From Candidatus Acidulodesulfobacterium acidiphilum (lineage in GTDB: Bacteria; SZUA-79; Acidulodesulfobacterales; Acidulodesulfobacteraceae): a stretch of 64,000 bases of DNA. Made by a program: the position numbers and the translations under genes. Numbering within the stretch: position 1 is the first letter of the stretch; the number at the start of each line of letters is the position of its first letter. The stretch spans positions 62,001 to 126,000 of the forward strand of contig SHMQ01000002.1 of assembly GCA_008534395.1 (NCBI GenBank), in the 5' to 3' direction. The notes under the pieces were generated by a model. The model made no database searches and had not been told where the DNA came from. It was given only the letters and a program-made list of their open reading frames with translations. This document shows positions 1 to 64,000 of this stretch, piece after piece.

Positions 1-318
1 TTGGAGCAAAAGCGCTTTGTTAATATCGTCTCTATTAACCCAAATATAAGCCCTAATATTCGGCTCAACTTTTTCGTCTATTAAACCTGTTGCTATTTCC
101 TCTATAACAATATATTTATGCCATACTTTTCTTATTTTTCTTTCTCGTGACCTGTCATTACAAAAAGTAAAAAACCAATATGCGCCATTCCCAAACGAAG
201 TTTTTGAGAAATAATGTTTATATCCATCTAAAAATAAATTGACGTCTTCATATGTCTTAATGACTTCTATTTTTGGCACATCTTTAATATTTAAAAGCTT
301 TTTAATTTTTTTTAACAT
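1..318 (-). CDS. Hypothetical protein, truncated by window edge
   Basis: An open frame starts at ATG 318 and runs off the left edge with 106 codons visible. I do not recognise it. The visible part is soluble and charged, with an aromatic patch (YWFFTF near residue 47-52) followed by a basic run (NDRSRERKIRK). A weak Shine-Dalgarno (AGGATG) precedes the ATG. It follows the small membrane gene 338-511 on the same strand with a 19-base gap, so the two are probably co-transcribed. No signal peptide or membrane segment is visible. Confidence 0.7.
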   Translation of the reverse strand, partial: MLKKIKKLLNIKDVPKIEVIKTYEDVNLFLDGYKHYFSKTSFGNGAYWFFTFCNDRSRERKIRKVWHKYIVIEEIATGLIDEKVEPNIRAYIWVNRDDINKALLLQ

Positions 319-337
319 TTTACATCCTATGTTAAGG

Positions 338-511
338 TTACATTAATTTTATTTGATAAGCCACAAATCCAAGAAAAATAATAGTAAAACCAATCACAAA
401 TATAAGGAAAACTATGGTAAATGTTTCTCCACTGAAATAATCGAGAAAATATATGAAAAACTCCGCAAAATTTGAATTTTTAAATATTTTCTGATTATCG
501 AATACTATCAT
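338..511 (-). CDS. Small single-span membrane protein (57 aa)
   Basis: A short frame of 57 codons with one clear hydrophobic segment at about residues 31-52 (IVFLIFVIGFTIIFLGFVAY) and a polar N-terminal half. The start at 511 follows a GGAGG-like sequence (aggcaaataaaATG). It lies between the two-span protein 555-800 and the partial gene 1-318, all on the minus strand, so these three look like one transcript. Unknown function; small membrane proteins like this are common in transfer modules, but that is inference. Confidence 0.55.
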   Translation of the reverse strand: MIVFDNQKIFKNSNFAEFFIYFLDYFSGETFTIVFLIFVIGFTIIFLGFVAYQIKLM

Positions 512-554
512 TTTATTTGCCTCCTATTATAGCCGTTTTTTTTATTTACCATAA

Positions 555-800
555 CTAACGCTTTATATTAAAAAGAACATTAAATAATGTCGGATCGGCT
601 AAGAAAATTGCAGCGAAAACGCTAAACAAAATAACCACCATTCCAGCCCACATAACCATTCCAAACATTTTGCCGGCTTCATATTTAACGCCGTCATCAC
701 CTTTTAAATGAGCAATTATAAAAAGTATAGTACCTACAATTATTGCAACTGCAAGACCATCTACTATAGATCTAATCATTTCAGAACCGCCGAAATTCAT
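555..800 (-). CDS. Two-span small membrane protein (VirB2/TrbC-like size)
   Basis: 81 residues with two hydrophobic spans, at about residues 10-31 (VDGLAVAIIVGTILFIIAHL) and 49-70 (FGMVMWAGMVVILFSVFAAI), joined by a charged loop. The ATG at 800 is preceded by AAGGAGGTTATT, a strong Shine-Dalgarno; a longer reading frame upstream has none, so 800 is chosen. Length and topology resemble type IV secretion pilin-like proteins (VirB2/TrbC), but there is no cleavable leader and no diagnostic motif, so this is only a suggestion. A palindrome of the TTGTCCG family (816-836) lies just upstream. Confidence 0.6.
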   Translation of the reverse strand: MNFGGSEMIRSIVDGLAVAIIVGTILFIIAHLKGDDGVKYEAGKMFGMVMWAGMVVILFSVFAAIFLADPTLFNVLFNIKR

Positions 801-857
801 AATAACCTCCTTTAGACTTGTCCGACAACCGGACAAAATTATTTTTTTTTATTACTA

Positions 858-911
858 ACAATCCCCGTCCTTACGGACGGGGTAGCCCTGCTTTTTCTTT
901 AAACAGGGCTA
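858..911 (-). terminator. Double hairpin at the 3' end of ssb
   Basis: Reading the minus strand, AGCCCTG/CAGGGCT forms a hairpin overlapping the ssb stop codon, then CCCCGTCC-GTAA-GGACGGGG forms a second strong hairpin followed by an A/T-rich tract. This fits a terminator after ssb. The second hairpin also resembles the GC hairpin at the start of the IscB omega RNA at 24.5 kb, so it could alternatively be a remnant of a transposon end. Confidence 0.5.
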
Positions 912-1402
912 TTATCAAAAGGGATGTCGTCCTCATCGCCAGTGCTTGGCGGCGGCGCTTGATATTTTTGTCCGCCTTGCGTCCTCTGTGCTGTTCCTGA
1001 CATTTGTCTTTGTGTTTGCGCCTGAGGCGGTTTTTCATCATAATAATCGTCTTGTCCGCCCTGCGAATCTTCTTTTCTGCCTATCAAAACAATATTATTT
1101 GCTATTATTTCAGAGATGTATTTCTTATTGCCCTCAGCGTCGTCATAAGAGCGGTTGTTAATCCTGCCTTCTACAAAAACCTGCTTGCCCTTACTAAGAT
1201 AATTTGCCATAGTGCTTGCTAACTTATCAAAAAGCACTATATTATGCCAAATCGCCTTTTCCGTTTTATTGCCTGATTTATCATTAAAATACTCAGTCGT
1301 GGCCATCGAAAATTTTAAAATTGCCAGACCATCCGGCGTGTATCTTAATTCCGGATCTTTCCCTAAATTACCTATAAGCATTACTTTGTTTAAACTTCCC
1401 AT
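899..1402 (-). CDS. ssb: Single-stranded DNA-binding protein SSB
   Basis: 167 residues. The N-terminal OB-fold (about residues 1-105) starts with the typical MGSLNKVMLIGNLGKDPELR and contains WHNIVLFDKLAS and KGKQVFVEGRINNRSYDD. It is followed by a Gln/Pro-rich linker and the acidic tail DEDDIPFDNSPV. The tail is the family's docking site for helicases and nucleases; it carries three extra residues after DIPF, a common variation. The start follows AAGGAGGAAATC. It is clustered with a Gp157-like protein, UvrD helicase, PD-(D/E)XK nuclease and RecT, so it likely serves the element's own replication and recombination. Confidence 0.97.
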   Translation of the reverse strand: MGSLNKVMLIGNLGKDPELRYTPDGLAILKFSMATTEYFNDKSGNKTEKAIWHNIVLFDKLASTMANYLSKGKQVFVEGRINNRSYDDAEGNKKYISEIIANNIVLIGRKEDSQGGQDDYYDEKPPQAQTQRQMSGTAQRTQGGQKYQAPPPSTGDEDDIPFDNSPV

Positions 1403-1478
1403 GATTTCCTCCTTAAATTAAATATTATTATATTTTTAAATTTTTAAAAATAACTAAGTTTGTCCGTTTTGCGGACAA

Positions 1479-1991
1479 TTAGCTTAACGCTTTAAAACCC
1501 TCACTTTTCAATCTAATAAATTTATTTTTTTTGACTACAACGCCGGGGATATCCAATAAGTCCCCCATTGCTTTAATCTGTTTTTTAAGTTCAGCCTCAT
1601 TTACAGCAATAAGGCTTTCCGGCGTGTTGCCGTTCTTTATACCCTCAATAAAATCCGCCATATCTATCTGAAAATCTACGCCCTCCGTGCGAACGAAATC
1701 TCCGTCTTTCAAATCGTTTTCGTCGAGATATTCGATTATGTTTTGCTTCAAAACGGATTCTTTCTCCTCAATACTTGCTACAATTACATTGCGTCGATCA
1801 CGAATACTTTTGTAAGACTCATAGGCTTTTTTAACAGGTTCGTCGAACAAATTTTGAAATATCTTTTTGAACGCCCCTGTTTTTTTTAAATTTTGTTTTG
1901 CTAATTGCAGATCACTCTGGTTTTTAACTTCGAATTTCATTTTAGATAAAACAGCATCTTTAGTAACTATTAGCTTATCTTCTTTGAACAT
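1479..1991 (-). CDS. Gp157-like / phage-type recombination accessory protein (tentative)
   Basis: 170 residues, largely helical. The middle (about 60-100) reads as a coiled coil (RDRRNVIVASIEEKESVLKQ). The end has the pattern PESLIAVNEAELKKQIK then IPGVVVKKNKFIRLKS, which resembles the C-terminal hairpin of Siphovirus Gp157-type proteins that accompany RecT/Erf recombinases. The start at 1991 follows AGGAGGTTTT. Its position between ssb and the helicase/RecT genes supports a recombination role. Assignment is by pattern only; a Gam-like or unrelated coiled-coil protein remains possible. Confidence 0.6.
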   Translation of the reverse strand: MFKEDKLIVTKDAVLSKMKFEVKNQSDLQLAKQNLKKTGAFKKIFQNLFDEPVKKAYESYKSIRDRRNVIVASIEEKESVLKQNIIEYLDENDLKDGDFVRTEGVDFQIDMADFIEGIKNGNTPESLIAVNEAELKKQIKAMGDLLDIPGVVVKKNKFIRLKSEGFKALS

Positions 1992-2016
1992 AAAACCTCC
2001 TTTTTTTTAAAATTAT

Positions 2017-2256
2017 TTAATTGTTAATTTTTATTAAACAAAGATTATTCTCTTTAAAAGTCCATTTATAGCAGTCAAATAACCTGCCGGACGAATCCGA
2101 AAAAAACTTCTTGATAATAGCTAAATTTGAAAAAGTCCATTTAGCAATACATGTGTTTTCTGTGCATTTAACGATAGGCAAACTTAATATTTTTTTAGTA
2201 TCTTCATATCTGAATATTTCTATTAAATTATCTTTAAATATTATTAATATATCCAC
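2017..2256 (-). CDS. Hypothetical protein (79 aa)
   Basis: Unrecognised. It appears to start with GTG at 2256, nine bases after AGAGGTGA; no better ATG exists. The sequence has two similar halves each with a K-W-T-F motif (AKWTFSN, YKWTFKE) and two cysteines around KCTENTC, suggesting a small beta-rich fold. A TAACTTCGCTATGTA leader motif lies about 40 bases upstream. It is followed after 25 bases by the Gp157-like gene. Confidence 0.55.
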   Translation of the reverse strand: MDILIIFKDNLIEIFRYEDTKKILSLPIVKCTENTCIAKWTFSNLAIIKKFFSDSSGRLFDCYKWTFKENNLCLIKINN

Positions 2257-2290
2257 TTTGAAATCACCTCTTTTTTTCTTTCTTATCTAC

Positions 2291-2323
2291 ATAGCGAAGT
2301 TATGCCGTCCGTTTTGCGGACAA
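2291..2323 (-). repeat. Leader motif plus GTCCG palindrome (example of dispersed unit)
   Basis: One clear copy of a composite unit that recurs through this element: a TTGTCCGC-NNN-GCGGAC palindrome followed on the minus strand by TAACTTCGCTATRTA. Other copies of the second motif are near 4331-4344, 6725-6738, 7429-7442, 8103-8113, 8841-8855, 9621-9635, 10319-10332, 10761-10775, 11201-11212, 11808-11821, 12691-12704, 13188-13200, 14901-14912, 16073-16084, 17059-17070 and 27907-27919. It sits between genes, just 5' of the next Shine-Dalgarno, and its TAA often serves as the stop codon of the preceding gene. Confidence 0.8.
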
Positions 2324-2328
2324 TAAAA

Positions 2329-4326
2329 TTAATTGTTATTTCTTAAATCTATTTCTTTAACAAATCTTGATATATCGTTATGTTTGTATCCCTTTTCGGT
2401 TTTTCTGTTCTCCGCGCACGTCATATACAATAATTCCTTTGCTCTTGTTATCCCGACGTAACAGAGCCTTCTTTCTTCCTCTACTGATAATCCGTCCCCT
2501 AACGACTTTGCATGCGGAAAAATATTTTCTTCCATACCGACCATGAATACGACCGCAAATTCAAGCCCTTTTGCCGCATGTATCGTGGCGAGAGTTACTT
2601 TATCGGTTTCTTCTTTTTCTATCCCTATCTCGGCGTCCATTGCGCTTGCGTCTAAAAATTCTTGAATATTTAAATAATTAGACGCCGCTTTTATAAGCTC
2701 TTTGATATTGTCAATTCTGTTGTTTTGCAATTCGTCTTTTTCCGCTTTTTCTATTAATAAATTTTCGTATCCGGATTCTTTGAAAACAGTTTCTATAATC
2801 TCGTCTGCTTTTGCCGTCCCGGCCGTTTCTTTTATTTTTAAAATCAACTGAAAATAATTTAATAATTTCGACTTGTCCGCCGTGCGTTTGGTTTCAAAAA
2901 GGTCGCCTTGTTTTACTTTTAATCCTTTTATCTCGTCTAATAATCCCTTGTGAAAAGCCGTTAAAATATCCGTATCGCTTTCGTCCGCAATGCGTTTTAT
3001 CTTTTCTATCGCAACCTCTCCGGCTCCGGTCGGAATGCATTGAACGCTTCTTTTAAAACTCAAAAAGTCAAAAGGATTAACGGCAAATCTAACAAAAGAC
3101 AAAATATCTTTAATTTCTTTTCTCTGGTAAAACTTTAGTCCGCCGTAAATCTGATAATCGATATCGTTATTTAATAGTCCTGCCTCGATACCTCTCGATA
3201 AGGAATTTATCCTATATAAAATAGCCATATCTTTATATGAATATCCGGACCGCGTCAATAATTTAATTTCTCTTGCAATATACCCCGCTTCCTGTTCATC
3301 CGTTTCAAACTTATAAACCTTAACGGGCTTTCCGCCTTTTTTAATCGCCCTTATTTCTTTATCAGCCCTTTTTTGATTTATCTTTATGACGTTAGAGGCG
3401 GCATTTAAGATAGTTTCGTGGGACCTGTAGTTTTTTCCGAGATGTATTTCTTTGCAATCCTTAAAGCTGTTTTTAAATTTCAAAATGTTATCTACCAAAG
3501 CTCCTCTAAAACCGTAAATCGACTGGTCGTCGTCTCCGACTACGCATATATTTTTATGTTTTCCGGCAAGCATTTTTATAAATTTATCCTGAATATAATT
3601 GGTATCCTGAAATTCGTCGACCATGATATATTTATAAAAATCCTTATAGAAATCCAAAACAAAAGGCTTTTTTTCAAAGAGTAAAACAACGTTAAATAGT
3701 AAATCGTCGAAATCCATAGCGTTTAACTCTTTCAATTTTTCATTGTATTTTTTGTAAATGCTTACAAGATTTTTTTGAACCAGACCGCTTTCGTCCGTTA
3801 ATATCTCTTCGCTGTCAATATATTCGCTTTTATGCTTCGATATAAATTCTTTAGCCTTACTTATCGTATAAACCTCTTCGTCTATATTCGAATCAACTAT
3901 TGCGCCCTTTATAAGCTTTTCCGAATCGCCTTCGTCTAAAACTATAAAAGACTCTTTATAACCGATTAAATGAGCGTGTAATCTTAAAATCTTAAGACAG
4001 AATGAATGAAACGTCGAAAACTCCGGCAAGCCGTTTTTATCCGTTCCAAGGGCTTTTTTTATCCTTTCTCTCATTTCGCCCGCCGCTTTATTGGTAAACG
4101 TTACCCCTAAAATCCTGTTAGGTTCGGCGAGGCCTTTTTTAATTAAATGCAAAGCTCTGTAGGTTATAACTCTCGTCTTGCCCGAACCGGCTCCGGCAAA
4201 AACAAGAACCTGACCTTCGGTTTGCAAAACGGACGAAAGCTGTTCGTTGTTTAAACTTTTTAAATAGGGATACTTGGACTCTATCCCTATTTTATATTTT
4301 TCGATTTGTTGTAATATAGTTTTCAT
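2329..4326 (-). CDS. UvrD/Rep/PcrA-type SF1 DNA helicase
   Basis: 665 residues, the normal length of UvrD-family helicases. Motifs appear in order: Q-motif and LNNEQ near residue 25, Walker A GAGSGKT near 45, VTFTNKAAGEMRERI (Ia), VDEFQDTN (motif II), VGDDDQSIYGFRGA (III), NYRS (IV), VTLATIHAAKGLEF (V) and EERRLCYVGITRAKELLY (VI). It is a 3'-5' ATP-dependent DNA translocase acting on ssDNA. The start codon follows the leader motif by only a few bases and lacks a clear Shine-Dalgarno, which is odd. It lies in a RecT/nuclease/SSB cluster, so a role in element recombination or replication is likely. Confidence 0.95.
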   Translation of the reverse strand: MKTILQQIEKYKIGIESKYPYLKSLNNEQLSSVLQTEGQVLVFAGAGSGKTRVITYRALHLIKKGLAEPNRILGVTFTNKAAGEMRERIKKALGTDKNGLPEFSTFHSFCLKILRLHAHLIGYKESFIVLDEGDSEKLIKGAIVDSNIDEEVYTISKAKEFISKHKSEYIDSEEILTDESGLVQKNLVSIYKKYNEKLKELNAMDFDDLLFNVVLLFEKKPFVLDFYKDFYKYIMVDEFQDTNYIQDKFIKMLAGKHKNICVVGDDDQSIYGFRGALVDNILKFKNSFKDCKEIHLGKNYRSHETILNAASNVIKINQKRADKEIRAIKKGGKPVKVYKFETDEQEAGYIAREIKLLTRSGYSYKDMAILYRINSLSRGIEAGLLNNDIDYQIYGGLKFYQRKEIKDILSFVRFAVNPFDFLSFKRSVQCIPTGAGEVAIEKIKRIADESDTDILTAFHKGLLDEIKGLKVKQGDLFETKRTADKSKLLNYFQLILKIKETAGTAKADEIIETVFKESGYENLLIEKAEKDELQNNRIDNIKELIKAASNYLNIQEFLDASAMDAEIGIEKEETDKVTLATIHAAKGLEFAVVFMVGMEENIFPHAKSLGDGLSVEEERRLCYVGITRAKELLYMTCAENRKTEKGYKHNDISRFVKEIDLRNNN

Positions 4327-4341
4327 GCTTACATAGCGAAG

Positions 4342-4581
4342 TTAGTTTGTCCGATTTACGTTTTCTTCTTTTCTGTTAATTTCTTCTATCCAAGTAAACA
4401 TCTTTTCTCTCGGCGCCGGTTTTTCCGCATCGCCGAAATTGTCGTTTGCGCGGTGCGTAGTCCATCTTTCCTTGTATGGCAATTTTCTACTCGCATCAAT
4501 TTTCTTTCTGCTTTTCTCCAACAATTCAGCCCTGTGAGCTAAATAATATCTTTTGTTTTTGGTTTTATTTGAAACGGGCAT
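4342..4581 (-). CDS. Hypothetical basic protein (79 aa)
   Basis: Unrecognised. ATG 4581 is preceded by a G-run (GGGGGGG) that serves as ribosome binding site and lies within 20 bases of the end of the nuclease gene. The product is strongly basic in its first half (SNKTKNKRYYLAHRAELLEK) with R/K-rich helices. Its last codons (NVNRTN) read through a half GTCCG palindrome, and the stop TAA is the start of the TAACTTCGCTATGTA motif in front of the helicase gene. The basic helix resembles small HNH- or DNA-associated phage proteins, but no catalytic motif is seen. Confidence 0.6.
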   Translation of the reverse strand: MPVSNKTKNKRYYLAHRAELLEKSRKKIDASRKLPYKERWTTHRANDNFGDAEKPAPREKMFTWIEEINRKEENVNRTN

Positions 4582-4598
4582 GTATCCCCCCCCTAAAA

Positions 4599-5177
4599 TC
4601 AAATAATAGTTTTATTTAGTCTATACCAGTAAACCCTTAACATCCCCTCGAAAAGCCCCCAATATTTTTCTATTGATTCGACTTTTATAGCTTTACATCC
4701 CACGGGCTTTAAATCCAAAATGTATATGCCGTCTATATCAATATCATTGTCATTAAGAAGTTTTTTATAGCCGGCCATTTGGACGTTATAGCTGTCTTGT
4801 TTTAGTCCCGTTTTTATGTCGAAGAGATACGTTTTACCTTTTACTTTCCCGACTATATCGACCGTGCCGGCAAAGCTGATATTTTTGTCCGCAAAGCGCT
4901 CTTCTAATATGACGGGTTCTATTTTTGCCTTTTCCTGAAACTTTATAAAGGAATCGAGATATGGCTTTACGGCTTCGTCTATAGTTTTAAAATCCAACAC
5001 GCCTTTAAACCATAATTCTATAGCCTTGTGGACGTATGTTCCCCGTGTAGCATGATAAATTGCATACTCTGGATATGTAATATTTAAAACTTCTTTTATA
5101 ACCGTCGTTACGGACGGCAACTGCTTGCCGCCGTAACTGTATTCGTGTTTTTCTTCGTTAAAATCAGGTCTTATCAT
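4599..5177 (-). CDS. PD-(D/E)XK exonuclease, RecB/Cas4-like
   Basis: 192 residues with the RecB-like nuclease core: a conserved His in GTYVHKAIEL (about residue 46-55), GTVDIVG (about 108-114) with the metal-binding Asp, the DIKTG core (Glu-x-Lys equivalent) and the downstream QMAGYKKLL helix that follows the active site in this family. It directly follows recT by 14 bases, matching the usual pairing of a single-strand annealing protein with a 5'-3' exonuclease that makes its ssDNA substrate. Start at 5177 follows a G-rich ribosome site (gggggggtat). Confidence 0.85.
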   Translation of the reverse strand: MIRPDFNEEKHEYSYGGKQLPSVTTVIKEVLNITYPEYAIYHATRGTYVHKAIELWFKGVLDFKTIDEAVKPYLDSFIKFQEKAKIEPVILEERFADKNISFAGTVDIVGKVKGKTYLFDIKTGLKQDSYNVQMAGYKKLLNDNDIDIDGIYILDLKPVGCKAIKVESIEKYWGLFEGMLRVYWYRLNKTII

Positions 5178-5191
5178 ATACCCCCCCCCGT

Positions 5192-6409
5192 TTAAACCAC
5201 GGACTTCAAGTAATCTATTAAAATCTTGGCTTGTTTTTTTGTGAGTTCTATTAAATTTATAGGTTCTCCAAATACGCTTTCGGTAAACTCAGGCATCTGT
5301 TCTTCATAAATGCCTTTTTGCTTACATAACTGATTAACAAAAGCCAATTGCTTGTCTGTTATGTATTCAATATTGTTGTTGTCTTTTTTATTAGTTGCGG
5401 AATTTTGAGCAACTGCCGGCGCCGCTTTTGGTTCTGTTGTCTGCATTGCGGAAGTTTCTTCGTAATCCCACGGAATGTCGTCATAACCGTTGTCTTCGGA
5501 CGTAAAAGTATCTGATTCCGATTCTTTTGGTAAGTCTGACGCTTCCTGCGTAGTCCCTTTGTTATCGACTTCGTTATTTGCAGTTTCTGTTTTATAATCT
5601 GATAATTGAGCTACTTTTTTATCGTTTGTTATTGCTTTCGGTTCCGTCATTCCAAGAGTTTTATTGCCGGTTTCCGAACTTATAAACATATCTTTGGTAT
5701 TAATTCCGGATTCGCCGTATTCGTCAATAACAGTGGCCTTTGTTATTTCGGGAGAAAGAGATAAATATTTCATCATTCTCCTAATAACAGTCTTCTTCAT
5801 CATCTCTTCTTCGTGAGTTGCCCACGGAGAAGTTTTACTGTCCCCCGCCTTAGAAGATTTTTTAACCTCATCGAGTTCCTCTGCCCACAAAAAATCAAAA
5901 ATCTTTGAGTTGTCATTCATTGTTGCTACCGCGTAAACGCCTTTTATATTAGAACCCCTTTTCGACGGCGGCAACGGCGTATGTTTAATGTCCTCCATCA
6001 GCCCGTATTCAATACTAAATGGTTCGTTTTCGTAAACCATTCTTGCGCTTATATTTCTCAGCTTGCCTGACCTGCGGGCAAGTTCTATAAGTCCGCGATA
6101 ACCTATGATAAGTTGCACCTCTTTTCTTCTTGCTTTGTTATTAAAAAATGGGACTAAATAAGCAAGTCCCAAGTTATCATCAAGTTCAAAGCCTAACTGC
6201 GATGCCTGCATAACTGCTCCCAAAAAGCTGTTCGGGTCGCATTCTAACAAACCCGGATTTTTCCTAAGAGTGGTCAAAGCGATCCTTGCGACTCTTTCGG
6301 GCGTTATGCTCTTTGGTAACGCTTTCGCGATTTCGTTTTTTGATTTTTCTAATAAATCTCTTACGACCGCAAAAGTATCTTGTTTTTTTTCCATTAATTG
6401 GTTCTGCAT
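5192..6409 (-). CDS. recT: RecT-family single-strand annealing protein
   Basis: 405 residues. The N-terminal 250 residues match RecT: LPKSITPERVARIALTTLRK, then CDPNSFLGAVMQASQLGFE, LIIGYRGLIELARRSG near residue 118, FDFLWAEELDEVK and the MMKKTVIRRMMKYLSLSPE helix. A long, low-complexity acidic linker (about 250-340) and a C-terminal helical piece (EYITDKQLAFVNQLCKQKG onward) extend it beyond the typical 270-residue RecT; the tail resembles domains that contact SSB or replisome proteins. The start follows AGGAGAAAAATT. With the adjacent nuclease and SSB it forms a complete recombination module. Confidence 0.95.
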   Translation of the reverse strand: MQNQLMEKKQDTFAVVRDLLEKSKNEIAKALPKSITPERVARIALTTLRKNPGLLECDPNSFLGAVMQASQLGFELDDNLGLAYLVPFFNNKARRKEVQLIIGYRGLIELARRSGKLRNISARMVYENEPFSIEYGLMEDIKHTPLPPSKRGSNIKGVYAVATMNDNSKIFDFLWAEELDEVKKSSKAGDSKTSPWATHEEEMMKKTVIRRMMKYLSLSPEITKATVIDEYGESGINTKDMFISSETGNKTLGMTEPKAITNDKKVAQLSDYKTETANNEVDNKGTTQEASDLPKESESDTFTSEDNGYDDIPWDYEETSAMQTTEPKAAPAVAQNSATNKKDNNNIEYITDKQLAFVNQLCKQKGIYEEQMPEFTESVFGEPINLIELTKKQAKILIDYLKSVV

Positions 6410-6464
6410 AATTTTTCTCCTATTAAAAATTAATTTATTTTTTTTTAAATACGCGAATATTTAT

Positions 6465-6710
6465 CTAAGCCGCTTTTTTAAATCCCTGTATTCCCGCCGG
6501 TTTTTTCCTGCCGTAAAACCCAAACAATTTGTCGTAAAAAAACTGCAATTTCTCCGTTGGGCTATCTTTTGTATCATTTAAAATAGCCTCTACATGAGTG
6601 TAAACATCAAGACTGCCGTCTTCGTTTAAATACTCGATGTTTTCTTTTAAACGATTCACCCGTTTGTTTAATAAGGCAATACATATTTTGTCTATATCTA
6701 TTGCTTCCAT
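6465..6710 (-). CDS. Hypothetical protein (81 aa)
   Basis: Not recognised. Mostly helical, acidic in the middle (ENIEYLNEDGSLDVYTHVEA), basic at the end (YGRKKPAGIQGFKKAA). A perfect AAGGAGG Shine-Dalgarno precedes ATG 6710, itself preceded by the TAACTTCGCTATATA leader motif. It is the first gene before recT, separated by about 55 bases. Confidence 0.65.
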   Translation of the reverse strand: MEAIDIDKICIALLNKRVNRLKENIEYLNEDGSLDVYTHVEAILNDTKDSPTEKLQFFYDKLFGFYGRKKPAGIQGFKKAA

Positions 6711-6736
6711 TTTTCCTCCTTATCTATATAGCGAAG

Positions 6737-7411
6737 TTAATTTGTCCGCAAAGCGATTTTAAGATATTTATCTATGTCAGACTGCTTTAAAAGCCAATCT
6801 TTATAATCTTCAGGCAAATCTTTAATCGCCGTTCCCTTGTATTTTCCAAAAGGCATAATATCCGGAATCCTGGCTTCTTCCGAAAATATCCAGATATCGC
6901 CCCACGACTTTAACCCTGTTTTTTCTTTTAATATAAATCTCAATAATTCAAGGCAAAGTTCCACGTCCGTTAAAGCGCTATGCCTGCTGATTAATTTTTC
7001 TCTAATTTTAGGCCTTGCAAACTCATCGCACAGCGCATAACTCAAAGCTCCAAGATTATGCGAATCGAAATCCGGCCACAGTTTTCTTGCCATAGGCAAA
7101 GTGTCTATCAATTTAACTTCCGGCTTGCCTATAACTTCCCAATCGAAATCTATATTATGGCCGACGAGATATGCTGTATTTTCTGGAAGCCTAAACTCAG
7201 TCGCCGGCGGGCAGTTCTCTAAATCGCAATCCAATATATTATGAGTGGCCATAGCTCCAAACGAAATAGGCTTGCCCGGATTATAACGATTATTCAAGGT
7301 TTCCGTCTGTTTGTCAAAAGGACTGCCGTTAATAATAATACCGGCGGCTTCTATTAAAACCGGCTCGGTAATCCCCGTGGTTTCCGTATCAAATACTATG
7401 ACTTTACTCAT
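6737..7411 (-). CDS. exoX: Exodeoxyribonuclease X-like DEDDh 3'-5' exonuclease with DUF3820 tail
   Basis: 224 residues from ATG 7411, which has AAGGGGTG six bases upstream; the in-frame GTG nine bases earlier overlaps that site and is less likely. DEDDh motifs: FDTETTG (ExoI) near the N-terminus, VGHNIDFDW (ExoII), and H..L.D (ISRHSALTDVELCLELL, ExoIII). The end, MPFGKYKGTAIKDLPEDYKDWLL, is a DUF3820-type module often fused to ExoX. The last codons run into a GTCCG half-palindrome and the stop is part of the TAACTTCGCTATATA motif. Confidence 0.9.
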   Translation of the reverse strand: MSKVIVFDTETTGITEPVLIEAAGIIINGSPFDKQTETLNNRYNPGKPISFGAMATHNILDCDLENCPPATEFRLPENTAYLVGHNIDFDWEVIGKPEVKLIDTLPMARKLWPDFDSHNLGALSYALCDEFARPKIREKLISRHSALTDVELCLELLRFILKEKTGLKSWGDIWIFSEEARIPDIMPFGKYKGTAIKDLPEDYKDWLLKQSDIDKYLKIALRTN

Positions 7412-7416
7412 AAATT

Positions 7417-8082
7417 TCACCCCTTAAATATATAGCGAAGTTTGTCCGACAAGCGGACGGTTAAAGCAATATTATGAGAAATATAATCTTTTACTAATAA
7501 ATTTCTTTCATCAAATCCTTCCTCATCCGGTTTTGCCACTACCGGAATGACTTTTATGTTCCGAAAATAACTCGTAACTTCTATAAAAGCATTCCGAAAT
7601 TCTATGATATGTTTAGCGTAATTATCTGTGTTAATGGTGGCTTTTCTTAAGGGATCTTCGAGTGATTTTTTTAATAACGAAGTTATGCCGCCGAGCAAAT
7701 CTATATCGAAATAAAAAATATAATCGTAAGGTCTTATTGATTTATTTTTGTAGGCGTTAAGAAGTATTGTAAATTCTTTATGAAACTGGTTTTTATCCTG
7801 CAATAAAAGAAAAGCTAAATTATCAAAAACTCCCCTATCGCAAACTATAATGCCGTCGCCAACGAGATTTTCTGTAACGTTTTCTCTTTGTCTCTGAAAC
7901 TCGCAAATTTTTTCCCTGAATCTACTAATATTTTCGGTAGGCATATCGGGATACATCTCTGCAACCTTTCTCGACGACTCGCTTAAAACCGTTAAATTCT
8001 GTATTCTTTCCTCAAGGTAATTTTCTATGCAATGCGTTTTTCCGGCTGCCGCCGGACCGCTTATACAAACTTTCTTAACCAT
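7417..8082 (-). CDS. P-loop kinase/ATPase, AAA_28 (NadR-kinase-like)
   Basis: 221 residues. Walker A GPAAAGKT at residues 9-16, SESSRKVAEMYP and a probable Walker B at IIVCDRGVFDNLAFLLL, as in the AAA_28 group of small-molecule or nucleotide kinases related to the NadR kinase domain and thymidylate kinases. Substrate cannot be read from the sequence. Unusually, the last ~18 codons (TVRLSDKLRYIFKG) are the translation of a GTCCG palindrome plus the TAACTTCGCTATATA motif, meaning the dispersed repeat has become coding. The stop overlaps the exoX ribosome site. Confidence 0.75.
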   Translation of the reverse strand: MVKKVCISGPAAAGKTHCIENYLEERIQNLTVLSESSRKVAEMYPDMPTENISRFREKICEFQRQRENVTENLVGDGIIVCDRGVFDNLAFLLLQDKNQFHKEFTILLNAYKNKSIRPYDYIFYFDIDLLGGITSLLKKSLEDPLRKATINTDNYAKHIIEFRNAFIEVTSYFRNIKVIPVVAKPDEEGFDERNLLVKDYISHNIALTVRLSDKLRYIFKG

Positions 8083-8120
8083 TTTTTTTACCTCTTAACT
8101 TAAGAGCGAAGTTTATAACG

Positions 8121-8155
8121 TTTTAATAAATATTTGTCAATACATTAATTGACAT
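8121..8155 (-). promoter_or_regulatory. Promoter with palindromic operator before the AAA_28 kinase
   Basis: On the minus strand: TTGACA, a 17-base spacer and TATAAA, immediately followed by the ACTTCGCT leader motif and the gene's AAGAGG ribosome site. The -35 overlaps an inverted repeat TTGTCAAT/ATTGACA. The same arrangement and about 20 identical bases occur at 27,960-27,996 in front of parA, pointing to a shared regulator. It overlaps the 3' end of the transglycosylase gene. Confidence 0.6.
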
Positions 8156-8816
8156 TATCATACGTTTTGAAGCTCATTGCAAGTATTTTTTTTCTTATTT
8201 TTTTTACCTTTAAATCCAGATAATTTCTATTGAGCCTGTTAAAATAAACTTTGCTAATACAGGCTATATTGTGATATCCCGTCGCATAATCTAAAAGAGA
8301 CGGATAATTATTGTTTTGCCAAGTTTCTATAAAATTATGCCAAAATATAGCCTCGCCGATTTTTATCGCTAAAACAGGCCTTGACAAGAGTTCACTATAA
8401 GAAGTTATTTTATATCCCATTTTTTGCATTTTTGAAAGCGTCCAGAACTTTATATTTATCTGAGGGTAGCCGTAATCGTATTTATTATAAATCCCCCTAT
8501 TAAATTTAAAATTATCGGATTCGGTTAATAGAATAGCTATATAAAGTTTTTTAAAGTCTTTTTTAACCGATTTGCTTTCTAATAAAACTTTGCCCGGACC
8601 GCATAGATATTTATTGTATCTGCAAACCCTGCTGTTTATATCTTTAAGAGATTGAGATTCAATAACCTCTTTTAAGTCCGCTTTGCGGACAGTGCGGACA
8701 ACATTTCTTTTTTTAATAGTTTTTTTGGCTTGTCCGCTTTGCGCATAACCTGCGTAAAAACCTAAAAATAAAACTATTAAAGTAACAAATGTAAAGAAAA
8801 AAGCTTTTTTGACCAT
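8145..8816 (-). CDS. Secreted lysozyme-like transglycosylase
   Basis: 223 residues with a signal peptide (MVKKAFFFTFVTLIVLFLGF...GYAQ). The mature domain has LYIAILLTESDNFKFNRG with a candidate catalytic Glu, YDYGYPQINIKFW, and YPSLLDYATGYHNIAC, which parallels the E..., G.MQ and A..YN.G blocks of soluble lytic transglycosylases in a diverged form. It probably opens peptidoglycan for the transfer apparatus. A GTCCGC palindrome plus half-site (8673-8700) lies inside the coding region after the signal peptide (VVRTVRKADLK), as if inserted in frame. Confidence 0.7.
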   Translation of the reverse strand: MVKKAFFFTFVTLIVLFLGFYAGYAQSGQAKKTIKKRNVVRTVRKADLKEVIESQSLKDINSRVCRYNKYLCGPGKVLLESKSVKKDFKKLYIAILLTESDNFKFNRGIYNKYDYGYPQINIKFWTLSKMQKMGYKITSYSELLSRPVLAIKIGEAIFWHNFIETWQNNNYPSLLDYATGYHNIACISKVYFNRLNRNYLDLKVKKIRKKILAMSFKTYDNVN

Positions 8817-8852
8817 TGCATAACCTCTCTTTCGATTATTTATATAGCGAAG

Positions 8853-9074
8853 TTATTTTAAAATTTCAGGATATACTGTTATTATTTCGTTTAATTCTTC
8901 TCTTATCCTCTCCGATATTGATTCCGCTATATAATCCCCAGCGTTGTTTATAAGATAATCTTTAATTTTTTGAAACTGCTTATCTGTTAGCGTTTTATCC
9001 AATATATCCTCGAAGTTGCTCTTGTCGTACCACTGCGGCACAAATAAATCTTTATATTCTTCGTTCAAGTCCAT
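8853..9074 (-). CDS. Hypothetical acidic protein (73 aa)
   Basis: Unrecognised, acidic and helical (MDLNEEYKDLFVPQWYDK). ATG 9074 follows GAGGATTTTAAA. The stop codon TAA begins the leader motif before the transglycosylase gene. It is one of a run of small element-specific genes, each with its own ribosome site. Confidence 0.6.
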   Translation of the reverse strand: MDLNEEYKDLFVPQWYDKSNFEDILDKTLTDKQFQKIKDYLINNAGDYIAESISERIREELNEIITVYPEILK

Positions 9075-9122
9075 TTTAAAATCCTCTTTTTTAATTTGTC
9101 CGGCAAACGGACAAGTTATTTT

Positions 9123-9368
9123 TTAAATTAAGTGCCCTTTTCTTAAAAATAAAATAGGTTCGGAGTATAAAAATTTCTTTATATCTAAAATTGCAAACCA
9201 TTCCGAAGCGGGATAGTCTTTAGGAATCTCTTTGTAATAATGGCGACCATCTTCTTTTTTTAAATATATTGCTCCGTGATAACTTGAAGATAAAGGTTTA
9301 TAATAAACATAAAACGAGTCATCTTTTATGTCGTTAATTAATTTTTCAATAAAATCTTTATTTGTCAT
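9123..9368 (-). CDS. Hypothetical protein (81 aa)
   Basis: Unrecognised. The protein is rich in aromatic residues (SFYVYYKPLSSSYHG, GRHYYKEIPKDYPASEWF), suggesting a compact alpha/beta fold. Start ATG 9368 is preceded by GAGGCG. A GTCCG palindrome (9095-9118) follows its end. Confidence 0.6.
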   Translation of the reverse strand: MTNKDFIEKLINDIKDDSFYVYYKPLSSSYHGAIYLKKEDGRHYYKEIPKDYPASEWFAILDIKKFLYSEPILFLRKGHLI

Positions 9369-9397
9369 TTTACGCCTCGCTTAAATTTTACAAGTTA

Positions 9398-9601
9398 TTA
9401 TATATAAGCCGCTTGTTTTTCGGCATTTACAAGCACGAAAAACGGCTTACCGAAAATATCGTAAAACTCCCTCGTCTCGAAAGCTTTTGCTTCTCCGTTT
9501 TCGTATGCAAAATATACCTCATCGTCCTCGATGTTTTCAACCGCCCTGCCTAATAAAATAAAATTCCCGTTTTCGGCTTTTTGATATACTTGGTATCTCA
9601 T
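9398..9601 (-). CDS. Hypothetical protein (67 aa)
   Basis: Unrecognised. Start set at ATG 9601 because GGGGGTG lies six bases upstream. The product (MRYQVYQKAENGNFILLGRA) looks like a small beta-sheet protein with acidic patches. The leader motif TAACTTCGCTATAGA precedes it and contains the stop codon of the upstream gene. Confidence 0.6.
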   Translation of the reverse strand: MRYQVYQKAENGNFILLGRAVENIEDDEVYFAYENGEAKAFETREFYDIFGKPFFVLVNAEKQAAYI

Positions 9602-9632
9602 TTTGTTCACCCCCTTTATATCTATAGCGAAG

Positions 9633-10034
9633 TTATATCGTCCCGTATTTATTCTTATCTAACCTTCCCAAAAAAACATTTAAATCGTCCGCCCGCCGTT
9701 CTGTTTCTCTTTTCTGGCTTTCAATATAACCTCTTATCTTATTCATGTAATCTTTAATCGCGTCTGCGGCCTCGGCGTCGTTGAAATTATATCCGTCTAT
9801 CTCGTCTAAGCATATACCGGCAAGTCCAAAACTATACGAATATAAAGGTTTGTCGTCATAGTCTATAAACTCGTCTTCTAAAACGGTTACTTTCGTTTTT
9901 ATGGTTTCTCCAGTTTCGCCATCTTTTGCCGTAAATTCTTTTGATTCAAATTCCTCCGTAAATTCGTTTTCCCCGATTTTTACCGATTTGTTTAAATCTT
10001 CGATGAAATCGTAAAGTATTTCATTGGTTGTCAT
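9633..10034 (-). CDS. Hypothetical acidic protein (133 aa)
   Basis: Unrecognised; strongly acidic, with a predicted beta-rich centre (ETIKTKVTVLEDEFIDYDD) and a helical end (KDYMNKIRGYIESQKRETER). The ATG overlaps the TGA of the upstream gene (ATGA), so the two are translationally coupled. Good GGAGGG ribosome site. It ends with DKNKYGTI, whose stop is the TAA of the leader motif. Confidence 0.65.
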   Translation of the reverse strand: MTTNEILYDFIEDLNKSVKIGENEFTEEFESKEFTAKDGETGETIKTKVTVLEDEFIDYDDKPLYSYSFGLAGICLDEIDGYNFNDAEAADAIKDYMNKIRGYIESQKRETERRADDLNVFLGRLDKNKYGTI

Positions 10035-10282
10035 AATCCCTCCGCCGTTATTTTTGGTCTTGTTGTTTCCATTATTTCAAAGTCGTCTCTCGTCAATCTT
10101 GATTCGGGCAATATATAACCCTGTTTTATAGCATATTCCGTGTCCTCTATTTCTTCTTTTATCGCCTGTTCGGCTTCTTCCGCCGTATCGAAGTATTCAG
10201 GAATTTCGTTTCCGGATTCATCTTCCGTTGTCCATGTATTAGACCATCCGTCTGCCAAAGAATAGGTTAACACCTCAAACAT
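10031..10282 (-). CDS. Hypothetical acidic protein (83 aa)
   Basis: Unrecognised, acidic (PEYFDTAEEAEQAIKEEI), with the look of small plasmid/phage proteins that carry a YSLADGW-type N-terminus. Starts at ATG 10282 after GGAGATTATT and overlaps the next gene by four bases (ATGA). Confidence 0.65.
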   Translation of the reverse strand: MFEVLTYSLADGWSNTWTTEDESGNEIPEYFDTAEEAEQAIKEEIEDTEYAIKQGYILPESRLTRDDFEIMETTRPKITAEGL

Positions 10283-10329
10283 AATAATCTCCGTTTTATT
10301 TGTTATTTTCTTTATTTATTTTAGCGAAG

Positions 10330-10509
10330 TTATTCGTTTTCCTTGAAAAACCGGCATTCGCATTTGCAGTTTGCGATATCTTCGTAGTTGTAATTAAATA
10401 CTCCGCCCGGCTCTAAATCGTTAATGGTTTCGTCGTTGCATTTAGCTAATTCATCGCCCTCCTCAAATAACTGGCATTTTTTGCATTTTTCGGTTTCTAT
10501 TAATAACAT
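10330..10509 (-). CDS. Cysteine-rich small zinc-binding-like protein (59 aa)
   Basis: A 59-codon frame with a strong AAGGAGATAAAAG start context. It has two cysteine clusters: CKKC near residue 9-12 plus C24, and CKCEC at 48-52, a pattern typical of a small zinc ribbon. Its stop codon is again the TAA of a TAACTTCGCTA motif. Function unknown; such proteins often bind nucleic acid. Confidence 0.65.
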   Translation of the reverse strand: MLLIETEKCKKCQLFEEGDELAKCNDETINDLEPGGVFNYNYEDIANCKCECRFFKENE

Positions 10510-10528
10510 CTTTTATCTCCTTTCAGTT

Positions 10529-10669
10529 TTAATTTTGTTTTTCTTTAATCTCGCTGTTGCGCTCTTTTTCTTCTAATTTTTGGATTCTTATTTCTAACTT
10601 TTCTAATCTTTCATAAAAATAATCTAAGTCAATTATAATTTCTTCTATGGTTTTCACTGGAATTTTCAT
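10529..10669 (-). CDS. Small coiled-coil protein (46 aa)
   Basis: A 46-residue frame starting at ATG 10669 after GAGGAGATTCAA. From residue 20 it is a heptad-like helix (RLEKLEIRIQKLEEKE). It lies 20 bases before the Cys-rich protein gene on the same strand. Unknown role; likely a dimerising accessory peptide. Confidence 0.5.
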   Translation of the reverse strand: MKIPVKTIEEIIIDLDYFYERLEKLEIRIQKLEEKERNSEIKEKQN

Positions 10670-10705
10670 TTGAATCTCCTCGCCCCGAAGGGCCTTAAAT
10701 GTTAT

Positions 10706-10760
10706 ATTAAAGAGCGGGGGGATTGCAAGAGGACTAATCCGTTTACCCCCGCTCTTTAAT
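10706..10760. promoter_or_regulatory. 15-bp perfect inverted repeat between genes
   Basis: Arms ATTAAAGAGCGGGGG (10706-10720) and its exact complement (10746-10760) enclose a 25-base loop. It lies between the 129-aa gene and the small coiled-coil gene, directly downstream of the leader motif at 10761. It may be a terminator-like or attenuating hairpin; no run of T follows on the minus strand. Confidence 0.65.
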
Positions 10761-10771
10761 ACATAGCGAAG

Positions 10772-11161
10772 TTATCCGTTTTTACAAAGGGAATTAATGT
10801 ATTCCCTTACTTCATCTGCCATATACTCGGGAACATAGACACATTCAAGGTCTTCCGTTTTATCCGGGTAAACCCTTATCGCCTCTATACCCCCGTCTTC
10901 GCCTGTCCAAATCAAATCGGCGCTTCCTTTGACGATGTGTTTCGACAGCAACTCCGCAAAATCTTCGCTGTCGTAAAACTTTCCATAATAGTCGTCCATC
11001 TCTATTTCATAATATTCAGTTGAATCCTTACGAACTAAATTGAGAATCTTAGCTTCACCCATGCCACTGTCCAGTTTTGCAATTTTTTCGTTTAACTCCT
11101 CGATGTCTTTAATTTTGACATCCAAACTAAAACTATAATCAAATGTGCTTTCGTATCCCAT
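10772..11161 (-). CDS. Hypothetical protein (129 aa)
   Basis: Unrecognised. An alternating beta pattern (YSFSLDVKIKDIEELNEKI; YYEIEMDDYYGKFYD) with an acidic surface and C-terminal helix (YMADEVREYINSLCKNG). Starts at ATG 11161 after a GGGGGTATCGCAAA region. Begins with MGYE like the 127-aa protein at 12,265-12,648, but the rest is not similar. Confidence 0.65.
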   Translation of the reverse strand: MGYESTFDYSFSLDVKIKDIEELNEKIAKLDSGMGEAKILNLVRKDSTEYYEIEMDDYYGKFYDSEDFAELLSKHIVKGSADLIWTGEDGGIEAIRVYPDKTEDLECVYVPEYMADEVREYINSLCKNG

Positions 11162-11223
11162 TTTGCGATACCCCCTTTTTAATTATTTATTTTATATATC
11201 TTTAGCGAAGTTGCCGCATACGT

Positions 11224-11469
11224 TCAATCTAAATCAATCATTGACACAATGTTTTTTATCTCTTCTTTTTCAAGAATAACATAAGAAAACGCCTCGTTAG
11301 AAAAAGCGTAATCATCCGTTCTATACTCGATGTATTCGTCTATATCCATGCCGTCATAATCGCCGCCGCCCTCGTCGATAATTTTCCTTGAGTCCTTATT
11401 AAAAACTTCTACGCTTCTGAATTCATTATTTGCGATTATAACTATAATTGCCTTATCGTCTTTTTTCAT
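11224..11469 (-). CDS. Hypothetical acidic protein (81 aa)
   Basis: Unrecognised, acidic. The first strand is hydrophobic (KAIIVIIANNEFRSVEVF) and the centre is Asp/Gly-rich (DEGGGDYDGMDIDEY), giving a small alpha/beta look. ATG 11469 follows GAGGGCAGATT. A GTCCGC/GCGGA palindrome (11503-11520) lies upstream. Confidence 0.6.
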   Translation of the reverse strand: MKKDDKAIIVIIANNEFRSVEVFNKDSRKIIDEGGGDYDGMDIDEYIEYRTDDYAFSNEAFSYVILEKEEIKNIVSMIDLD

Positions 11470-11522
11470 AATCTGCCCTCTTGTTTTTAATTGTATTTAT
11501 TTGCTTGTCCGCACGGCGGAAA

Positions 11523-11783
11523 TTATTTTTTTAATGTAATATTATATTTCTTGACTATCTCTTTAAAATCCCTATTGCCGATTCTCTCATCGTCCGTATA
11601 AACCATGCGGTCGCCCGTATTATCCACGATATACTTGAAATATCCCCGTCTATCCCTGCCAATTACTAAAATCTTATTTTCTTCAAAATCGATTTGAATA
11701 CCTGCGCCTTTTGAAAATGTGCTGAAATAAAATATAATTTTCCTTGAGCTTCGTTCTTTAAACGAATAATTAATAAATGGCAT
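11523..11783 (-). CDS. Hypothetical protein (86 aa)
   Basis: Unrecognised, basic and beta-rich (SRKIIFYFSTFSKGAGIQID; ILVIGRDRRGYFKYIVD). Start ATG 11783 follows GGGGATAAAAC. Lies in the same run of short genes, with the leader motif upstream at 11,808-11,821. Confidence 0.6.
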   Translation of the reverse strand: MPFINYSFKERSSRKIIFYFSTFSKGAGIQIDFEENKILVIGRDRRGYFKYIVDNTGDRMVYTDDERIGNRDFKEIVKKYNITLKK

Positions 11784-11840
11784 GTTTTATCCCCTTTTTA
11801 TCTTATCTATATAGCGAAGTTCCGCTATCGAGATTAATAA

Positions 11841-12185
11841 TTACCACTTATCGCAATCATTCTTGTATTGCTTTAATATGCAGTATTCGGCATAATCGGA
11901 CGGTTCGTTATTAAAGAAACCCTTAACGGCTTCGTCAAGAAATAAATACTGCTCTGTTAATTTATCGTTTCTAAAAAAATAAGTTGTTTCTTTACTTATA
12001 TCGTTAACGCTTGGCAATGAAATATAATAAGAATTTTCTTTCACAAAATCTAAAAGTTTTGAATAAAAAAAATCGTTCAAAACGGAATCCTTATAATTTG
12101 GCGGAGTGATATAATCTTCCCTTATGATATCTCTATCGCAAAATATTCCGTCAAGAACCGACTTATCTCTATTAAAAATTAGCAT
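11841..12185 (-). CDS. Hypothetical protein (114 aa)
   Basis: Unrecognised; helical, acidic and aromatic (DFFYSKLLDFVKENSYYISL). Starts at ATG 12185 after AATGGTGAAAAA. No signal peptide or membrane span. Followed by a 25-base AT-rich gap and a leader motif. Confidence 0.6.
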   Translation of the reverse strand: MLIFNRDKSVLDGIFCDRDIIREDYITPPNYKDSVLNDFFYSKLLDFVKENSYYISLPSVNDISKETTYFFRNDKLTEQYLFLDEAVKGFFNNEPSDYAEYCILKQYKNDCDKW

Positions 12186-12264
12186 TTTTTCACCATTTTT
12201 TAAGTTATTTTGCTTTGCTGATAAAAAGAATTAATTTTTATCAGCAAAGCAATTTTCGTTAAAA

Positions 12265-12648
12265 TTAAACATATTCTTCTTTGACATACGGACACAATGA
12301 CTGTAAATTGTTTATAGTATAAAAAACCGTATCGTCGCTAAAATCCTTTTCCCTTAAAGCAAGTTCATCGTGTTCCCAATAATCGCTTGTATTTAGTTCT
12401 ACTCTTATCATTGTTTCTTCGTTATCGGTTTTTATAAGAACCATTTCGGCTCTGTTCCAACATTCGTCTTCATACACAACAAAACAAATATCATTAATTT
12501 TTATCTTAAAATAATCTTCAAGTTCTTTTATTGCTTCAGGTTTGTTTTTCCTTAAATAATCTACAAATTCTTTTCTTATATCTTCGCCTAAATTTTCTAA
12601 TTCTTTTTCCATTTCTTTATATTTTTTTACTAAATCTTCGTATCCCAT
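12265..12648 (-). CDS. Hypothetical protein (127 aa)
   Basis: Unrecognised. The N-terminal 50 residues form an acidic helix (VKKYKEMEKELENLGEDIRK). The rest alternates strands with conserved-looking YEDECWNRAEMVLIKT. ATG 12648 is preceded by GGGGGGGGTGG. An AATT-centred inverted repeat (TTTTGCTTTGCTGATAAAAA near 12,213 against 12,237) lies just downstream and could terminate transcription. Confidence 0.6.
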   Translation of the reverse strand: MGYEDLVKKYKEMEKELENLGEDIRKEFVDYLRKNKPEAIKELEDYFKIKINDICFVVYEDECWNRAEMVLIKTDNEETMIRVELNTSDYWEHDELALREKDFSDDTVFYTINNLQSLCPYVKEEYV

Positions 12649-12710
12649 TTATATCCACCCCCCCTTTTTTTAAATTATTTATTTATATATAAATAGCGAA
12701 GTTAAAACCT

Positions 12711-12962
12711 TTAAAAACAGTAATAAGAAATATAATCGTCTCCCTGTTTTTTGGCAATTTCCATATCTTCTTTTATTACTTTTTTTGTTTCTTCCCTGAT
12801 ATATTCATCTTTTAATGCTTTTTTTAATTTCTCTAAAGATATCTCGATTATACCGGCAGCATTAGAATTAAGCATATCTATATCGATATACCTTAACAGC
12901 TCCCCTATCGAAAAAGAATATTCGTATTCAAGCTTTATTATCCTGTGCGCTCCTACCCCCAT
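12711..12962 (-). CDS. Hypothetical protein (83 aa)
   Basis: Unrecognised. Helix-rich and acidic at the end (YIREETKKVIKEDMEIAKKQ). ATG 12962 follows GAGGTGTAAAA. It is the gene immediately downstream of the orphan msr-msd RNA (13,046-13,182), so it may share that transcript. Confidence 0.6.
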   Translation of the reverse strand: MGVGAHRIIKLEYEYSFSIGELLRYIDIDMLNSNAAGIIEISLEKLKKALKDEYIREETKKVIKEDMEIAKKQGDDYISYYCF

Positions 12963-13045
12963 TTTTACACCTCATCTTATTTATTTTTTTTATTTGATTT
13001 AAGTTTTTTTTATAAGGCGGTTTAGCTTTAAACTATCCCGCCCGC

Positions 13046-13182
13046 ATAGGCACTTAAGTTCCATAATAAGCTCCGCCTGCGGAGCTTTAGGAACGACATA
13101 TCCGTATCTAACCTCATTGTCTCGCTATGCCGAATCAGCATAGCTATTAATTCTCTAAGTTGTTTTTTTATTTACTGCCTAT
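13046..13182 (-). ncRNA. Orphan retron msr-msd RNA (no adjacent RT)
   Basis: On the minus strand the RNA is bounded by complementary a1/a2 ends, ATAGGCA (13176-13182) and TGCCTAT (13046-13052). After a1 comes GTAAA..ACAACTTAG, a hairpin GCTATGC-TGATTC-GGCATAGC (13124-13144), and a long msd-like hairpin at 13058-13094 (GTTCC.. AAGCTCCGC/GCGGAGCTT ..GGAAC). Order, spacing and loop match the RT-linked copy at 15,681-15,884, with compensatory changes in both the a1/a2 and msr stems (G-C for A-T; C-G for T-A). It lies between the peptidase gene and the 83-aa gene. Confidence 0.8.
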
Positions 13183-13231
13183 ATTTTTATAGCGAAGTTA
13201 TTCATTTTTCTTTTTTGTCCGCATTGCGTAT

Positions 13232-13984
13232 TTAATATTCTTCTTCATTAAATAAATACTTCCTGTATTGTAATAAATCTTCCCTCGTCAATTCAGGAAA
13301 GTCGGCGGCAAAAGGAAAATCTAAATCGTCCGTTAAATATTCATTTATTTTTATATCCGGAATTTGAAAATTTATAAGCCTTAAACATTTTTTTAAGGTA
13401 AAATGCATACTCGATAAACTCAAATACTCGTGGGCGGTATGCTCGTTATAGAACCCCGCCGAAAGATTAACGTTAAATCTTGAAAATCTTGACGAAAGCG
13501 TTAAAACGTCAGAATAACTGCCGATATTTTCTTTATATCCAAGCTTTTTGAAAATACGGTTTATATCTTCGCTCCCATAACCGTAATTAACAAATTCCCT
13601 AAATCCCCGACGGTCAAGCCCGACAAAAAGCTTATGCTTTATGTCGTTAAAATCCATACAAAAAGCATTTACTCCCGCCTTTGTGGTTTCCTCGAAGTCT
13701 GTTATTAATATAGAAGCCCCCGCTTTCGCGAGGCTATAGGCTATCCAGACGCCCGCCCTGTCGTCGGCTCCCAAAATACCGTTTCTGTTGTAAATAAAAT
13801 CGCCATATCGCTTTATATTAAATTCATTATCTCTTTTAACCGTATCGACGTGCGCATTGAAAAGAACGTCCGTATTACTTCCTTCTAAATAAAAATATGT
13901 TTTCTTATAAATCCCGTTTTTAAAAACCTTTTTAAAGTTATAAAATATTTCCTCTTTGCTTGCCGTTAGAAATTTTTTTATCAT
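13232..13984 (-). CDS. M20/M28-like zinc metallopeptidase
   Basis: 250 residues with the metal-site order of co-catalytic zinc peptidases: FNAHVDTV (His45, Asp47), ILGADDRAGVW (bridging Asp near 74-75), TDFEETTKAG (Glu98/99), GLDRRG (Asp), SYSDV and EHTAHEYLS (final His). It is shorter than most M20/M28 enzymes, lacking a lid domain. ATG 13984 follows AAAGGAG and abuts the stop of the previous gene. It lies between the reverse transcriptase and the orphan msr-msd RNA, so it could belong to the retron system; equally it could be an unrelated element gene. Confidence 0.8.
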   Translation of the reverse strand: MIKKFLTASKEEIFYNFKKVFKNGIYKKTYFYLEGSNTDVLFNAHVDTVKRDNEFNIKRYGDFIYNRNGILGADDRAGVWIAYSLAKAGASILITDFEETTKAGVNAFCMDFNDIKHKLFVGLDRRGFREFVNYGYGSEDINRIFKKLGYKENIGSYSDVLTLSSRFSRFNVNLSAGFYNEHTAHEYLSLSSMHFTLKKCLRLINFQIPDIKINEYLTDDLDFPFAADFPELTREDLLQYRKYLFNEEEY

Positions 13985-14845
13985 TTATATGCTCCTTTTA
14001 TAATCTGCTAAAGCCTCTTTAATAGAACCGCAGCAGGCTATCCTTGAATGTCTTTTATGTTCAGCTTGTCCGCAAATCGGACAAATGTATTCCTGATTTT
14101 CTAATTCATTGTAAAAAACTTCTTTTATCATTAGGCTTTTAAAATCTTCTACCTCGCTGTCTTTAACCGCTATAAAAGGGTCTAAATAAGTGCCGTGCAT
14201 AGCACCCGCCCCGTTATATTCTTTAATCTTGTATTTTTCTATACCTATTAATTTAGCTATTTCCTGCCTCATCGTTTCCCCGTCAAATTGAGAGCCGTAA
14301 TTTTTAAACATTAAAAAACCTTTTTTGCCGTCTTTTTCATAGAAATATAGCCAAGCCCTGCTCGTCTTTCTGCCTTTTTCCTGCGAAAATAAAATCGCCG
14401 TTCCGGGCATTAATGCCCATTTAGGGACGCCGTGCGAATAACAACCGCCATCGGCAAAACAAGACTTAAATGTTGCGAAATCCGAAGGACTTAACATATC
14501 CGCAGGATTTGTAGATATAATAAAATCCGTTTTTCTGTCATAAGCTCCCGATGCATATAATTCAAAGTCGGCGGTATAGTCGTATCCCTTTTCTTTTGCT
14601 TTTTTGACTATAAACCTTGTAAACTTTCCGTCGTCGGTAAGCCTGTTTTTTATTATCTCTTCGTCCGTTATCGTTTGACCTGTAAAGCTTCCGTAATATC
14701 TTTTTAAATTTTTTAAATCCCACCTGTCCAAACCGGCAGGTAAAAACATTTTCGTTCTGTAATTATTTTCTTTATTATGTTTTAGCAATATCCTTGTTTT
14801 TTCCTTTGCGGTATTTAACGTGTCTATAAAAAAATCGTTTAGCAT
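13985..14845 (-). CDS. Unknown protein with C-terminal zinc ribbon, between RT and peptidase
   Basis: 286 residues. The centre holds ISTNPADMLSPSDFATFKSC followed by GGCYSHGVPKWALMPGTAIL and R-x-W-x-Y; similar STHP-D-x3-S ... SC ... G.Y..G patterns occur in a widespread phage/plasmid protein group of unknown role. The end has CPICGQ and ACCGS, a zinc ribbon; the DNA coding the ribbon carries a full GTCCGCAAATCGGAC palindrome (about 14,068-14,083). The start follows AAAGGGAG. It directly follows the reverse transcriptase gene, so it is a candidate retron effector (inference). Confidence 0.7.
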   Translation of the reverse strand: MLNDFFIDTLNTAKEKTRILLKHNKENNYRTKMFLPAGLDRWDLKNLKRYYGSFTGQTITDEEIIKNRLTDDGKFTRFIVKKAKEKGYDYTADFELYASGAYDRKTDFIISTNPADMLSPSDFATFKSCFADGGCYSHGVPKWALMPGTAILFSQEKGRKTSRAWLYFYEKDGKKGFLMFKNYGSQFDGETMRQEIAKLIGIEKYKIKEYNGAGAMHGTYLDPFIAVKDSEVEDFKSLMIKEVFYNELENQEYICPICGQAEHKRHSRIACCGSIKEALADYKRSI

Positions 14846-14914
14846 TTTTAAAACTCCCTTTTATTTGTCCGCAATGCGAACTTTTTAACTTCCTATATAT
14901 TTAGCGAAGTTAAA

Positions 14915-15634
14915 TTAACCAAAAATCCCCGCCTTACTTTTAACCATTTTCCCGTAATTTTGCAAAAAAACAACCTTGCCTTGATGTTTTTCCGCCCTGA
15001 TTTTCTTTTTCATTTCTTTTGTTAATCCGACTTTTTGATTAACGACAAGACCGCAAACATATTGCCTTTTCCAAGACGGCATTTTCTTTACTTTTTCGTA
15101 ATTTATTTCCATACCGTATTTATTTAACTGCTTAACTATAAAAGATAAGGCTTTTTCCATAAGGTCATAGTCGTTTCCCGAAAAAGTTAAATCGTCTGCA
15201 TATCTCGTATATGCTATATTAAACCCAGCTAATTTTTTGGCGGTTTTATAATCGAATTTTTTTAAATATAAATTTGCTATATAGGGGCTCGTCGGCGCTC
15301 CCTGCGGAAGTCTCTTGCCTTTTCCGTCTTTAAAATCATAAAAACAAAGACCCCATTTAAGCTTTGCTTTTATAATCGATTTAGCTTTTTCAAGCGTAAT
15401 AGAAGGAAAAAAATCTTTTATATCTATTGAATAAACGAATCTTTTATTTACGTGCGGTTTTGCGTTTGAAACTATGCTTTTGTTCGGCGTAAATCCGTGC
15501 GTATAAGGGCTGGCAGGATAGGCTTTATATAAGTATTTCAAATAATCTTCCTGCCTCTTTTTCGTTATGGGGTCTGGAGCTTCGATATGCCTCGTTCCTC
15601 CGTTTTTTTTCGGAATTTCAAAAACCCTATACAT
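14915..15634 (-). CDS. Retron-type reverse transcriptase
   Basis: 239 residues from ATG 15634, which has a perfect AAAGGAGG site; a longer frame to 15679 lacks one and overlaps the msr-msd RNA. Conserved blocks in order: IPKKNGGTRHIEAP, THGFTPNKSIVSNAKPH, YSIDIKDFFPSI (catalytic Asp), RLPQGAPTSPYIANLYL, YTRYADDLTFSG (YADD, residues 145-148), EINYEKVKKM and VCGLVVNQK, the retron equivalent of V-T-G-L-V-V-N. It is shorter than the usual ~300 residues: the N-terminal helix and the thumb end (..NYGKMVKSKAGIFG) are cut down. A structured retron RNA lies immediately upstream, as expected. Confidence 0.93.
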   Translation of the reverse strand: MYRVFEIPKKNGGTRHIEAPDPITKKRQEDYLKYLYKAYPASPYTHGFTPNKSIVSNAKPHVNKRFVYSIDIKDFFPSITLEKAKSIIKAKLKWGLCFYDFKDGKGKRLPQGAPTSPYIANLYLKKFDYKTAKKLAGFNIAYTRYADDLTFSGNDYDLMEKALSFIVKQLNKYGMEINYEKVKKMPSWKRQYVCGLVVNQKVGLTKEMKKKIRAEKHQGKVVFLQNYGKMVKSKAGIFG

Positions 15635-15650
15635 TTTCAAATCCTCCTTT

Positions 15651-15672
15651 GGCGGGATTTTAATATCCCGCC
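15651..15672 (-). promoter_or_regulatory. Hairpin just upstream of the RT ribosome site
   Basis: A perfect inverted repeat GGCGGGAT-TTTA-ATCCCGCC ends a few bases before the AAAGGAGG site of the reverse transcriptase. It separates the end of the msr-msd RNA from the coding region and could limit read-through or control translation. Confidence 0.55.
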
Positions 15673-15680
15673 GTTGCATT

Positions 15681-15884
15681 AATAGACACTAAAAGTAAGC
15701 GGGGGCGGCGAAGAGTTCGCAGAGGTAAAGCGTATTCCCCACTATCTTTTTTTTCCTGTAGCTTTACCTTGCGAATCGTCGCCGCCAGAGCGGAAACCTG
15801 ATAAAGCTAAACCTGATTAACTTGTTATGCCGAAACAGCATAACCGTTGCAAGAACTAAGTTGTTTGTCTTTTTACTGTCTATT
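15681..15884 (-). ncRNA. Retron msr-msd RNA linked to the RT
   Basis: Minus-strand RNA bounded by a1 AATAGACA (15877-15884) and a2 TGTCTATT (15681-15688). After a1 come ACAACTTAG with a candidate branching G, then hairpin GTTATGC-TGTTTC-GGCATAAC (15824-15844), whose loop TGTTTCGGCA is the same as in the well-known Ec86 msr. A long msd stem follows (15704-15786), pairing GGCGGCGA..TTCGCA..GGTAAAGC with GCTTTACC..TGCGAA..TCGCCGCC. The RT gene starts about 45 bases downstream. This is the standard retron layout. Confidence 0.9.
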
Positions 15885-15908
15885 TTGATATCTTAATAAC
15901 GAGTTATT

Positions 15909-16040
15909 TTAAGCATTGCATAAGCTAAATCCGCAGCAAAAGCAGGTTAAGCAACCCTCTGCGTGATAAAGTTTAGCTCCGCATTCTGGGCAATATTCAA
16001 AATTTAAATTCTGACTTTTTTCTTCTTTTATCTTTTCCAT
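15909..16040 (-). CDS. Small zinc-ribbon protein (43 aa)
   Basis: A 43-residue frame starting at ATG 16040 after AGAGGATACGAAA. It carries CPECG at residues 17-21 and CLTCFCCG at 30-37, a four-cysteine zinc ribbon of the type often found on nucleic-acid-binding proteins. The stop is only 25 bases upstream of the retron RNA, so the gene and the retron probably share a transcript. Unknown role. Confidence 0.65.
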   Translation of the reverse strand: MEKIKEEKSQNLNFEYCPECGAKLYHAEGCLTCFCCGFSLCNA

Positions 16041-16388
16041 TTTCGTATCCTCTTTACTGTTCCTTATATATAAATAGCGAAGTTGCGAGGGTTTATTTCC
16101 CGACTACGATAAATCTTTTTATTTAACATTTTTTATATTTATCTTTTTCCTTAACAACGTTTTTTATAATGCCTTTAAAAACGTCCTCATTTGACCGTAG
16201 AGGCGTTTTTAGCTTCGGGCGTAGGTTTTGTATTAATAAGTTTTTTTAAGAGGTTCTAAAAAGGTGCTTTTTATATAATTTTTTCTTTCGGAATTTAAAG
16301 TCCTTTAAAAACCGCGATGCTGAAATCCGAATAATTTTAAGGGCAGGGGATCGCCTTTATTATATTTAATAATCTTTTTTCAACTTTA
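16041..16388. other. Gene-free structured stretch before copy A
   Basis: No credible gene. One leader motif (16,073-16,084) is present. Short hairpins are visible, for example AAAAACG-CCTC.../...GAGG-CGTTTTT at 16,168-16,207. The stretch leads directly into the large nested structure at 16,389 and is probably part of the same unit. Confidence 0.5.
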
Positions 16389-16679
16389 GCGGGGGATTAA
16401 AAGGGAGAAACGCCCCGAAACCTCAACTTAAAAACGCTTCGAAGGACAAACCGGACAGAATCGTTTCGGGGCGTTTCGGAAACAGGCAAATCCCCCGCCC
16501 CGCCGTTATAAAAAATTTCAAGGGGAATTCGATAGAAAATTAAACCCGAAGGGCTTGCAGGCTTTAGCCTGTTTATATTTTCTGTCGCAATTCTCCGTCA
16601 GGCGGTTTAGGAAAATTCGATAACAGTTTTATCGTTGTCGAATTTTCCGTTAAAAACCGCCTGTGAAATTTTTGCCTAA
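16389..16679. ncRNA. Large nested structured element, copy A (candidate RNA)
   Basis: Nested stems: GCGGGGGATT (16389-16398) with AATCCCCCGC (16489-16498); inside it AACGCCCCGAAAC (16409-16421) with GTTTCGGGGCGTT (16463-16475); then GATAGAAAAT with ATTTTCTGTC; then a long hairpin 16599-16663 built from CAGGCGGTTT and GAAAATTCGATAAC arms. Unpaired blocks AAGGGAGAAA, TTAAAAACGC, AGGACA, TTTCGGAA and AAAATTTCAAGG are shared with copy B (19,541-19,870), while the stems differ by compensatory changes. Strand of transcription is unknown. A DNA-level role (origin, transfer or packaging site) is an alternative. Confidence 0.7.
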
Positions 16680-17058
16680 TAAACCGCCGACGTGGAGCTT
16701 GCGGATATGTCGGCGCACTATTTTGCCGTAGCGGTTTTCTTTTCCAAGAAAAAACAATATAAAAACGGAATAGTTTCAGGCAGCTCTCCTGACCGGACGG
16801 ACGGTTCCTGCGGGACGGCGAATCTGCGGCGCCCAGACAAACTTAAAAATGTGGAATAACGATAAAGGGTATTTCTGTAATATAAAGGATTAACGGATTA
16901 AAATTGCCGCCGAAGGCGGCCGGCGCCGCCGGAGTTTTTTTATTTTATTTTCTAAATTATTTTAAAATCGGAAAAAGTCAGGTTATCCGGTCTGTTAAAC
17001 CGTCGGTCAGGGGAGCGACCCGCTGACGCTGCCGCCCTGACTTTCTCCTTATATATTT
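16680..17058. other. Gene-free structured stretch after copy A
   Basis: No credible gene. Several GC-rich hairpins, including GCCGCCGAAGGCGGC and GGCGCCGCC near 16,905-16,931, and TCAGG-rich arms near 16,980-17,042 (GTCAGG...CCTGAC). Base composition is much richer in G+C than neighbouring genes. Ends with the leader motif before the 91-aa gene. Confidence 0.5.
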
Positions 17059-17072
17059 ATAGCGAAGTTAAA

Positions 17073-17348
17073 TCAAATTTCAATGTAAGTATTATGACCG
17101 CATAACCTTATATACTCTTTAACTTCATTTCTTCTTAAATATTCCTTGAGGGTTCTTTTTAATTCTAAATTTATAATCGCCGCTTGCTGTTCCCGTTTTG
17201 CATTTTTTATCTCTTCTTTTTTTATTGCGATAACTGCTTTTAATCTGTTGTTGTTTATTTTTTTTAATAAAATGTTTAAAAAGTTATAAAATTCTTTACC
17301 CGACTTGCTAATTGCTATTTTTAAAACTTCCTTTTCTATCGTATCCAT
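17073..17348 (-). CDS. Hypothetical helical protein (91 aa)
   Basis: Unrecognised. Basic and helical throughout (KKINNNRLKAVIAIKKEEIK; LELKRTLKEYLRRNEVKEYI), likely a coiled coil. ATG 17348 follows AAGGAGATATTTATC. First of a group of short genes lying between the two structured regions. Confidence 0.6.
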   Translation of the reverse strand: MDTIEKEVLKIAISKSGKEFYNFLNILLKKINNNRLKAVIAIKKEEIKNAKREQQAAIINLELKRTLKEYLRRNEVKEYIRLCGHNTYIEI

Positions 17349-17370
17349 GATAAATATCTCCTTTTTAAAA

Positions 17371-17457
17371 TTAAATAAAAAATAATGCTGTTAATAAAAT
17401 CATAAAGAACGTTATGCTTATGCCCTGCTCTATATATTCTTTCGTTATAGCTTTCAT
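17371..17457 (-). CDS. Membrane micropeptide (28 aa, tentative)
   Basis: A 28-codon frame (MKAITKEYIEQGISITFFMI...) ending in one hydrophobic span. It sits between the hairpin at 17,468-17,490 and the 91-aa gene, with only a weak G-rich ribosome site. A similar micropeptide frame occurs at 18,830-18,916, next to the same kind of hairpin, which is why I list it. Confidence 0.3.
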   Translation of the reverse strand: MKAITKEYIEQGISITFFMILLTALFFI

Positions 17458-17467
17458 AATTGCCCCC

Positions 17468-17490
17468 ATGGCGGGGTTGTTAGCCCCGCC
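17468..17490. repeat. Intergenic hairpin, identical to 18,526-18,546
   Basis: GGCGGGG-TTGTTA-CCCCGCC type palindrome (GGCGGGGTTGTTAGCCCCGC). The same 21 bases occur at 18,526-18,546. Both lie directly upstream of the ribosome site of a minus-strand gene. Two further hairpins in equivalent positions (CCCCTCTTTCGAGGGG near 17,920; GCCTGCCTATGCAGGC near 18,801) suggest a shared regulatory or insulating role. Confidence 0.6.
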
Positions 17491-17516
17491 CGTTATAGTT
17501 GTAAAGGTTGTTTATT

Positions 17517-17906
17517 TTATAAATCTATTTCCAAAGGGTCTTCTCCCAAAACAGGACTGCAAGATATTTTTATCTTTTTTATTTCGCCCGTGTCAATATC
17601 GAAACCCCGCTGAACGTAAAAATCTTCTTCTTCCGCTCTGTTTATGATTTCTCCGTTATTGCCGCAATATTTATCCGATTCCGCAATGGCTTTTATTAAT
17701 TTGCTTTCAATGGAAGGATACTTCTTAATTATTTTTTCTTTTGATAAAATTTCTTTAGCGTCATACAAGAACCCTTCTTTAAGGATTTTTTCAATCCTTT
17801 TTTGTGCGTCTTCGATAAATTCGACCGCTGTAGAAAATTCCTGACAGGCTAAAAAATGTATTGCGTTTTTTAAATCCGTCTGCGTGTTATAAAAAAAATA
17901 TTTCAT
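17517..17906 (-). CDS. Hypothetical protein (129 aa)
   Basis: Unrecognised. Start set at ATG 17906 because GGGGGTAATT lies directly upstream; a longer frame reads through the hairpin at 17,920. The N-terminal 90 residues are helical (FIEDAQKRIEKILKEGFLYD), the C-terminal part acidic with DIDTGEIKKIKIS. No membrane segment. Confidence 0.6.
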   Translation of the reverse strand: MKYFFYNTQTDLKNAIHFLACQEFSTAVEFIEDAQKRIEKILKEGFLYDAKEILSKEKIIKKYPSIESKLIKAIAESDKYCGNNGEIINRAEEEDFYVQRGFDIDTGEIKKIKISCSPVLGEDPLEIDL

Positions 17907-17955
17907 AATTACCCCCTGCCCCTCTTTCGAGGGGCTTTTAAAATTAATGTTAAAA

Positions 17956-18504
17956 TTAAAATGCAAAAGCGGTTTGTAAGTTTTTCGTTGCCTGCTCCGG
18001 CTGTCTTTTTTGATATTTTGCTTTTATTTTTATTTCGTCTTCTTCGATTTCGTCCTCGTCGAACATTCCGGCGCTTTCATTGTAGGTTTCCCATTTTTTC
18101 GCTGGGATTAAATCTATAAGCTCTGTTGCTTTTCCGTCCTGAGATATTACGGTATTTAAAGAAGCAGTAAAACAATTTTTCAAATCAAGGTAGCTTATTA
18201 TCGCTTTTTCAAGTTTTCTTTCTAATTTATTTTTTTTGCCGGGAATGTAAACTTTTGCGGCTCTTGTTAAGGTAAGAAACAGGCGGTATATTTCGCCTTT
18301 TAAATTTCTATTAAAGCGGTCGAAGTCTTTCTGGTCTTTAAATTCGATGTTTAAAAATTGCGGATAGTTTGTTGCCTTCTGCATTATCTTTTCAATAAGA
18401 TATGCTTTAATATGTCTATCCATAAGCAAATCTCTATTTATTACTTCTTCGTTCATTTCTTCGATTGCCATATTAACAAATGTTTCAATTATTTCGCTTT
18501 TCAT
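17956..18504 (-). CDS. Hypothetical protein (182 aa), similar in layout to 37,359-37,817
   Basis: Unrecognised helical protein ending in an acidic-basic tail (DEDEIEEDEIKIKAKYQKRQ). The central FKDQKDFDRFNRNLKGEIYRL followed later by ATELIDLIP parallels FQELDKFLKMEVHFLYKNLL and RYADIIDDD of the 152-aa protein in element 2, so the two may be distant relatives carried by both elements (inference). ATG 18504 follows GAGGAGAAGAAAA. Confidence 0.6.
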   Translation of the reverse strand: MKSEIIETFVNMAIEEMNEEVINRDLLMDRHIKAYLIEKIMQKATNYPQFLNIEFKDQKDFDRFNRNLKGEIYRLFLTLTRAAKVYIPGKKNKLERKLEKAIISYLDLKNCFTASLNTVISQDGKATELIDLIPAKKWETYNESAGMFDEDEIEEDEIKIKAKYQKRQPEQATKNLQTAFAF

Positions 18505-18558
18505 TTTTTCTTCTCCTCTATTTATGGCGGGGTTGTTAGCCCCGCCGTTATTTAAAAT

Positions 18559-18786
18559 TTATTTATTGTGAAATATCCTTTTATATAACTTTACAGTGTG
18601 TTTTATCTCGTCTGGTAGATAATAGCCCCCAATGAAAGATTTACGATTGCCATATATTAATTCAGCTTTTTTTCCTCCTTTTTTCACGTATAAATATAAG
18701 GAATGGTAGAACGTCAACGCCTCCCAATCCTTTACTTTGTATAAAATTTTTGTTGCAATTTTTAAGCTTTCCTCATTCATTCTCAT
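18559..18786 (-). CDS. Hypothetical basic protein (75 aa)
   Basis: Unrecognised, basic (YVKKGGKKAELIYGNRKSF), with a Tyr-rich N-terminal helix. ATG is preceded by AAGGAGAAAACAAA; the alternative ATG two codons downstream (MNEES) has slightly better spacing. Last conventional gene before the large non-coding region. Confidence 0.55.
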   Translation of the reverse strand: MRMNEESLKIATKILYKVKDWEALTFYHSLYLYVKKGGKKAELIYGNRKSFIGGYYLPDEIKHTVKLYKRIFHNK

Positions 18787-18829
18787 TTTGTTTTCTCCTT
18801 TGCCTGCCTATGCAGGCTTTTAAAGTTAA

Positions 18830-18916
18830 TTAAATTAAATGTGCTAACTGATAAAGGTTAAAAACTACCAAACTAAAATCTAAAGCCATTAAACTTATTC
18901 CGATTAACCTATCCAT
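18830..18916 (-). CDS. Membrane micropeptide (28 aa)
   Basis: A short frame (MDRLIGISLMALDFSLVVFN...) with a strong GGAGGTAGTGAAA ribosome site at the right distance from ATG 18916 and one hydrophobic span. The ribosome site makes it more credible than most frames of this size. It is the first frame after the 18.97-21.3 kb structured region when read on the minus strand. Confidence 0.4.
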   Translation of the reverse strand: MDRLIGISLMALDFSLVVFNLYQLAHLI

Positions 18917-18972
18917 TTTCACTACCTCCGATTTAAATTTTTTTTAACTTTTAATAATTTTTTTTTAAATTT

Positions 18973-19294
18973 TTTTTGCTTTTTTTATCGCCCTTTTACC
19001 GTCGGAGACATTTGCGGAGTAAAATTTACTTTTTGCTTTGCAAGGCGTGCCAAAATTTGAAGAGATTAGAAAACAAAATATTTTAAATTTTTCTCTGCGT
19101 CGTTAGAGATAAAGTAATGTCAATCTATTGTTTGAATGCAAGATATAAAAACGAACTGAAAAATTTAAAATATTTTTTTTCTACTCAAATAAAAAAATAT
19201 TTTGGCACGACTTGCTTAAGCAAAAAGCGTAGCGAAGCGAAGTCCGCAGGATAAATTTTACGTAGCAAATCTGGGGCGATAAAAAAAGCAAAAA
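18973..19294. ncRNA. 320-nt near-complete rod hairpin (candidate RNA or cruciform)
   Basis: Outer arms of 21 bases pair perfectly (18973-18993 with 19274-19294). Inside, in order: GTAAAATTTA (19019-19028) with TAAATTTTAC (19252-19261); CTTTTTGCTT (19029-19038) with AAGCAAAAAG (19218-19227); GCAAGGCGTGCCAAAAT (19040-19056) with ATTTTGGCACGACTTGC (19199-19215); and AAAATATTTTAAATTTTT (about 19075-19092) with its complement (19160-19177). Together this folds into one long rod. No gene overlaps it. Confidence 0.7.
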
Positions 19295-19540
19295 AATCTA
19301 AAAAATAAAAGAAAAATATTCATACCACAAATACTACAAGTGCTTCTGTTTTAGTGAGGCAAGCAAAGCGAAGCCGAACTAAAACTCTTTTAAATCCTAC
19401 AACATCGTTGTTTTTCCAAGTAAAAACTAATAAGTCTTATGCCGGTATTATGAACGCAGCGGGATCGTCGCTGTCTTAATGAAACGAAGTTTCGAAGAGA
19501 GTTCGCTTTTACTTTACTTAATAAGTAGTTATTCCTCGCT
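19295..19540. other. Gene-free linker with hairpins between rod and copy B
   Basis: No credible gene. One clear hairpin is GTTTTAGT..GGC/GCC..ACTAAAAC at 19,348-19,385. A block ACAACATCGTTGTTT at 19,399-19,413 recurs at 20,579-20,593. Confidence 0.5.
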
Positions 19541-19870
19541 TGCGGGTTCGGGACATAAGGGAGAAAACGGGCGCAAAATCACAATTAAAAACGCCCCAGA
19601 GGACAGCCCCATACAAAAAATTATTTTGCGTCCGTTTTCGGAATAGGTTTGTCCCGAACCGTCGCCGTCCGCAAAAAAATTTCAAGGAGAATTCGATAGG
19701 TTTGGTCACAGGACGGACGTTATGGGATAACTTATCCAAGTTAAAAAACTATCCGCCGAAGCCTGTGAGCAAACCTGTCGCAATTCTCCGTCAGGCGGTT
19801 TAGGAAAATTCGATAACAGTTTTATCGTTGTCGAATTTTCCGTTAAAAACCGACTGTAAAATTTTTGCCT
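19541..19870. ncRNA. Large nested structured element, copy B (candidate RNA)
   Basis: Same layout as copy A but with different stem sequences: GGTTCGGGACA (19545-19555) with TGTCCCGAACC (19650-19660); inside, AAAACGGGCGCAAAAT (19564-19579) with ATTTTGCGTCCGTTTT (19623-19638); then GATAGGTTT..TCACAGG with CCTGTGA..AAACCTGTC; then the near-identical 63-base hairpin at 19792-19854. Loop and junction blocks (AAGGGAGAAA, TTAAAAACGC, AGGACA, TTTCGGAA, AAATTTCAAGG, CGCAATTCTCCGTCAGG) are conserved with copy A. Covariation of this extent argues for selection on structure. Confidence 0.7.
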
Positions 19871-21330
19871 AAGGGACGGGCGCAAGGAGCGAGCGACGCA
19901 GCGCCCCACTAAATCGATTTAAGAACGTTAATCTTAAAAGCCTGTCCAAAGAAAAAGCTGGATTAACTTAAATTAAGTCCGAAAAATGCGCTCAGGTTAA
20001 GTTACCGATACTCTGCTATACGGCACGATATAAAAAAGAATCGGGCGCCCGTTGCGAAGCAATGGGCTAAAACTATAAAGATGCCGTATAGCAGATAAGA
20101 TAATATAAATACGTATAGCCGGATAAGCATACGGTATGCGTATAGATAGATAAACAGTCAGGTATTAGCAGTGAAGCACGTGCAGGGTTCAAGAAAGACA
20201 GGCGGGGTATTCCACTAAAGCATTATAAAGACGAAAAGACTTTTAAAATAAAAAAAGCTCAAACGAAGACGTCCACCCCGCCGTCTTTCTTGTGTAAGAA
20301 AAATAAGCGGCGCAAGCCGTTACAATTTTGAAACGAAAAGGCGGTTAAGAATAAAAGTTAAAAGAAACTATCAAAGCGGGAATCGGAACGACGAAGATGT
20401 TCCGAGAGAGCCCCAAGGCGAACGAGGAACGAAGGGAAAGGAAAAAAATGGAAAGGAAAAGAAGGGAAAGGAAAAAGGGAAATAAAGGAAAAAGGAAACG
20501 AAAAAAAATTATCCGTTTATTCGGAGACGAAAAAGGAAAATTATTTATACCGTTCACTACGAATTAGATTTCAAAAACACAACATCGTTGTTTGGTTCGC
20601 AAGTGGAAACGAAAGCAAAAAAACGATGTAAGAAATTCTTCTACGAAAAGCTGAATAGGAGTGTAAGGCTTTCGCTGTGGAGTGGAACGGCAGGATTGCC
20701 TTGTTGATAAAAAAATAAAAGTGCTAAATTGAATTACGTAAAAAAAGACGATAAAATTCAAAAACAAAAAGGCAATCCGAAGTGAAACGGAACAGCATCA
20801 GTTTTTATTTTGCCCAAGACGAAGTCTTGCTTTAATGGCAAAATAAAAACTCTCAACTACTCCCCCTTGCGAATAGCGAGGGGGTGAGGGGGGTGTCTCA
20901 CGTGTGGCTTCAGTGCGAGATATTGACTTTCCACTGTTGCAACTATAAAAACGATAAAAATAAAATAAGATAAATGCAAAAAATAAAAACGAAAGTCAAT
21001 ATCCGCACGGTGTAGCATTCGCGGCGATTTCTTTCAACTTAAATCGCCGCGAATGCGTGCAAAGAGGTTCGTAGCCGTATCGGCTTTTAAAATAAAACAC
21101 GCTTTTTTGTTTTATTTTAAAAGCCGAAGGTTTCACCGCTTCACTTTAAGGTGAAACCGGTAGGCACGAACCTCGTATATTTTTTTTTATTTTTTATGTT
21201 TTTGCTGCGGCTCTCTTAGATGGTTTTACTCAACTTGAGTAAAAAATATTGCAGAACACAACAAACTACAACTTAAATCTTCTGCAATATTTTTTATGAG
21301 CCGCAGCGATAAAAAATAAAAAAAAATATA
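19871..21330. other. Run of strong hairpins, no genes (candidate continuation of structured RNA)
   Basis: Perfect or near-perfect stems follow one another: 20013-20025 with 20082-20094; 20190-20209 with 20275-20292; 20920-20931 with 20991-21002; 21015-21030 with 21041-21056 (16 bp). A three-way junction has outer arms 21064-21072/21166-21174 and inner hairpins 21081-21098/21109-21126 (18 bp) and 21129-21137/21150-21158. A two-level hairpin pairs 21204-21213 with 21298-21307 and 21241-21256 with 21280-21295. Frames of 60-70 codons here are low-complexity and lack ribosome sites. Could be a giant RNA, an origin, or a transfer site. Confidence 0.6.
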
Positions 21331-21868
21331 CAACACACTATACAACTTTGTCGGTGTTTTTCAAATTCAAAATTACTTAATAAAATTGAATACTTAACTA
21401 TGGCAAATTACCGTATATATTTGAGTGGGGGGTAACTACGGGGGGTAGGTGCATTTTTTTATGTTTTTTTATGGTTAAAAATCGACCGTATTTTGCATTT
21501 AAAGGCGACGATTTTATCTCTGAATAATTTCTTATTAGATAAAAAAATACGACCTTAAAAACAGTTTTAAGAGCGTTATTTTTTTCATAAAAATGAATTG
21601 AAATTTTGTCATTTTAAAAACAAAGATTTGCAATTTTAAACTTAAAAATTAAAAAAAATTTAACGATAATCATTCTGCTTTTTTATAAAAAAAAATAAAA
21701 AACAATCTAAAATTTAAGTTAATTCCGTCAAAAAGTTTTTAACTTTTAGATGATTTTTGAATTAAAAAACGGCTTTCAAATTTTAATTTTAAGGCTTGTT
21801 TTTTTCGTTCAGGACGTTTACTATCAGGTTAAAAATAGGCGGGATTAAAATCGATTTTACGCAAAAAA
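21331..21868. other. AT-rich gene-free stretch
   Basis: Nothing convincing seen: long A/T runs, one G-run (TGGGGGGTAACTACGGGGGG near 21,426) and no frame with a ribosome site. Less structured than the preceding 2.4 kb. Confidence 0.5.
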
Positions 21869-21897
21869 AACGCCGGATAAAATTAATTTCCGGCGTG
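21869..21897 (-). terminator. Terminator after the replication-relaxation gene
   Basis: CGCCGG (21871-21876) and CCGGCG (21890-21895) with flanking pairs form a hairpin; on the minus strand it is followed by a run of eight T. It sits 20 bases past the stop of the 21,917-22,747 gene, as expected for a rho-independent terminator. Confidence 0.8.
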
Positions 21898-21916
21898 AAA
21901 AATGATAAAAACAACC

Positions 21917-22747
21917 TTAATTCAGTCCAGTCCATAGTTTCAAAAAAGTTTCGGGATTAGAAAAAAAATCGTCTAAAACTACGACTAAATTTTTATCTGC
22001 CGCATCCGAAAAAATCATTTTTTTGTCTAAAACCGAATCGTATTTAAACGACTCGCCGGCGTAATTCATAAATATTTTTATTAATCTTTCTTTATCTTTT
22101 TGACTTGGCACAAGCCATACCGTCTTATCGTATTCCTTAAGATATTGCGACCAAAAAAGACGCTTACCGTAATGCTTGTGGTCTGGTTTTATGTTAAGTT
22201 CTATTTCTATTAATAAGTTTAAATTTCGAATAAGAATATCGGGACGGATTTTATATTTATTCTTTTTGTCTATGTAAATTCTTTCGTCGTTATAGTCGTC
22301 CAAAACCGATTCCGTTTCATAATTTAGGAGTTCGTTTTTGTTACCGTTTTCATCTATCCTAAATCTTTCTACTATGGCGGCTACCCTTCGGATGTATAAA
22401 TTATGTTTAAGATGTTCGCCCTGAACGCCTACTGTTTTTATTTTTTCTTTGCCGAATAATTTACAACCTTGAGTATCAAGACTAAATGCCGTCAGTAGTT
22501 CAGGTTTTGCATTCCAATCAGGGGAATTTATCGTGATTCTTGTTTTACGAATATAATTGTAAGAGATTAGTTTTTTAATTCTGTCCCAAAAAGCTCTGTC
22601 ACTTTTTTTATTCAATAAAATTTTGGCGGTTACGTCGTCAATATATTTATTGTCTGCTATAAATCGCAATAAAAGTTTATCGTTATTTTGTAATTCTATT
22701 CTTTTTTTGCTTAATGAATCTTTAATTTTTGAAAAATCTATCGTCAT
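21917..22747 (-). CDS. Replication-relaxation / MobC-like plasmid protein
   Basis: 276 residues. The N-terminal half is a winged-helix pattern (LLLRFIADNKYIDDVTAKIL ... IKKLISYNYIRKTRI). The second half has KIRPDILIRNLNLLIEIELN followed by GKRLFWSQYL, matching the D-x-L..hhEhE core of the replication-relaxation family found on plasmids and conjugative elements. In these elements it helps open or process the plasmid origin. No good Shine-Dalgarno precedes ATG 22747. Only about 110 bases separate it from the right end of the IscB element, which lies between it and the coupling-protein genes, so the insertion may have altered its original expression. Confidence 0.65.
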   Translation of the reverse strand: MTIDFSKIKDSLSKKRIELQNNDKLLLRFIADNKYIDDVTAKILLNKKSDRAFWDRIKKLISYNYIRKTRITINSPDWNAKPELLTAFSLDTQGCKLFGKEKIKTVGVQGEHLKHNLYIRRVAAIVERFRIDENGNKNELLNYETESVLDDYNDERIYIDKKNKYKIRPDILIRNLNLLIEIELNIKPDHKHYGKRLFWSQYLKEYDKTVWLVPSQKDKERLIKIFMNYAGESFKYDSVLDKKMIFSDAADKNLVVVLDDFFSNPETFLKLWTGLN

Positions 22748-22946
22748 AATTTAGCTGTTTTTTTATAAAAAAAATAATTAAATATAATCTAAATTTTTAC
22801 TCCAAAAGTCATTGCTCAGATTGCAGTTTGAAGCGGTGAAAATTTTTCAAAATTTTGAATATTGACAGGCTTATATTTAACTCCCCCGCCGAGAAGTCCC
22901 CGTCTGTTAGGGCGAGGATAACAGGCGGTAATAGTTTCTTTATCTT

Positions 22947-24236
22947 TTACGCCAGTATTCTTTCCGTTATCCAATTGTTATTCCTCCTTATATGCTCTAT
23001 TTTATCTGCGGCAACCTGCTTATAGGATTTGCCGTCCGCTTTTATATAGTCACCGTTAATATCCTGAACGTAGCAGGCGTTTCCGGTAAATCCCGAAATA
23101 TATCCCTTTTTACCGCATACCTTAACTTTATCCCATAATGCAAACTTCCTGCCGTTTACGGTAATTTCTTTGGTATTTTTAGCGTTCCTGACCGAATGGA
23201 CGTTAGGCTCTTTTCTGCCTTTCCTCGCCGTAGCTTCGTGCAGGGAACGTTTCTTTTTTCTTGCCTGCTTAATAACAGTTATAAGAATAACGTTATCTTT
23301 TACTTCCGTTATGCCTGTAATAGCTATGGCGTCGTTATAATGCTCTTTTTCTAATTCAAGACTGCGCCTGTTTATAGAAGTAAGATAGCCGTAGGTAAAT
23401 GCAACCTTATCTCCATAAATAGCCTTAAATTCGTCCATAAGTTTATATCTTACGGCGTTATACATTGCGGCGGATATAAACTGCTTTGCTTTTTTGAGTT
23501 TTGATAAAGCTCCTGTCTTATGTCCTTTTATATGACAGCTTTTATGTAATAACGCAAGATTATCGGGTTTATTAGTCCCGCCGTCCGCTCTCGGTATTAT
23601 ATGGTGAATATGCCAGCCGTCATTTTCTTTGTAACCTTTATGACAAAGCTGGCATTTGCCGCTTTCTCTTACGAGTAAAAACTGCTTGGCGTTTTCATAG
23701 CCGTATAAAGAGCCCTGCTGATATTCAACGCCGGATATGTCGGGATTAATAAGTTTTTGCATATCGAATTTATTAATTTCTATTTTTAACGTATAATCGG
23801 GATAATAGCTTACGAGTTCGTTAATTTTATTAACTATATGCCTTGCTTTTTGTTCTATGCTCGACGGTAACCGTCCTGCTTTTTTATTGCAGCGGTTTAA
23901 AAATCTTGCCTTGCGGTAACGGGTATTTCTGTTTCTTCTACTACGTCTCAATACTTTTCTTGCCGCAAGTAAAGATTTAACGTCGGTTCTTAACCTGATT
24001 TCGCCTTTTTCTACTATTTTACCGTTATCCAACGCTACTGCGTATCCGGTAGTATCGCCGGGGTCAACGCCTACGGTTGCGTGCTGGACAATTTCGGGAG
24101 TATCGAACAATAACCGGATAGTAAACGGCTTTTTCGATATTATTACCGCCTTGCCTTCTTTTAGCATACGCCTTACCTTGCCGTATCTTTTGGTCGGCAT
24201 AAGCTGTTTTCCGTTCTTGCTAATTACTTTTACCAT
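22947..24236 (-). CDS. iscB: IscB RNA-guided HNH/RuvC nuclease
   Basis: 429 residues, typical IscB length. Domains in order: PLMP (NGKQLMPTKRYGKVRRMLKE), RuvC-I VGVDPGDTTGYA (Asp near 58), Arg-rich bridge helix RRSRRNRNTRYRKARFLNR, RuvC-II KIEINKFD (Glu), HNH domain CQLCHKGY..WHIHHIIPRADGG..DNLALLHKSCH with both CxxC-type zinc ligands and catalytic His, and RuvC-III EKEHYNDAIAI (His/Asp). All expected catalytic residues are present, so the enzyme looks intact. IscB is the ancestor-type relative of Cas9 and works with the omega RNA encoded directly upstream. ATG 24236 follows GAGGTAAGAA. Confidence 0.97.
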   Translation of the reverse strand: MVKVISKNGKQLMPTKRYGKVRRMLKEGKAVIISKKPFTIRLLFDTPEIVQHATVGVDPGDTTGYAVALDNGKIVEKGEIRLRTDVKSLLAARKVLRRSRRNRNTRYRKARFLNRCNKKAGRLPSSIEQKARHIVNKINELVSYYPDYTLKIEINKFDMQKLINPDISGVEYQQGSLYGYENAKQFLLVRESGKCQLCHKGYKENDGWHIHHIIPRADGGTNKPDNLALLHKSCHIKGHKTGALSKLKKAKQFISAAMYNAVRYKLMDEFKAIYGDKVAFTYGYLTSINRRSLELEKEHYNDAIAITGITEVKDNVILITVIKQARKKKRSLHEATARKGRKEPNVHSVRNAKNTKEITVNGRKFALWDKVKVCGKKGYISGFTGNACYVQDINGDYIKADGKSYKQVAADKIEHIRRNNNWITERILA

Positions 24237-24237
24237 T

Positions 24238-24495
24238 TCTTACCTCTAAAAAGTTACTGTAAGTCTTCCTTTTGGAAGTTATTGCCCATCGGCAATGTTA
24301 TAAGCGCTTTGTTAAATGAGGTTGACTAAGAGTTTCCTCTTTGTTTACAGAGCCTCGATAGAGCTTGACGCTTGGGCATTACGTCAGGGTATCATCACGC
24401 AAATAACGTAGTATCGGTTATGTCTCCGATACTTAGCCTAGACAACCAATTACTCTTGAACCTTACGGTTCAAACCCCGTCCGAAAGGGCGGGGT
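24238..24495 (-). ncRNA. Omega RNA (HEARO) of IscB
   Basis: About 250 bases between the element left end and iscB hold a series of hairpins on the minus strand: CCCCGCCC/GGACGGGG, GAACC-GTAA-GGTTC, AGTATCGG/CCGATACT, and smaller ones such as GCCGATGGGC and CTTCC-AAAA-GGAAG next to the start codon. HEARO/omega RNAs occupy exactly this place and size. The guide would come from the sequence flanking the left end, here reading GAGGAGTAATGTCAAT on the minus strand. Exact ends cannot be set without RNA data. Confidence 0.85.
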
Positions 24496-24513
24496 GATTG
24501 ACATTACTCCTCC

Positions 24514-24897
24514 TTATTCACCTAAACGTTTTTTGTCGTCTAAAACGTCGAGCGAAAACTTGTTTTTTTTATCGCTTTTTATGCAGTAATCTTTTATATT
24601 TTTTTCGTCCTCTTTTAAAAAAAATCTAATAAGAAGAATGGCAAGCGTAGATAGAAAAAGAAATAAAACTATATAGAAATAAATTCCGAGCAGAGCGCTT
24701 GAATGTTTAGTCGGAGATACATAAATATAGCCGTAATATCCGTATTTGACAAACGTAAAAACTTTTGAAAACATATCCCCGAACACAAACGTAAAATAGC
24801 GTCCGTAGAACAATTTAAGAAACAAAAAGGGAAGGAAAAAGCATAAAAAAATTATAAAAATAATCGACAGAGCTTTGACTACGTGGTCTTTATACAT
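24514..24897 (-). CDS. Two-span membrane protein paired with coupling ATPase
   Basis: 127 residues with a hydrophobic N-terminal segment (about 7-33, ALSIIFIIFLCFFLPFLFLK) and a second (about 70-93, IYFYIVLFLFLSTLAILLIR), then a charged cytoplasmic tail. It overlaps the end of the coupling ATPase gene by eight bases. The same arrangement (two-span protein next to a soluble coupling ATPase) occurs in element 2, suggesting that it supplies the membrane anchor of a split VirD4/TraD protein (inference). Confidence 0.6.
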   Translation of the reverse strand: MYKDHVVKALSIIFIIFLCFFLPFLFLKLFYGRYFTFVFGDMFSKVFTFVKYGYYGYIYVSPTKHSSALLGIYFYIVLFLFLSTLAILLIRFFLKEDEKNIKDYCIKSDKKNKFSLDVLDDKKRLGE

Positions 24898-26107
24898 TCC
24901 TTAGCGCTTCCTCCATATTGATATGTTGAAACTTCATAATACACTTCGTTAAATCCTGCCTTATCAATATTTTTCCTATAGCGTTTCCCGGTTTCAAAGC
25001 CGATATCGCAGACGGCTGGACGAGCCAGTCTTTTACCTGCCCTGACGACACCATTGTAGTTCCGTGCGTCTCCATCGTGCGGGATTTAACCTCTTCGATT
25101 TTATAGCCGAAGAGTCTCGAAATATCTTCGTTCCTTAATCCGTCCTGCGCGAAGATAATTTTATTTCTTGCGTTGTTTAGTATGATATCTAAAAGCGTCG
25201 GATCAAATCTATCGGCATCGGAAAATGACTGAGTAAGCAAAGCTATTTCGATTCCGAATCCTCTTATTTCTTTTATAATTTTACTGAAATAAGAAAACAT
25301 TAAATCCGAAAATTCATCTATGGCAAACGTCATAAGAAAATCTCTCTGACGCGGTTTTACAAGTCTGATATACTCTATCGTCATTCTTCCGAAAGCGTTT
25401 TCAGTTTCGATATTTCTTAGCGAAAACCAGTTGTCGGCTTTAATATCTATATTTTCCGCATCTTCATAATTTAAATTCTTAGCAAGAGCGAACGGCTGAA
25501 GTTTATTTAAAAAATTAGATATCAAAGAGGCGTAATCTGAGTTATTGACTATACCCGATAAAATTAGTTCTTCAGGCTTCGATAAATAGCTTTTATAAGT
25601 ATCGTACAGCCTTTTCATCTCGTCCCTAAATAACGATAAAAACAATTTTTCAAAGGTAATATTTTCGATATAATCTATCGCAAAAGACAGAGCCTGAACC
25701 GCAAAATTTTGATAAAACGTTTCTTCCGTAGATATAACTTTAGGATAGAGCGAATTCTTTAACATTTCGAGTATTTCATCTTTTTTAAGACCTTTAAGCA
25801 GATTTATTTTAGATTTCATATCGTAAAAATTAGCTTCCGGCTTATAAATCCTTGCGACCATTTTTGCATTTTCATCGCCCTTGCCGTCTATTACCGTGAT
25901 ATTTTTTTTATTAATCCAAAGCGGCAATAAAACGCTTTCGGTTTTTCCGGAGCCGGTTATACCGAAAGCTATCATATGGGCATCGGGAAAAGGGATTTTT
26001 ATAACAGGACTGTCATCTTCTTTGGTCATATCCTTGATTAAGGCAAAAACCGGCAACGATTTTTTTTGCATATTATCAGACTGCTTTTTGTTATTTAGAA
26101 TATCCAA
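24890..26107 (-). CDS. VirD4/TraD-like type IV coupling ATPase
   Basis: 405 residues. Walker A GITGSGKTESVLLP near residue 50, Walker B FAIDEFSDLMF, and the ALLTQSFSDADRFD block (equivalent to the T-Q motif of TraG/VirD4 ATPases). No membrane segment of its own. It probably starts with TTG 26107, ten bases after GGAGG and two bases past the stop of the preceding gene; ATG 26071 has no ribosome site. It would energise DNA transfer by linking a relaxase-bound strand to a secretion channel. No relaxase is seen in the visible part of element 1. Confidence 0.8.
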   Translation of the reverse strand: MDILNNKKQSDNMQKKSLPVFALIKDMTKEDDSPVIKIPFPDAHMIAFGITGSGKTESVLLPLWINKKNITVIDGKGDENAKMVARIYKPEANFYDMKSKINLLKGLKKDEILEMLKNSLYPKVISTEETFYQNFAVQALSFAIDYIENITFEKLFLSLFRDEMKRLYDTYKSYLSKPEELILSGIVNNSDYASLISNFLNKLQPFALAKNLNYEDAENIDIKADNWFSLRNIETENAFGRMTIEYIRLVKPRQRDFLMTFAIDEFSDLMFSYFSKIIKEIRGFGIEIALLTQSFSDADRFDPTLLDIILNNARNKIIFAQDGLRNEDISRLFGYKIEEVKSRTMETHGTTMVSSGQVKDWLVQPSAISALKPGNAIGKILIRQDLTKCIMKFQHINMEEALRNV

Positions 26108-26109
26108 AA

Positions 26110-26331
26110 TTATTTTTCCTCCGTTTTTTTAGATTTAGCGGCTTTATTTTTCCCGTTAAGGTCTTCTATTAATTTCTGTTTTGAACTTTCAATTAAAGTT
26201 TTAACTATTTCCGACTGTTCTACTTTGTATTTCTTGGAAACTTCCGTTATTAAATCGTAAATAGATTTTGAAATTTTAACGTTCTTTAACGAAACGGTTT
26301 CTTCTTTTACGAGTCTTTCAAAAATAGACAT
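26110..26331 (-). CDS. Ribbon-helix-helix-like DNA-binding protein
   Basis: 73 residues: a short strand (TVSLKNVKISKSIYDLI) followed by two helices (ITEVSKKYKVEQSEIVKTLI) and a basic tail (NGKNKAAKSKKTEEK), as in Arc/MetJ/CopG repressors. It lies between parB and the coupling ATPase, four bases past the parB stop, so it may regulate this partition/transfer operon. Confidence 0.65.
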   Translation of the reverse strand: MSIFERLVKEETVSLKNVKISKSIYDLITEVSKKYKVEQSEIVKTLIESSKQKLIEDLNGKNKAAKSKKTEEK

Positions 26332-26334
26332 AAC

Positions 26335-27141
26335 TTAATCCTCCTTAATTTTAATTATTTGTTTTAATATTTTTTCCGTCTTTAATCCCGATGGAATTTT
26401 TAAAGTTATACTGGTCATTTTTTTTAAAAATAAAACCGACATTTTAGATGAATGTTCTTCGTTAAACCGGTTTATTAAATAGGTGATATTATCATTATCC
26501 AACGAAGAATTTTTCTTATTTTGAATATCTTTAATATGCAGTTCATCAAAATCTTTTATTATCTCTTTTTTAACTTTAGCTTCGTCAATTCTCGAAACTT
26601 CTATCGCCTTTCTTACGTTTTTTTTGGTTATTTTGCCTTGCAAATCGTTTTCTACGCTTAAAAGGGAAATCATATCGCTTATATGACTTTTGCTTTTACC
26701 GACAAGACTTGCTATATCCCTTATAGTTTTGTTTTTGTCTAAAAGTTTTTTATATGCCTTTGCAAGCTCTATGGGTTCTAATTCTTTTCTTTGCAGATTT
26801 TCTATAATCTGAATTATAAAAATATCTTCTTCCTTTATATCGTTTCTTATATTGGCTTTGATAGTTTTTAAGCCTAACTGTCTAAACGCCGCAAGCCTTC
26901 TTTCGCCGCATATAAGATTATAGTTGCCGCCACCGTCTTCTTTTACTACTATAGGTTCTAATAATCCGTGGGTCTTAATAGAATTCATAAGTTCGTCAAA
27001 CTCTCTACCGCCTATATTTTCTCTTGGCTGCGAATATATTATTTTGACTTTTTCAGTTTCTATTTCGGTTTTATCGGTTTTATTTTCTTCGGCTTTTCCT
27101 CCGAGCCAAGACAAGGGATCTTTTAGTTCAAATTTTGCCAT
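26335..27141 (-). CDS. parB: ParB-like partition protein
   Basis: 268 residues from ATG 27141, which has GGGAGGCAAAT upstream and overlaps parA by 14 bases; an earlier in-frame start lies inside parA. The ParB/Sulfiredoxin domain shows IIYSQPRENIGGREFDELMN, GLLEPIVV and GERRLAAFRQLGL (the C/GERR CTPase motif), followed by the HTH KNKTIRDIASLVGKSKSHIS. It binds centromere-like sites and acts with ParA to segregate the circular or replicating form. No parS is obvious nearby. Confidence 0.93.
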   Translation of the reverse strand: MAKFELKDPLSWLGGKAEENKTDKTEIETEKVKIIYSQPRENIGGREFDELMNSIKTHGLLEPIVVKEDGGGNYNLICGERRLAAFRQLGLKTIKANIRNDIKEEDIFIIQIIENLQRKELEPIELAKAYKKLLDKNKTIRDIASLVGKSKSHISDMISLLSVENDLQGKITKKNVRKAIEVSRIDEAKVKKEIIKDFDELHIKDIQNKKNSSLDNDNITYLINRFNEEHSSKMSVLFLKKMTSITLKIPSGLKTEKILKQIIKIKED

Positions 27142-27895
27142 ATTTGCCTCCCGTAATTTCTTTGGCAAGGTCGATGTAGTCCGCCGCGCATTTAGAATTA
27201 TTTTTGTAAGTATAAACCGTTTTACACATTGCTTGAGCTTCTTTTAATTTAGTATCCGTTCTAATAACCGTTTTAAACATTTTATCTCCAAGCTGAGGTT
27301 TTAAAACAGATTCATAAATTTGTTTAGATACGGAAAGTCTTTTATTATAGCCCACGGCTAAGTATCCCATTATTTCGAGATTATTATTGATTTTTGATTT
27401 CACTCTGTCAAAAGTATTCAAAAAATCCGAAAGGCCGTCCACGGCAAACTTTTCAAGAAGTATAGGCACTATTATCCGGTCTGAAGCGGCAAGGGCGTTA
27501 AGTGATATTAAACCTAAAGAAGGCGGGCAGTCGATTAAAATATAATCGTATTTGTCTTTTACGTCCTTAAGAGCGTCCTTTAAAATATATTCCCTGCCTA
27601 TTTTCATAAAAATTTCAAGCTCTACGCCCGATAAAGAAATATTCGAAGGCACTAAATCAATGCCGTCAACGTTGATTACGACATCTTTTAATAACGCCTT
27701 TTCCATTAAAACCGCTGATATTGATTTTTCAGGTTCTACTCTTTCGGTTAAATGAAGCGTAGCGTTTGCCTGAGGATCTAAATCTACGAGCAGAACTTTT
27801 TTTGAAGCAAGAGGCAAAGTTAAAGATTTTGAAAGATTAACGGCCGTCGTAGTTTTACCGACGCCGCCTTTCTGATTTACGATAGAAATAATCAT
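27128..27895 (-). CDS. parA: ParA/Soj partition ATPase
   Basis: 255 residues from ATG 27895 (GGGGGATTTT upstream); a start 12 bases earlier has no ribosome site. Deviant Walker A NQKGGVGKTT, Walker A' LLVDLDPQANAT and Walker B DYILIDCPPSLGL are all intact; no N-terminal HTH, so it is the Soj/type Ib kind. It forms the par operon with parB and the RHH protein, driven by the promoter at 27,96x with a palindromic operator. Confidence 0.96.
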   Translation of the reverse strand: MIISIVNQKGGVGKTTTAVNLSKSLTLPLASKKVLLVDLDPQANATLHLTERVEPEKSISAVLMEKALLKDVVINVDGIDLVPSNISLSGVELEIFMKIGREYILKDALKDVKDKYDYILIDCPPSLGLISLNALAASDRIIVPILLEKFAVDGLSDFLNTFDRVKSKINNNLEIMGYLAVGYNKRLSVSKQIYESVLKPQLGDKMFKTVIRTDTKLKEAQAMCKTVYTYKNNSKCAADYIDLAKEITGGKYGKI

Positions 27896-27959
27896 AAAAT
27901 CCCCCATTATAGCGAAGTTAAATAAAAGTCCGCAATGCGGATTAATAAAAAAATATCAC

Positions 27960-28019
27960 TTTAATAAATGTTTGTCAATACAAAATTTATTGACAATGTA
28001 ATTTTAATATGATATTTTT
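27960..28019. promoter_or_regulatory. Divergent promoters with palindromic operator (parA / dsbA-like)
   Basis: A perfect inverted repeat TTGTCAATA (27972-27980) / TATTGACAA (27988-27996) overlaps two -35 boxes. Minus strand: TTGACA-17-TATTTT towards parA. Plus strand: TTGACA-17-TATTTT ending about 10 bases before the ATG of the dsbA-like gene, which therefore has an almost leaderless transcript. The left half is nearly identical to 8,121-8,144, so one regulator, perhaps the adjacent XRE protein, may control both. Confidence 0.65.
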
Positions 28020-28027
28020 TAAACATT

Positions 28028-28606
28028 ATGAAAAAAATATTAATTCTTATCTTTATTTCAGCTTTATTTTTTACGGTAAGAAATACATTCGCTTATAATA
28101 TAGGAAACCCTGACGCTAAAATAAAAATAATAGAATACTCCGATTACGAATGTCCATATTGCAGAAAATTTGAACTAAAAGTATTTCCATATATTTATAA
28201 AAACTATATTAAAAGCGGCTATATCGATTGGGATTTTAGGGATTACCCGTTGGTAAATATTCATGCTTTCGCTTATAAGGCGGCGGTTATAGCCGACTGC
28301 TCCGGAAATAATTATATGACGGTAAGGTATTACCTTTTTAAATATCAAAACGAATGGAAACAAACCGGAAATATATATAAAATATTAAAAAGATATATAA
28401 ACATAAAGCCTGTGGAAACTTGCGTTAATACGAGATACTCTCAAAAGATAGTAGATAACGATTTAAGGCAAGCGTATAAATTGGGATTAAGAGCTACGCC
28501 GAGTTTTGTTATTGATAAAAACGGCAAATATTTACAGACTATAAAAGGATACCATAATAGCGGTTTTTGGTATTTGACTTTGAATTTTCTGTTATCCGAC
28601 AAATAA
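28028..28606 (+). CDS. DsbA-like secreted thioredoxin-fold protein
   Basis: 192 residues, first gene on the plus strand. A signal peptide (MKKILILIFISALFFTVRNTFA) is followed by the thioredoxin-4/DsbA pattern: YSDYECPYCRKFE with the CPYC redox pair (Cys42, Cys45), a helical insert, and cis-Pro loop LRATPSFVID. It likely makes or shuffles disulfides in exported proteins of the element. No Shine-Dalgarno precedes the start; the promoter lies right before it. Confidence 0.88.
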   Translation: MKKILILIFISALFFTVRNTFAYNIGNPDAKIKIIEYSDYECPYCRKFELKVFPYIYKNYIKSGYIDWDFRDYPLVNIHAFAYKAAVIADCSGNNYMTVRYYLFKYQNEWKQTGNIYKILKRYINIKPVETCVNTRYSQKIVDNDLRQAYKLGLRATPSFVIDKNGKYLQTIKGYHNSGFWYLTLNFLLSDK

Positions 28607-28647
28607 TTTCTTTAACTGCAATTGTCAACTTATTTTTTTAATTAATT

Positions 28648-29184
28648 ATGAATATAAAAGAAGTCAATAAAATCATTGGAAATAATATAAAAAAATATAG
28701 AAAAGGACAGGGAATCACGCAAGGTGATTTATCTAAATCTTTAAAAATAACGCAGCAAGCTATCGCTAATTACGAAAAAGGTTTAAACCGCATTGCTTAT
28801 GATAAACTTGAGCATATAGCTGTTTTACTCGGTATTCCTTTGTTGTATTTTTTTTTAGATACTAATAATGAAACTTTAGTTAATAATATAAATTTCGATT
28901 ATTTATTGAAGTTAGCTTCTGATTATTTCGATATAAAACTCAATGAATCGCTTAAAATAGACCTTAAAGAATCATTGCAAAAAGTTTTTCAAAATAAGAC
29001 GATTAGAAATCAATTTTTTGGAGAATATGGACAATTTCAAGGGGGATTTAGGGAAGTTAAAAAACTGATGGATATATATATATCAGGAAATGAAACATTA
29101 ATAACTAATATAAATAATCAAATAAATTTAATACATTCAATGCTCAAAAAGACAAACTTAGATAAATATCCCGAAGAAGAATGA
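28648..29184 (+). CDS. XRE-family transcriptional regulator
   Basis: 178 residues. An N-terminal HTH_XRE domain (about 9-66): IKKYRKGQGITQGDLSKSLK, ITQQAIANYEKG, and LEHIAVLLGIPLLYFF. The remaining 110 residues are helical without a recognised domain. It is a candidate repressor for the element; a TTGTCAA half-site lies just upstream (about 28,622), like those at the parA operator. No ribosome site is visible, suggesting a leaderless transcript. Confidence 0.9.
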   Translation: MNIKEVNKIIGNNIKKYRKGQGITQGDLSKSLKITQQAIANYEKGLNRIAYDKLEHIAVLLGIPLLYFFLDTNNETLVNNINFDYLLKLASDYFDIKLNESLKIDLKESLQKVFQNKTIRNQFFGEYGQFQGGFREVKKLMDIYISGNETLITNINNQINLIHSMLKKTNLDKYPEEE

Positions 29185-29288
29185 AAATAGTAAAACAAAT
29201 GCTTTTTCCTAAACTTGATTATCTTTCCGTATAGTGGTATATTTTATTATATAATGAGTTATAAAAAATTAAATAAGGGGTAAAAAAA

Positions 29289-29519
29289 ATGGATAAAAAA
29301 CCAATAAATACTGAAGATGCAATGGATGTAGCAAAAGGAGTGGCCGAAAAGGCTGGTTTGCCTTTAATGTTTACAACTATAAACAGCATTAAAAAAGAAA
29401 ATGAAGAATATATTATAATATTATCCAATACTTTAAATAAGAATAGTTATAAAGTTCGTATTAATGCTAAAACCGGGGATGTAATCGAATGGGAAGAGAT
29501 GATACAACAGAAGCCATAG
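29289..29519 (+). CDS. Small PepSY-like domain protein
   Basis: 76 residues. The C-terminal part EEYIIILSNTLNKNSYKVRI..KTGDVIEWEE has the strand-turn-strand K-V-x-I-[ND]-x-K-T-G-x-V motif of PepSY domains. No signal peptide, so it acts in the cytoplasm. Start follows AAGGGGTAAAAAAA. Its 3' end overlaps the start of the HEPN-like gene by 31 bases, so the pair are translationally coupled and may form a two-gene system. Confidence 0.65.
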   Translation: MDKKPINTEDAMDVAKGVAEKAGLPLMFTTINSIKKENEEYIIILSNTLNKNSYKVRINAKTGDVIEWEEMIQQKP

Positions 29520-29890
29520 AAAAAATTGGGAAATATAAGCATAGAGCCGAGAAACTTTTTGAAAATGCTAAGATATTCTTAGATAAAGGAGAATATGAAA
29601 AAACCGGAGAGTTTTTATGGGGTGCTCTTGCGGCATATATTAATGCCATTGTATTTCTCAGGACAGGCGAAGCAAAATATAGCCATAATAAGTTAGTTAC
29701 GGCAGGAGAAAACATTGCTAAGGCTACAAAAGATGCGGATTTATTAAAGGCTATTCGTCAAACAGGACAGAAACTTCATGCGAATTACTATCATGGTTTT
29801 CTTATTCTTGAAGATTTTAAAGATATGTTTCCTGAAATCGAAAATGCAATAGAAAAACTTGATAATATTCTCTTTAATGAATTAAAATAA
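29489..29890 (+). CDS. HEPN/PaREP1-like protein
   Basis: 133 residues, all helical: AEKLFENAKIFLDKGEYEKT, LWGALAAYINAIVFLRTG, and AIRQTGQKLHANYYHGFL, matching the PaREP1/HEPN layout. R-x6-H (RQTGQKLH) fits the HEPN ribonuclease motif R-x4-6-H. HEPN proteins are often toxins or substrate-binding partners. The overlap with the PepSY-like gene is unusual; HEPN genes more often pair with a nucleotidyltransferase. Located at the integrase end, a frequent site for defence or addiction cargo. Confidence 0.7.
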   Translation: MGRDDTTEAIEKIGKYKHRAEKLFENAKIFLDKGEYEKTGEFLWGALAAYINAIVFLRTGEAKYSHNKLVTAGENIAKATKDADLLKAIRQTGQKLHANYYHGFLILEDFKDMFPEIENAIEKLDNILFNELK

Positions 29891-29949
29891 AAAAATCCTT
29901 TCAAATTTCCGTTTTAAGGCCTTTGACTTTTTATTTAGTTATAAAACCA

Positions 29950-30993
29950 TTAATCTTTTTTACTACTCTTATTCCACACGTCGTCAACGGCCTTGCGTAA
30001 AGTGCTTGGAACTAAATGCGAATACCTTTTCGTCATCTGCGTTGTTCTATGTCCCAGAAGTTCCCCTGTGATATAAAGCGACGTCCCGTCCATTACCATT
30101 TTACTTGCGAAGACGTGCCTTAAATCGTGAATGTGCATATCCTTAAATCCCGCATTTTTACAGGCGGTATTGAAAGACTTCTTAAAATCGCCTAATTTAG
30201 CCCCGTTTTTGTTAAATACGTATAAACAGTCCTGATGTTTTTCAATACCGCCTAAAAGCTCTTTTAAGGGCTTACTTATCGGAACATAGCGGTCATACTT
30301 AGTCTTAGTTCCCTTTATGGCTATTACGTCGTTCTGTAAGTCCACGTCGTCCCATTTGAGGTTAAGGGCTTCCCCTTTCCGGCAGCCTGAAAGGATTAAG
30401 AAAGTTATTAAGTCTTTAGTAAGTTTATTGGAAGCTCCATTAATCAATTTTAAGATATCTTTATCGGATAAAGTTTTTAACCTGGACAGCTCGTTAAGTT
30501 TTTTAACGCCGCCTGCCGGATTCTTTTCGATGAGTTCCTTTTCAATGCAGAAGTTAAAGAAGTGATGAAGGGTAGTTATTTCTAAATTTACCGATCTGAA
30601 ACTTATTTCGGATTCTTTTTTGCCGATATTTTTCGGCATGGCCATAATTTCTATTTTTCTTTTCAACTGGTAGTCTTTGATATTAGACTGCGTAATATCG
30701 GAAATGCTTTTGTCTTTAAATATAGGTAGGAAATGTTTAGATAGGCTTATTTTATCTTTCGTAGTCTTGCTTGAATGGCTCTGGTTTTTTATATATTGCT
30801 CCCATGCCGTTAAAAAGGTATAATTATTTTTAACCGGCATGCTGAATTTTTTCCGGACCAGATCGGCTTCTATTGTATTTGCTATTTGCTGAGCAAGTTT
30901 CTTATTGTCAGTTTTGGTAGAACCGCGGTATCTGAATCCGTTAAGACGTATTTGATACCAGTATGTATCGTTTCTTTTATAAATGCTTGCCAT
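29950..30993 (-). CDS. int: Tyrosine integrase of element 1
   Basis: 347 residues. ATG 30993 begins MASIYKRNDTYWYQIRLNGF, the arm-binding-type N-terminus; an upstream extension is an AT-rich artefact. Core-binding domain about 60-160, catalytic domain from 185: Arg in SGCRKGEALNLKW, Lys in KGTKTKYDR, H-x-x-R in HDLRHVFASKM, second His in LLGHRTTQMTK and Tyr in RYSHL. It lies about 165 bases from the tRNA-Lys fragment, the expected spot for an integrase next to its attachment site. Confidence 0.95.
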   Translation of the reverse strand: MASIYKRNDTYWYQIRLNGFRYRGSTKTDNKKLAQQIANTIEADLVRKKFSMPVKNNYTFLTAWEQYIKNQSHSSKTTKDKISLSKHFLPIFKDKSISDITQSNIKDYQLKRKIEIMAMPKNIGKKESEISFRSVNLEITTLHHFFNFCIEKELIEKNPAGGVKKLNELSRLKTLSDKDILKLINGASNKLTKDLITFLILSGCRKGEALNLKWDDVDLQNDVIAIKGTKTKYDRYVPISKPLKELLGGIEKHQDCLYVFNKNGAKLGDFKKSFNTACKNAGFKDMHIHDLRHVFASKMVMDGTSLYITGELLGHRTTQMTKRYSHLVPSTLRKAVDDVWNKSSKKD

Positions 30994-31159
30994 ATTTAGC
31001 CGTAAAATAATGTGGTCGTTTTTGTGTCTAAAATAAAAATACGATACGGTAAAATATAGCATTTTACGGACTAAAAAAGCAAGAAAAATTTTAAATATAA
31101 AAACCGCAAAGCATTAAAAATATTGATTTAGCAAGGCATTAATGATAATAAAAGCTTAT

Positions 31160-31206
31160 GACTCTTAATCAGTAGGTCGTCGGTTCGATCCCGACACAGC
31201 CCACCA
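31160..31206 (+). other. attR: 3' fragment of tRNA-Lys(CTT)
   Basis: Forty-seven bases equal the 3' part of a tRNA from the anticodon loop (CTCTTAA, anticodon CTT) through variable loop, T arm (GTCGG-TTCGATC-CCGAC) and acceptor (..ACAGCCCACCA). The 5' half is missing and no pairing partner lies upstream, so this is not a functional tRNA. It is the crossover duplicate left by integration into a tRNA-Lys gene; the intact copy should lie at the other end of element 1, outside the window. Confidence 0.85.
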
Positions 31207-31224
31207 GTAAAATAAAGACTGTAA

Positions 31225-31434
31225 TCATTTTCTTATTAAATACATAATAATAGTCAATATTATGCTTGCAATTATACTTAATCCCAATGGAAAATAAAAA
31301 GTAAAATTGCCTTTTTTAATTATTATATCTCCCGGAAACTTGCCTATAGGCAGTTTATGAAAAACAATAAATAATAAACCTAAAATTATCAATACTATTC
31401 CGGTTAATATAAGGAATCTGCCTAACCCATACAT
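31225..31434 (-). CDS. DUF2905 membrane protein
   Basis: 69 residues with two spans (about 5-27 and 45-66) and the DUF2905 signature GKFPGDIIIKKGNFTFYFPL. A conserved small inner-membrane protein of unknown role, typically chromosomal. It sits 40 bases upstream of dinB's transcription direction end and marks the return to chromosome after element 1. Confidence 0.9.
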   Translation of the reverse strand: MYGLGRFLILTGIVLIILGLLFIVFHKLPIGKFPGDIIIKKGNFTFYFPLGLSIIASIILTIIMYLIRK

Positions 31435-31474
31435 ATATTTAACCTCTGAGCTTTTGAAATTAATTTGTTAAAAT

Positions 31475-32710
31475 TTATACTTTTATATCCATAAGCGGCA
31501 TAGAAAATCTAATTTTATGTCCTGCGTTTAAAGAAGGAATGCTTGAAGCAAGATGAACGGAATTTCTTCCTAATTTTTTATTTATACCGTCTATAGAATC
31601 GTATATGCGTTTTATTTTATCAATTTTAACAATATCGTCAAAAAGCGAATACTGGACGTTTTCCGTAAGGTACAAAACTATTTCCGTCTGCCTGTATAGA
31701 TATATTTTTTCATATATATACTTAAAACCTTCTTTTAAAGCATTCATAAGAAGAGGCGGGAAGGCGGAAGGCGTAGTAAGTTTTATCTGAACGCCGGTTG
31801 TTTTAAAATCCTGCGTTTTTAAAAAAATAGAAATTTTTGCGGCGGCTAAGTCAAATCTTCTGGCTTTAGCGCAGGCATTTTCTAAATTTTTAGTAAGTTC
31901 CGAAAAAAGAAACATCTCGTCGCTTGAGGGCGGATAAAAACTCTTAGCCTTGCTTATAGTTTTATAAGTCGATTTAGCGGATGCGTTAATTCCTAAAACT
32001 GCATTTCCTCTAAGTTCAAGCCATGTTTCTTTATAAGGTTTAGATAAATACCTACCTATAAAATTTTCGTCTTTGAGAGCAAAATCTAAAGCGGAATTTA
32101 TGCCGAATTTTTTCAAAAGATACGCCGTATTATTTCCTATGCCCCAGACGTCTTCAATCTTGATATTGCATAAAATATTTTGTATATCCCTGCCTTCTAT
32201 TACGGCAAGCCCTTTAGGCTTTTTAAGTTTAGAAGCTATTTTAGCAAGCGTTTTCGTTATGCTTACGCCTATCGAAACGGTTATAGACAACTCTTTTTCT
32301 ACCGCAATCTGCATTTTTTTAGCAATTTCTTCGTAGGAACAGGAAAACACCCTTCGTAATCCGCTTAAATCGACGAACGCCTCGTCTATCGAATACTCTT
32401 CTACCTGCGGCGAAAAGTTTTTTATTATATTAAACATACGTAAAGAAAAAAGGGAGTATGCTTCGTAATCGGATTCTATAACTATAAGCCCGGGACATAT
32501 TTTTTTAGCTTCGAAAGACCTCATGCCGCGCTTTACTCCTTTTGCTTTAGCTTCATAGCTTAAAGCCGTTATAATGCCCCGCTCTTTTCCTACCGCGACG
32601 CATTTTCCGTTTAAAGACGGATTTAACGCACGCTCGCATGCTACGAAAAAAGCGTCGGCATCTATGTGGGCGATAGCCTTCGGCCATGAATGTACGCAAA
32701 AATTGGTCAT
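31475..32710 (-). CDS. dinB: Y-family DNA polymerase (DinB/UmuC type)
   Basis: 411 residues. AHIDADAFFVACERALNP (motif I Asp), GIITALSYEAKAKGVKRGM, YSIDEAFVDLSG (catalytic S-I-D-E), VSIGVSITKTLAKIASKLKK and a little-finger domain to the end. Translesion synthesis polymerase. It follows lexA by 32 bases on the same strand, forming an SOS operon in which the polymerase is released when LexA is cleaved. The N-terminal MTNFCVHSWPKAIAHID is longer than in E. coli DinB. Confidence 0.95.
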   Translation of the reverse strand: MTNFCVHSWPKAIAHIDADAFFVACERALNPSLNGKCVAVGKERGIITALSYEAKAKGVKRGMRSFEAKKICPGLIVIESDYEAYSLFSLRMFNIIKNFSPQVEEYSIDEAFVDLSGLRRVFSCSYEEIAKKMQIAVEKELSITVSIGVSITKTLAKIASKLKKPKGLAVIEGRDIQNILCNIKIEDVWGIGNNTAYLLKKFGINSALDFALKDENFIGRYLSKPYKETWLELRGNAVLGINASAKSTYKTISKAKSFYPPSSDEMFLFSELTKNLENACAKARRFDLAAAKISIFLKTQDFKTTGVQIKLTTPSAFPPLLMNALKEGFKYIYEKIYLYRQTEIVLYLTENVQYSLFDDIVKIDKIKRIYDSIDGINKKLGRNSVHLASSIPSLNAGHKIRFSMPLMDIKV

Positions 32711-32742
32711 AAAATTTTTGTTATACGATTATAATTTAACCG

Positions 32743-33390
32743 CTATTTATATTTTCTTATAGTGCCTACTACGACTCCAGCAACCGTTAATTCCTGTTTA
32801 GGCGTTATAATCCCATATTTAGGGTTTGCAGCTTCAAGTATATATTTGCCGTTATCTTTTCTGAGATATTTTATCGTCCAGTCGCCGTCTACGCGCGCTA
32901 TTACTATGTCCCCTTCTTTTGGCGTCAGCGATTTATCTACTACTACAAAATCTTTAGGCATTATGCCGGCGTTAATCATAGAATCTCCTGAAACTTCAAG
33001 CATAAAAGAAGAATTTGGATTTTTTATCAAAAGCTTATCGATAGAAACGCTGTCTAAAAGCTCTTCTTCCGCAGGACTGGGAAAACCGGCTTCAACGCTT
33101 CCAAGAAGCTTAATAAGACCGCCGCCTGCGCCTGCCGCCGCAAAAATAGCGGATGCATTAGTCATCAGCATAGCCGCCGTATCCGCATAAATACCGGAAA
33201 CCGGCAGTAAATACCCCTTTGAATCTTTTTTTAAAAAACCTTTTTCTATAAGCTTGCCGACTATTTTAAAAACCGCATTTTTTGATTTCACCCCGAATAA
33301 ATCCGTCATTTCGGAATAAGTCGGCATCCTTCCGCTTTTTATATAAAAACCTTTTATAGAATCAAGTCTGCCCTTAAGTTTTATATCCAT
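32743..33390 (-). CDS. lexA: LexA-like SOS repressor
   Basis: 215 residues. N-terminal winged helix (LKGRLDSIKGFYIKSGRMPTYSEM). The C-terminal S24 peptidase has cleavage site Ala101-Gly102 (VEAGFPSP), catalytic Ser137 (SGDSMINAG) and Lys174 (WTIKYLRK). Between the domains is an unusual Ala/Gly-rich stretch (NASAIFAAAGAGGGL), longer than the usual linker. Co-operonic with dinB. A candidate operator lies in the 240-base upstream region. Confidence 0.92.
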   Translation of the reverse strand: MDIKLKGRLDSIKGFYIKSGRMPTYSEMTDLFGVKSKNAVFKIVGKLIEKGFLKKDSKGYLLPVSGIYADTAAMLMTNASAIFAAAGAGGGLIKLLGSVEAGFPSPAEEELLDSVSIDKLLIKNPNSSFMLEVSGDSMINAGIMPKDFVVVDKSLTPKEGDIVIARVDGDWTIKYLRKDNGKYILEAANPKYGIITPKQELTVAGVVVGTIRKYK

Positions 33391-33540
33391 ATTTATAATT
33401 TATAGCGGAACAATATGAAAAAATTAAATTAATTAAATTAAATAATGATGAAATTTAAATTTTGAATTATTGAATTATTTGAAATATTCTATATTTATTT
33501 ACGGCATATATATCGCGATATATAATATATATATTATAAT

Positions 33541-33562
33541 ACAGTAAACAATCGTTCACTGT
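33541..33562. promoter_or_regulatory. Candidate LexA (SOS) operator
   Basis: The palindrome ACAGTAAAC-AATC-GTTCACTGT has 9-base arms with one mismatch. Its core GAAC-N4-GTTT resembles the GAAC-N4-GTTC SOS box of Firmicutes and several delta-proteobacteria. It sits in the divergent region between lexA and the DUF445 gene, next to an AT-rich TATATAT tract, and so could control lexA-dinB and possibly the DUF445 gene. Confidence 0.6.
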
Positions 33563-33636
33563 CAAGCAAAAAATAAGCAGTAAAAAAAGCAAAAAAAATT
33601 ATATCAATACTATAAAATAATGATAAAATTAAAAAT

Positions 33637-35196
33637 ATGGATTTAAAAGCCAAAAATAAAATTATCGCAAATCTCTTTCTTTTATTTGCTTTTTTAATTT
33701 TTTTAGCATCTTACCTTATACACGTCGATAATATCTGGATATTTATACTGCAAAGGGCTTCGGCGGCGGCGCTTATAGGCGGTATCGCCGACTGGTTTGC
33801 CGTAACGGCTTTATTTAAATATCCGCTCGGACTTCATATTCCGCACACAAATACCATTAAAAACAATAAAGAAAAAATTATTAATTCGATAAGCAATACC
33901 GTCAACGATATATGGCTCGGCAAAAATTATCTTGCAAAAGAAATAAACGACATAAATTTTTCCTATATCCTGCTAAACATTATAAAAAAAGATAAAAACA
34001 AAAATAAATTAATGCTGTCTTTAAGAAAATTAATTTTAAAATCAGTTAATTATGCCAAAACGGATAAATTTAAAAATTTTTTACATAAAAATATCGATAA
34101 AGCATTGGACAAAACATTGTCCGACGACAATATATCCAAAAATATAATAAGCAAATTTGCCGTATTTTTGGAGTCCGAAGATTCGAATTATATTTACGAT
34201 AATTTAATTAATTATATAAACGATTATATTAAAACGTATAATGCGGACGTCCTGTCAAAAAAAATCACGGACGCGTATTCGGATGAAATTATAAAATCTA
34301 TAAAATTTGCGGGAAATAAAATAATAGATGAAAATTTCGCCTACATTATATCCGATTTAAGCGGCTTCGCAATACGGAACATAGAAGAAAACAGGCCGTA
34401 TTTAAAACAACAGATAGCCGATATAATCGAAAAATATAAAAGCAGTTCCGCCTTAAAGAACGTACTGATGTTCGTAGCGGAAAAAACGAATATTATCGAC
34501 ATAGACCGTCTTTCTAACGAAATTATAACAAAAATTATAGATTTTATTAAAGATATAAAAAACAACGAAAATAACGAGGTCAGATTAAATATAAAAGATT
34601 ATATTTTAAGCGCATTAAACGATATAGACAAAACTTCAAGGATTCAAATTTTAAATGCAGTAGAAAATATTATCGACGAAAATACCGATAAAATAAAAGA
34701 TTACATAATAAACTATTTAAATAACGACGAACTGAAAAAAACGGTTAAAAACAAACTTTCAAATTTTATTAATTCGGAGGGCTTAAATATTATAGTTCGT
34801 TTTAAAGACCGGTTAAAAAGCATTATGCGCGACGCAATAATAAATTTTATCGGTTCAATACTTAAAAACAACAAAGAATATATCGTTAATAAAAAATTGT
34901 TTAAAGAAAAATTTAATTATCTTTTTATTTTCATAGAAAACGAAATATCTAAAAACGCCGATAAAATTGATGTTTTTTTAAAAAACAACATTATATACGT
35001 TATGAAAATCAATCATTCGGCTATAGGAAAACTTATAAGAAAAAATTTAGAAAATCTCGACGAAGATAAATTAGTCGGCCAAATCGAAGATAAAATCGGC
35101 AACGACTTGCAATATATAAGAATAAACGGCGCTATAACCGGTTCTTTTATCGGAATCATTATAGCCGTATTGAGTCTTATTTTAAAAAAAATATAA
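33637..35196 (+). CDS. DUF445 family membrane protein (YjiN-like)
   Basis: 519 residues. An N-terminal span (LFLLFAFLIFLASYLIHV) is followed by the DUF445 hallmark AAALIGGIADWFAVTALFKYPLGLHIPHTNTI. A long Lys/Asn/Ile-rich helical region of repeated 'DKTL..N' helices follows, and a C-terminal membrane hairpin (GAITGSFIGIIIAVLSLIL). Family role is poorly known; these are inner-membrane proteins with a large periplasmic or cytoplasmic helical domain. Chromosomal. Confidence 0.9.
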   Translation: MDLKAKNKIIANLFLLFAFLIFLASYLIHVDNIWIFILQRASAAALIGGIADWFAVTALFKYPLGLHIPHTNTIKNNKEKIINSISNTVNDIWLGKNYLAKEINDINFSYILLNIIKKDKNKNKLMLSLRKLILKSVNYAKTDKFKNFLHKNIDKALDKTLSDDNISKNIISKFAVFLESEDSNYIYDNLINYINDYIKTYNADVLSKKITDAYSDEIIKSIKFAGNKIIDENFAYIISDLSGFAIRNIEENRPYLKQQIADIIEKYKSSSALKNVLMFVAEKTNIIDIDRLSNEIITKIIDFIKDIKNNENNEVRLNIKDYILSALNDIDKTSRIQILNAVENIIDENTDKIKDYIINYLNNDELKKTVKNKLSNFINSEGLNIIVRFKDRLKSIMRDAIINFIGSILKNNKEYIVNKKLFKEKFNYLFIFIENEISKNADKIDVFLKNNIIYVMKINHSAIGKLIRKNLENLDEDKLVGQIEDKIGNDLQYIRINGAITGSFIGIIIAVLSLILKKI

Positions 35197-35286
35197 ATAA
35201 TATAAACAATACTTCCGCATAATCTGCAGAGAAAAAATTTTATGAAATGAAATTGCCTTAAAAGTGCTTATTTACTGCGGTTTTGA

Positions 35287-35334
35287 ATGGAGCCGGCGAT
35301 AGGAATCGAACCTACGACCCGCTGATTACGAATC
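35287..35334. repeat. attL of element 2 (48-bp direct repeat, tRNA-Thr 3' end)
   Basis: Forty-eight bases identical to 62,715-62,762, covering the acceptor, T arm and part of the anticodon arm of tRNA-Thr(CGT), read on the minus strand. Beyond base 35,334 the tRNA sequence is lost. Together with the complete tRNA at 62,716-62,790 it delimits a 27.4-kb integrated element. Confidence 0.93.
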
Positions 35335-35450
35335 TAACGCCCCCTATTTTTTAAAATCCTTATATTTACCTCAACATTTAGTATTTAAGCTATTTTACGG
35401 TTTCTATATTTTATGTTATTTTCTATATTTTTATGCTTTTTAGTAGATTT

Positions 35451-35508
35451 TTTTAGCACTGTTTTAGCACTGTTAAAAATAAAAAAAATGGGAGATTATT
35501 AATCTCCC
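35451..35508. promoter_or_regulatory. Candidate integrase arm sites and terminator at the left end
   Basis: TTTTAGCACTG occurs twice in tandem (35451-35461, 35462-35472). The same sequence occurs twice next to the integrase at the right end (62,647-62,667) and once inverted near 35,896-35,906. These look like arm-type binding sites for integrase or excisionase. A hairpin GGGAGATTATTAATCTCCC (35490-35508) follows and could terminate transcription from either side. Confidence 0.6.
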
Positions 35509-35641
35509 AAATAATAAGCTTCTGTTTAGAATATTCCAAATAAACTATAAGGAATAATTGTTTAATAATTTTGCCGATAACAGCAAAACCGACGCAATAT
35601 AGCATCTTAACTCAAGCTTATTAAATTATATTATATTACTT

Positions 35642-35803
35642 TTAAGATTTTAACAATACCAAAATATCGTTTTCCTGAAACCTTATCGAACCGCATATTT
35701 TTGTAGATTTTAATTTTTTACGGTAAACCCAATCATAAATTGTTACCGGCGATACTTTAAAAAATTCTGCAACCTCCTTGACCGTATAAAGTTTTTCTTT
35801 CAT
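35642..35803 (-). CDS. xis: Excisionase-like MerR/HTH_17 protein (53 aa)
   Basis: A 53-residue frame with YTVKEVAEFFKVSPVTIYDWV, the HTH_17/excisionase fold, then a basic strand region (YRKKLKSTKICGSIRF) and RFQENDIL. CGGAGG lies upstream of ATG 35803. Located at the left attachment end, opposite the integrase, with arm-like repeats on either side, it probably directs excision. Confidence 0.85.
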   Translation of the reverse strand: MKEKLYTVKEVAEFFKVSPVTIYDWVYRKKLKSTKICGSIRFQENDILVLLKS

Positions 35804-35905
35804 TCATAAAACCTCCGCGTTCCAAAACGCAAAAATAAATTGACCGACTGATAATATTATACATTATATTATATATAATGTCAAGCTTTTTAAAAACAGT
35901 GCTAT

Positions 35906-35934
35906 TTGACTTAATTTTTTTTGTGTTTTAATAT
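35906..35934 (+). promoter_or_regulatory. Promoter of the primase gene
   Basis: TTGACT (35906-35911), a 17-base spacer and TAATAT (35929-35934), followed by CGGAGGTGG before ATG 35964. The whole leader is duplicated in inverted orientation at 52,506-52,575 (TTGACT-16-TAATAT), upstream of another gene of the element. Confidence 0.75.
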
Positions 35935-35963
35935 TTCATTAAAAAATAAACGGAGGTGGAAAA

Positions 35964-36872
35964 ATGGAAAAATCAAAAGAAATTTTATTAGAGCATTTTA
36001 AAAAAATATTTTTAAAGAAAGACGATACCGTCGCTTTCGTCTTATTAAAAAAAGATAACAAACCTTTTCAGATTTTTAAAAAAATAGGCGATATCGACGA
36101 TTCATTTATCGAATTTTTAGAAAAAAACAATAATAACGGTTATAGTATTCACGGCTCAGTAAATCCGCTTTTACCAAACCCGACAAAAAGAACTAAAGAT
36201 TTTTACAGCGAAAATCAGCGGAGACTATGGCTTGATTTAGATAATAAAAAAAATAATTATATATTATTAAAATTTAAACAATTTTTAATAGATTTTAATT
36301 TACCCAAGCCAAACCAGATAACCCAAAGCTCAGAAGGAAATTATCATATATATTGGGTTTTAGACAAAGAATATAATTTTGAAATATTGTCTAAGATGAT
36401 GTTGAGAATGAATATTTTTTTAAAACTTGATCATACGCAAGATATAACAAGGCTTTTAAGACTGCCAGGATTTTATAGTAAAAAACCAGGCAAAAACGAT
36501 TTTGTATGTTGTCCGTTTAAAAGTCTTAACAAATTACCGGTAAATATAAATTCTTTTGCTAAAATTGACAATATAAAAATACAAGCACCTAATAATGAAA
36601 ATATAAAATCTAATATCATGGCTTTCTCAGACGAAAAAGGAGAGTTGTGGAATTTTAAAGTAAACTCAAAGCAGACAACCAGAGATATCTACAATATATC
36701 GACAAAAAGGTTAAAAAGCAAATCTTTATCGGAAATAGATTTATCTTTTGCCAAAATTTTAGATATAAATAATGTGTCTATGGAAATCATAAAAACATTA
36801 TTGATATCTTTAGCAACCGGCAGAAAACCTAACCCCGAATATTACGCACAAAAAACGATAGAAAAACTTTAA
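35964..36872 (+). CDS. RepB-like replication primase
   Basis: 302 residues. The N-terminal 215 residues match the RepB/archaeo-eukaryotic-type plasmid primase: RRLWLDLDNKKN (catalytic acidic pair), ITQSSEGNYHIYWVLDKEYN and HTQDITRLLRLPGFYSKKPG. The C-terminal part is helical. Starts with CGGAGGTGGAAAA. Together with the SF3 helicase at 37,829 it gives the element its own replication start machinery. Confidence 0.85.
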   Translation: MEKSKEILLEHFKKIFLKKDDTVAFVLLKKDNKPFQIFKKIGDIDDSFIEFLEKNNNNGYSIHGSVNPLLPNPTKRTKDFYSENQRRLWLDLDNKKNNYILLKFKQFLIDFNLPKPNQITQSSEGNYHIYWVLDKEYNFEILSKMMLRMNIFLKLDHTQDITRLLRLPGFYSKKPGKNDFVCCPFKSLNKLPVNINSFAKIDNIKIQAPNNENIKSNIMAFSDEKGELWNFKVNSKQTTRDIYNISTKRLKSKSLSEIDLSFAKILDINNVSMEIIKTLLISLATGRKPNPEYYAQKTIEKL

Positions 36873-36914
36873 ACTCAATTTTTAAAAAAAATAACCGTTA
36901 ATCCCAGCTTATTA

Positions 36915-37045
36915 TTAACAAGTCAACGATTTTTCGCAAAATAATAAAAAACGCTATATATATTTTTTTAACGCCGCAACACCTTGATATTACTAAGTTT
37001 ACCGGTATTGAGTTTGACTATTTTATTTTTTATAACTATATTTTC
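36915..37045 (+). repeat. Regulatory repeat, copy 1 (with 59,712-59,865)
   Basis: About 130 bases are closely repeated at 59,712-59,865, including AACAAGTCAACGATTTTTCG. Each copy ends with a strong promoter: here TTGACT (37014-37019), 17 bases, TATATT (37037-37042). Each is followed by a small gene with a G-rich ribosome site. Confidence 0.75.
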
Positions 37046-37097
37046 ATTAATTAATAATAATTATTATTAATAATTTTAAAAAAAAGGGGTGAATAAA

Positions 37098-37223
37098 ATG
37101 ATTACGATAATTTTAGTAGTAATAGCAATAGTTGCTGATATAGTTTTTAACGATTCAATCTTAACGATGAGAGTTTTATCGGTTTTAGCAAATATAGCAA
37201 ACGAAATATTTAAAAATATTTAA
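37098..37223 (+). CDS. Small membrane-associated peptide (41 aa)
   Basis: A 41-codon frame starting after AGGGGTGAATAAA. The N-terminus is a hydrophobic helix (ITIILVVIAIVADIVF); the rest is amphipathic. It lies directly behind the repeated promoter at 37,014. Unknown; could be a toxin-like or regulatory peptide. Confidence 0.5.
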   Translation: MITIILVVIAIVADIVFNDSILTMRVLSVLANIANEIFKNI

Positions 37224-37358
37224 GTATTTAGCGAGCGCAAGATACAGCGCCCGCCGGCTTGCTGGCGCTTAAAACAAAAAAATTAATTTAGGAGGTATAA
37301 GGTTTATGGTTTTATAGTTTTACTATGTTTTCATTCCACGCCGTCCTCGCAGTAAAAA

Positions 37359-37817
37359 ATGAATACAAAAGATTTAGAAAGTTTAATCAGAGAGGCATAT
37401 TTACCGTTTTTAGCCGAAGAATATCCTAATAGTTATAATATAAACGAAATTTTGAGCGACAAATATATTTCTGATTATATCATAAAAAAAGCCGCGCAAG
37501 GGAAAAATAAAAATTGTAATAATTGTGATGATTTTCAAGAATTAGACAAATTTTTAAAAATGGAAGTGCATTTTTTATATAAAAATTTGCTATATCGCTT
37601 AGAAAAATACAATTTTAACGATAAAAAAATAAGAAAGAGCCGTTCAGAGAATATTCTAAAAAAGGCAATGTTGTCATTATTATGGTTTCAAAAATATTTT
37701 CATAAAGTCAGTTTTGACGATTTTATAAGCAATAATAATGGGGAAGGCTTAAGATATGCAGACATTATCGACGACGATGACAAAAGTATTTTTGCATTAA
37801 AAGATATTATCTTATAA
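37359..37817 (+). CDS. Hypothetical protein (152 aa)
   Basis: Unrecognised helical protein; see the similarly laid-out 182-aa protein at 17,956-18,504. Contains CNNCDD and an acidic end (YADIIDDDDKSIFALKD). No Shine-Dalgarno immediately precedes ATG 37359; a GGAGG at 37,291 instead serves a three-codon mini-frame (ATG GTT TTA TAG), so translation may be regulated or the true start may differ. Stop is 11 bases from the helicase start. Confidence 0.6.
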   Translation: MNTKDLESLIREAYLPFLAEEYPNSYNINEILSDKYISDYIIKKAAQGKNKNCNNCDDFQELDKFLKMEVHFLYKNLLYRLEKYNFNDKKIRKSRSENILKKAMLSLLWFQKYFHKVSFDDFISNNNGEGLRYADIIDDDDKSIFALKDIIL

Positions 37818-37828
37818 GGGTGGAGAAA

Positions 37829-39259
37829 ATGGAAGAATTAAACGAAGAACTAAAAAAACAATTTCAAGAATTTATTAACAAAAATAAAGCTAAGAGTTTA
37901 AATGAAATAGCTATTATCGGAGATGATAAGGAGAGAAAGGCCGAATTTGAAAATTGGTTAAAAGATTATCAATTCGAAACCGACGACCGCTATTTTTTCG
38001 CAAAAGAACTTGAGACCGAGAAATTTATAGTTTATGACAAAAATAAAAAGACCGTTTCGAGATTCGAAAATGTGGATATGATTTTATCGGTTTTAGAAAA
38101 TAAATATAATCTATCACTAAAAACTGTTTTGAAATCAAAATTTGTTATATGCCGCATAATTTTTGACCCGAAACAAGAGGCTTTAATTTTCTGCAAAGAA
38201 GACGAGATAGAAAAATTTATAATTAATACATATTTTATCTCAGAAATTGAAGACGAGGCACAAGCTAAAAAAAATGTTAACGGCTTAGAACTTGAAACAG
38301 CTATTGATTATTTAGACAAAACCTGCCCGAATATTTCAGTTATTATTAACAATTTGTTTCAAAAGCCCGAAGAAAAAAAATATGTTATCAACTGGCTGGC
38401 ATATATCGCGCAAACTAAAAATAAGACAAGAAATTCTATTGTCATTAAAGGCGTCCAGGGCTCAGGCAAAAACGTTTTTTTTGAAAAAATAATAACGCCG
38501 TTTTTTTCGAAAAGTCATTGCGTTGTTGTGAGCAATGAAATTTTCAACCGTTTCAATTCGCTCTTAGAAAATAAAACTTTTATAGCTTTCAATGAAATAA
38601 AACCGGACTTTAAAGAAGGCTCAAAAGTTTACGAAATTCTAAAAGAAGTTATAGCCGACGATACGTTGACAATTGAGACGAAATTTCAAAACTCAAGAAA
38701 AATTAAAAATGTTTCCAATTGTATTTTCTTTTCAAATCATTCAATACCGATTGTTATCGATATGAGCGACAGACGATATTCAATAATAAATTGTATGAAC
38801 TCATTAACAGAAAAGTATAGTTTTGAAGATTTAACAAAAATTATTGAAACCGGTATCCCAAACGAAATTGTCAATTTTTGGACAACTATTTTATCTATAA
38901 AATTTAATGGGGCTTTAGCGCTTTCCGTTTTGCAAAACGAACAAAAAGAAATCATACAAAAATCGACTACCGAAATTGTAGATGTTTTTGCTCATTACAT
39001 TTATAAAAAAGATTTCGATAATTTTTTTGAATTTTTAGAAAACGAAACAAACTCATTCTTCGATATTGAAATATATATAAATAGTTTAAAAACTCAAATT
39101 TCTAAAAATTTCATAAACTCTGCAACATTGTTTTCAATATATAAAGTTTTTAAAACAGACGCAACACTTATCAAATTTACAAGAAGGCTTTCGGCAATTC
39201 TAGGACAGCCATTTAAGAAAGAAATCGAGGGCATTCGCTATTACGGATGGTCAATTTAA
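37829..39259 (+). CDS. Superfamily 3 replicative helicase (DUF5906/D5-like)
   Basis: 476 residues from ATG 37829 (AAGGGTGGAG upstream; an in-frame GTG nine bases earlier overlaps that site). Walker A GVQGSGKNVFFEKI, Walker B-like KTFIAFNEIKPD, motif C NCIFFSNHSIPIVI and the arginine-finger region DMSDRRYSI define the viral/plasmid SF3 helicase type. It would unwind the element's origin, probably the iterons at 39,545-39,758, and act with the RepB-like primase. Confidence 0.9.
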   Translation: MEELNEELKKQFQEFINKNKAKSLNEIAIIGDDKERKAEFENWLKDYQFETDDRYFFAKELETEKFIVYDKNKKTVSRFENVDMILSVLENKYNLSLKTVLKSKFVICRIIFDPKQEALIFCKEDEIEKFIINTYFISEIEDEAQAKKNVNGLELETAIDYLDKTCPNISVIINNLFQKPEEKKYVINWLAYIAQTKNKTRNSIVIKGVQGSGKNVFFEKIITPFFSKSHCVVVSNEIFNRFNSLLENKTFIAFNEIKPDFKEGSKVYEILKEVIADDTLTIETKFQNSRKIKNVSNCIFFSNHSIPIVIDMSDRRYSIINCMNSLTEKYSFEDLTKIIETGIPNEIVNFWTTILSIKFNGALALSVLQNEQKEIIQKSTTEIVDVFAHYIYKKDFDNFFEFLENETNSFFDIEIYINSLKTQISKNFINSATLFSIYKVFKTDATLIKFTRRLSAILGQPFKKEIEGIRYYGWSI

Positions 39260-39278
39260 TTTAAGAGGTAAAAATATT

Positions 39279-39515
39279 ATGGAAAACAAAACAAATATTA
39301 TAGATTTTTTAAAAAGATTTTTTAGTTTCAAAAACGTTAAATTTTTAATTATAGCTTATATCTTATTTCATTTTTTGTGTTTATTATTTGTTAACGGTGA
39401 AACGATAACAATTAAATTTTCAGTTAAGAAAATATTTATGTCTAAAAAACAAATACCTGTTTTGTATATTAAAAAAGACAAAGCTAAGCAACACTATAAG
39501 CCAAAACTTAAATAA
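39279..39515 (+). CDS. Single-span membrane protein (78 aa)
   Basis: Unrecognised. One hydrophobic segment at about 21-40 (FLIIAYILFHFLCLLFVNGE) and a basic C-terminal tail (KKDKAKQHYKPKLK). Starts after AAGAGGTAAAAATATT, 20 bases past the helicase stop. Last gene before the iteron array. Confidence 0.55.
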   Translation: MENKTNIIDFLKRFFSFKNVKFLIIAYILFHFLCLLFVNGETITIKFSVKKIFMSKKQIPVLYIKKDKAKQHYKPKLK

Positions 39516-39544
39516 TATATATATTATATATATTATATATATTA

Positions 39545-39758
39545 AGAATTATAAAACATTATTTATATTATAGAATGTAAAACATTTAAGAAATATAAGA
39601 CATTATAGAAATATAAAACATTAAAAGTTAAATAAAATATTTTAAATATTAAAAATACATTTAAGAATTATAAAACATTATTTATAAATTATAAAACATT
39701 TATAGGATATAAAAACATTATAGAATTATAAAACATTTATAGAATGTAAAACATTTTA
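39545..39758. repeat. Iteron-like array (candidate replication origin)
   Basis: About nine copies of a 16-17 base unit AGAATTATAAAACATT or close variants (AGAATGTAAAACATT, AAATATAAAACATT), all in the same orientation in 210 AT-rich bases. Directly follows the primase/helicase block. This is the usual layout of an iteron-type plasmid or phage origin. Confidence 0.7.
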
Positions 39759-39823
39759 TTTATTATTTTACAAAATATTTTAACGAAATTAAAACGAAAA
39801 ATGAATACAAAATATAACTAATT

Positions 39824-40102
39824 TAAGGCTTACGCCTATTGATTTAGCACACACTACGCACTAAAGTGTCATTATCTTTATCATAGCCTTTTTTTCTATC
39901 ATTTCCGGCAAAACATTAAAAAAAACTACCTCAAACGCAAATGATTGCGCTATGATAGGCCTAATTTACACCCCTCAAACCCGCGTAATTCCGTTTAAAA
40001 TTTCTAAAAAACCCGCAACATTAAATGATAAAAGGGGTCGCAGGCTTTTTAATTGTATACTATATATAGAAACAAAACAAAAAATTGATTAAAAGGTGAA
40101 CA
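39824..40102 (+). repeat. 279-bp inverted repeat, left copy
   Basis: Nearly identical, in opposite orientation, to 51,727-52,005. Covers the full leader of the 65-aa gene, including AAAAGGTGAACA as ribosome site, a TATACTATATATAG palindrome region and several inner hairpins. Each copy thus places the same promoter/leader in front of a converging operon. Confidence 0.9.
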
Positions 40103-40106
40103 TAAA

Positions 40107-40304
40107 ATGGCAAAAAAAATAGACACGATTAAGACGAAAAAATGTGCTGAAAGTTATCTCGATTTTTTACAAAATAAAAACTTAGAAAGCTATTTTTTGT
40201 ATCAAAAAGATTACAACAAATTGAACGCAGATGAGAAATTTTTAGTAATTTTAGATATCACGGTTTTGAAAGAAATAATCAAAGACGAATCAAAAGGTGA
40301 ATAA
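40107..40304 (+). CDS. Small protein before the relaxase (65 aa)
   Basis: Unrecognised, helical and charged (YLDFLQNKNLESYFLYQKDY). Starts with AAAAGGTGAACATAAA inside the 279-bp repeat. The stop codon is two bases before the relaxase ATG, so it is co-translated with it. Perhaps a relaxosome accessory factor (inference from position). Confidence 0.6.
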   Translation: MAKKIDTIKTKKCAESYLDFLQNKNLESYFLYQKDYNKLNADEKFLVILDITVLKEIIKDESKGE

Positions 40305-40305
40305 A

Positions 40306-43300
40306 ATGTTGAGCGCAGGAAAACAATATCAAAACTACGAATATTACGCTAAAGATCCTATTTTTAGTGTCGAAGAAGGACATTTTATAGGAGGTCTTGC
40401 GGCTGAACTTGGATTCAAAGAAATGAACAAGGAAACATTCGAAAAATTACAAGCCGGACAAAACGCAAAAGGTGAACAAATCATCGAAATGGCGCAAGGG
40501 AAACACGACCCAGGAAAAGATTTTACATTTTCTTTAGACAAAGATTTGTCAATTTTTATGTTATCATCTGAACAAAATAAAGTCGCAATGCAAAACGCTC
40601 TTAATGCAGCAGTTGACAAAATAATTGATACGGCCATAAGCGAAGGTTTTTTATCGTGGAGGGAACATAAAGGAGACCAAATAATAGACCATAAAATAAC
40701 CGATAAAAATCAAATTGCGGCTTATGGTTTTACTCAATCATTATCAAGAGACAACGATCCAAACGTTCACGCTCACATCGCTTTTTTTAATCAAACTAAA
40801 ACAGAAAATGGAGATTTTAGGGCTATATCTTTTGACGGTCTTTTCACAAAAGGAGCGCGCGAATATTTAGATAATGTCGGTAAAAATACATTTTTAGATA
40901 CGCTTCAAAAAGGAATTAATAAAGATATTTCAAGCGAACTTGAAACGAACAAAAAAACAGGAGCAATTAACTTGAAAAGCTATAGCCAGGAAGACAGAGA
41001 TTATTTTTCTAAAAGAAGTCAAGAAATAGAAAAAGCGAAAATAGAATTACAAAAAGAATATCCAAATGCTAGTAAGGGCGAGATATCACAAATGGCAAAT
41101 AAATTGACCAGAAATGATAAAGATTTTGATTTTAAAAAAGAAGATTTAGACAAAGAATTAGAAAAAGTCAAGGGAAAAACTAACGCTATAGAAGCTAATA
41201 TCGAGCTATCAATGTCTTACAATAAAGAGAATAACTTAAGCTTTTATAAAACAAAACTTGTCTCAAGTTTGGATAATTATATGAAGGCTTTAACTCAAAA
41301 AGAAATCTATAGCAGCAAAAATTCTTTATTCACGGAAGTATTAAAAGAAAACCGTTATGCTACAATCGAAAATGTCAAACAAGTTTATGACGAATATCTT
41401 AAAAACGGTAAAATTGAAGAACGAGATTTAACTACAAAAAACGGTCAAACTATCAAAACTTTTGCTTTAACCGAAGATTTAAAAGCAGCAGAAGAAATTT
41501 ACAAAATGGCGGCAAACGGAAGAGGTAATTCTTTTACCGTAGGAACTAAAGAAGAAAATGATAAAATAATTGCACAATTCGAAAAAGAAAAAGGTTTTAT
41601 TTTATCTCCGCAACAAAGAGAAGCAGTTGAAAAATTTATGAACCAAAAAGACCAGTTTAATTTTACGCAAGGATTCGCCGGAGCAGGAAAAACTACAGCT
41701 TTTGAATTAACAAAAAGATTAGCTGAAAATTCTAATTTTTCTATTGTAGGTTTCGCAAATAACGGCAGCCAAGCTCAAAATTTAATGAATGAGAGCGGTA
41801 TTAAAAGTCAGACTATGGCTAGTTTTATAGCCTCTGAAACAAAAAACAGACAAGGAGAAAAAGCCCTTGTAATAATTGACGAAGCGTCAATGACTGGTTT
41901 AAAAACTTACTCAGAATTTTACAAAAAATTAAATGATACTTTCGGAGCTAATAATTGGAAAACTTCTTTAACTGGCGACACAAATCAACTACAATCAATT
42001 GGCAAGGGAAGAGTTTTTAACGATAATATAGAAAATTCTGAAAATAAAACGGTTATTTCTGATATAAGAAGACAAAAAAACGAAACTTTAAAAAGTCATA
42101 TATACGAATATTATGAACAATTTGAAAAAAACAAAATAGACGGCCAAGAAATGGTAAAAAGTTTCAAAGATTATATAAAAGTAGTAAAAAAAGAAGATGA
42201 TATTTTAAAAGAAGCGGTTAAAACTTATATGTCTTTTAATAAAAAAGAAAGTACCGTAATTTTGGTTAGAACTAACGAAGAAAAAAATATATTAAACGCC
42301 GAAATTAGAAAAGAACTTTCGCAACAAGGAATTCTAAAAGGTAAAGATAATTTTGTCGGAACTTTAACTAAAAAAAATATTGAAGAAACCAATAAATTAA
42401 AGTCTGAAAGCTACGAAAAAGGCGATATTATAAGTTTCAGGAAAAGTGAATATAAAGAAATAAGCCGCACAGACGATAAAAACAATCTTATTTATTATAA
42501 ATCTTTTGTGTATAAAAATGTTGATAAAAATGTAAAAATCGACGAAGAAAAAAATAAAGTTTTTATTAAAGATAAAAAAAGCGGTTTAATTCAATCTTAT
42601 GATTTAAGAAATTATGATAAAGAATCAAAAAACGTTTCTTATTTTATCGGTAAAAATGAATCAAGACTAAATTTATCCGAAAATAGCGAAAAAACTTTAA
42701 AAATTCAAAAATATGAAGAAAACAAAATATCTCTTAAAAAAAACGATAAAGTCATATTTACAGAAAATATCAATTTAATAAATAACACAGAAAAAACTGT
42801 TAAGTATATTAAAGCTAGCGACCAAAGCTTGTTAACACAAAAAATTCTAAAAGCCGATAAAAATTTTAACAGAATTTTAGACGAAAAAAAGTTTAATAAA
42901 GAAATTGCTAAAGCGGAAAAATTAGGCGCAATAATTAACAGAGTCGAGCTTAAAAACAAAGACGGCAAATTAATAGGCGAATCGGCGAAAATAGTATATG
43001 AAGAGAAAAAAGAATTAAAAAACGGTCAATTTGCTACTTTTGTAGAAAAAAAAGGGAATATTTATAATTTTAAAGTCGGCGAAAATATTTTATCTTTAGA
43101 TAAAAACAATAAAAGTAACGCCGCAGCTTTACAAAAAATAGAACATGCTTATGCCGTCACGACCGATAAGGCTCAAGGGTTAGCCTTTCTAAATGTCGTT
43201 TCCGTCGGAGCTGTAAAAAAGACGGCACAAAAAATTTTGGTTGATATTACAAGAGCTATAAAAAACCTTGTGCTTATCGTTTCTGAAAAGTCAATGGAAA

Positions 43301-43512
43301 AAAAAGAATTAGAAAATGGTAAACTCGGGAAAAGCGATTTAGAAAAGGCTTTTGAAAATAAACAAGAAAAAACGACTCTTAGAGAAGAAACTAAAAAGGA
43401 AATATTCGGAAATTCAAAAAATATAGATAAAACCGAAGAAAAAAAAGAAAAATTTGAAAATTCAAAAACTAAAGGTGAAGAAAATGAAAACGTTAGGGTT
43501 TATGGCAGATGA
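40306..43512 (+). CDS. traA: MobF relaxase-helicase (TraA/TrwC type)
   Basis: 1068 residues from ATG 40306 (AAAAGGTGAATAAA upstream). N-terminal TrwC relaxase: tyrosines Y8-Y14 (YQNYEYY), DFTFSLDKDLSI, and HUH-type metal site NVHAHIAFFN at 153-162. Central RecD-like helicase: GFAGAGKTTA near 456, LVIIDEASMTG, TGDTNQLQSIGKGRVF, SDIRRQ and AYAVTTDKAQGLAF. It nicks oriT, stays bound to the 5' end and unwinds the strand for transfer. The C-terminal 80 residues are a Lys/Glu-rich disordered tail. Confidence 0.95.
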   Translation: MLSAGKQYQNYEYYAKDPIFSVEEGHFIGGLAAELGFKEMNKETFEKLQAGQNAKGEQIIEMAQGKHDPGKDFTFSLDKDLSIFMLSSEQNKVAMQNALNAAVDKIIDTAISEGFLSWREHKGDQIIDHKITDKNQIAAYGFTQSLSRDNDPNVHAHIAFFNQTKTENGDFRAISFDGLFTKGAREYLDNVGKNTFLDTLQKGINKDISSELETNKKTGAINLKSYSQEDRDYFSKRSQEIEKAKIELQKEYPNASKGEISQMANKLTRNDKDFDFKKEDLDKELEKVKGKTNAIEANIELSMSYNKENNLSFYKTKLVSSLDNYMKALTQKEIYSSKNSLFTEVLKENRYATIENVKQVYDEYLKNGKIEERDLTTKNGQTIKTFALTEDLKAAEEIYKMAANGRGNSFTVGTKEENDKIIAQFEKEKGFILSPQQREAVEKFMNQKDQFNFTQGFAGAGKTTAFELTKRLAENSNFSIVGFANNGSQAQNLMNESGIKSQTMASFIASETKNRQGEKALVIIDEASMTGLKTYSEFYKKLNDTFGANNWKTSLTGDTNQLQSIGKGRVFNDNIENSENKTVISDIRRQKNETLKSHIYEYYEQFEKNKIDGQEMVKSFKDYIKVVKKEDDILKEAVKTYMSFNKKESTVILVRTNEEKNILNAEIRKELSQQGILKGKDNFVGTLTKKNIEETNKLKSESYEKGDIISFRKSEYKEISRTDDKNNLIYYKSFVYKNVDKNVKIDEEKNKVFIKDKKSGLIQSYDLRNYDKESKNVSYFIGKNESRLNLSENSEKTLKIQKYEENKISLKKNDKVIFTENINLINNTEKTVKYIKASDQSLLTQKILKADKNFNRILDEKKFNKEIAKAEKLGAIINRVELKNKDGKLIGESAKIVYEEKKELKNGQFATFVEKKGNIYNFKVGENILSLDKNNKSNAAALQKIEHAYAVTTDKAQGLAFLNVVSVGAVKKTAQKILVDITRAIKNLVLIVSEKSMEKKELENGKLGKSDLEKAFENKQEKTTLREETKKEIFGNSKNIDKTEEKKEKFENSKTKGEENENVRVYGR

Positions 43513-43762
43513 TGAGCTGCACGAGAAAATAGAGGAATATTGCGGAAAAAACGATATAACAAAAGCAGACTTTTTAAAATCGGCAATATTAGAAAAATTA
43601 GGTAAAGACAAACCGGCAATAAATGATGTTTTAAGTCGTGTCTATATTATGGTTTATGCTTTAACTAAAAATTCAAATATACAAAATTTTGATAAACTTA
43701 AAGAAGAAGCAGCTAAAACTTTAAGCGCGATAGCAACAAGTTTAAGCGAGGTGGCAAAATGA
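43484..43762 (+). CDS. Ribbon-helix-helix relaxosome accessory protein
   Basis: 92 residues from ATG 43484, which has AAAGGTGAAGAAA upstream; it overlaps the relaxase end by 29 bases. MKTLGFMADDELHEKIEEYC and DITKADFLKSAILEKLG form the RHH DNA-binding fold seen in TraM/MobC-type accessory factors. The C-terminal helix may oligomerise. Likely binds oriT or the promoter. Confidence 0.75.
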   Translation: MKTLGFMADDELHEKIEEYCGKNDITKADFLKSAILEKLGKDKPAINDVLSRVYIMVYALTKNSNIQNFDKLKEEAAKTLSAIATSLSEVAK

Positions 43763-43977
43763 AAAAAATACTTTATGAAAATTACGAACTTTTAATTTTA
43801 TACTTTGTTCTAAGCATATTAATTACGTTATCAATTTATTTTGACAAAATAAAAGACGCAATAATAGACCTAAAATTAAGAATTATAATGTATTACGGTT
43901 ATTTTTCTTTATCAATTTTTTTTGTGTTTATATTTTTAACGATTTATTTTTATTTTTTAAGAAAAAAGGTGAGATAA
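43759..43977 (+). CDS. Two-span membrane protein (72 aa)
   Basis: Two hydrophobic segments (about 10-28 and 46-66) around a charged loop (DKIKDAIIDLKLR). The ATG overlaps the stop of the RHH gene (ATGA). Unknown; part of the relaxase-coupling protein operon. Confidence 0.6.
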   Translation: MKKILYENYELLILYFVLSILITLSIYFDKIKDAIIDLKLRIIMYYGYFSLSIFFVFIFLTIYFYFLRKKVR

Positions 43978-43978
43978 A

Positions 43979-44410
43979 ATGCAGGAACCATCAAGACAAT
44001 TAGGCTATTTCACATATATCAACAACTTTTTAACGCAAATTTACTTGAAAACGAGAGCTCTATTTTTGATAGCGCTGTCAAGTTTTTTAGGAGCTTTTGC
44101 TATCACAATTATAATTTTTATAAAGCTTTATATAAAAGTGTATAAAGGATTTTATCTTGTTTTTCATACTTTTAAATATAAAATATTTACGGGGCAAGGT
44201 TTACACTATTTAGGCGTAGTTTTTAGTATGTTTTTGCACGTTTTACTAGAAACCGGAATTGTGATTATTTTTATATCTGTTATATTTTTTTATTTTTCAT
44301 ATACTTTTTTGAAAAGTAAATCAGCAAAACTTTACAAAAAGAAATATGTCCGCGGCGTTGAAATAATTGAAATGAAAGAACTGATTAAAAAATTAAATAA
44401 AGAAGAATAG
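43979..44410 (+). CDS. Membrane subunit of a split TraD-type coupling protein
   Basis: 143 residues with two spans (about 25-50, LFLIALSSFLGAFAITIIIF; and 80-107, VVFSMFLHVLLETGIVIIFI) and a cytoplasmic end YVRGVEIIEMKELIKKLNKEE. In one-piece TraD proteins the N-terminal membrane part ends with a similar R-G-hhh segment just before the ATPase domain. The ATPase is encoded separately nine bases downstream. Starts with AAAAAAGGTGAGATAAA. Confidence 0.7.
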   Translation: MQEPSRQLGYFTYINNFLTQIYLKTRALFLIALSSFLGAFAITIIIFIKLYIKVYKGFYLVFHTFKYKIFTGQGLHYLGVVFSMFLHVLLETGIVIIFISVIFFYFSYTFLKSKSAKLYKKKYVRGVEIIEMKELIKKLNKEE

Positions 44411-44418
44411 GGTGAATT

Positions 44419-45753
44419 ATGAAATCTAGAATAGAAATCAAAACGGTTGACGGTATTATGAGCCTGCCGCCAAACACAGAAACTAAACATACTTTAGCGG
44501 TCGGAGCGACAGGCGCAGGAAAAACGCAATTAATCGAACAATACGTCGATAATTTAATTCAAAGAGGCGATAAAGGCGTTATACTTGACCTAAAGGGAGA
44601 ATTTACCGCTAAATTTTATCGGCCTGGCGTTGATTTTATATTAAATCCTTTAGACCAGCGAAGCGTTAAATGGACAATTTCAAATGACATTAATTTTAAC
44701 TTATTAAAGGCAGACGCTGAAGTTATAAGCAATTCTTTAATAAACGATTTGTCGGCTCAATCCGAAAATGAGAAATTCTTTTTACAATCGGCAAAAAATG
44801 TTTTAAGAGCGCTTATTTATTTTACTTATGCGTCTGGTTTTAAATTAAATAGCGATTTAAACAAAAAGATTTTTAGCGGATATGAAGATATTAAGTCGAT
44901 GTTAGAAGCTGTTAAAGCTACAGATTCTTTGTCTGCTTTAGGCGATAAACCGAGTCCTCAATCTGACGGCGTTTTAGCGACAGCTCACGTTTGGAGCAGA
45001 GCAATAGATTTATTAAGTAATATGGACGGTGATTTTTCGATAGAAAATTGGATAAAAAACGGCGAAGGTCTTATTTTTTTAAACGCCTCACAAAAATATC
45101 AAAACATCGTAAGTCCGGTTGCCAGGTTTTTTATTGACTTTTTATTAAATATACTGTTAGGATTAGGACAAGATTTAGAAAGAAGAATTTTTATAATACT
45201 CGACGAATTTCAAAATTTATCAGCTATTCCGTCTTTGTTAACCATTTTGACTTTGGGTAGGTCTGCCGGAGCAAGCGTAATTGCCGGAACGCAAGATTTC
45301 GGTTTAATAGACCAAAAATATTCACAAAACGCTAAAACGACTTTACTTAACGCGATGAATACTTTATTTTTATTAAGAATTATCGAACCTAACACTGCGG
45401 AATATTTGTCAAAAGCTATGGGCGAAAGTGAGGTTGAGGATTATACGACCTCGTCAAGTTTATCAATGGATGAAAATTGGGACAGAATAAACATTCAATC
45501 GAATCGGAGAAATGAAAGACTTGTTATGCCTATTGATTTGTCAAGTTTAGGAGATTTAGAGTTTTATTTTAAAAATAAAAAATATATGGCGAAATCAAAA
45601 CTTAAATTAACTATAAGGAAAAACAAACAACCTGCGTTTTTACCTATTTCTCAAGAAATAAGCGTAAATAAAGAGCAAGAAACAATACCGGCCGACTCAT
45701 CTGAACAAAAAACAGAACAAAAAACACAAGAAAATGAAAAAACTTTATTTTAA
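44419..45753 (+). CDS. traD: TraD/VirD4-type coupling ATPase (soluble part)
   Basis: 444 residues, no membrane span. Walker A VGATGAGKTQLIEQY near 28-42, DLKGEFTAKFYRPGVDFILN and PLDQRSVKWTI (F-type TraD signature), Walker B IFIILDEFQNLSAIP, and GTQDFGLIDQKYS. Couples the relaxase-DNA complex to a secretion channel. Starts with AGGGTGAATT. The C-terminal tail is Glu/Gln-rich. No VirB4 or channel genes follow, so transfer probably needs a helper. Confidence 0.93.
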   Translation: MKSRIEIKTVDGIMSLPPNTETKHTLAVGATGAGKTQLIEQYVDNLIQRGDKGVILDLKGEFTAKFYRPGVDFILNPLDQRSVKWTISNDINFNLLKADAEVISNSLINDLSAQSENEKFFLQSAKNVLRALIYFTYASGFKLNSDLNKKIFSGYEDIKSMLEAVKATDSLSALGDKPSPQSDGVLATAHVWSRAIDLLSNMDGDFSIENWIKNGEGLIFLNASQKYQNIVSPVARFFIDFLLNILLGLGQDLERRIFIILDEFQNLSAIPSLLTILTLGRSAGASVIAGTQDFGLIDQKYSQNAKTTLLNAMNTLFLLRIIEPNTAEYLSKAMGESEVEDYTTSSSLSMDENWDRINIQSNRRNERLVMPIDLSSLGDLEFYFKNKKYMAKSKLKLTIRKNKQPAFLPISQEISVNKEQETIPADSSEQKTEQKTQENEKTLF

Positions 45754-45788
45754 TTTATTTTAATGTTAGTTTAAAGCAGATATTAAAA

Positions 45789-45812
45789 AAGCCGCTATAA
45801 GCGGCTTTTTGT
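45789..45812. terminator. Bidirectional terminator between converging operons
   Basis: AAAAAAGCCGC-TATAA-GCGGCTTTTT: a strong hairpin with A and T runs on both sides, lying between the traD stop and the stop of the minus-strand secreted-protein operon. Confidence 0.92.
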
Positions 45813-46390
45813 TATTTTAATTTTTTTATTTTACTTACCCTGGGCATAGCAAGACCAATTGTTTTACCTTTTTTGTTAGATATTGCAGCGAAAGTATCAT
45901 CAGTGGCTAAAGCCAACACATAAGTTTTATAAGGGGAAAATAACATTTTTTCGTGTATTATAATCATTTTTTTGGATGAATAATGAATATAAAACTTAAT
46001 TTCTGCTTTATTATTACAATAACCAATCATTTTTATATTATACATTACGCCTCCAGATAACATAGGTAATAAAGTACTTGTTACACTAAAAGAACTTTTA
46101 TAACCGTTTAATTCTTTACCTTTAAAAATAATTTGAATGGGTGTATTATTTTGTGAATAACACCACGCAGCAGGTAATAAAAAATCTTTTGTTACTGCAA
46201 AATCAATTTTTATTTTTGGAACTGTAAAAAATAATTGATTTATGACATAATTTTCTAGATGGATTTGTTTATTGATAGTGGAATACGTCCCTTGATAATA
46301 TATTGATGTATAATGTTTTGCTGCAAATGCCGTTTTGTAAATATTAAATACTAAAAATATTGCGATAAAACTTAATATAATTTTTTTCAT
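45812..46390 (-). CDS. Secreted protein of unknown function (192 aa)
   Basis: Signal peptide MKKIILSFIAIFLVFNIYKTAFA, then a beta-rich domain with YYQGTYSTINKQIHLENYVI and two cysteines (AWCYSQ, GYCNNK) that could form a disulfide. Unrecognised. The ATG follows AAGGTGAATAATC, the same leader used by the neighbouring secreted-protein genes. Last gene of a minus-strand operon reaching back to about 51.7 kb. Confidence 0.75.
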   Translation of the reverse strand: MKKIILSFIAIFLVFNIYKTAFAAKHYTSIYYQGTYSTINKQIHLENYVINQLFFTVPKIKIDFAVTKDFLLPAAWCYSQNNTPIQIIFKGKELNGYKSSFSVTSTLLPMLSGGVMYNIKMIGYCNNKAEIKFYIHYSSKKMIIIHEKMLFSPYKTYVLALATDDTFAAISNKKGKTIGLAMPRVSKIKKLK

Positions 46391-46405
46391 GATTATTCAC
46401 CTTAT

Positions 46406-47227
46406 TTATTTATTGATTTTTATAAAATGTTTAACGAATAAGCTGACTAATTCGTTAAAATCCTTTAAATTTCCTGACGAAACCATATCGGTTAAACCCT
46501 TAATTGTTGGGAATACTTTTTTACCTGGCGGCGTAATATATGAAATAAACGACGGTGTTAAATTCATTGTAGATATATTTGAATAACCGTTTTGTTTTAA
46601 CATAAACACAAGCTGATTTTGTAGTTGTGTCGAAAACAGAGATTGGGTGACCATAAAACTGTCGCCACTTATCGGATTGCCAGCCACTATGAAAGAGCCA
46701 CAGGCATAAGTTGCATAATTGTTTTCTATATGATAATCACAATGGTATTCAAAATCATTATGGTTTAAGCAATAATTATTTAAAATTTTAAGGGCTTTAA
46801 ACTTATTTTTACTAACATTTTCTCTAGCTAAAATTAGCGATTTAAGATATAAAGCAGATTTTAAAGCCTCTTTATATCTTTGTAAATTTTGTGTTTGATG
46901 TGTATCAATATAATAATTAATTTTTTTTATTTCTGTGTTTACGTAGTTTAAAGCTATAGATATCATAAAAGCTCTATAATTTATCCAAGCAAGTAATTGA
47001 TAAGTTTTATATCGTAAGGCTCTGTTTCCACCGGTTATAATATACTTTTTAAATGCAGGTAAAAGATTAGTTTTAAGACCTACACTTTTTACAAAATAAT
47101 GATTGGTGGAGAAAAAAGTAACGTGTGGATAAGGTCTATTACTAGTTTTAATACTATATTGAAACGCTTGAGCAGCCATCGGTATTAATAATACCGCTAA
47201 AATTAAACTTAAAATTAATTTTTTCAT
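46406..47227 (-). CDS. Secreted paralogue 1 (273 aa)
   Basis: Signal peptide MKKLILSLILAVLLIPMAAQA. Full-length relative of the 329-aa protein at 49,094 (shared FQY..PYPHV.FFSTN, YKTYQLLAWINYRAFM, KALKILNNYCLNHN). Its last ~95 residues are almost identical to both paralogues: TQSLFSTQLQNQLVFMLKQN through LKDFNELVSLFVKHFIKINK. Two cysteine pairs are likely oxidised. Function unknown. Confidence 0.75.
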   Translation of the reverse strand: MKKLILSLILAVLLIPMAAQAFQYSIKTSNRPYPHVTFFSTNHYFVKSVGLKTNLLPAFKKYIITGGNRALRYKTYQLLAWINYRAFMISIALNYVNTEIKKINYYIDTHQTQNLQRYKEALKSALYLKSLILARENVSKNKFKALKILNNYCLNHNDFEYHCDYHIENNYATYACGSFIVAGNPISGDSFMVTQSLFSTQLQNQLVFMLKQNGYSNISTMNLTPSFISYITPPGKKVFPTIKGLTDMVSSGNLKDFNELVSLFVKHFIKINK

Positions 47228-47243
47228 GATTGCACCTTTTTAT

Positions 47244-48056
47244 TTATTTATCTTTTTCTAATATATTTAGCAATTCTCTTTGATATTTTGTATTCTTTCG
47301 TTTAAGAATACTACCTAAATATGAAAAAACACCAAAAATTTGTTGGCGTAAAACTTGCAAAGCTGTTGGCGAAGAAGTTTGTTTTGTTCCAGAAAGATAT
47401 TTTGTTCCATCACCTTCAGTAAAAGTTTTGTATTTAAAACGAACTGGATATCTCGATAAACAAGTTATGTTTGGATTTATATTTTTATCAGTTAGCAAAA
47501 CTAAAGCAGTTCTATATTCTGTTTTAACTACAGCCGTATACAAAGCCGTTTCATAATGTTGCCCTTGACTATTTATATTATTATATATATTATTTAACGT
47601 TAATAATCTTTTGACAAAATTGGCGAGAGCTCTTCCATGATAGACCATAGACACTGGAATAAAATTATCTATTGGACCACTATAAAATCCTTGATATCTA
47701 TAAAAATAAATTTTACATATCGGCTGTTCTGTTTTTTGTTTTACTATTTTATTATTTTTAAACAAATATTGATAATATATACATCCTTCACCTGGTTTTT
47801 GGTATTTTCCGCCTTTTACAAAATTCATTTGTCTGATTAAAAACATAATAGAAGGACTGCCCCTATAATTTCTTAAAAGTTCTCTTAAATCGTGCATTGA
47901 AAAATGTTTATGCTTTGTAAATACTAGATAAGATAAAACTTTTAATTCTCCAGATAAAACAGGTTTTGAGACTATTTTGTTAACGGAGACCGCATTGGCT
48001 GAAACCGTAAAACCTAAAATTAAAATTAATGCTACAAAAATACTTATTTTTTTCAT
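47244..48056 (-). CDS. Secreted protein of unknown function (270 aa)
   Basis: Signal peptide MKKISIFVALILILGFTVSANA, nearly the same as that of the next gene (48,068), though the mature part differs: YLVFTKHKHFSMHDLRELLR, GCIYYQYLFK and a C-terminal helical end (LNILEKDK). Interspersed between the paralogues with the same AAGGTGAATAATC leader. Unrecognised. Confidence 0.75.
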   Translation of the reverse strand: MKKISIFVALILILGFTVSANAVSVNKIVSKPVLSGELKVLSYLVFTKHKHFSMHDLRELLRNYRGSPSIMFLIRQMNFVKGGKYQKPGEGCIYYQYLFKNNKIVKQKTEQPICKIYFYRYQGFYSGPIDNFIPVSMVYHGRALANFVKRLLTLNNIYNNINSQGQHYETALYTAVVKTEYRTALVLLTDKNINPNITCLSRYPVRFKYKTFTEGDGTKYLSGTKQTSSPTALQVLRQQIFGVFSYLGSILKRKNTKYQRELLNILEKDK

Positions 48057-48067
48057 GATTATTCACC

Positions 48068-49081
48068 TTATTTATTGATTTTTATAAAATGTTTAACGAA
48101 CAAATTAACCAATTCGTTAAAATCTTTTAAATTTCCTGTTGCAACCATATTGGTTAGTCCCTGGATTGTATTTAATACATATCTATCGAATGGTTTTTCA
48201 TTTTCTATTATATTAGAAAACTTTGGTTTATATGGTTCTGTAATATATGATACAAACGCAGTTGTGAGATTCATTGTTGAAGCATTTGAAAAACCGTTTT
48301 GTTTTAACATAAACACAAGCTGGTTTTGCAATTGTGTTGAAAATAGAGTTTTGGTAATTATAAAATCATCAGGAGCATTGAAAGGAACAGTCAGCATAAA
48401 AGAACCGCTCGTATAAATGGTATATCCCATACCATTATTAGTATAGGTTGTATCATTATAACCAACTGAACAGTTATTATGTCTTAAACAATAATTATTC
48501 ATAATATTAATTGCCTTATATCTATTGTTGCCTAATAATTCTTTTTCTTTTGCTATTGCTAATAACACTTTCCCCCTTTTTGCCGCTAATATTTTTTGTT
48601 CATCTAATTTTGCTAATGAAAATAATGGCGAATATTTAACATAATAATTGTGAAATTTTTTATTATCTTTTATAAGTTTCATAAAATAAGAGAACATATT
48701 TAGAGTATAAGACAATCCATAAGAAGTTGCTTTATTTGTTATTTTTAAATTGGGAACAACATTTTCAAAAAAGTTTTGTATTTCGGCTTTTTTTACCCAA
48801 AAAAAGGAACCATTAGGATAAAAATAATTATACATATACGAAGCCAAAATTTCCTCATATTTTATTGGATATTCTCTGTTTGGATGTTCCAACATTTTTT
48901 TTGCCATACTATAAGAAAGTTTATGTTTTACTGACAAACAACCCCCTGTGTAATACTTAGTCGTGTAATGATGTTTACTAAGTATCGGAAATTGTATAGG
49001 TTTATAATGATAAGAAGCAAAAGATTGACTTGCAAAACCTAAAATTAAAATTAATGCTATTAAAATACTTATTTTTTTCAT
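48068..49081 (-). CDS. Secreted paralogue 2 (337 aa)
   Basis: Signal peptide MKKISILIALILILGFASQSFA (shared with 47,244). The N-terminal domain differs from the other paralogues, but the C-terminal ~110 residues are homologous (TKTLFSTQLQNQLVFMLKQN ... LKDFNELVNLFVKHFIKINK) with an insertion (FSNIIENEKPFDRYVLN). This gives a mosaic of variable front and conserved end. Confidence 0.75.
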   Translation of the reverse strand: MKKISILIALILILGFASQSFASYHYKPIQFPILSKHHYTTKYYTGGCLSVKHKLSYSMAKKMLEHPNREYPIKYEEILASYMYNYFYPNGSFFWVKKAEIQNFFENVVPNLKITNKATSYGLSYTLNMFSYFMKLIKDNKKFHNYYVKYSPLFSLAKLDEQKILAAKRGKVLLAIAKEKELLGNNRYKAINIMNNYCLRHNNCSVGYNDTTYTNNGMGYTIYTSGSFMLTVPFNAPDDFIITKTLFSTQLQNQLVFMLKQNGFSNASTMNLTTAFVSYITEPYKPKFSNIIENEKPFDRYVLNTIQGLTNMVATGNLKDFNELVNLFVKHFIKINK

Positions 49082-49093
49082 GATTATTCACCT

Positions 49094-50083
49094 TTATTTA
49101 TTTATTTTTATAAAATGTTTAACGAATAAGCTGACTAATTCGTTAAAATCCTTTAAATTACCTGACGAAACCATATCGGTCAAACCCTGAATTCTAGATA
49201 ATACTTCTTTGCCTGGCGGCGTAATATATGATACAAATGAAGTTGTAAGGTTCATTGTTGATGCGTTTGAATAACCGTTTTGTTTTAACATAAACACAAG
49301 CTGGTTTTGCAATTGTGTTGAAAATAGAGATTGTGTAATCATAAAATTGTTGCCACTTGTCGGATCACCAGAGACCACAAAAGACCCATAATAATAAGTA
49401 TAATATCCATTTTGATCGTGTTTATAGCCCTTAACTTCACAACCATTATGTCTTGAACAATAATTATTTATAATAGCAATTGCTTTATATCTATTATTAC
49501 CTAATTTCGCTTTAAATTTTTGTTCATCTAATTTATTTTTTCTTATTAAATATTCAATAGTTTTTTCTACTTTAATAACTGGTAAATGTTTTATTATTGA
49601 AGGTTGTAAAGCAACAGATTCTTTAATATATTTTAAACCTTGTCTATATTTTTTTTCGCGTGCTAATTTTATACCTTTAAAATAAATAGAAATAGCTTTT
49701 TGTCTCGCTAAAATTTTTGATTTAAGATATAAAGCTTTTTTTAAAAAATATTTTGCTTTTGCCGAATTATTTATTTTTTTAATATCTGTATTAATATAAT
49801 ATAAAGCAGCTTTTGTCATATAAGATTTATAATTTATAAAAGCAAGCATTTGTAAAGCTTTATATTGTAAAATTTTGTTATTACTATTTCTAGCGTCTGC
49901 TTTTATAATAGGTAAAATGTTAATATTAATGCCTGCTCCCTTGACCATATAACCATTTGTAGAGAAAAACACAACATGAGGATAAGGTTTATTGTTAATC
50001 TTAGCCTTATATTGAAACGCTTGAGCAGTTATCGGTATCAATAATACCGATAAAACTAATAAACTTAAAATTATTTTTTTCAT
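49094..50083 (-). CDS. Secreted paralogue 3 (329 aa)
   Basis: Signal peptide MKKIILSLLVLSVLLIPITAQA. Resembles paralogue 1 over its full length but has an inserted helical, TPR-like section (FKGIKLAREKKYRQGLKYIK) and the same conserved end. GAGGTAATTAAAA precedes the ATG. The near-identity of the last 300 bases among the three genes suggests recent duplication or gene conversion. Confidence 0.75.
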   Translation of the reverse strand: MKKIILSLLVLSVLLIPITAQAFQYKAKINNKPYPHVVFFSTNGYMVKGAGININILPIIKADARNSNNKILQYKALQMLAFINYKSYMTKAALYYINTDIKKINNSAKAKYFLKKALYLKSKILARQKAISIYFKGIKLAREKKYRQGLKYIKESVALQPSIIKHLPVIKVEKTIEYLIRKNKLDEQKFKAKLGNNRYKAIAIINNYCSRHNGCEVKGYKHDQNGYYTYYYGSFVVSGDPTSGNNFMITQSLFSTQLQNQLVFMLKQNGYSNASTMNLTTSFVSYITPPGKEVLSRIQGLTDMVSSGNLKDFNELVSLFVKHFIKINK

Positions 50084-50128
50084 TTTTAATTACCTCTAAT
50101 TTTAGCAAGGTTAGCTTGCTATAATATA

Positions 50129-50407
50129 CTAAAATTTTGAAAGCTGAGCAAGTTTTTTATTAATATTTTGCGTTGAAATTTTCTTTTGTATTTGCTCATT
50201 TAATTGCTTTTGTCTTTTTTCGGCTCTTTTCTTATATACTTTTTTACCGGTAAATTGATAATTAAACTCATTCCAATCCCTAGAAAAAGCAATACTTTGC
50301 TTTTTGACAATAGCGTGTTGTTTATGTTGTTGATTTTCTATATAAAAAAATATCAAGATTAAAACCGGAATAAACAATAATAATATTTTGAACCATGAAC
50401 TTTTCAT
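50129..50407 (-). CDS. Membrane-anchored small protein, paralogue of 56,000-56,290
   Basis: 92 residues with an N-terminal span (WFKILLLFIPVLILIFFYIE) and a basic helical tail. IAFSRDWNEFNYQFTGKK matches TKFNRDWNNFNANFYGSK of the 96-aa protein at 56,000, and both have Lys/Gln-rich ends. A broken third copy lies at 54,307-54,450. Each member accompanies a secreted protein gene, so they may be membrane anchors or chaperones of that system (inference). Confidence 0.7.
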   Translation of the reverse strand: MKSSWFKILLLFIPVLILIFFYIENQQHKQHAIVKKQSIAFSRDWNEFNYQFTGKKVYKKRAEKRQKQLNEQIQKKISTQNINKKLAQLSKF

Positions 50408-50424
50408 AATTTGCCACCTCTATT

Positions 50425-51303
50425 CTATAATAGACCGCTTGTTAACATATCCGAGGCAATATCGTTTTTAATGCCATCGACCCAATTAACGGCTCTATCC
50501 CTTGTAGTATTTGAACTATAATCGCTATTTTTTCCGTATCCGATAGTAATTATATCGTTTTGACCGGCAAAATCAGCCTGAGGATTAAACCAGTCTAAAC
50601 CGCCCCATGATAATTTAGGTGACCCCTCAAGCGATAAGAAAACGCCGCCGCATTTAATATTTTTGCCGTATAAAACGCAGCTATGACTTTTTATTTCTCT
50701 TTTAATTTCTTTAAAAGAACTTTTTAACCTTTTATTTTGGTGCATAATTGCGGCTAGCAAAGAGGCTTCCGTATAAGCATAAAAAGCGTTTACCGATATA
50801 TTATCGACGGAACCGCCAATATTGTTATTTAAATCGTCAAAAGTTTGAGCTATAATTAATCCATAAGTTGCGGCACATATCATATAGTTTTTAACTTTTC
50901 TTTGATTTAATATTTTTGTTTTCATTCCTAGTTCCTGCGAATTATTCATATATTGTAAAGCGTAGGTATCTATTACCTGAACACCTGAATAATCTTTTCT
51001 GACTCCAGTCACAAAAGAGCTTAAAGTTTTAGGATTTGTAACTAAACCGCATTTTTCAAAAAAAGGAACTGTTTGCTCTAATCTTGACAAATAAGGTAAA
51101 TAAAGAGAATATATAGCTAAAGTTTTTGTAAATTCTGCTTTATTTGTCATAGCCCTTTTTTGGTCTAAAGCTTGTTTTTCGGCAACTGATAAATCGGAAT
51201 TTGCGGAAACCCCTACCGACATCGCAAACGCTCTGCTATCTATTATTGCTAACAAAAATAAAACAACAAAACTTGATATAATTAATATTTTTTTTATCAT
51301 CAT
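50425..51303 (-). CDS. Secreted protein (292 aa), possible major envelope component
   Basis: Starts at ATG 51303 (AGGTAAAAAA upstream). Signal peptide MMIKKILIISSFVVLFLLAI ... RAFA, then a helical domain and a C-terminal Cys/Gly-rich part (SCVLYGKNIKCGGVFLSLEG, LSWGGLDWFNPQADF). The Cys-Gly pattern loosely resembles the N-terminal ISCTNGSCVGSDGALKIYWE of the 364-aa protein at 54,899. Unrecognised. Confidence 0.7.
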   Translation of the reverse strand: MMIKKILIISSFVVLFLLAIIDSRAFAMSVGVSANSDLSVAEKQALDQKRAMTNKAEFTKTLAIYSLYLPYLSRLEQTVPFFEKCGLVTNPKTLSSFVTGVRKDYSGVQVIDTYALQYMNNSQELGMKTKILNQRKVKNYMICAATYGLIIAQTFDDLNNNIGGSVDNISVNAFYAYTEASLLAAIMHQNKRLKSSFKEIKREIKSHSCVLYGKNIKCGGVFLSLEGSPKLSWGGLDWFNPQADFAGQNDIITIGYGKNSDYSSNTTRDRAVNWVDGIKNDIASDMLTSGLL

Positions 51304-51314
51304 TTTTTTACCTA

Positions 51315-51488
51315 TTATATTATTAATGCTAAAATAATCAAAAATGCTGACGAAGCCATAATTACCCAACCATCACACGATATTGAAAATCTTGAATAAT
51401 TAGAATAATTATAAGGTGCAATCAATGAATTAAATATATGTGAATAATTATAAGGCGTAATCAATGAATTAAATATATGCATTATCAT
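51315..51488 (-). CDS. Small membrane peptide with tandem repeat (57 aa)
   Basis: A 57-codon frame, ATG 51488 after AAGAGGTAAATA, overlapping the end of the 84-aa gene by 20 bases. It begins with two tandem copies of HIFNSLI[TA]PYNYS (from a 39-base DNA repeat at 51,400-51,480) and ends with a hydrophobic span (VIMASSAFLIILALII). It ends 12 bases before the 292-aa secreted protein gene. The overlap and ribosome site support translation. Confidence 0.55.
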   Translation of the reverse strand: MIMHIFNSLITPYNYSHIFNSLIAPYNYSNYSRFSISCDGWVIMASSAFLIILALII

Positions 51489-51723
51489 TATTTACCTCTT
51501 GACGATTGCCAGCCTTTAATTTTTTAACAAAATCAATGTAAGATTTTTTACTTATTTTTTTATCTTTAATTGACTTTTGTAAGATTTCTATTTGTTTTTT
51601 TATAGATATTTTTTTGTCAATCATTAACTTTATTTCGTCTTGAAAAGATTCCAGAAAATTTTCATTTGACGTTAAAATATCTATCTCTTTTTTAATCTTT
51701 TCTTTTACTTTTTTGATATTCAT
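51469..51723 (-). CDS. Helical DNA-associated-like protein (84 aa)
   Basis: Lys/Ile-rich helices. The middle, DKKISIKKQIEILQKSIKDKKISKKSYIDFVKK, has the I-x2-L-x6-S-x2-x-I...IS..S..DFV pattern of small helix-turn-helix accessory proteins common in conjugation operons. First gene of the minus-strand operon; its leader is the right copy of the 279-bp inverted repeat (AAAAGGTGAACAATA). Confidence 0.65.
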   Translation of the reverse strand: MNIKKVKEKIKKEIDILTSNENFLESFQDEIKLMIDKKISIKKQIEILQKSIKDKKISKKSYIDFVKKLKAGNRQEVNNDNAYI

Positions 51724-51726
51724 TAT

Positions 51727-52005
51727 TGTTCACCTTTTAATCAATTTTTTGTTTTGTTTCTATATATAGTATACAATTAAAAAGCCTGCGACCCCTTTTA
51801 TCATTTAATGTTGCGGGTTTTTTAGAAATTTTAAACGGAATTACGCGGGTTTGAGGGGTGTAAATTAGGCCTATCATAGCGCAATCATTTGCGTTTGAGG
51901 TAGTTTTTTTTAATGTTTTGCCGGAAATGATAGAAAAAAAGGCTATGATAAAGATAATGACACTTTAGTGCGTAGTGTGTGCAAATTCAATAGGCGTAAG
52001 CCTTA
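51727..52005 (-). repeat. 279-bp inverted repeat, right copy
   Basis: Mirror image of 39,824-40,102 with only a few mismatches. Gives the minus-strand operon the same leader as the relaxase operon. Homologous recombination between the copies would invert the 11.6-kb segment between them. Confidence 0.9.
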
Positions 52006-52008
52006 TTT

Positions 52009-52512
52009 TTAATAAACAGCGCTTAAACTTTTTAAAAAATCTTTATAATCAACTTTTCTATCATCTAATAAATTTAGTATTTCGATTTTGTTAACAATTT
52101 TTGCCATATTAAATATTCTAGTCTCAATTTCTTGAAAAATATTTTGTTCTAAATCGGCTCTTAAGATTTCGTAAAAACCTCCAAGAATGTTATAACAATC
52201 AAGCTGAAATACTAAATCTTTATTGTCAAAATTATATGTTATAAAGCTGTTATCCAAAGTCTGTAAAATTTTAACAGGTTCTGTTTTAAGCAGTCTAAAA
52301 TTTATTATTGATTCTTCTACTTTTTCTAAAATATTTTTAAATAAATATTCAGATTCAATTGTAAAACCTTGAGCAACCTTTTTTTCTTGTTGTTCCGATA
52401 AAAATTTCATAAAAATTAATGTTAATAAACAATTTTTTTCGCAGGGCTCGTCAAAATTAATTTCGCTTTTTACTTCTTTTAAAATTTTTAAAATAGCTTT
52501 TTTATTTTTCAT
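52009..52512 (-). CDS. Hypothetical protein (167 aa)
   Basis: Unrecognised, helical and acidic, with CEKNCLLTLIFMKF and several long helices (KNILEKVEESIINFRLLKTE). Start at ATG 52512 after GAGGTGGAAAAA; the leader and promoter duplicate those of the primase gene. It stops right at the edge of the 279-bp repeat. Confidence 0.65.
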   Translation of the reverse strand: MKNKKAILKILKEVKSEINFDEPCEKNCLLTLIFMKFLSEQQEKKVAQGFTIESEYLFKNILEKVEESIINFRLLKTEPVKILQTLDNSFITYNFDNKDLVFQLDCYNILGGFYEILRADLEQNIFQEIETRIFNMAKIVNKIEILNLLDDRKVDYKDFLKSLSAVY

Positions 52513-52545
52513 TTTTTCCACCTCAATATAAAGTTTTTTAATGAA

Positions 52546-52573
52546 ATATTAATACACAAAAAAAATAAGTCAA
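52546..52573 (-). promoter_or_regulatory. Promoter duplicated from the primase leader
   Basis: On the minus strand TTGACT (52568-52573), 16 bases, TAATAT (52546-52551), then GAGGTGG before ATG 52512. About 60 bases match 35,905-35,966 in the opposite orientation, which would give the two operons the same regulation. Confidence 0.7.
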
Positions 52574-52599
52574 ATTAAAAACCTATAAACTCAACAATA

Positions 52600-53184
52600 T
52601 CAAAGGATTGCTGTTTTATATCTTTCACTAAACTTTAAAACTTTTAAAACGTAATGGTGGACATTATCCGTAGGATTTGTGGATGTCGGCAGATGTTTTG
52701 TTTTCAAAAAATAAAGGGCGGCGTTATAACCGGCGTTATAACCGGCTATAGCATAAGCAATTTGAGAAAAATTTTTTAAAAGAAAGCTTAAATATTCAAT
52801 ACCTATTCTAATATTTAATTTTTTATTGTTAATCAATTCTTCACATGAAAAGTTTTTATGCGTAATAAATAAAGCCGTTGCCGGTTCTATTTGCATTATA
52901 CCGCAAGCCCCTGCCGGAGATTTTAAATATCTGCCGTTATTGCTCTCTTCCTTTATGATTCCTTTCACTAAGGCAGGGCTTACTTTATAAATTTTAGAGT
53001 AATATTTAATATAGTTATTAACGTTATTTTTACAAGCCTTTAATAAAACATTTTTATATTGATTTAAAGAAATAATTTTTAATGTAAATATAGTTTTTAT
53101 AGGCTTTTGTTTATTATTGCTTTTAAAAAATAAACCGTTAAATAATAATATTGCCGTTATTGTAATGATTATGTATTTTGTCAT
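52600..53184 (-). CDS. Lytic transglycosylase (SLT family)
   Basis: 194 residues from ATG 53184. N-terminal membrane anchor or signal (MTKYIIITITAILLFNGLFF). SLT domain: LVKGIIKEESNNGRYLKSPA (catalytic Glu in E-E-S), GACGIMQIEPATA, NIRIGIEYLSFLL and YAIAGYNAGYNAALYFL. Cleaves peptidoglycan locally; conjugative elements use such enzymes to place the transfer channel. A terminator hairpin of the upstream unit overlaps its leader. Confidence 0.93.
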   Translation of the reverse strand: MTKYIIITITAILLFNGLFFKSNNKQKPIKTIFTLKIISLNQYKNVLLKACKNNVNNYIKYYSKIYKVSPALVKGIIKEESNNGRYLKSPAGACGIMQIEPATALFITHKNFSCEELINNKKLNIRIGIEYLSFLLKNFSQIAYAIAGYNAGYNAALYFLKTKHLPTSTNPTDNVHHYVLKVLKFSERYKTAIL

Positions 53185-53192
53185 GATAATAA

Positions 53193-53222
53193 AAAAGCCC
53201 AATAAATATCATTGGGCTTTAA
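53193..53222 (-). terminator. Hairpin terminator upstream of the transglycosylase gene
   Basis: AAAGCCCAAT-GATATTT-ATTGGGCTTTTTT on the minus strand: a strong stem followed by a T run, ending transcripts coming from about 53.3-54 kb. Confidence 0.8.
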
Positions 53223-53269
53223 ATAATAGTTTTTGTTATTCTAGATTTTAAAAACCTGTCGTAAGTGCT

Positions 53270-53335
53270 GAAAGCGCGCTAGCGTAAGTGCTAACGAGCC
53301 GGCGGGCGCCGTCTCTAGCGCTCGCCAAGGCTTAA
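53270..53335. repeat. GC-rich palindromic repeat (GCGCTAGCG family)
   Basis: Contains GCGCGCTAGCG, CTAACGAGCCGGCGGGCGCC and TAGCGCTCGCC. Close relatives occur at 61,390-61,467, inverted at 37,230-37,270, and partly at 60,319-60,345 and 59,402. Much richer in GC than the surrounding DNA; a dispersed repeat peculiar to this element. Confidence 0.7.
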
Positions 53336-53420
53336 ATGAGCAAAACAATCTGACTTTTTATAGGTTCAGCAGGAAATTTTATGGGAGATAATGGAAATCC
53401 AAATAGTATATAAATCTTTT

Positions 53421-53654
53421 TTACTTAAATCCAATACCGAAATCGTTAAAATCTGAACCGGAAGGATTACCATAGGTATCTATCCCATTTATAGTAGGTA
53501 AACCATTAGCGGGATTTACTCCGTGTTCAGTATTATCATTATCTTCAAAAGTGCTATTATTTTCGGTAGATTTTGAGCTATTTTTTATACTCAAAATTCC
53601 TATTATTACCAACACCAATATGGGAATCGTAATAAATAATATTGAACCTATCAT
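53421..53654 (-). CDS. Single-span membrane protein (77 aa)
   Basis: N-terminal span (IGSILFITIPILVLVIIGIL) then a polar Asn/Asp/Gly-rich outer part (TENNSTFEDNDNTEHGVNPA). AAGGAGGATAAAAAA precedes the ATG. Unrecognised; one of several small anchored proteins in this block. Confidence 0.6.
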   Translation of the reverse strand: MIGSILFITIPILVLVIIGILSIKNSSKSTENNSTFEDNDNTEHGVNPANGLPTINGIDTYGNPSGSDFNDFGIGFK

Positions 53655-53737
53655 TTTTTTATCCTCCTTAATTTTATATTTTATTAATTTAATTGTAAAT
53701 CAGTTTTTAATATAACTTGATATTTATAATTAATTTA

Positions 53738-53953
53738 TTAAATTAAATACACTAAAATTAAAACTAACACACTAAAACCATTAAACATTAAATTAACATC
53801 AAAATCATTATTTTTTATCTTACTTAATCTTATTTTAACCCAACCTTTATTTTTAGCTAAACCCCAATTTTTTATCGGTTTATAAACTATTCCTGCCGGA
53901 GTCCAAATATCCAACATTAAATGGGTTATTCCAACTATTAACCCCTGTATCAA
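53738..53953 (-). pseudogene. Fragment of a YdjM-like (DUF457) membrane hydrolase
   Basis: 71 codons with IQGLIVGITHLMLDIWTPAG, matching the conserved G-x3-H-hhLD-x-hTp-x-G block of YdjM/DUF457 inner-membrane proteins, then one more span at the end. The N-terminal half of the family (its first spans) is missing, the only start is a TTG without ribosome site, and an AT-rich gap precedes it. Most likely a decayed remnant. Confidence 0.55.
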
Positions 53954-54036
53954 AATATATAATAAAAATTTATGTGAAGTTTAAAGCTTGTGTTTATGGA
54001 TTTAGCACACATGCCAGGCAATAGTTAAGATAATGT

Positions 54037-54276
54037 TTAGTCATCATCGTGATTCATTGAAATAGGACAACCAATTGACATTGAGACTGGATCTGTAGTT
54101 CCCATTAGCTTATTCTTTTTTTTATCATCATCATAACCTGTAATTTTAATATTACCTTCAAGGATTTCTATTAATAGTATTAAAAACACTATTAATACAA
54201 TAGCGCCAATAGATAAAAGTATCCATAAAGGCAATGTTAAAATATTATTTAAAAAACCGTGATCATATATTGACAT
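54037..54276 (-). CDS. Single-span membrane protein (79 aa)
   Basis: One long span (about 13-41, LPLWILLSIGAIVLIVFLIL) with a short outer N-terminus and an acidic-basic tail ending SMNHDDD. AGGAGGTGTTAATAAA precedes the ATG. Unrecognised. Confidence 0.6.
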   Translation of the reverse strand: MSIYDHGFLNNILTLPLWILLSIGAIVLIVFLILLIEILEGNIKITGYDDDKKKNKLMGTTDPVSMSIGCPISMNHDDD

Positions 54277-54306
54277 TTTATTAACACCTCCTAAATTAAA
54301 TATATT

Positions 54307-54450
54307 AAAAAGTTAGCATTGAAATTGTTCTAATCACAGTTAAATTTTGTAGTCTATATATTTATAGTTTTATTAAAGTTTGACTACTAACCGACTATAT
54401 AAATAAAAACTACGAGCATGGACAGATATTAAAATAGATATTTAAATATA
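54307..54450 (-). pseudogene. Broken copy of the 96-aa anchored protein gene
   Basis: About 140 bases align with 56,149-56,290 (the N-terminal half of the 96-aa protein gene) at high identity, but the ATG has become ATA and small deletions break the frame. Probably the leftover of a local duplication. It overlaps the last bases of the 84-aa gene. Confidence 0.75.
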
Positions 54451-54696
54451 ATCATCTGAAGATATTTCTGTACTATCCCTACTAACATAAGAATAATCAT
54501 AGTTATAACTATTAAACGGATGATCGTCGTCGTCTTCACTATAATCTACATTAAAAGGACTTTTATTATAATCTACTTTGCTATTATAATAATGTAGCAT
54601 TTCTCCATTTTTTTTAGCAAAATAATTTTTTATTCTACCAATAAGTCCGAGTCCTATCATAATTATACCTAATATTATAATTATTGTATTTACCAT
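54442..54696 (-). CDS. Single-span membrane protein (84 aa)
   Basis: N-terminal span (NTIIIILGIIMIGLGLIGRI) followed by a basic patch (KNYFAKKNGE) and an Asp/Tyr/Ser-rich tail (SEDDDDHPFNSYNYDYSYVS). AAGAGGTAAATAAA precedes the ATG. Unrecognised. Confidence 0.6.
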   Translation of the reverse strand: MVNTIIIILGIIMIGLGLIGRIKNYFAKKNGEMLHYYNSKVDYNKSPFNVDYSEDDDDHPFNSYNYDYSYVSRDSTEISSDDYI

Positions 54697-54898
54697 TTTA
54701 TTTACCTCTTAAAACTTCAGTTATAATACATAATTAAAATAAACACGCCAAAAAACATTAAATTATAGGCTTGGGTTACGAAAATTAAAAGCGCCGTTGC
54801 TAATTATCTAGTCGTCGCTTTTTTCCTAGTCACTCATTAACCTAATTTCTTTATACAACCAAAAATTACAAAAGTCAAGTTATACATAATTTTTTAAC

Positions 54899-55993
54899 TT
54901 ATTTTTTCGCTTTCTTTATTGTATATACGATAAACCCAATTCCGCCAGCTAAAATTATAACAACAATTATTATTATAAAAAAAGAAGATTTATTATGGCT
55001 TGGGACTAAAACAAAATCTTTATATTTTTTAAAATCTGTTTTACTTATTGTAAAAACAATATGATTACCTGTAAAAAAATAAGTATTATTTTTTGATTTC
55101 CTAAGACCGTAATAATAATAAATAAAGTTTTTAGCATATGATTTATACGGTTTTTTGTATTTAATTGCCAAATATTCAATAATAGCGACTGATTTATTTT
55201 TTTTAGTAAGCTGCCCTATTGACTGATTTTTTACAAGTGTCATAAATAAATTTTTTTGAATTTTTCTTACTTCATTCACGTGTGTGATAAAAGGGTCATA
55301 AATAAAATTTCTGGATTTGGATATTAAACCCATATATAGAACTGACATTAAATAATTATCAGAACTTGTAATCGGTGTAAATATGTTTAATTTATCGACT
55401 ACTTTTTTATTATTGTGAAAAATAAACATCTGCAATAATTCATCTATTCGGTCATAATTTCCGGCACGATACAACGACAATATTTTTTTTGCGCCCTCTA
55501 CGACTTGCCAAATTGCTGGAGCGGCTGGATAGTAGTTTTTACCTATATAATAGGCAAAGTCAAGATTATAATTTATATTTATAGAGTTAGAATTACTAAG
55601 GTTTTGAGACATATTTTTTGATATATCATAAGCATTCTCTTTTTTCACCGATTTATCACTGCCGACGTTTATACCGGTTATTTCCGGTATGGAAATACCG
55701 GTCTTATTATCTATTTCGTTAATTAATTTATTAGAAACCGTTTTTGATGAATTTATTGAGTTTATAATTTGTTTATAATTTGAGATTGTAACAGGCAGAC
55801 CGTCTAAACCTGTAATATCTGCAAAAGTTGCGCTGTTAAGACCTATGCCTCCGGTTGGCGATTCCCAATAAATTTTTAAAGCTCCGTCAGAGCCAACACA
55901 AGACCCGTTTGTGCAGCTAATATTCATAGCGTATGATTTTACGCTTAAAAATACGGTTAAAACTAAACTAAAAATTACTAAAATTTTTTTCAT
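54899..55993 (-). CDS. Exported protein with C-terminal membrane anchor (364 aa)
   Basis: Signal peptide MKKILVIFSLVLTVFLSVKSYA, Cys/Gly-rich N-terminus (ISCTNGSCVGSDGALKIYWE), a Ser/Asn-rich middle, a helical domain, and a C-terminal span FFIIIIVVIILAGGIGFIVY with a basic stop-transfer KKAKK. So most of the protein is outside the cytoplasm, anchored in the inner membrane. The gene is followed by a small anchored protein (56,000). Unrecognised. Confidence 0.75.
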   Translation of the reverse strand: MKKILVIFSLVLTVFLSVKSYAMNISCTNGSCVGSDGALKIYWESPTGGIGLNSATFADITGLDGLPVTISNYKQIINSINSSKTVSNKLINEIDNKTGISIPEITGINVGSDKSVKKENAYDISKNMSQNLSNSNSININYNLDFAYYIGKNYYPAAPAIWQVVEGAKKILSLYRAGNYDRIDELLQMFIFHNNKKVVDKLNIFTPITSSDNYLMSVLYMGLISKSRNFIYDPFITHVNEVRKIQKNLFMTLVKNQSIGQLTKKNKSVAIIEYLAIKYKKPYKSYAKNFIYYYYGLRKSKNNTYFFTGNHIVFTISKTDFKKYKDFVLVPSHNKSSFFIIIIVVIILAGGIGFIVYTIKKAKK

Positions 55994-55999
55994 GATAAT

Positions 56000-56290
56000 T
56001 TATCTTATATTATTTAATTTTTTTTTGAGCTCTTTTTGTTGCTCTTTTTTCTTTTTTTCTTCTTTCTTTATATCATTTAATTTTTTTTGATAATTATCGG
56101 CTCTTTTTTGATAATCGTTTCCAGTCATAGCCTTTTTCGAGCCGTAAAAGTTAGCATTGAAATTGTTCCAATCACGGTTAAATTTTGTAGTCTGTATATT
56201 CATAGTTTTATTAAAGTTCGACTGCTGACCAACTATATAAAGAAAAACTACGAGCATGACGGGTATTAAAAAAAATAGATATTTAAACAT
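56000..56290 (-). CDS. Membrane-anchored coiled-coil protein (96 aa)
   Basis: N-terminal span (FKYLFFLIPVMLVVFLYIVG), the NRDWNNFNANF motif shared with the 92-aa protein at 50,129, and a Lys/Glu/Gln coiled-coil end (KKEEKKKKEQQKELKKKLNN). It is immediately upstream of the 364-aa exported protein gene, as the 92-aa paralogue is near the 292-aa one. Confidence 0.7.
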   Translation of the reverse strand: MFKYLFFLIPVMLVVFLYIVGQQSNFNKTMNIQTTKFNRDWNNFNANFYGSKKAMTGNDYQKRADNYQKKLNDIKKEEKKKKEQQKELKKKLNNIR

Positions 56291-56342
56291 AATATTATTA
56301 CCTTAATTTTATTTTTGTTACTTTTTAATCTGCCTATCTAAG

Positions 56343-56795
56343 TTAATTGTTGGCACTTTTTGCAATATCTAATTTTGCGTTGTTATTATCTTTGTTTACG
56401 TTGTTGTCGTTTTTTTTAATAGTTTTTGTATTCACATTATTTTTTTTACCGTAAATCTTTACAGAAACTATTGAAACCTTATTGCCTCTAAATTTAAAAA
56501 TTACACATCTACTTTTTACGTTTTTAGTGTGAAAAAATGTTAAATAAGTTGTGTTTGTGGTATATTTTCCGCAATATGACCAATTTCTATAGCCGTTTGA
56601 ATTATATTTTCTTGATGGAACTCCATATTTCGCTAAAATATAATTTTTACTTACGCCTTTTATAGATTTAACATTTTTTGATTTTATAAATCCGGCGCTT
56701 GACTGTCCTTTAACGTTATAAAACCCGCAACCGCTTAAACTTAAACCTAAAATTGCTAATATCGAAATTCCTAATAATAATTTTGTTTTTTTCAT
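56343..56795 (-). CDS. Lipoprotein with SmpA/BamE-like fold (tentative)
   Basis: 150 residues. Signal peptide with lipobox LSGC (cleavage before Cys23). The mature domain KGVSKNYILAKYGVPSRKYNS..YRNWSYC has the K-x-h-x-x-x-h-G-x-P pattern of SmpA/OmlA/BamE-type folds. A Lys/Asn-rich tail follows. It would sit in the outer membrane. GAGGTGTAATC precedes the ATG. Confidence 0.7.
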   Translation of the reverse strand: MKKTKLLLGISILAILGLSLSGCGFYNVKGQSSAGFIKSKNVKSIKGVSKNYILAKYGVPSRKYNSNGYRNWSYCGKYTTNTTYLTFFHTKNVKSRCVIFKFRGNKVSIVSVKIYGKKNNVNTKTIKKNDNNVNKDNNNAKLDIAKSANN

Positions 56796-56797
56796 GA

Positions 56798-57598
56798 TTA
56801 CACCTCTTTTTTTCTGATAATTAATCTTTTAAATAATTTTTTATTGCCAATTATAGGGCTAATTGCGTCTACTATTTCATACTTTTCTTTGTTATAACAT
56901 TTTAAAAAAGTAACAGGAACGCCGATTAAACCATTATAATTATTTGGTATATCTTTAATCTTATCTACATTAATTGCATTATAATTGTCGTATATATAAT
57001 ATGAACAATATTCTTTTCTAACATTCGTTTTATCTACTTTTTTAATATTGTTTAGCCATGCAGTCAAAACTTTAACTTTTGTTAAATCAGGCGTTAAAAA
57101 AGTGTTTGGATAATTATTACCGAGCCATATTTTGTCATTTTTTATTAAATTAAATATATTTTTATTTGTATAGGACAAAAAAGGAAATATTATTAAAAAT
57201 TTCTTATTATATTTAACCAATAAATCAATATATTCTATAAGTAAAGAAAATGGCGGATTAGTACAAATTATATCAGCCTTATTTAATAAAGCTATACAAT
57301 CAGGGCTTCTAAAATCTCCATTTTGCGATAATTTAGATTTAACAATTCCTTTTTTTGTTAATTCTATTTTATAATTTCCGTGTTTATGTGTTATTATTAA
57401 TTTTTTAAGTTTTAAATTATTAAAATTTTCTTTAAAATATAACCAAAAATTAGAAAATTCTGAATCGCAATTACAATATACTACTTTATTTTCAAATTGT
57501 TCTTTATAATAAGGCAGTTCTTTTTCTATGTCGCTTATTTGCGTATAAAATTCATCGTTTTTAACTTTTTTTGCTTTATTTAAATGTTTAGTGTTCAT
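56798..57598 (-). CDS. EcoRI-type adenine-specific DNA methyltransferase
   Basis: 266 residues. KNDEFYTQISDIEKELPYYK, VVYCNCDSEFSNFWLYFKEN and motif IV DIICTNPPFSLLIEYIDLLV match the MT_EcoRI family of N6-adenine methylases; KKFLIIFPFLSYTNKNIF and IWLGNN follow as expected. Somewhat shorter than the usual 320-350 residues. No restriction endonuclease is adjacent, so it is probably an orphan methylase that protects the element or alters its marking. Starts after AAGGAGAA, overlapping the zinc-finger gene upstream by four bases. Confidence 0.88.
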   Translation of the reverse strand: MNTKHLNKAKKVKNDEFYTQISDIEKELPYYKEQFENKVVYCNCDSEFSNFWLYFKENFNNLKLKKLIITHKHGNYKIELTKKGIVKSKLSQNGDFRSPDCIALLNKADIICTNPPFSLLIEYIDLLVKYNKKFLIIFPFLSYTNKNIFNLIKNDKIWLGNNYPNTFLTPDLTKVKVLTAWLNNIKKVDKTNVRKEYCSYYIYDNYNAINVDKIKDIPNNYNGLIGVPVTFLKCYNKEKYEIVDAISPIIGNKKLFKRLIIRKKEV

Positions 57599-57780
57599 TT
57601 CTCCTTATCTTTAAATTTAAAATAACTGCATTTTTCAAAATCTTGATATGATATAGCTTTTTCGCCATACTTGACTTTTTTAAGATAAGCTAAAGCTAAA
57701 TCAGTTATCAAAGTATTTTTACATTTCAAACCTACTTTAAGCGTTTCTAAATCACAGCCGCATTTTGGACATTTATTCAT
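57595..57780 (-). CDS. Small zinc-finger protein (61 aa)
   Basis: CPKCGCDLETL at the N-terminus plus KCKNT and KCSYFKFKDK give four to five cysteines in zinc-ribbon spacing. Translationally coupled to the methylase (four-base overlap). May be a DNA-binding or phage-Com-like translational activator partner of the methylase; the Com idea rests on size, cysteines and position only. Confidence 0.6.
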   Translation of the reverse strand: MNKCPKCGCDLETLKVGLKCKNTLITDLALAYLKKVKYGEKAISYQDFEKCSYFKFKDKEK

Positions 57781-57807
57781 AATTAAACCTGTGTTTAAGC
57801 AGAGCGC

Positions 57808-58203
57808 TTAAAATTTATAACTGAAAAGCGTAACAAATATTGCCATAGCACTTAAACTACCTAAAATAGTGACTGTTGGGCTTATTCCAGAACCGCTGCC
57901 TGAAGAAACATTACCATTTGCAGGAACTACGCCTGGTAATCCGACAGGGCTACCGGAGTTTGTATTAACTTTAGAACCATAATTTTGAGGCGGTAAACCC
58001 ACTACAAAGCCAGGATTTGAAACATTAGTAGGTGCCCCGTAATTTTGTGCAGGTAAACTGACAGGCAATCCGACAGACGAATTTTGAGCAGGCGCCCCGT
58101 AATTTTGAGCAGGCAAACCTACAGGATTAGCGGCAAAAGCCGATGTGCTTAAAAAAGTCGATAAAGCTAAAGACATTACTAAAAATATAATATTTTTTTT
58201 CAT
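57808..58203 (-). CDS. Exported repeat protein with C-terminal span (131 aa)
   Basis: Signal peptide (MKKNIIFLVMSLALSTFLST...AFA) followed by four imperfect repeats of a P-V-G-L-P-A-Q-N-Y-G-A-P type unit, a Gly/Ser-rich spacer and a hydrophobic end (ISPTVTILGSLSAMAIFVTL). Unrecognised; resembles small extended surface or pilus-associated proteins by composition. Confidence 0.7.
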   Translation of the reverse strand: MKKNIIFLVMSLALSTFLSTSAFAANPVGLPAQNYGAPAQNSSVGLPVSLPAQNYGAPTNVSNPGFVVGLPPQNYGSKVNTNSGSPVGLPGVVPANGNVSSGSGSGISPTVTILGSLSAMAIFVTLFSYKF

Positions 58204-58314
58204 TTTAATTTACCTATAAAACAAGGATTTTAAAGGATCCTTAACCCGATTTTAAAAAAAATAAAAAGGATTTTAAAAAAACGGATAATCCTTAAACCGT
58301 ATCACCTTATCACC

Positions 58315-58494
58315 TTATTTATCATCTAAATTTAGACTTAGAACTGATTCCAAGACTTTTTTAATATTTTGATAATCCTTTTCCGTTGTTATCAAAAAAT
58401 GTATCACTATATTTTTTGTAATATGAATTTCAAAGAAATTAACCGGAGCGGGATACTTACAAACTTTAATATCAATATCATCTATTTTTTTCAT
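58315..58494 (-). CDS. Hypothetical protein (59 aa)
   Basis: Unrecognised. Start at ATG 58494 because it overlaps the TGA of the zinc-ribbon gene (ATGA), giving a coupled pair. Sequence MKKIDDIDIKVCKYPAPVNF then a beta-alpha pattern. Confidence 0.5.
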   Translation of the reverse strand: MKKIDDIDIKVCKYPAPVNFFEIHITKNIVIHFLITTEKDYQNIKKVLESVLSLNLDDK

Positions 58495-58769
58495 ATTTTT
58501 TCTATTTTTCCGCCACAGAAAGGGCATTCGTCATATTTTTCTTTAAATATTTCATAACAATCTTGACAAAAATAAGCGTTTTGTATATGTATATAATTAT
58601 TTAATTGTTGTATGTTTATTTTGTATAATCTCACAGGTATTTTATTTATATTTAATAAAAAATTTTTTAACGGAATTAACGAATTGCCGGAACCGCAATT
58701 ATCACATCTGTTTTTATCGGTCAAAATCCCGCAATGCCAACATATTTTTACATTTTCAGTTATTTTCAT
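58491..58769 (-). CDS. Double zinc-ribbon protein (92 aa)
   Basis: Two four-cysteine ribbons: CWHCGILTDKNRCDNC near residues 10-25 and CQDCYEIF...CPFCGG near 68-87, separated by a helical section. Nucleic-acid binding is likely but the target is unknown. It is the first gene left of the repeat-rich right arm. Confidence 0.65.
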   Translation of the reverse strand: MKITENVKICWHCGILTDKNRCDNCGSGNSLIPLKNFLLNINKIPVRLYKINIQQLNNYIHIQNAYFCQDCYEIFKEKYDECPFCGGKIEKI

Positions 58770-59543
58770 AATATTAAGGGGGTGCCGCCCCTGGAATAGG
58801 GACGGCTGGAGAGAAATTGACCTTTCGAAGGTTTTTATAAATTTGTAATAGCAACTATTACCTATATATAGTAAGCAACTTTTTATAAAAATTTTTAGCT
58901 TAAAAGCCTTATAAAATAAGCGTTTAAAAGGTATTAAACTTGACTTTAAAAGCGAAATTTCGCGTTTTTTTAAAACAAAAAAACAAAAAAAAGTAATAAT
59001 TTATAATTGCTAGATATTTATTATTTATTGAATAAGGGGGGTCGCTTTTGCTCTCAAAAGCCCCCCCTCACCCCCAGCAAAAAGAGGATGGCATATGAAT
59101 GCCTATAACAATTTGTCCTTCTATTGATAATCTATTTTTAGATGTTATACTATTTTTGCTAGCTAAAAAAGGGGGAGTGCTTAACGGGCTTTTAGTAGGG
59201 GCTTCACCTTTAAAGGTTATTGAAAAATTCTTCCTAGCCCAGACACAAGAAAAAAGAGAGTTTTTTTTGTTGTTAATCGGTTTTTATTAATAAAAAATGT
59301 TATAATTGACGTTTTACAACAAAAAAACGCCCCAAAATAAAAAAAATGCTTAATTAAATATTTATGAAACTCTGCGTTAGTTTTTAATACGGCGTTTTTT
59401 TAGAGCGCTAGCGATTATTCCGATTTAAAAAAAATAGCAAGCTATTTTTTTTTAATCTACAGTCGCCCCCTTTGAAAAACCAGCAAGCTGCTTTTTCAAA
59501 GGGTCTTTTTTTTCAATGGATTAAATTCCTTGATTTTTTTATT
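58770..59543. other. Gene-poor stretch with hairpins
   Basis: No well-supported gene. A 21-base segment at 59,236-59,256 is exactly inverted at 61,224-61,244. Hairpins: AAAAAACGCC (59,324) with GGCGTTTTTT (59,392); AAAAATAGC-AA-GCTATTTTT (59,429-59,450); CCCTTTGAAAAA with TTTTTCAAAGGG (59,467-59,505). Confidence 0.5.
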
Positions 59544-59698
59544 TTAGCGGAGCTCTTGACTTTATAAGGTTTATGCGTAATATAACATTATATAACGAAT
59601 AATTTAGTGGAGTTCTTGACTTTATAGGTTTTATGCGTAATATAACATTAAACAACGCAGAAATTAGCGGAACTCTTGACTTTATAGGTTTTTAGCGG
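59544..59698. repeat. Three tandem 60-bp repeats with promoter-like core
   Basis: Units starting at 59,544, 59,603 and 59,663 (exact 60-base period) share TAGCGGAGCTCTTGACTTTA and GCGTAATATAACATTA. Each unit contains TTGACT and, about 16 bases on, TAATAT. Could be iterons or tandem promoters. Confidence 0.75.
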
Positions 59699-59711
59699 AA
59701 AATCAAAAAAA

Positions 59712-59865
59712 ATAGCCGTCAATCCTTACGTATTATTGACAAGTCAACGATTTTTCGCAAAATAATAAAAAACGCTATATATATTTTTTTTAACGCCGCA
59801 ATCCCTTGATATTGTTGAGTTTGCCGGTGTTTAGGTTGACTATTTTTTTTTGTATATTATAATTA
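59712..59865 (+). repeat. Regulatory repeat, copy 2 (with 36,915-37,045)
   Basis: Matches copy 1 over most of its length. Ends with TTGACT (59836-59841), 16 bases, TATAAT (59858-59863), a near-consensus promoter driving the 49-aa gene. Confidence 0.75.
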
Positions 59866-59933
59866 CATTATTAATTAAATATAATTATTAAGTTTACTGA
59901 ATACATTGAGAGACTTGATAAAAAGGTAATAAA

Positions 59934-60083
59934 ATGAAAAAAAATAAAGGAAAAGTAATAGAAATAAAAAAAAGTGATATGGAAGCCGTTTGGAAAGATT
60001 TGACAAAATATTATGAAAAACATAAAAAAGATATAATAGAAACAAAAAAAAGTGAACCACGTTTGAAAATAAGACTAATTTAG
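59934..60083 (+). CDS. Small charged protein (49 aa)
   Basis: A 49-codon frame after AAAAAGGTAATAAA, behind a consensus promoter and before a good terminator, so it is very probably expressed. Strongly basic/helical (KKNKGKVIEIKKSDMEAVWK). Unrecognised. Confidence 0.65.
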   Translation: MKKNKGKVIEIKKSDMEAVWKDLTKYYEKHKKDIIETKKSEPRLKIRLI

Positions 60084-60101
60084 AGACAAAGTATAATTCT
60101 T

Positions 60102-60129
60102 TAAAACCCGATAATATCGGGTTTTTTTA
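60102..60129 (+). terminator. Terminator of the 49-aa gene
   Basis: AAAACCCGAT-AAT-ATCGGGTTTTTTT: perfect stem followed by seven T. Confidence 0.92.
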
Positions 60130-60140
60130 TACCTTTAAAG

Positions 60141-60638
60141 ATTACTTAAAGTCAAGTCAGTTTATAAAATATTATATTATGCGTAAAATTTATTAATTAC
60201 GCTTAAAAATCTTTAACAAATGTTAAAAAGTGCTTAAAATATAAAAAGTCAAGACGCCCGCCGTGTTATTACGTTTTGTATAGCAATATAATTAATTATA
60301 ACGCTTTAAAATTTAAGCGCTTTTCGCGCTAGCGCAATCTTAAAAATTAATTTTATTTAATTTTTCTGTTTAAAGTTAAAAATTGGTGCTATGGATTAAT
60401 TACTTAAAGTCAAGAAAAAGGGTGCCATGGATTAATTACTTAAAGTCAAGATTTTTTACTTAAAGTCAAGAAAATAATTACTTAAAGTCAAGAATAATTA
60501 CTTAAAGTCAAGAAAAAAAAACAGGGCTTAAACTTAGTGCTGGCGTGAGGTTGCGGGAAATGGCAAAAATTGACTTTATAGTAAAATTAGGGCTCCCCAG
60601 GGTGCCATGGATTTTCGTTTTTTTTACTTAAAGTCAAG
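60141..60638. repeat. Iteron array ATTACTTAAAGTCAAG
   Basis: Seven copies of a 15-16 base unit at about 60,141, 60,399, 60,435, 60,456, 60,477, 60,497 and 60,624, same orientation, the middle five nearly contiguous. The reverse complement CTTGACTTTAAGTAAT contains TTGACTT, as do the 60-bp repeats. Candidate binding sites for a replication or transfer protein. Confidence 0.75.
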
Positions 60639-61021
60639 AAAAAAAAAATCCAGCTGCCCTAGTGCAGGCGTGAGGTTGCGGGAACAGCTAAAATTGACTT
60701 TTTAGTAAAATCAGGGCTCCCCAGGGTGCCATGGATTTTTTGCGACCGCAACGCTTAGATACTATTAACGGAAATGGCAATTTACAAATTACCCAAAAAA
60801 ATCTATGGCACCCATTCAAACCCTTATATAATAAGACATAGAAAGAAAAACGACACGGATTTGAGAAAAAACACAACTCGTTGGAAAAAATTTTTTTTTT
60901 GGAGAACTTTTTTTATTTTTTCGAAAATCTGTGGCACCCCCCTAAGTTTCCTTATTTTTCAAGGGGTTGAGTGGGTGCCATGGATTTAAAAATCCATGGC
61001 ACCCCAAAAATCTATGGCACC
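60385..61021. repeat. GGTGCCATGGATT repeat cluster and 80-bp direct repeats
   Basis: GGTGCCATGG or its complement occurs at about 60,385 (variant), 60,421, 60,601, 60,725, 60,803, 60,930, 60,974, 60,992 and 61,013, in both orientations. Two ~80-base direct repeats (60,535-60,614 and 60,660-60,738) share AGTGC-GGCGTGAGGTTGCGGG and CAGGGCTCCCCAGG. No gene is present; a 71-codon frame here lacks a ribosome site. Confidence 0.7.
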
Positions 61022-61054
61022 CCTTAATTTTCAAAGGGTTTAGCGTAAAATCGA

Positions 61055-61390
61055 TTTTAAGCCCCCTAATAAGCGTTTTAAGGCGTTTTGGTTTTAGGTA
61101 TATGGTTTACTACTAAAAATTAATTTAAAGGGCTTTAAAAGGCTATTACGGCGTTTTTTTTAATAACCGTTATAATAATATAATTTTAGTGCTTTGCTTA
61201 TCGGAACCTTAAAAAAAGCGTTTCTTTTTTCTTGTGTCTGGGCTTATCGCTCCGTTCGTATAATCAAAAAAGTAAAGCCCATAACGATAGCTTTGCTTAA
61301 TAGCCTTTTTAAGCCCCCTAATAGCCCTTTAGAGGCGTTTTGGTTTTAGGTATATGGTTTACTACTAAAAATTAATTTAAGCGCTTTTCG
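61055..61390. repeat. 75-bp direct repeats and palindromes
   Basis: AAGCCCCCTAATA ... AGGCGTTTTGGTTTTAGGTA ... TGGTTTACTACTAAAAATTA occurs at 61,060-61,133 and 61,311-61,383. Between them lies the right arm of the long-range inverted repeat (61,224-61,244). Confidence 0.7.
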
Positions 61391-61467
61391 CGCTAGCGCA
61401 AGCTTAAAGGGCTTTAAGCGCTAGCGAGCCGGCGGGCGCCGTCTCTTGCGCTCGCCACGGCTTAAAG
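61388..61467. repeat. GC-rich palindromic repeat, second copy
   Basis: Contains CGCTTTTCGCGCTAGCGCAA and GCGCTAGCGAGCCGGCGGGC; matches 53,270-53,335 closely and the inverted 37,230-37,270. Lies about 100 bases before the integrase gene. Confidence 0.7.
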
Positions 61468-61582
61468 GGCAATTACGAGCGTTTTTTAAAAAATATAACA
61501 CACTGAATAAAAACGCTTGACGTTATATATATTTTTGTGATAAAATTAATCAGTAGGTCAATTATTGAGGAGGATTTTTAAA

Positions 61583-62641
61583 ATGAAAATTTACAAAAGA
61601 AACACCGGAGTTTATTATGTGAATACCGGAACGCGCAGAGTTTCATTAAAAACTAAAAACAAAAAAACAGCAGAAGCTATTTTTGAAAAAATGCTGGCGA
61701 CAGGCGCAGATATAAACACAAAAAAAAATAATAATTTTGGTTTTGAAGATTTAATAAATCGATATATGGAATCGGCAAAAACTTTAAAATCTTTTTATAG
61801 GTTAAAAAGTTTTATCAAAACTTTAATGAACTTTTACGGCAAAAATAAAAAAGTCGATTCATTCACGGCTGGAGATATAGAACATTTAAAAAAACATATT
61901 CTGACAGAGAAAGGATTATCTAAAACTTATTTTAATAGACTTTTTGTGATTTTAAAAATTATTATTAAAAAAGGGGAAGATTGGGAACTTGTCGATAAAA
62001 ACGTTTTGCCAAAATTAAAAAAAGTCAAGTTGGAAAAAGAAACGGCAAGGATTCGCTTTTTAAGCGAAGACGAAATAATAAAGATTTCAAAAGCTAAAAG
62101 TTATAAGGGACAACACAAAAACATTATTTTATTGGCACTTTTTACGGGAATGCGTAAAAACGAAATATTATCTTTAAAATGGGGAGATATTGATTTTGAA
62201 AATAAAATGATTAATATCAGAGCCGAAAATTCGAAAAATGGAATTAACAGATATATACCAATACCGGAACCGATACAAAATATTTTATTAAAAATAAAAG
62301 AAACGTCAAAAAGCGAATATGTTTTTTATAACAAAAAGACTTTAAACCGTCTTTACGATTTTAAAAAACCTTTTAACTATATATTAAGTCAAGCCGATAT
62401 TAAAGATTTACATTTTCACGATTTGAGACACACTTTTGCGTCTTATCTTGTCATGTCGGGGGTTGGAATTGCTGAAGTACAACAATTATTAGGCCATAAA
62501 GACATAAAAATGACGATGCGTTATTCAAACTTATCACATAAACACTTGAGAAATTCTATAAGTATATTTGATAATAAAGAATTTCAAAGCGAAAAGGAAA
62601 AAGTAGAAAAGATAAAAGAAATATTTATGACGTTATTATAA
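61583..62641 (+). CDS. int: Tyrosine integrase of element 2
   Basis: 352 residues from ATG 61583 (GAGGAGGATTTTTAAA upstream). Arm-binding N-terminus (MKIYKRNTGVYYVNTGTRRV), core-binding domain, then catalytic residues: Arg in TGMRKNEILSLKW, Lys region NSKNGINRYIP, H-x-x-R in HDLRHTFASYL, His in LLGHKDIKMT and Tyr in MRYSNLS. It reads toward tRNA-Thr, 75 bases from the attachment site. The only other element-2 recombination gene is the excisionase at the opposite end. Confidence 0.95.
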   Translation: MKIYKRNTGVYYVNTGTRRVSLKTKNKKTAEAIFEKMLATGADINTKKNNNFGFEDLINRYMESAKTLKSFYRLKSFIKTLMNFYGKNKKVDSFTAGDIEHLKKHILTEKGLSKTYFNRLFVILKIIIKKGEDWELVDKNVLPKLKKVKLEKETARIRFLSEDEIIKISKAKSYKGQHKNIILLALFTGMRKNEILSLKWGDIDFENKMINIRAENSKNGINRYIPIPEPIQNILLKIKETSKSEYVFYNKKTLNRLYDFKKPFNYILSQADIKDLHFHDLRHTFASYLVMSGVGIAEVQQLLGHKDIKMTMRYSNLSHKHLRNSISIFDNKEFQSEKEKVEKIKEIFMTLL

Positions 62642-62646
62642 AAAAT

Positions 62647-62667
62647 TTTTAGCACTGTTTTTAGCAC
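62647..62667. promoter_or_regulatory. Candidate integrase arm sites at the right end
   Basis: TTTTAGCACTG (62647-62657) and TTTTAGCAC (62659-62667) repeat the tandem pair at 35,451-35,472, as expected for integrase arm sites flanking both attachment sites. Confidence 0.6.
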
Positions 62668-62714
62668 ACTTTAAAAATTTTAAAAAATTAATAACCTTGA
62701 AACCCTTATAAAAT

Positions 62715-62762
62715 ATGGAGCCGGCGATAGGAATCGAACCTACGACCCGCTGATTACGAATC
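62715..62762. repeat. attR of element 2 (48-bp direct repeat)
   Basis: Identical to 35,287-35,334; lies within the complete tRNA-Thr gene, so the tRNA is restored by the element or was never disrupted. Confidence 0.93.
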
Positions 62763-62790
62763 AGCTGCTCTACCCCTGAGCCACGCCGGC
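62716..62790 (-). tRNA. tRNA-Thr (anticodon CGT)
   Basis: A 75-base gene including encoded CCA. Acceptor GCCGGCG/CGCCGGC, D arm GCTC/GAGC, anticodon arm GCTGA-TTCGTAA-TCAGC with anticodon CGT, T arm GTAGG-TTCGATT-CCTAT. All stems pair perfectly. It is the integration site of element 2. Confidence 0.97.
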
Positions 62791-62821
62791 ATTTTGAAGA
62801 TTTAGATATTGTTTTACGAAT

Positions 62822-63544
62822 TTATAATATTTTGTTAGCGGCAGTAATAAAATTAAGCCTTTCTTTCTTGTTTTCTATTTCTTGTGCTAAATTTTTTATT
62901 AAATTTTCAATATTGTCTGCATGAAAATTATTTGCGTTTTCGTTTAAATCCTTAAGCTTTTCGTCGAAAATAATAGAAGATATCGGGCCTAAATTTTCCG
63001 AAAAAAGATCTTTCAGCGCTTCCATTTTATCTTTTTGAATTATTTCTCCGGAATTTATTCCGTCTCCTGCCATTCCGTTATCATTTAAAATGGAATTAAA
63101 TACAGCCTCGTTTTGAGCAAAAGAGCCGGCACCGCTTTCATCGCTTATAATATCGCTTGCTTTTTTTGAGTTATCGGCGGTTATCGATTGGTTTACTATT
63201 TTAATGAACTCGCTTTCAAGATAAGCAGTCTCCATCTTAAGAAGATTAACGTTAGAATTTCTCCTGCTAAGGATAAAAATAAACCCGCTTCCAAATCCGT
63301 TGACTATTATATTTCTGTCGTCAAAATTCAAGTAAAGAGAAGAAATTTCTATCGACGAAATAGAATATGATGCAAATAATTTGCTTATTTCTCTTGATAC
63401 CCTGCTTATTTGTTCGGACTGTATTTCGGGATCGTTAGCCTCGAATTGTAAAACTTCGCCGTCTAAAGACGATATTGCGCAAGCATCTACACCGGCAATT
63501 TTGAGAATTTTATATATAATGCTTTTATCGTCGGTTGCGTTCAT
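62822..63544 (-). CDS. Roadblock/LC7-like protein
   Basis: 240 residues. The first ~115 residues (KILKIAGVDACAISSLDGEV ... FIFILSRRNSNVNLLKMETA) follow the roadblock/LC7 alpha-beta pattern found in MglB-type regulators of small GTPases; the rest is a low-complexity linker and a helix. It is followed upstream by a second similar gene. Chromosomal. Confidence 0.65.
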   Translation of the reverse strand: MNATDDKSIIYKILKIAGVDACAISSLDGEVLQFEANDPEIQSEQISRVSREISKLFASYSISSIEISSLYLNFDDRNIIVNGFGSGFIFILSRRNSNVNLLKMETAYLESEFIKIVNQSITADNSKKASDIISDESGAGSFAQNEAVFNSILNDNGMAGDGINSGEIIQKDKMEALKDLFSENLGPISSIIFDEKLKDLNENANNFHADNIENLIKNLAQEIENKKERLNFITAANKIL

Positions 63545-63583
63545 AAATTTATATTGCTAAATAACTGTATATGTAATTATATT

Positions 63584-64000
63584 TTAATTTTCCTTAAGTA
63601 ATTTTATAGCTTCCATCTGCGTTTTTAACGCAGGGACTTCAGACGAAACTTTAAGGCTGTATAAAACATTTTTATTATTAATAATTATTTTTTTATAATT
63701 ATTGGCTTCGCATATCGCGCTTTTTAATTTATTAAAATTTAATATATCGCCTAATTCTTTTGATTGATTAAAAAGAAATAAAGCGTCGGCGGATTCGAAA
63801 TCTGTATCGTCGATGCCTTTAGAATATAATACTTCGCCGTCCTCTTTAACCGCAAGAATAGATTCTACGCCGTTTATTACGGATAAAGTTTCTGCAATTT
63901 TAACTACTAAAGCAGGACTTGATTCAGTATAGTTTTTTACAATTTCAGTATCGGAACTTTTTGCGTTATTAGGTTTTTGATTGCTATCCGATCCCTTGCC
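63584..64000 (-). CDS. Roadblock/LC7-like protein, truncated by window edge
   Basis: 139 codons visible, open at the right edge. VVKIAETLSVINGVESILAV, KEDGEVLYSKGIDD and a C-terminal SEVPALKTQMEAIKLLKEN helix follow the roadblock/LC7 layout, resembling the neighbour at 62,822. Tandem roadblock genes often work with a small Ras-like GTPase, which may lie outside the window. Confidence 0.6.
   Translation of the reverse strand, partial: GKGSDSNQKPNNAKSSDTEIVKNYTESSPALVVKIAETLSVINGVESILAVKEDGEVLYSKGIDDTDFESADALFLFNQSKELGDILNFNKLKSAICEANNYKKIIINNKNVLYSLKVSSEVPALKTQMEAIKLLKEN

Follow-up and report, generated by a model that had tools for sequence, protein, structure and literature searches.

What are the two large folded elements, copies A and B, that occupy intergenic DNA of Candidatus Acidulodesulfobacterium acidiphilum: the gene of a structured RNA, a signal in DNA, or a mobile repeat? 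They lie in a window of 64,000 nucleotides (the whole stretch analyzed; contig SHMQ01000002.1, positions 62,001 to 126,000), which is a conjugative element encoding a TrwC relaxase (40297-43512, + strand), a TrwB coupling protein (44419-45753, + strand), a second coupling-type protein (24890-26107, - strand), ParB/ParA, SSB, RecT, UvrD, a Umu-type polymerase and peptidase, a RepB-type primase, and a tyrosine integrase that adjoins tRNA-Thr. A MobC-like gene near 21.9 kb fell below the cut-off. Copies A and B each sit in an intergenic gap within a long run of - strand genes. Copy A is upstream of the operon of a retron-type reverse transcriptase (14915-15679, - strand), and copy B is upstream of a small-gene operon (17073-18504, - strand) that lies between the two copies and is read away from B.

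Architecture of copies A and B

Both copies, given here on the + strand, show the same order of parts: a hairpin alpha, a CCG(C/T)CG spacer, and a three-way-junction core in which the closing helix P1 is followed by hairpin hp1 and by helix P3 enclosing hairpin hp2. In hairpin alpha, a long outer stem encloses a second stem, and an unpaired GTTAA lies on the 3' side of hp2. Copy A spans 16389-16673, and cmsearch with the covariance model R1 returned 16502-16687 at 67.8 bits. Its hairpin alpha (16389-16498) has an outer stem at 16389-16398/16489-16498 and an inner stem at 16407-16421/16463-16477; its core (16511-16673) consists of P1 (16511-16520/16664-16673), hp1 (16522-16596), P3 (16599-16608/16654-16663), hp2 (16610-16648), and the unpaired GTTAA (16649-16653). 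Copy B spans 19545-19866 and was located by the wider model R2 at G000:C2:81664-81881. It consists of hairpin alpha (19545-19660; outer stem 19545-19555/19650-19660) and a core (19674-19866) in which P1 closes at about 19674-19684/19855-19866 around hp1 (19686-19789), hp2 (19803-19841), and the unpaired GTTAA (19842-19846).

The outer stem of hairpin alpha reads GCGGGGGATT/AATCCCCCGC in A and GGTTCGGGACA/TGTCCCGAACC in B, so that the letters differ and the pairing is kept; the inner stem of alpha and most of hp1 likewise differ in sequence between A and B and pair equally well. By contrast, the two copies share 98% identity in a 98-nt block that runs from the end of hp1 through hp2. Both copies are free of annotated genes, and only a mechanical open reading frame of 87 codons (19,540-19,803, TTG start) runs across B. 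The original prediction of two copies with one architecture, compensatory differences in several helices, one nearly identical hairpin, and no gene overlap was thus borne out.

Neither copy could be assigned to a known RNA, again as predicted: Rfam 15 gave no family at or above its gathering threshold in A, B, or 20 related loci. A weak, below-threshold tmRNA-like match at 20944-21126 lies outside both copies. We rejected a retron ncRNA because an msr/msd-like block of its own accompanies the reverse transcriptase on the - strand, at about 15690-15900. The IscB guide RNA HEARO (RF02033) resembles the element in being a structured element of mobile DNA and is present in the same window, but it is a separate element at 24278-24502 (- strand) with its own Rfam match, and A and B do not match it.

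The family and its folded strand

A DNA search recovered further copies in genomes of the same genus and the same family. Covariance models were then built from seven copies (R1) and from 26 (R2). By covariance model, 17 of 30 genomes of the phylum carry 1-5 copies each, compared to none in 212 genomes outside the phylum; about 37 copies were detected in all. Copies C and D are in a second conjugative region of the same genome (contig C5), in the same places as A and B. The family shares one architecture, in which P1 encloses two arms, hp1 and a P3-hp2 arm with the unpaired GTTAA on the 3' side; the core is about 150-280 nt and is often preceded by hairpin alpha and the CCGCCGNCGTCGC spacer. 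Plasmid and phage records contain no DNA similarity to the element, and the comparison with known DNA-level origins likewise gave no match. Pattern scans of IMG/VR returned only one stretch, which fails the covariance model, and the reverse transcriptase scan found no relative. The hp2 loop has exact matches in Marinomonas, Treponema, Bacteroidales, Cohaesibacter, Pseudovibrio, and Betaproteobacteria, all of them due to chance, as none passes the model. We conclude that this is a new, unlisted family with strong covariation in a little-studied phylum of acid environments; its hosts are probably members of the acid-mine lineage Ca. Acidulodesulfobacterales.

RNA folding gave z = -6.9 for A and z = -8.6 for B, with 0/100 shuffles as good. 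In the 26-copy alignment A6, 96.2% of cells are paired, and compensated changes on both sides are seen in 42 of 53 pairs; covariation scores 0.534, compared to 0.154 ± 0.010 for shuffled alignments and ≤0.14 with slid partners, in an alignment whose fitting to the covariance model favors structure. An independent MAFFT alignment of seven copies (A4) already contains 14 doubly changed pairs. The covariation among homologues by which the original prediction proposed to judge the element is therefore present, far above both controls, and homologues with a matching fold place the structure of A and B far beyond chance.

Arms often change as whole blocks (for example, hp2 of I compared to Q), and hairpin modules found as hp1 in one copy recur as hp2 in another: positions 26-56 of I equal positions 81-111 of V at 31/31 nt, and similar recurrences link L with W and R with W. 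Copy f has lost hp2 outright. Many of the double changes thus stem from hairpin exchange rather than from independent point events, and the number of independent covariation events is smaller than the counts suggest. Compensation is also seen at close range: the near-identical copies J and O differ by three compensated and no broken pairs, and U and X, which occupy one orthologous site, differ by two compensated and two broken pairs. The three-armed shape has been kept while almost all of the stem sequence was swapped, which implies that the shape is selected.

Copy A alone gives no indication of which strand folds. DNA folding yields z = -7.2 on the + strand and -7.6 on the - strand, and RNA folding yields -117.9 and -118.6 kcal/mol, respectively. 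A strand preference appears only across the family. Two T·G (U·G) wobbles are conserved in 22/24 and 20/25 copies, and helix cells of the model-fitted alignment contain 109 G-T compared to 14 A-C combinations (67 compared to 14 when the two conserved wobble columns are removed). These two features imply that the + strand is the folded form. On the opposite strand of a copy, the covariance model scores about 22 bits instead of about 160. We conclude that the members of the family fold as single strands, in the + orientation adopted here.

Genomic surroundings and a possible single-strand DNA signal

Copies are found upstream of - strand operons for the retron, for small genes, and for ParA. Replicase (PF03090) adjoins Q and g and is 3.5 kb from U, RepB_primase (PF16793) is beside L and R, ParA is beside P and g, a coupling protein-ParB-ParA set is beside I, a TraG/VirB4-type ATPase is beside O, and a TrwC relaxase lies beyond Q. 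Five of 25 plasmid-type replication genes (RepB_primase and Replicase) are within 4 kb of a copy, compared to 0.24 expected, in a post hoc count of genes picked after the neighbors had been seen. RepB_primase is encoded in 10/17 genomes with copies and in 1/13 without (Fisher p = 0.007; p = 0.04 for near-complete genomes). Both copies point the same way in four two-copy mobile regions (the window, the second ICE, G005:C126, and G027:C40); the second K copy is partial. ParA-containing and par/rep-like operons that adjoin copies run opposite to the folded strand.

Other copies are beside MFS, GGDEF, epimerase/glycosyltransferase, or AhpC genes, or beside a Cas12a locus, and decay is not clearly more advanced in the copies that lie outside mobile elements (p = 0.18). 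A survey of neighbors found no single protein family that accompanies all copies. The occurrence next to ordinary chromosomal genes implies that the element is not exclusive to conjugative elements. The proposal of a large ncRNA of conjugative elements was therefore upheld in part: the element is structured, covarying, and over-represented in conjugative and plasmid regions, but it is not confined to them, and its RNA nature was not supported, as no conserved promoter or terminator was found and a folded single DNA strand fits equally well.

We tentatively favor, at a probability of roughly one in three, the reading that the element is a single-strand-DNA signal of mobile elements that works like sso, ssi, or Frpo sites. 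It would act in cis when the DNA of a plasmid or conjugative element is single-stranded, while it is being transferred or replicates by the rolling-circle mode. The folded strand would then recruit priming or transcription machinery, which would lead to synthesis of the complementary strand or to early expression of adjacent operons; copies in chromosomes would be either relics or insertions of secondary origin. This reading is consistent with the strand specificity, with the common orientation of copies in multi-copy elements and their opposite orientation to adjacent par/rep-like operons, and with the association with replication genes. Against it are the copies in ordinary chromosomal places and the inconstant orientation relative to TrwC, which is the same in the window and opposite in Q.

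Motif searches also counted against it. The CS-6 motif of ssoA has the consensus TAGCGT/A in a loop, and this consensus was not enriched among the copies (3/32 compared to 2.1 shuffled). Neither strand of the core or of the flank has conserved sigma-70-like -35/-10 hexamers; the best - strand score was 8.69 compared to 8.47 shuffled, with no common site. A search for oriT in 35.1-40.4 kb gave nothing convincing. DnaA-box-like 9-mers (≤1 mismatch) are enriched, occurring in 19/32 copies compared to 7.4, and are absent from A-D.

The closest functional parallels are partial. ICEBs1 sso1 is a functional, orientation-specific single-strand origin of stem-loops within an ICE (PMC4595007); like it, the element is non-coding, strand-specific stem-loop DNA inside an ICE, and sso1 acts on single-stranded DNA in an orientation-dependent way. 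Unlike ICEBs1 sso1 and the single-strand origins of rolling-circle plasmids, the element is a larger three-way junction without CS-6 enrichment and is scattered over chromosomes; the comparison is by description rather than by sequence, and sso-like activity is putative. Frpo promoters lie upstream of genes of the leading region and fold on the strand that is transferred (PMC11541004). The element shares with Frpo and ssi sites hairpins that are large and imperfect, the occurrence of several copies in one mobile element, and a place upstream of operons for which the folded strand is the template, but its stems lack conserved -35/-10 sequences. A narrower version of the reading, in which a phylum-specific folded signal primes or transcribes the incoming strand through interchangeable arms on a fixed three-way-junction scaffold and carries no Frpo, ssi, or sso motif, seems rather unlikely. 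If the element does act on single-stranded DNA, it would reveal how incoming DNA is converted or expressed by the ICEs of this lineage, and R2 would provide a search model for such sites where motif searches fail.

Dispersal and alternative readings

The chromosomal copies are scattered as sharp-ended units of roughly 220-310 bp. At unrelated sites, I, J, Q, V, and Z have positions -84 to +223 in common (about 310 bp, 82-89% identity) and end sharply; the common stretch is about 210-226 bp in L, M, and N and about 265 bp at 91-95% in a, b, and d. At a locus with a tRNA, a short gene, and Cas12a-CRISPR, copy V is present in G015 and absent from the matching locus of G019 and G005. A clean empty site was not found for copy a, of which the right flank alone matches G004. 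U/X and W/f are orthologous pairs, which implies that copies are also inherited in place.

These common ends and the empty site are what would be expected of a MITE- or REP-like repeat of intergenic DNA, a non-autonomous unit mobilized in trans by an enzyme that recognizes the single-strand fold, with the ICE copies as retained insertions. We rank this explanation second and regard it as possible, if doubtful. REPs and MITEs are folded intergenic repeats, and most REPs are flanked by co-directional or convergent genes (PMC3733652). The copies here are likewise intergenic; their flanking genes are often convergent or co-directional and almost never divergent. The element further resembles MITEs (bcr1, NEMIS, and RUP) and REP/BIME in being short, non-coding, strongly folded, and present or absent between genomes, and CGTC- and GTAG-like tetranucleotides adjoin its helices as in REP/BIME. 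The low-copy subfamilies that differ among genomes are also consistent with such a repeat.

However, 1-5 copies per genome compares to tens to hundreds for MITEs and REPs, and a multi-branched scaffold with exchangeable arms and a core of about 150-280 nt differs from the REP palindromes of 20-40 bp, which are present in high copy and linked to a RAYT gene. Despite the sharp ends and the empty site, no convincing terminal inverted repeats or target-site duplications were found. Mobilization by a RAYT/Y1 transposase was rejected: no copy was detected at 12 Y1_Tnp loci, and Y1_Tnp occurs in 13/17 genomes with copies and 6/13 without, a co-occurrence that is not significant. Mobility of this kind also leaves unexplained the compensated changes in J/O and U/X, the maintained scaffold, and the conserved wobbles and GTTAA. 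If the element is nevertheless a mobile repeat, it provides a clear example of a fold that persists through the exchange of its hairpins. Because each of sso, Frpo, and REP/MITE has at least one defining feature that was not found here, we file the element under none of them and place it in the broad kind of structured signals and repeats of mobile DNA, with partial likeness to each.

Third in our ranking, below both the single-strand-DNA signal and the mobile repeat, is the original prediction of a trans-acting structured ncRNA gene carried by mobile elements, which we consider unlikely. Covariation of this kind is typical of functional RNA, the conserved U-G pairs agree with it, and in the a/b/d unit about 105 nt upstream are conserved and P1 and a T-run form the end. 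Yet upstream of the copies no promoter is conserved (mean best score 8.0 compared to 7.96 shuffled), no conserved terminator was found (the T-run is absent in the eight copies L, M, N, T, U, W, X, and Y), no protein partner is consistent, and G-T pairs are few beyond the conserved columns.

Functionless homogenization, in which template switching and hairpin exchange would keep quasi-palindromes complementary, accounts for the block-wise change of arms, the modules shared by hp1 and hp2 of different copies, and the missing hp2 of f, but is very improbable. The motif CGTTAA occurs in 27/32 copies compared to 2 in shuffled sequences; palindrome correction would erase the two T-G wobbles and the asymmetric GTTAA bulge, and these imperfections have been kept in an architecture maintained across the phylum.

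The small hairpin and non-coding blocks near copies A and B

The small hairpin GCAGGCTTTAGCCTG, which lies at 16545-16572 of the window in the folded non-coding copy A, was found repeatedly in this copy and its relatives K, S, L, M, N, T, and X. Its position varies, falling within differing arms and also in the 3' strand of the closing helix P1, and it resembles a module inserted in larger stems. Immediately left of copy B sits a nested imperfect palindrome of ~350 nt (18958-19309), which is kept in the second ICE of the same genome (L009). A hairpin-rich non-coding block (20668-21364), adjoined by a weakly MobC-like gene (21917-22747), shows 91-94% identity to the ICEs of two other genomes of the phylum (G005 and G027), compared to only ~75-79% for the sequence around it. 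This block is a candidate oriT or recently acquired unit.

The retron beside copy A

A retron on the minus strand (14915-15900) contains a retron-type RT of 254 aa, whose nearest PADLOC models are RT_XIII, RT_III-A, and RT_X. The region upstream of the RT is probably an msr/msd, with flanking repeats (ATAGACA.../...GTCTAT) and a GC-rich long stem. Two proteins adjoining the RT (286 and 250 aa) gave no convincing family matches. L009 holds a retron copy with 77% identity.

IscB and Cas12a loci

Inside the conjugative element, IscB and its HEARO/omega RNA (22947-24502, minus strand; NCBIfam guided_IscB, 293 bits; RNA, 110 bits) are flanked by coupling-type protein and MobC-like genes. The related locus L080 (9913-14124) encodes Cas12a (TIGR04330, 1152 bits) with its CRISPR array, both adjoined by a tRNA-Arg, and its element copy has the array on one side and a short gene on the other. 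The matching locus in G005 and in another genome (G019) carries similar array repeats.
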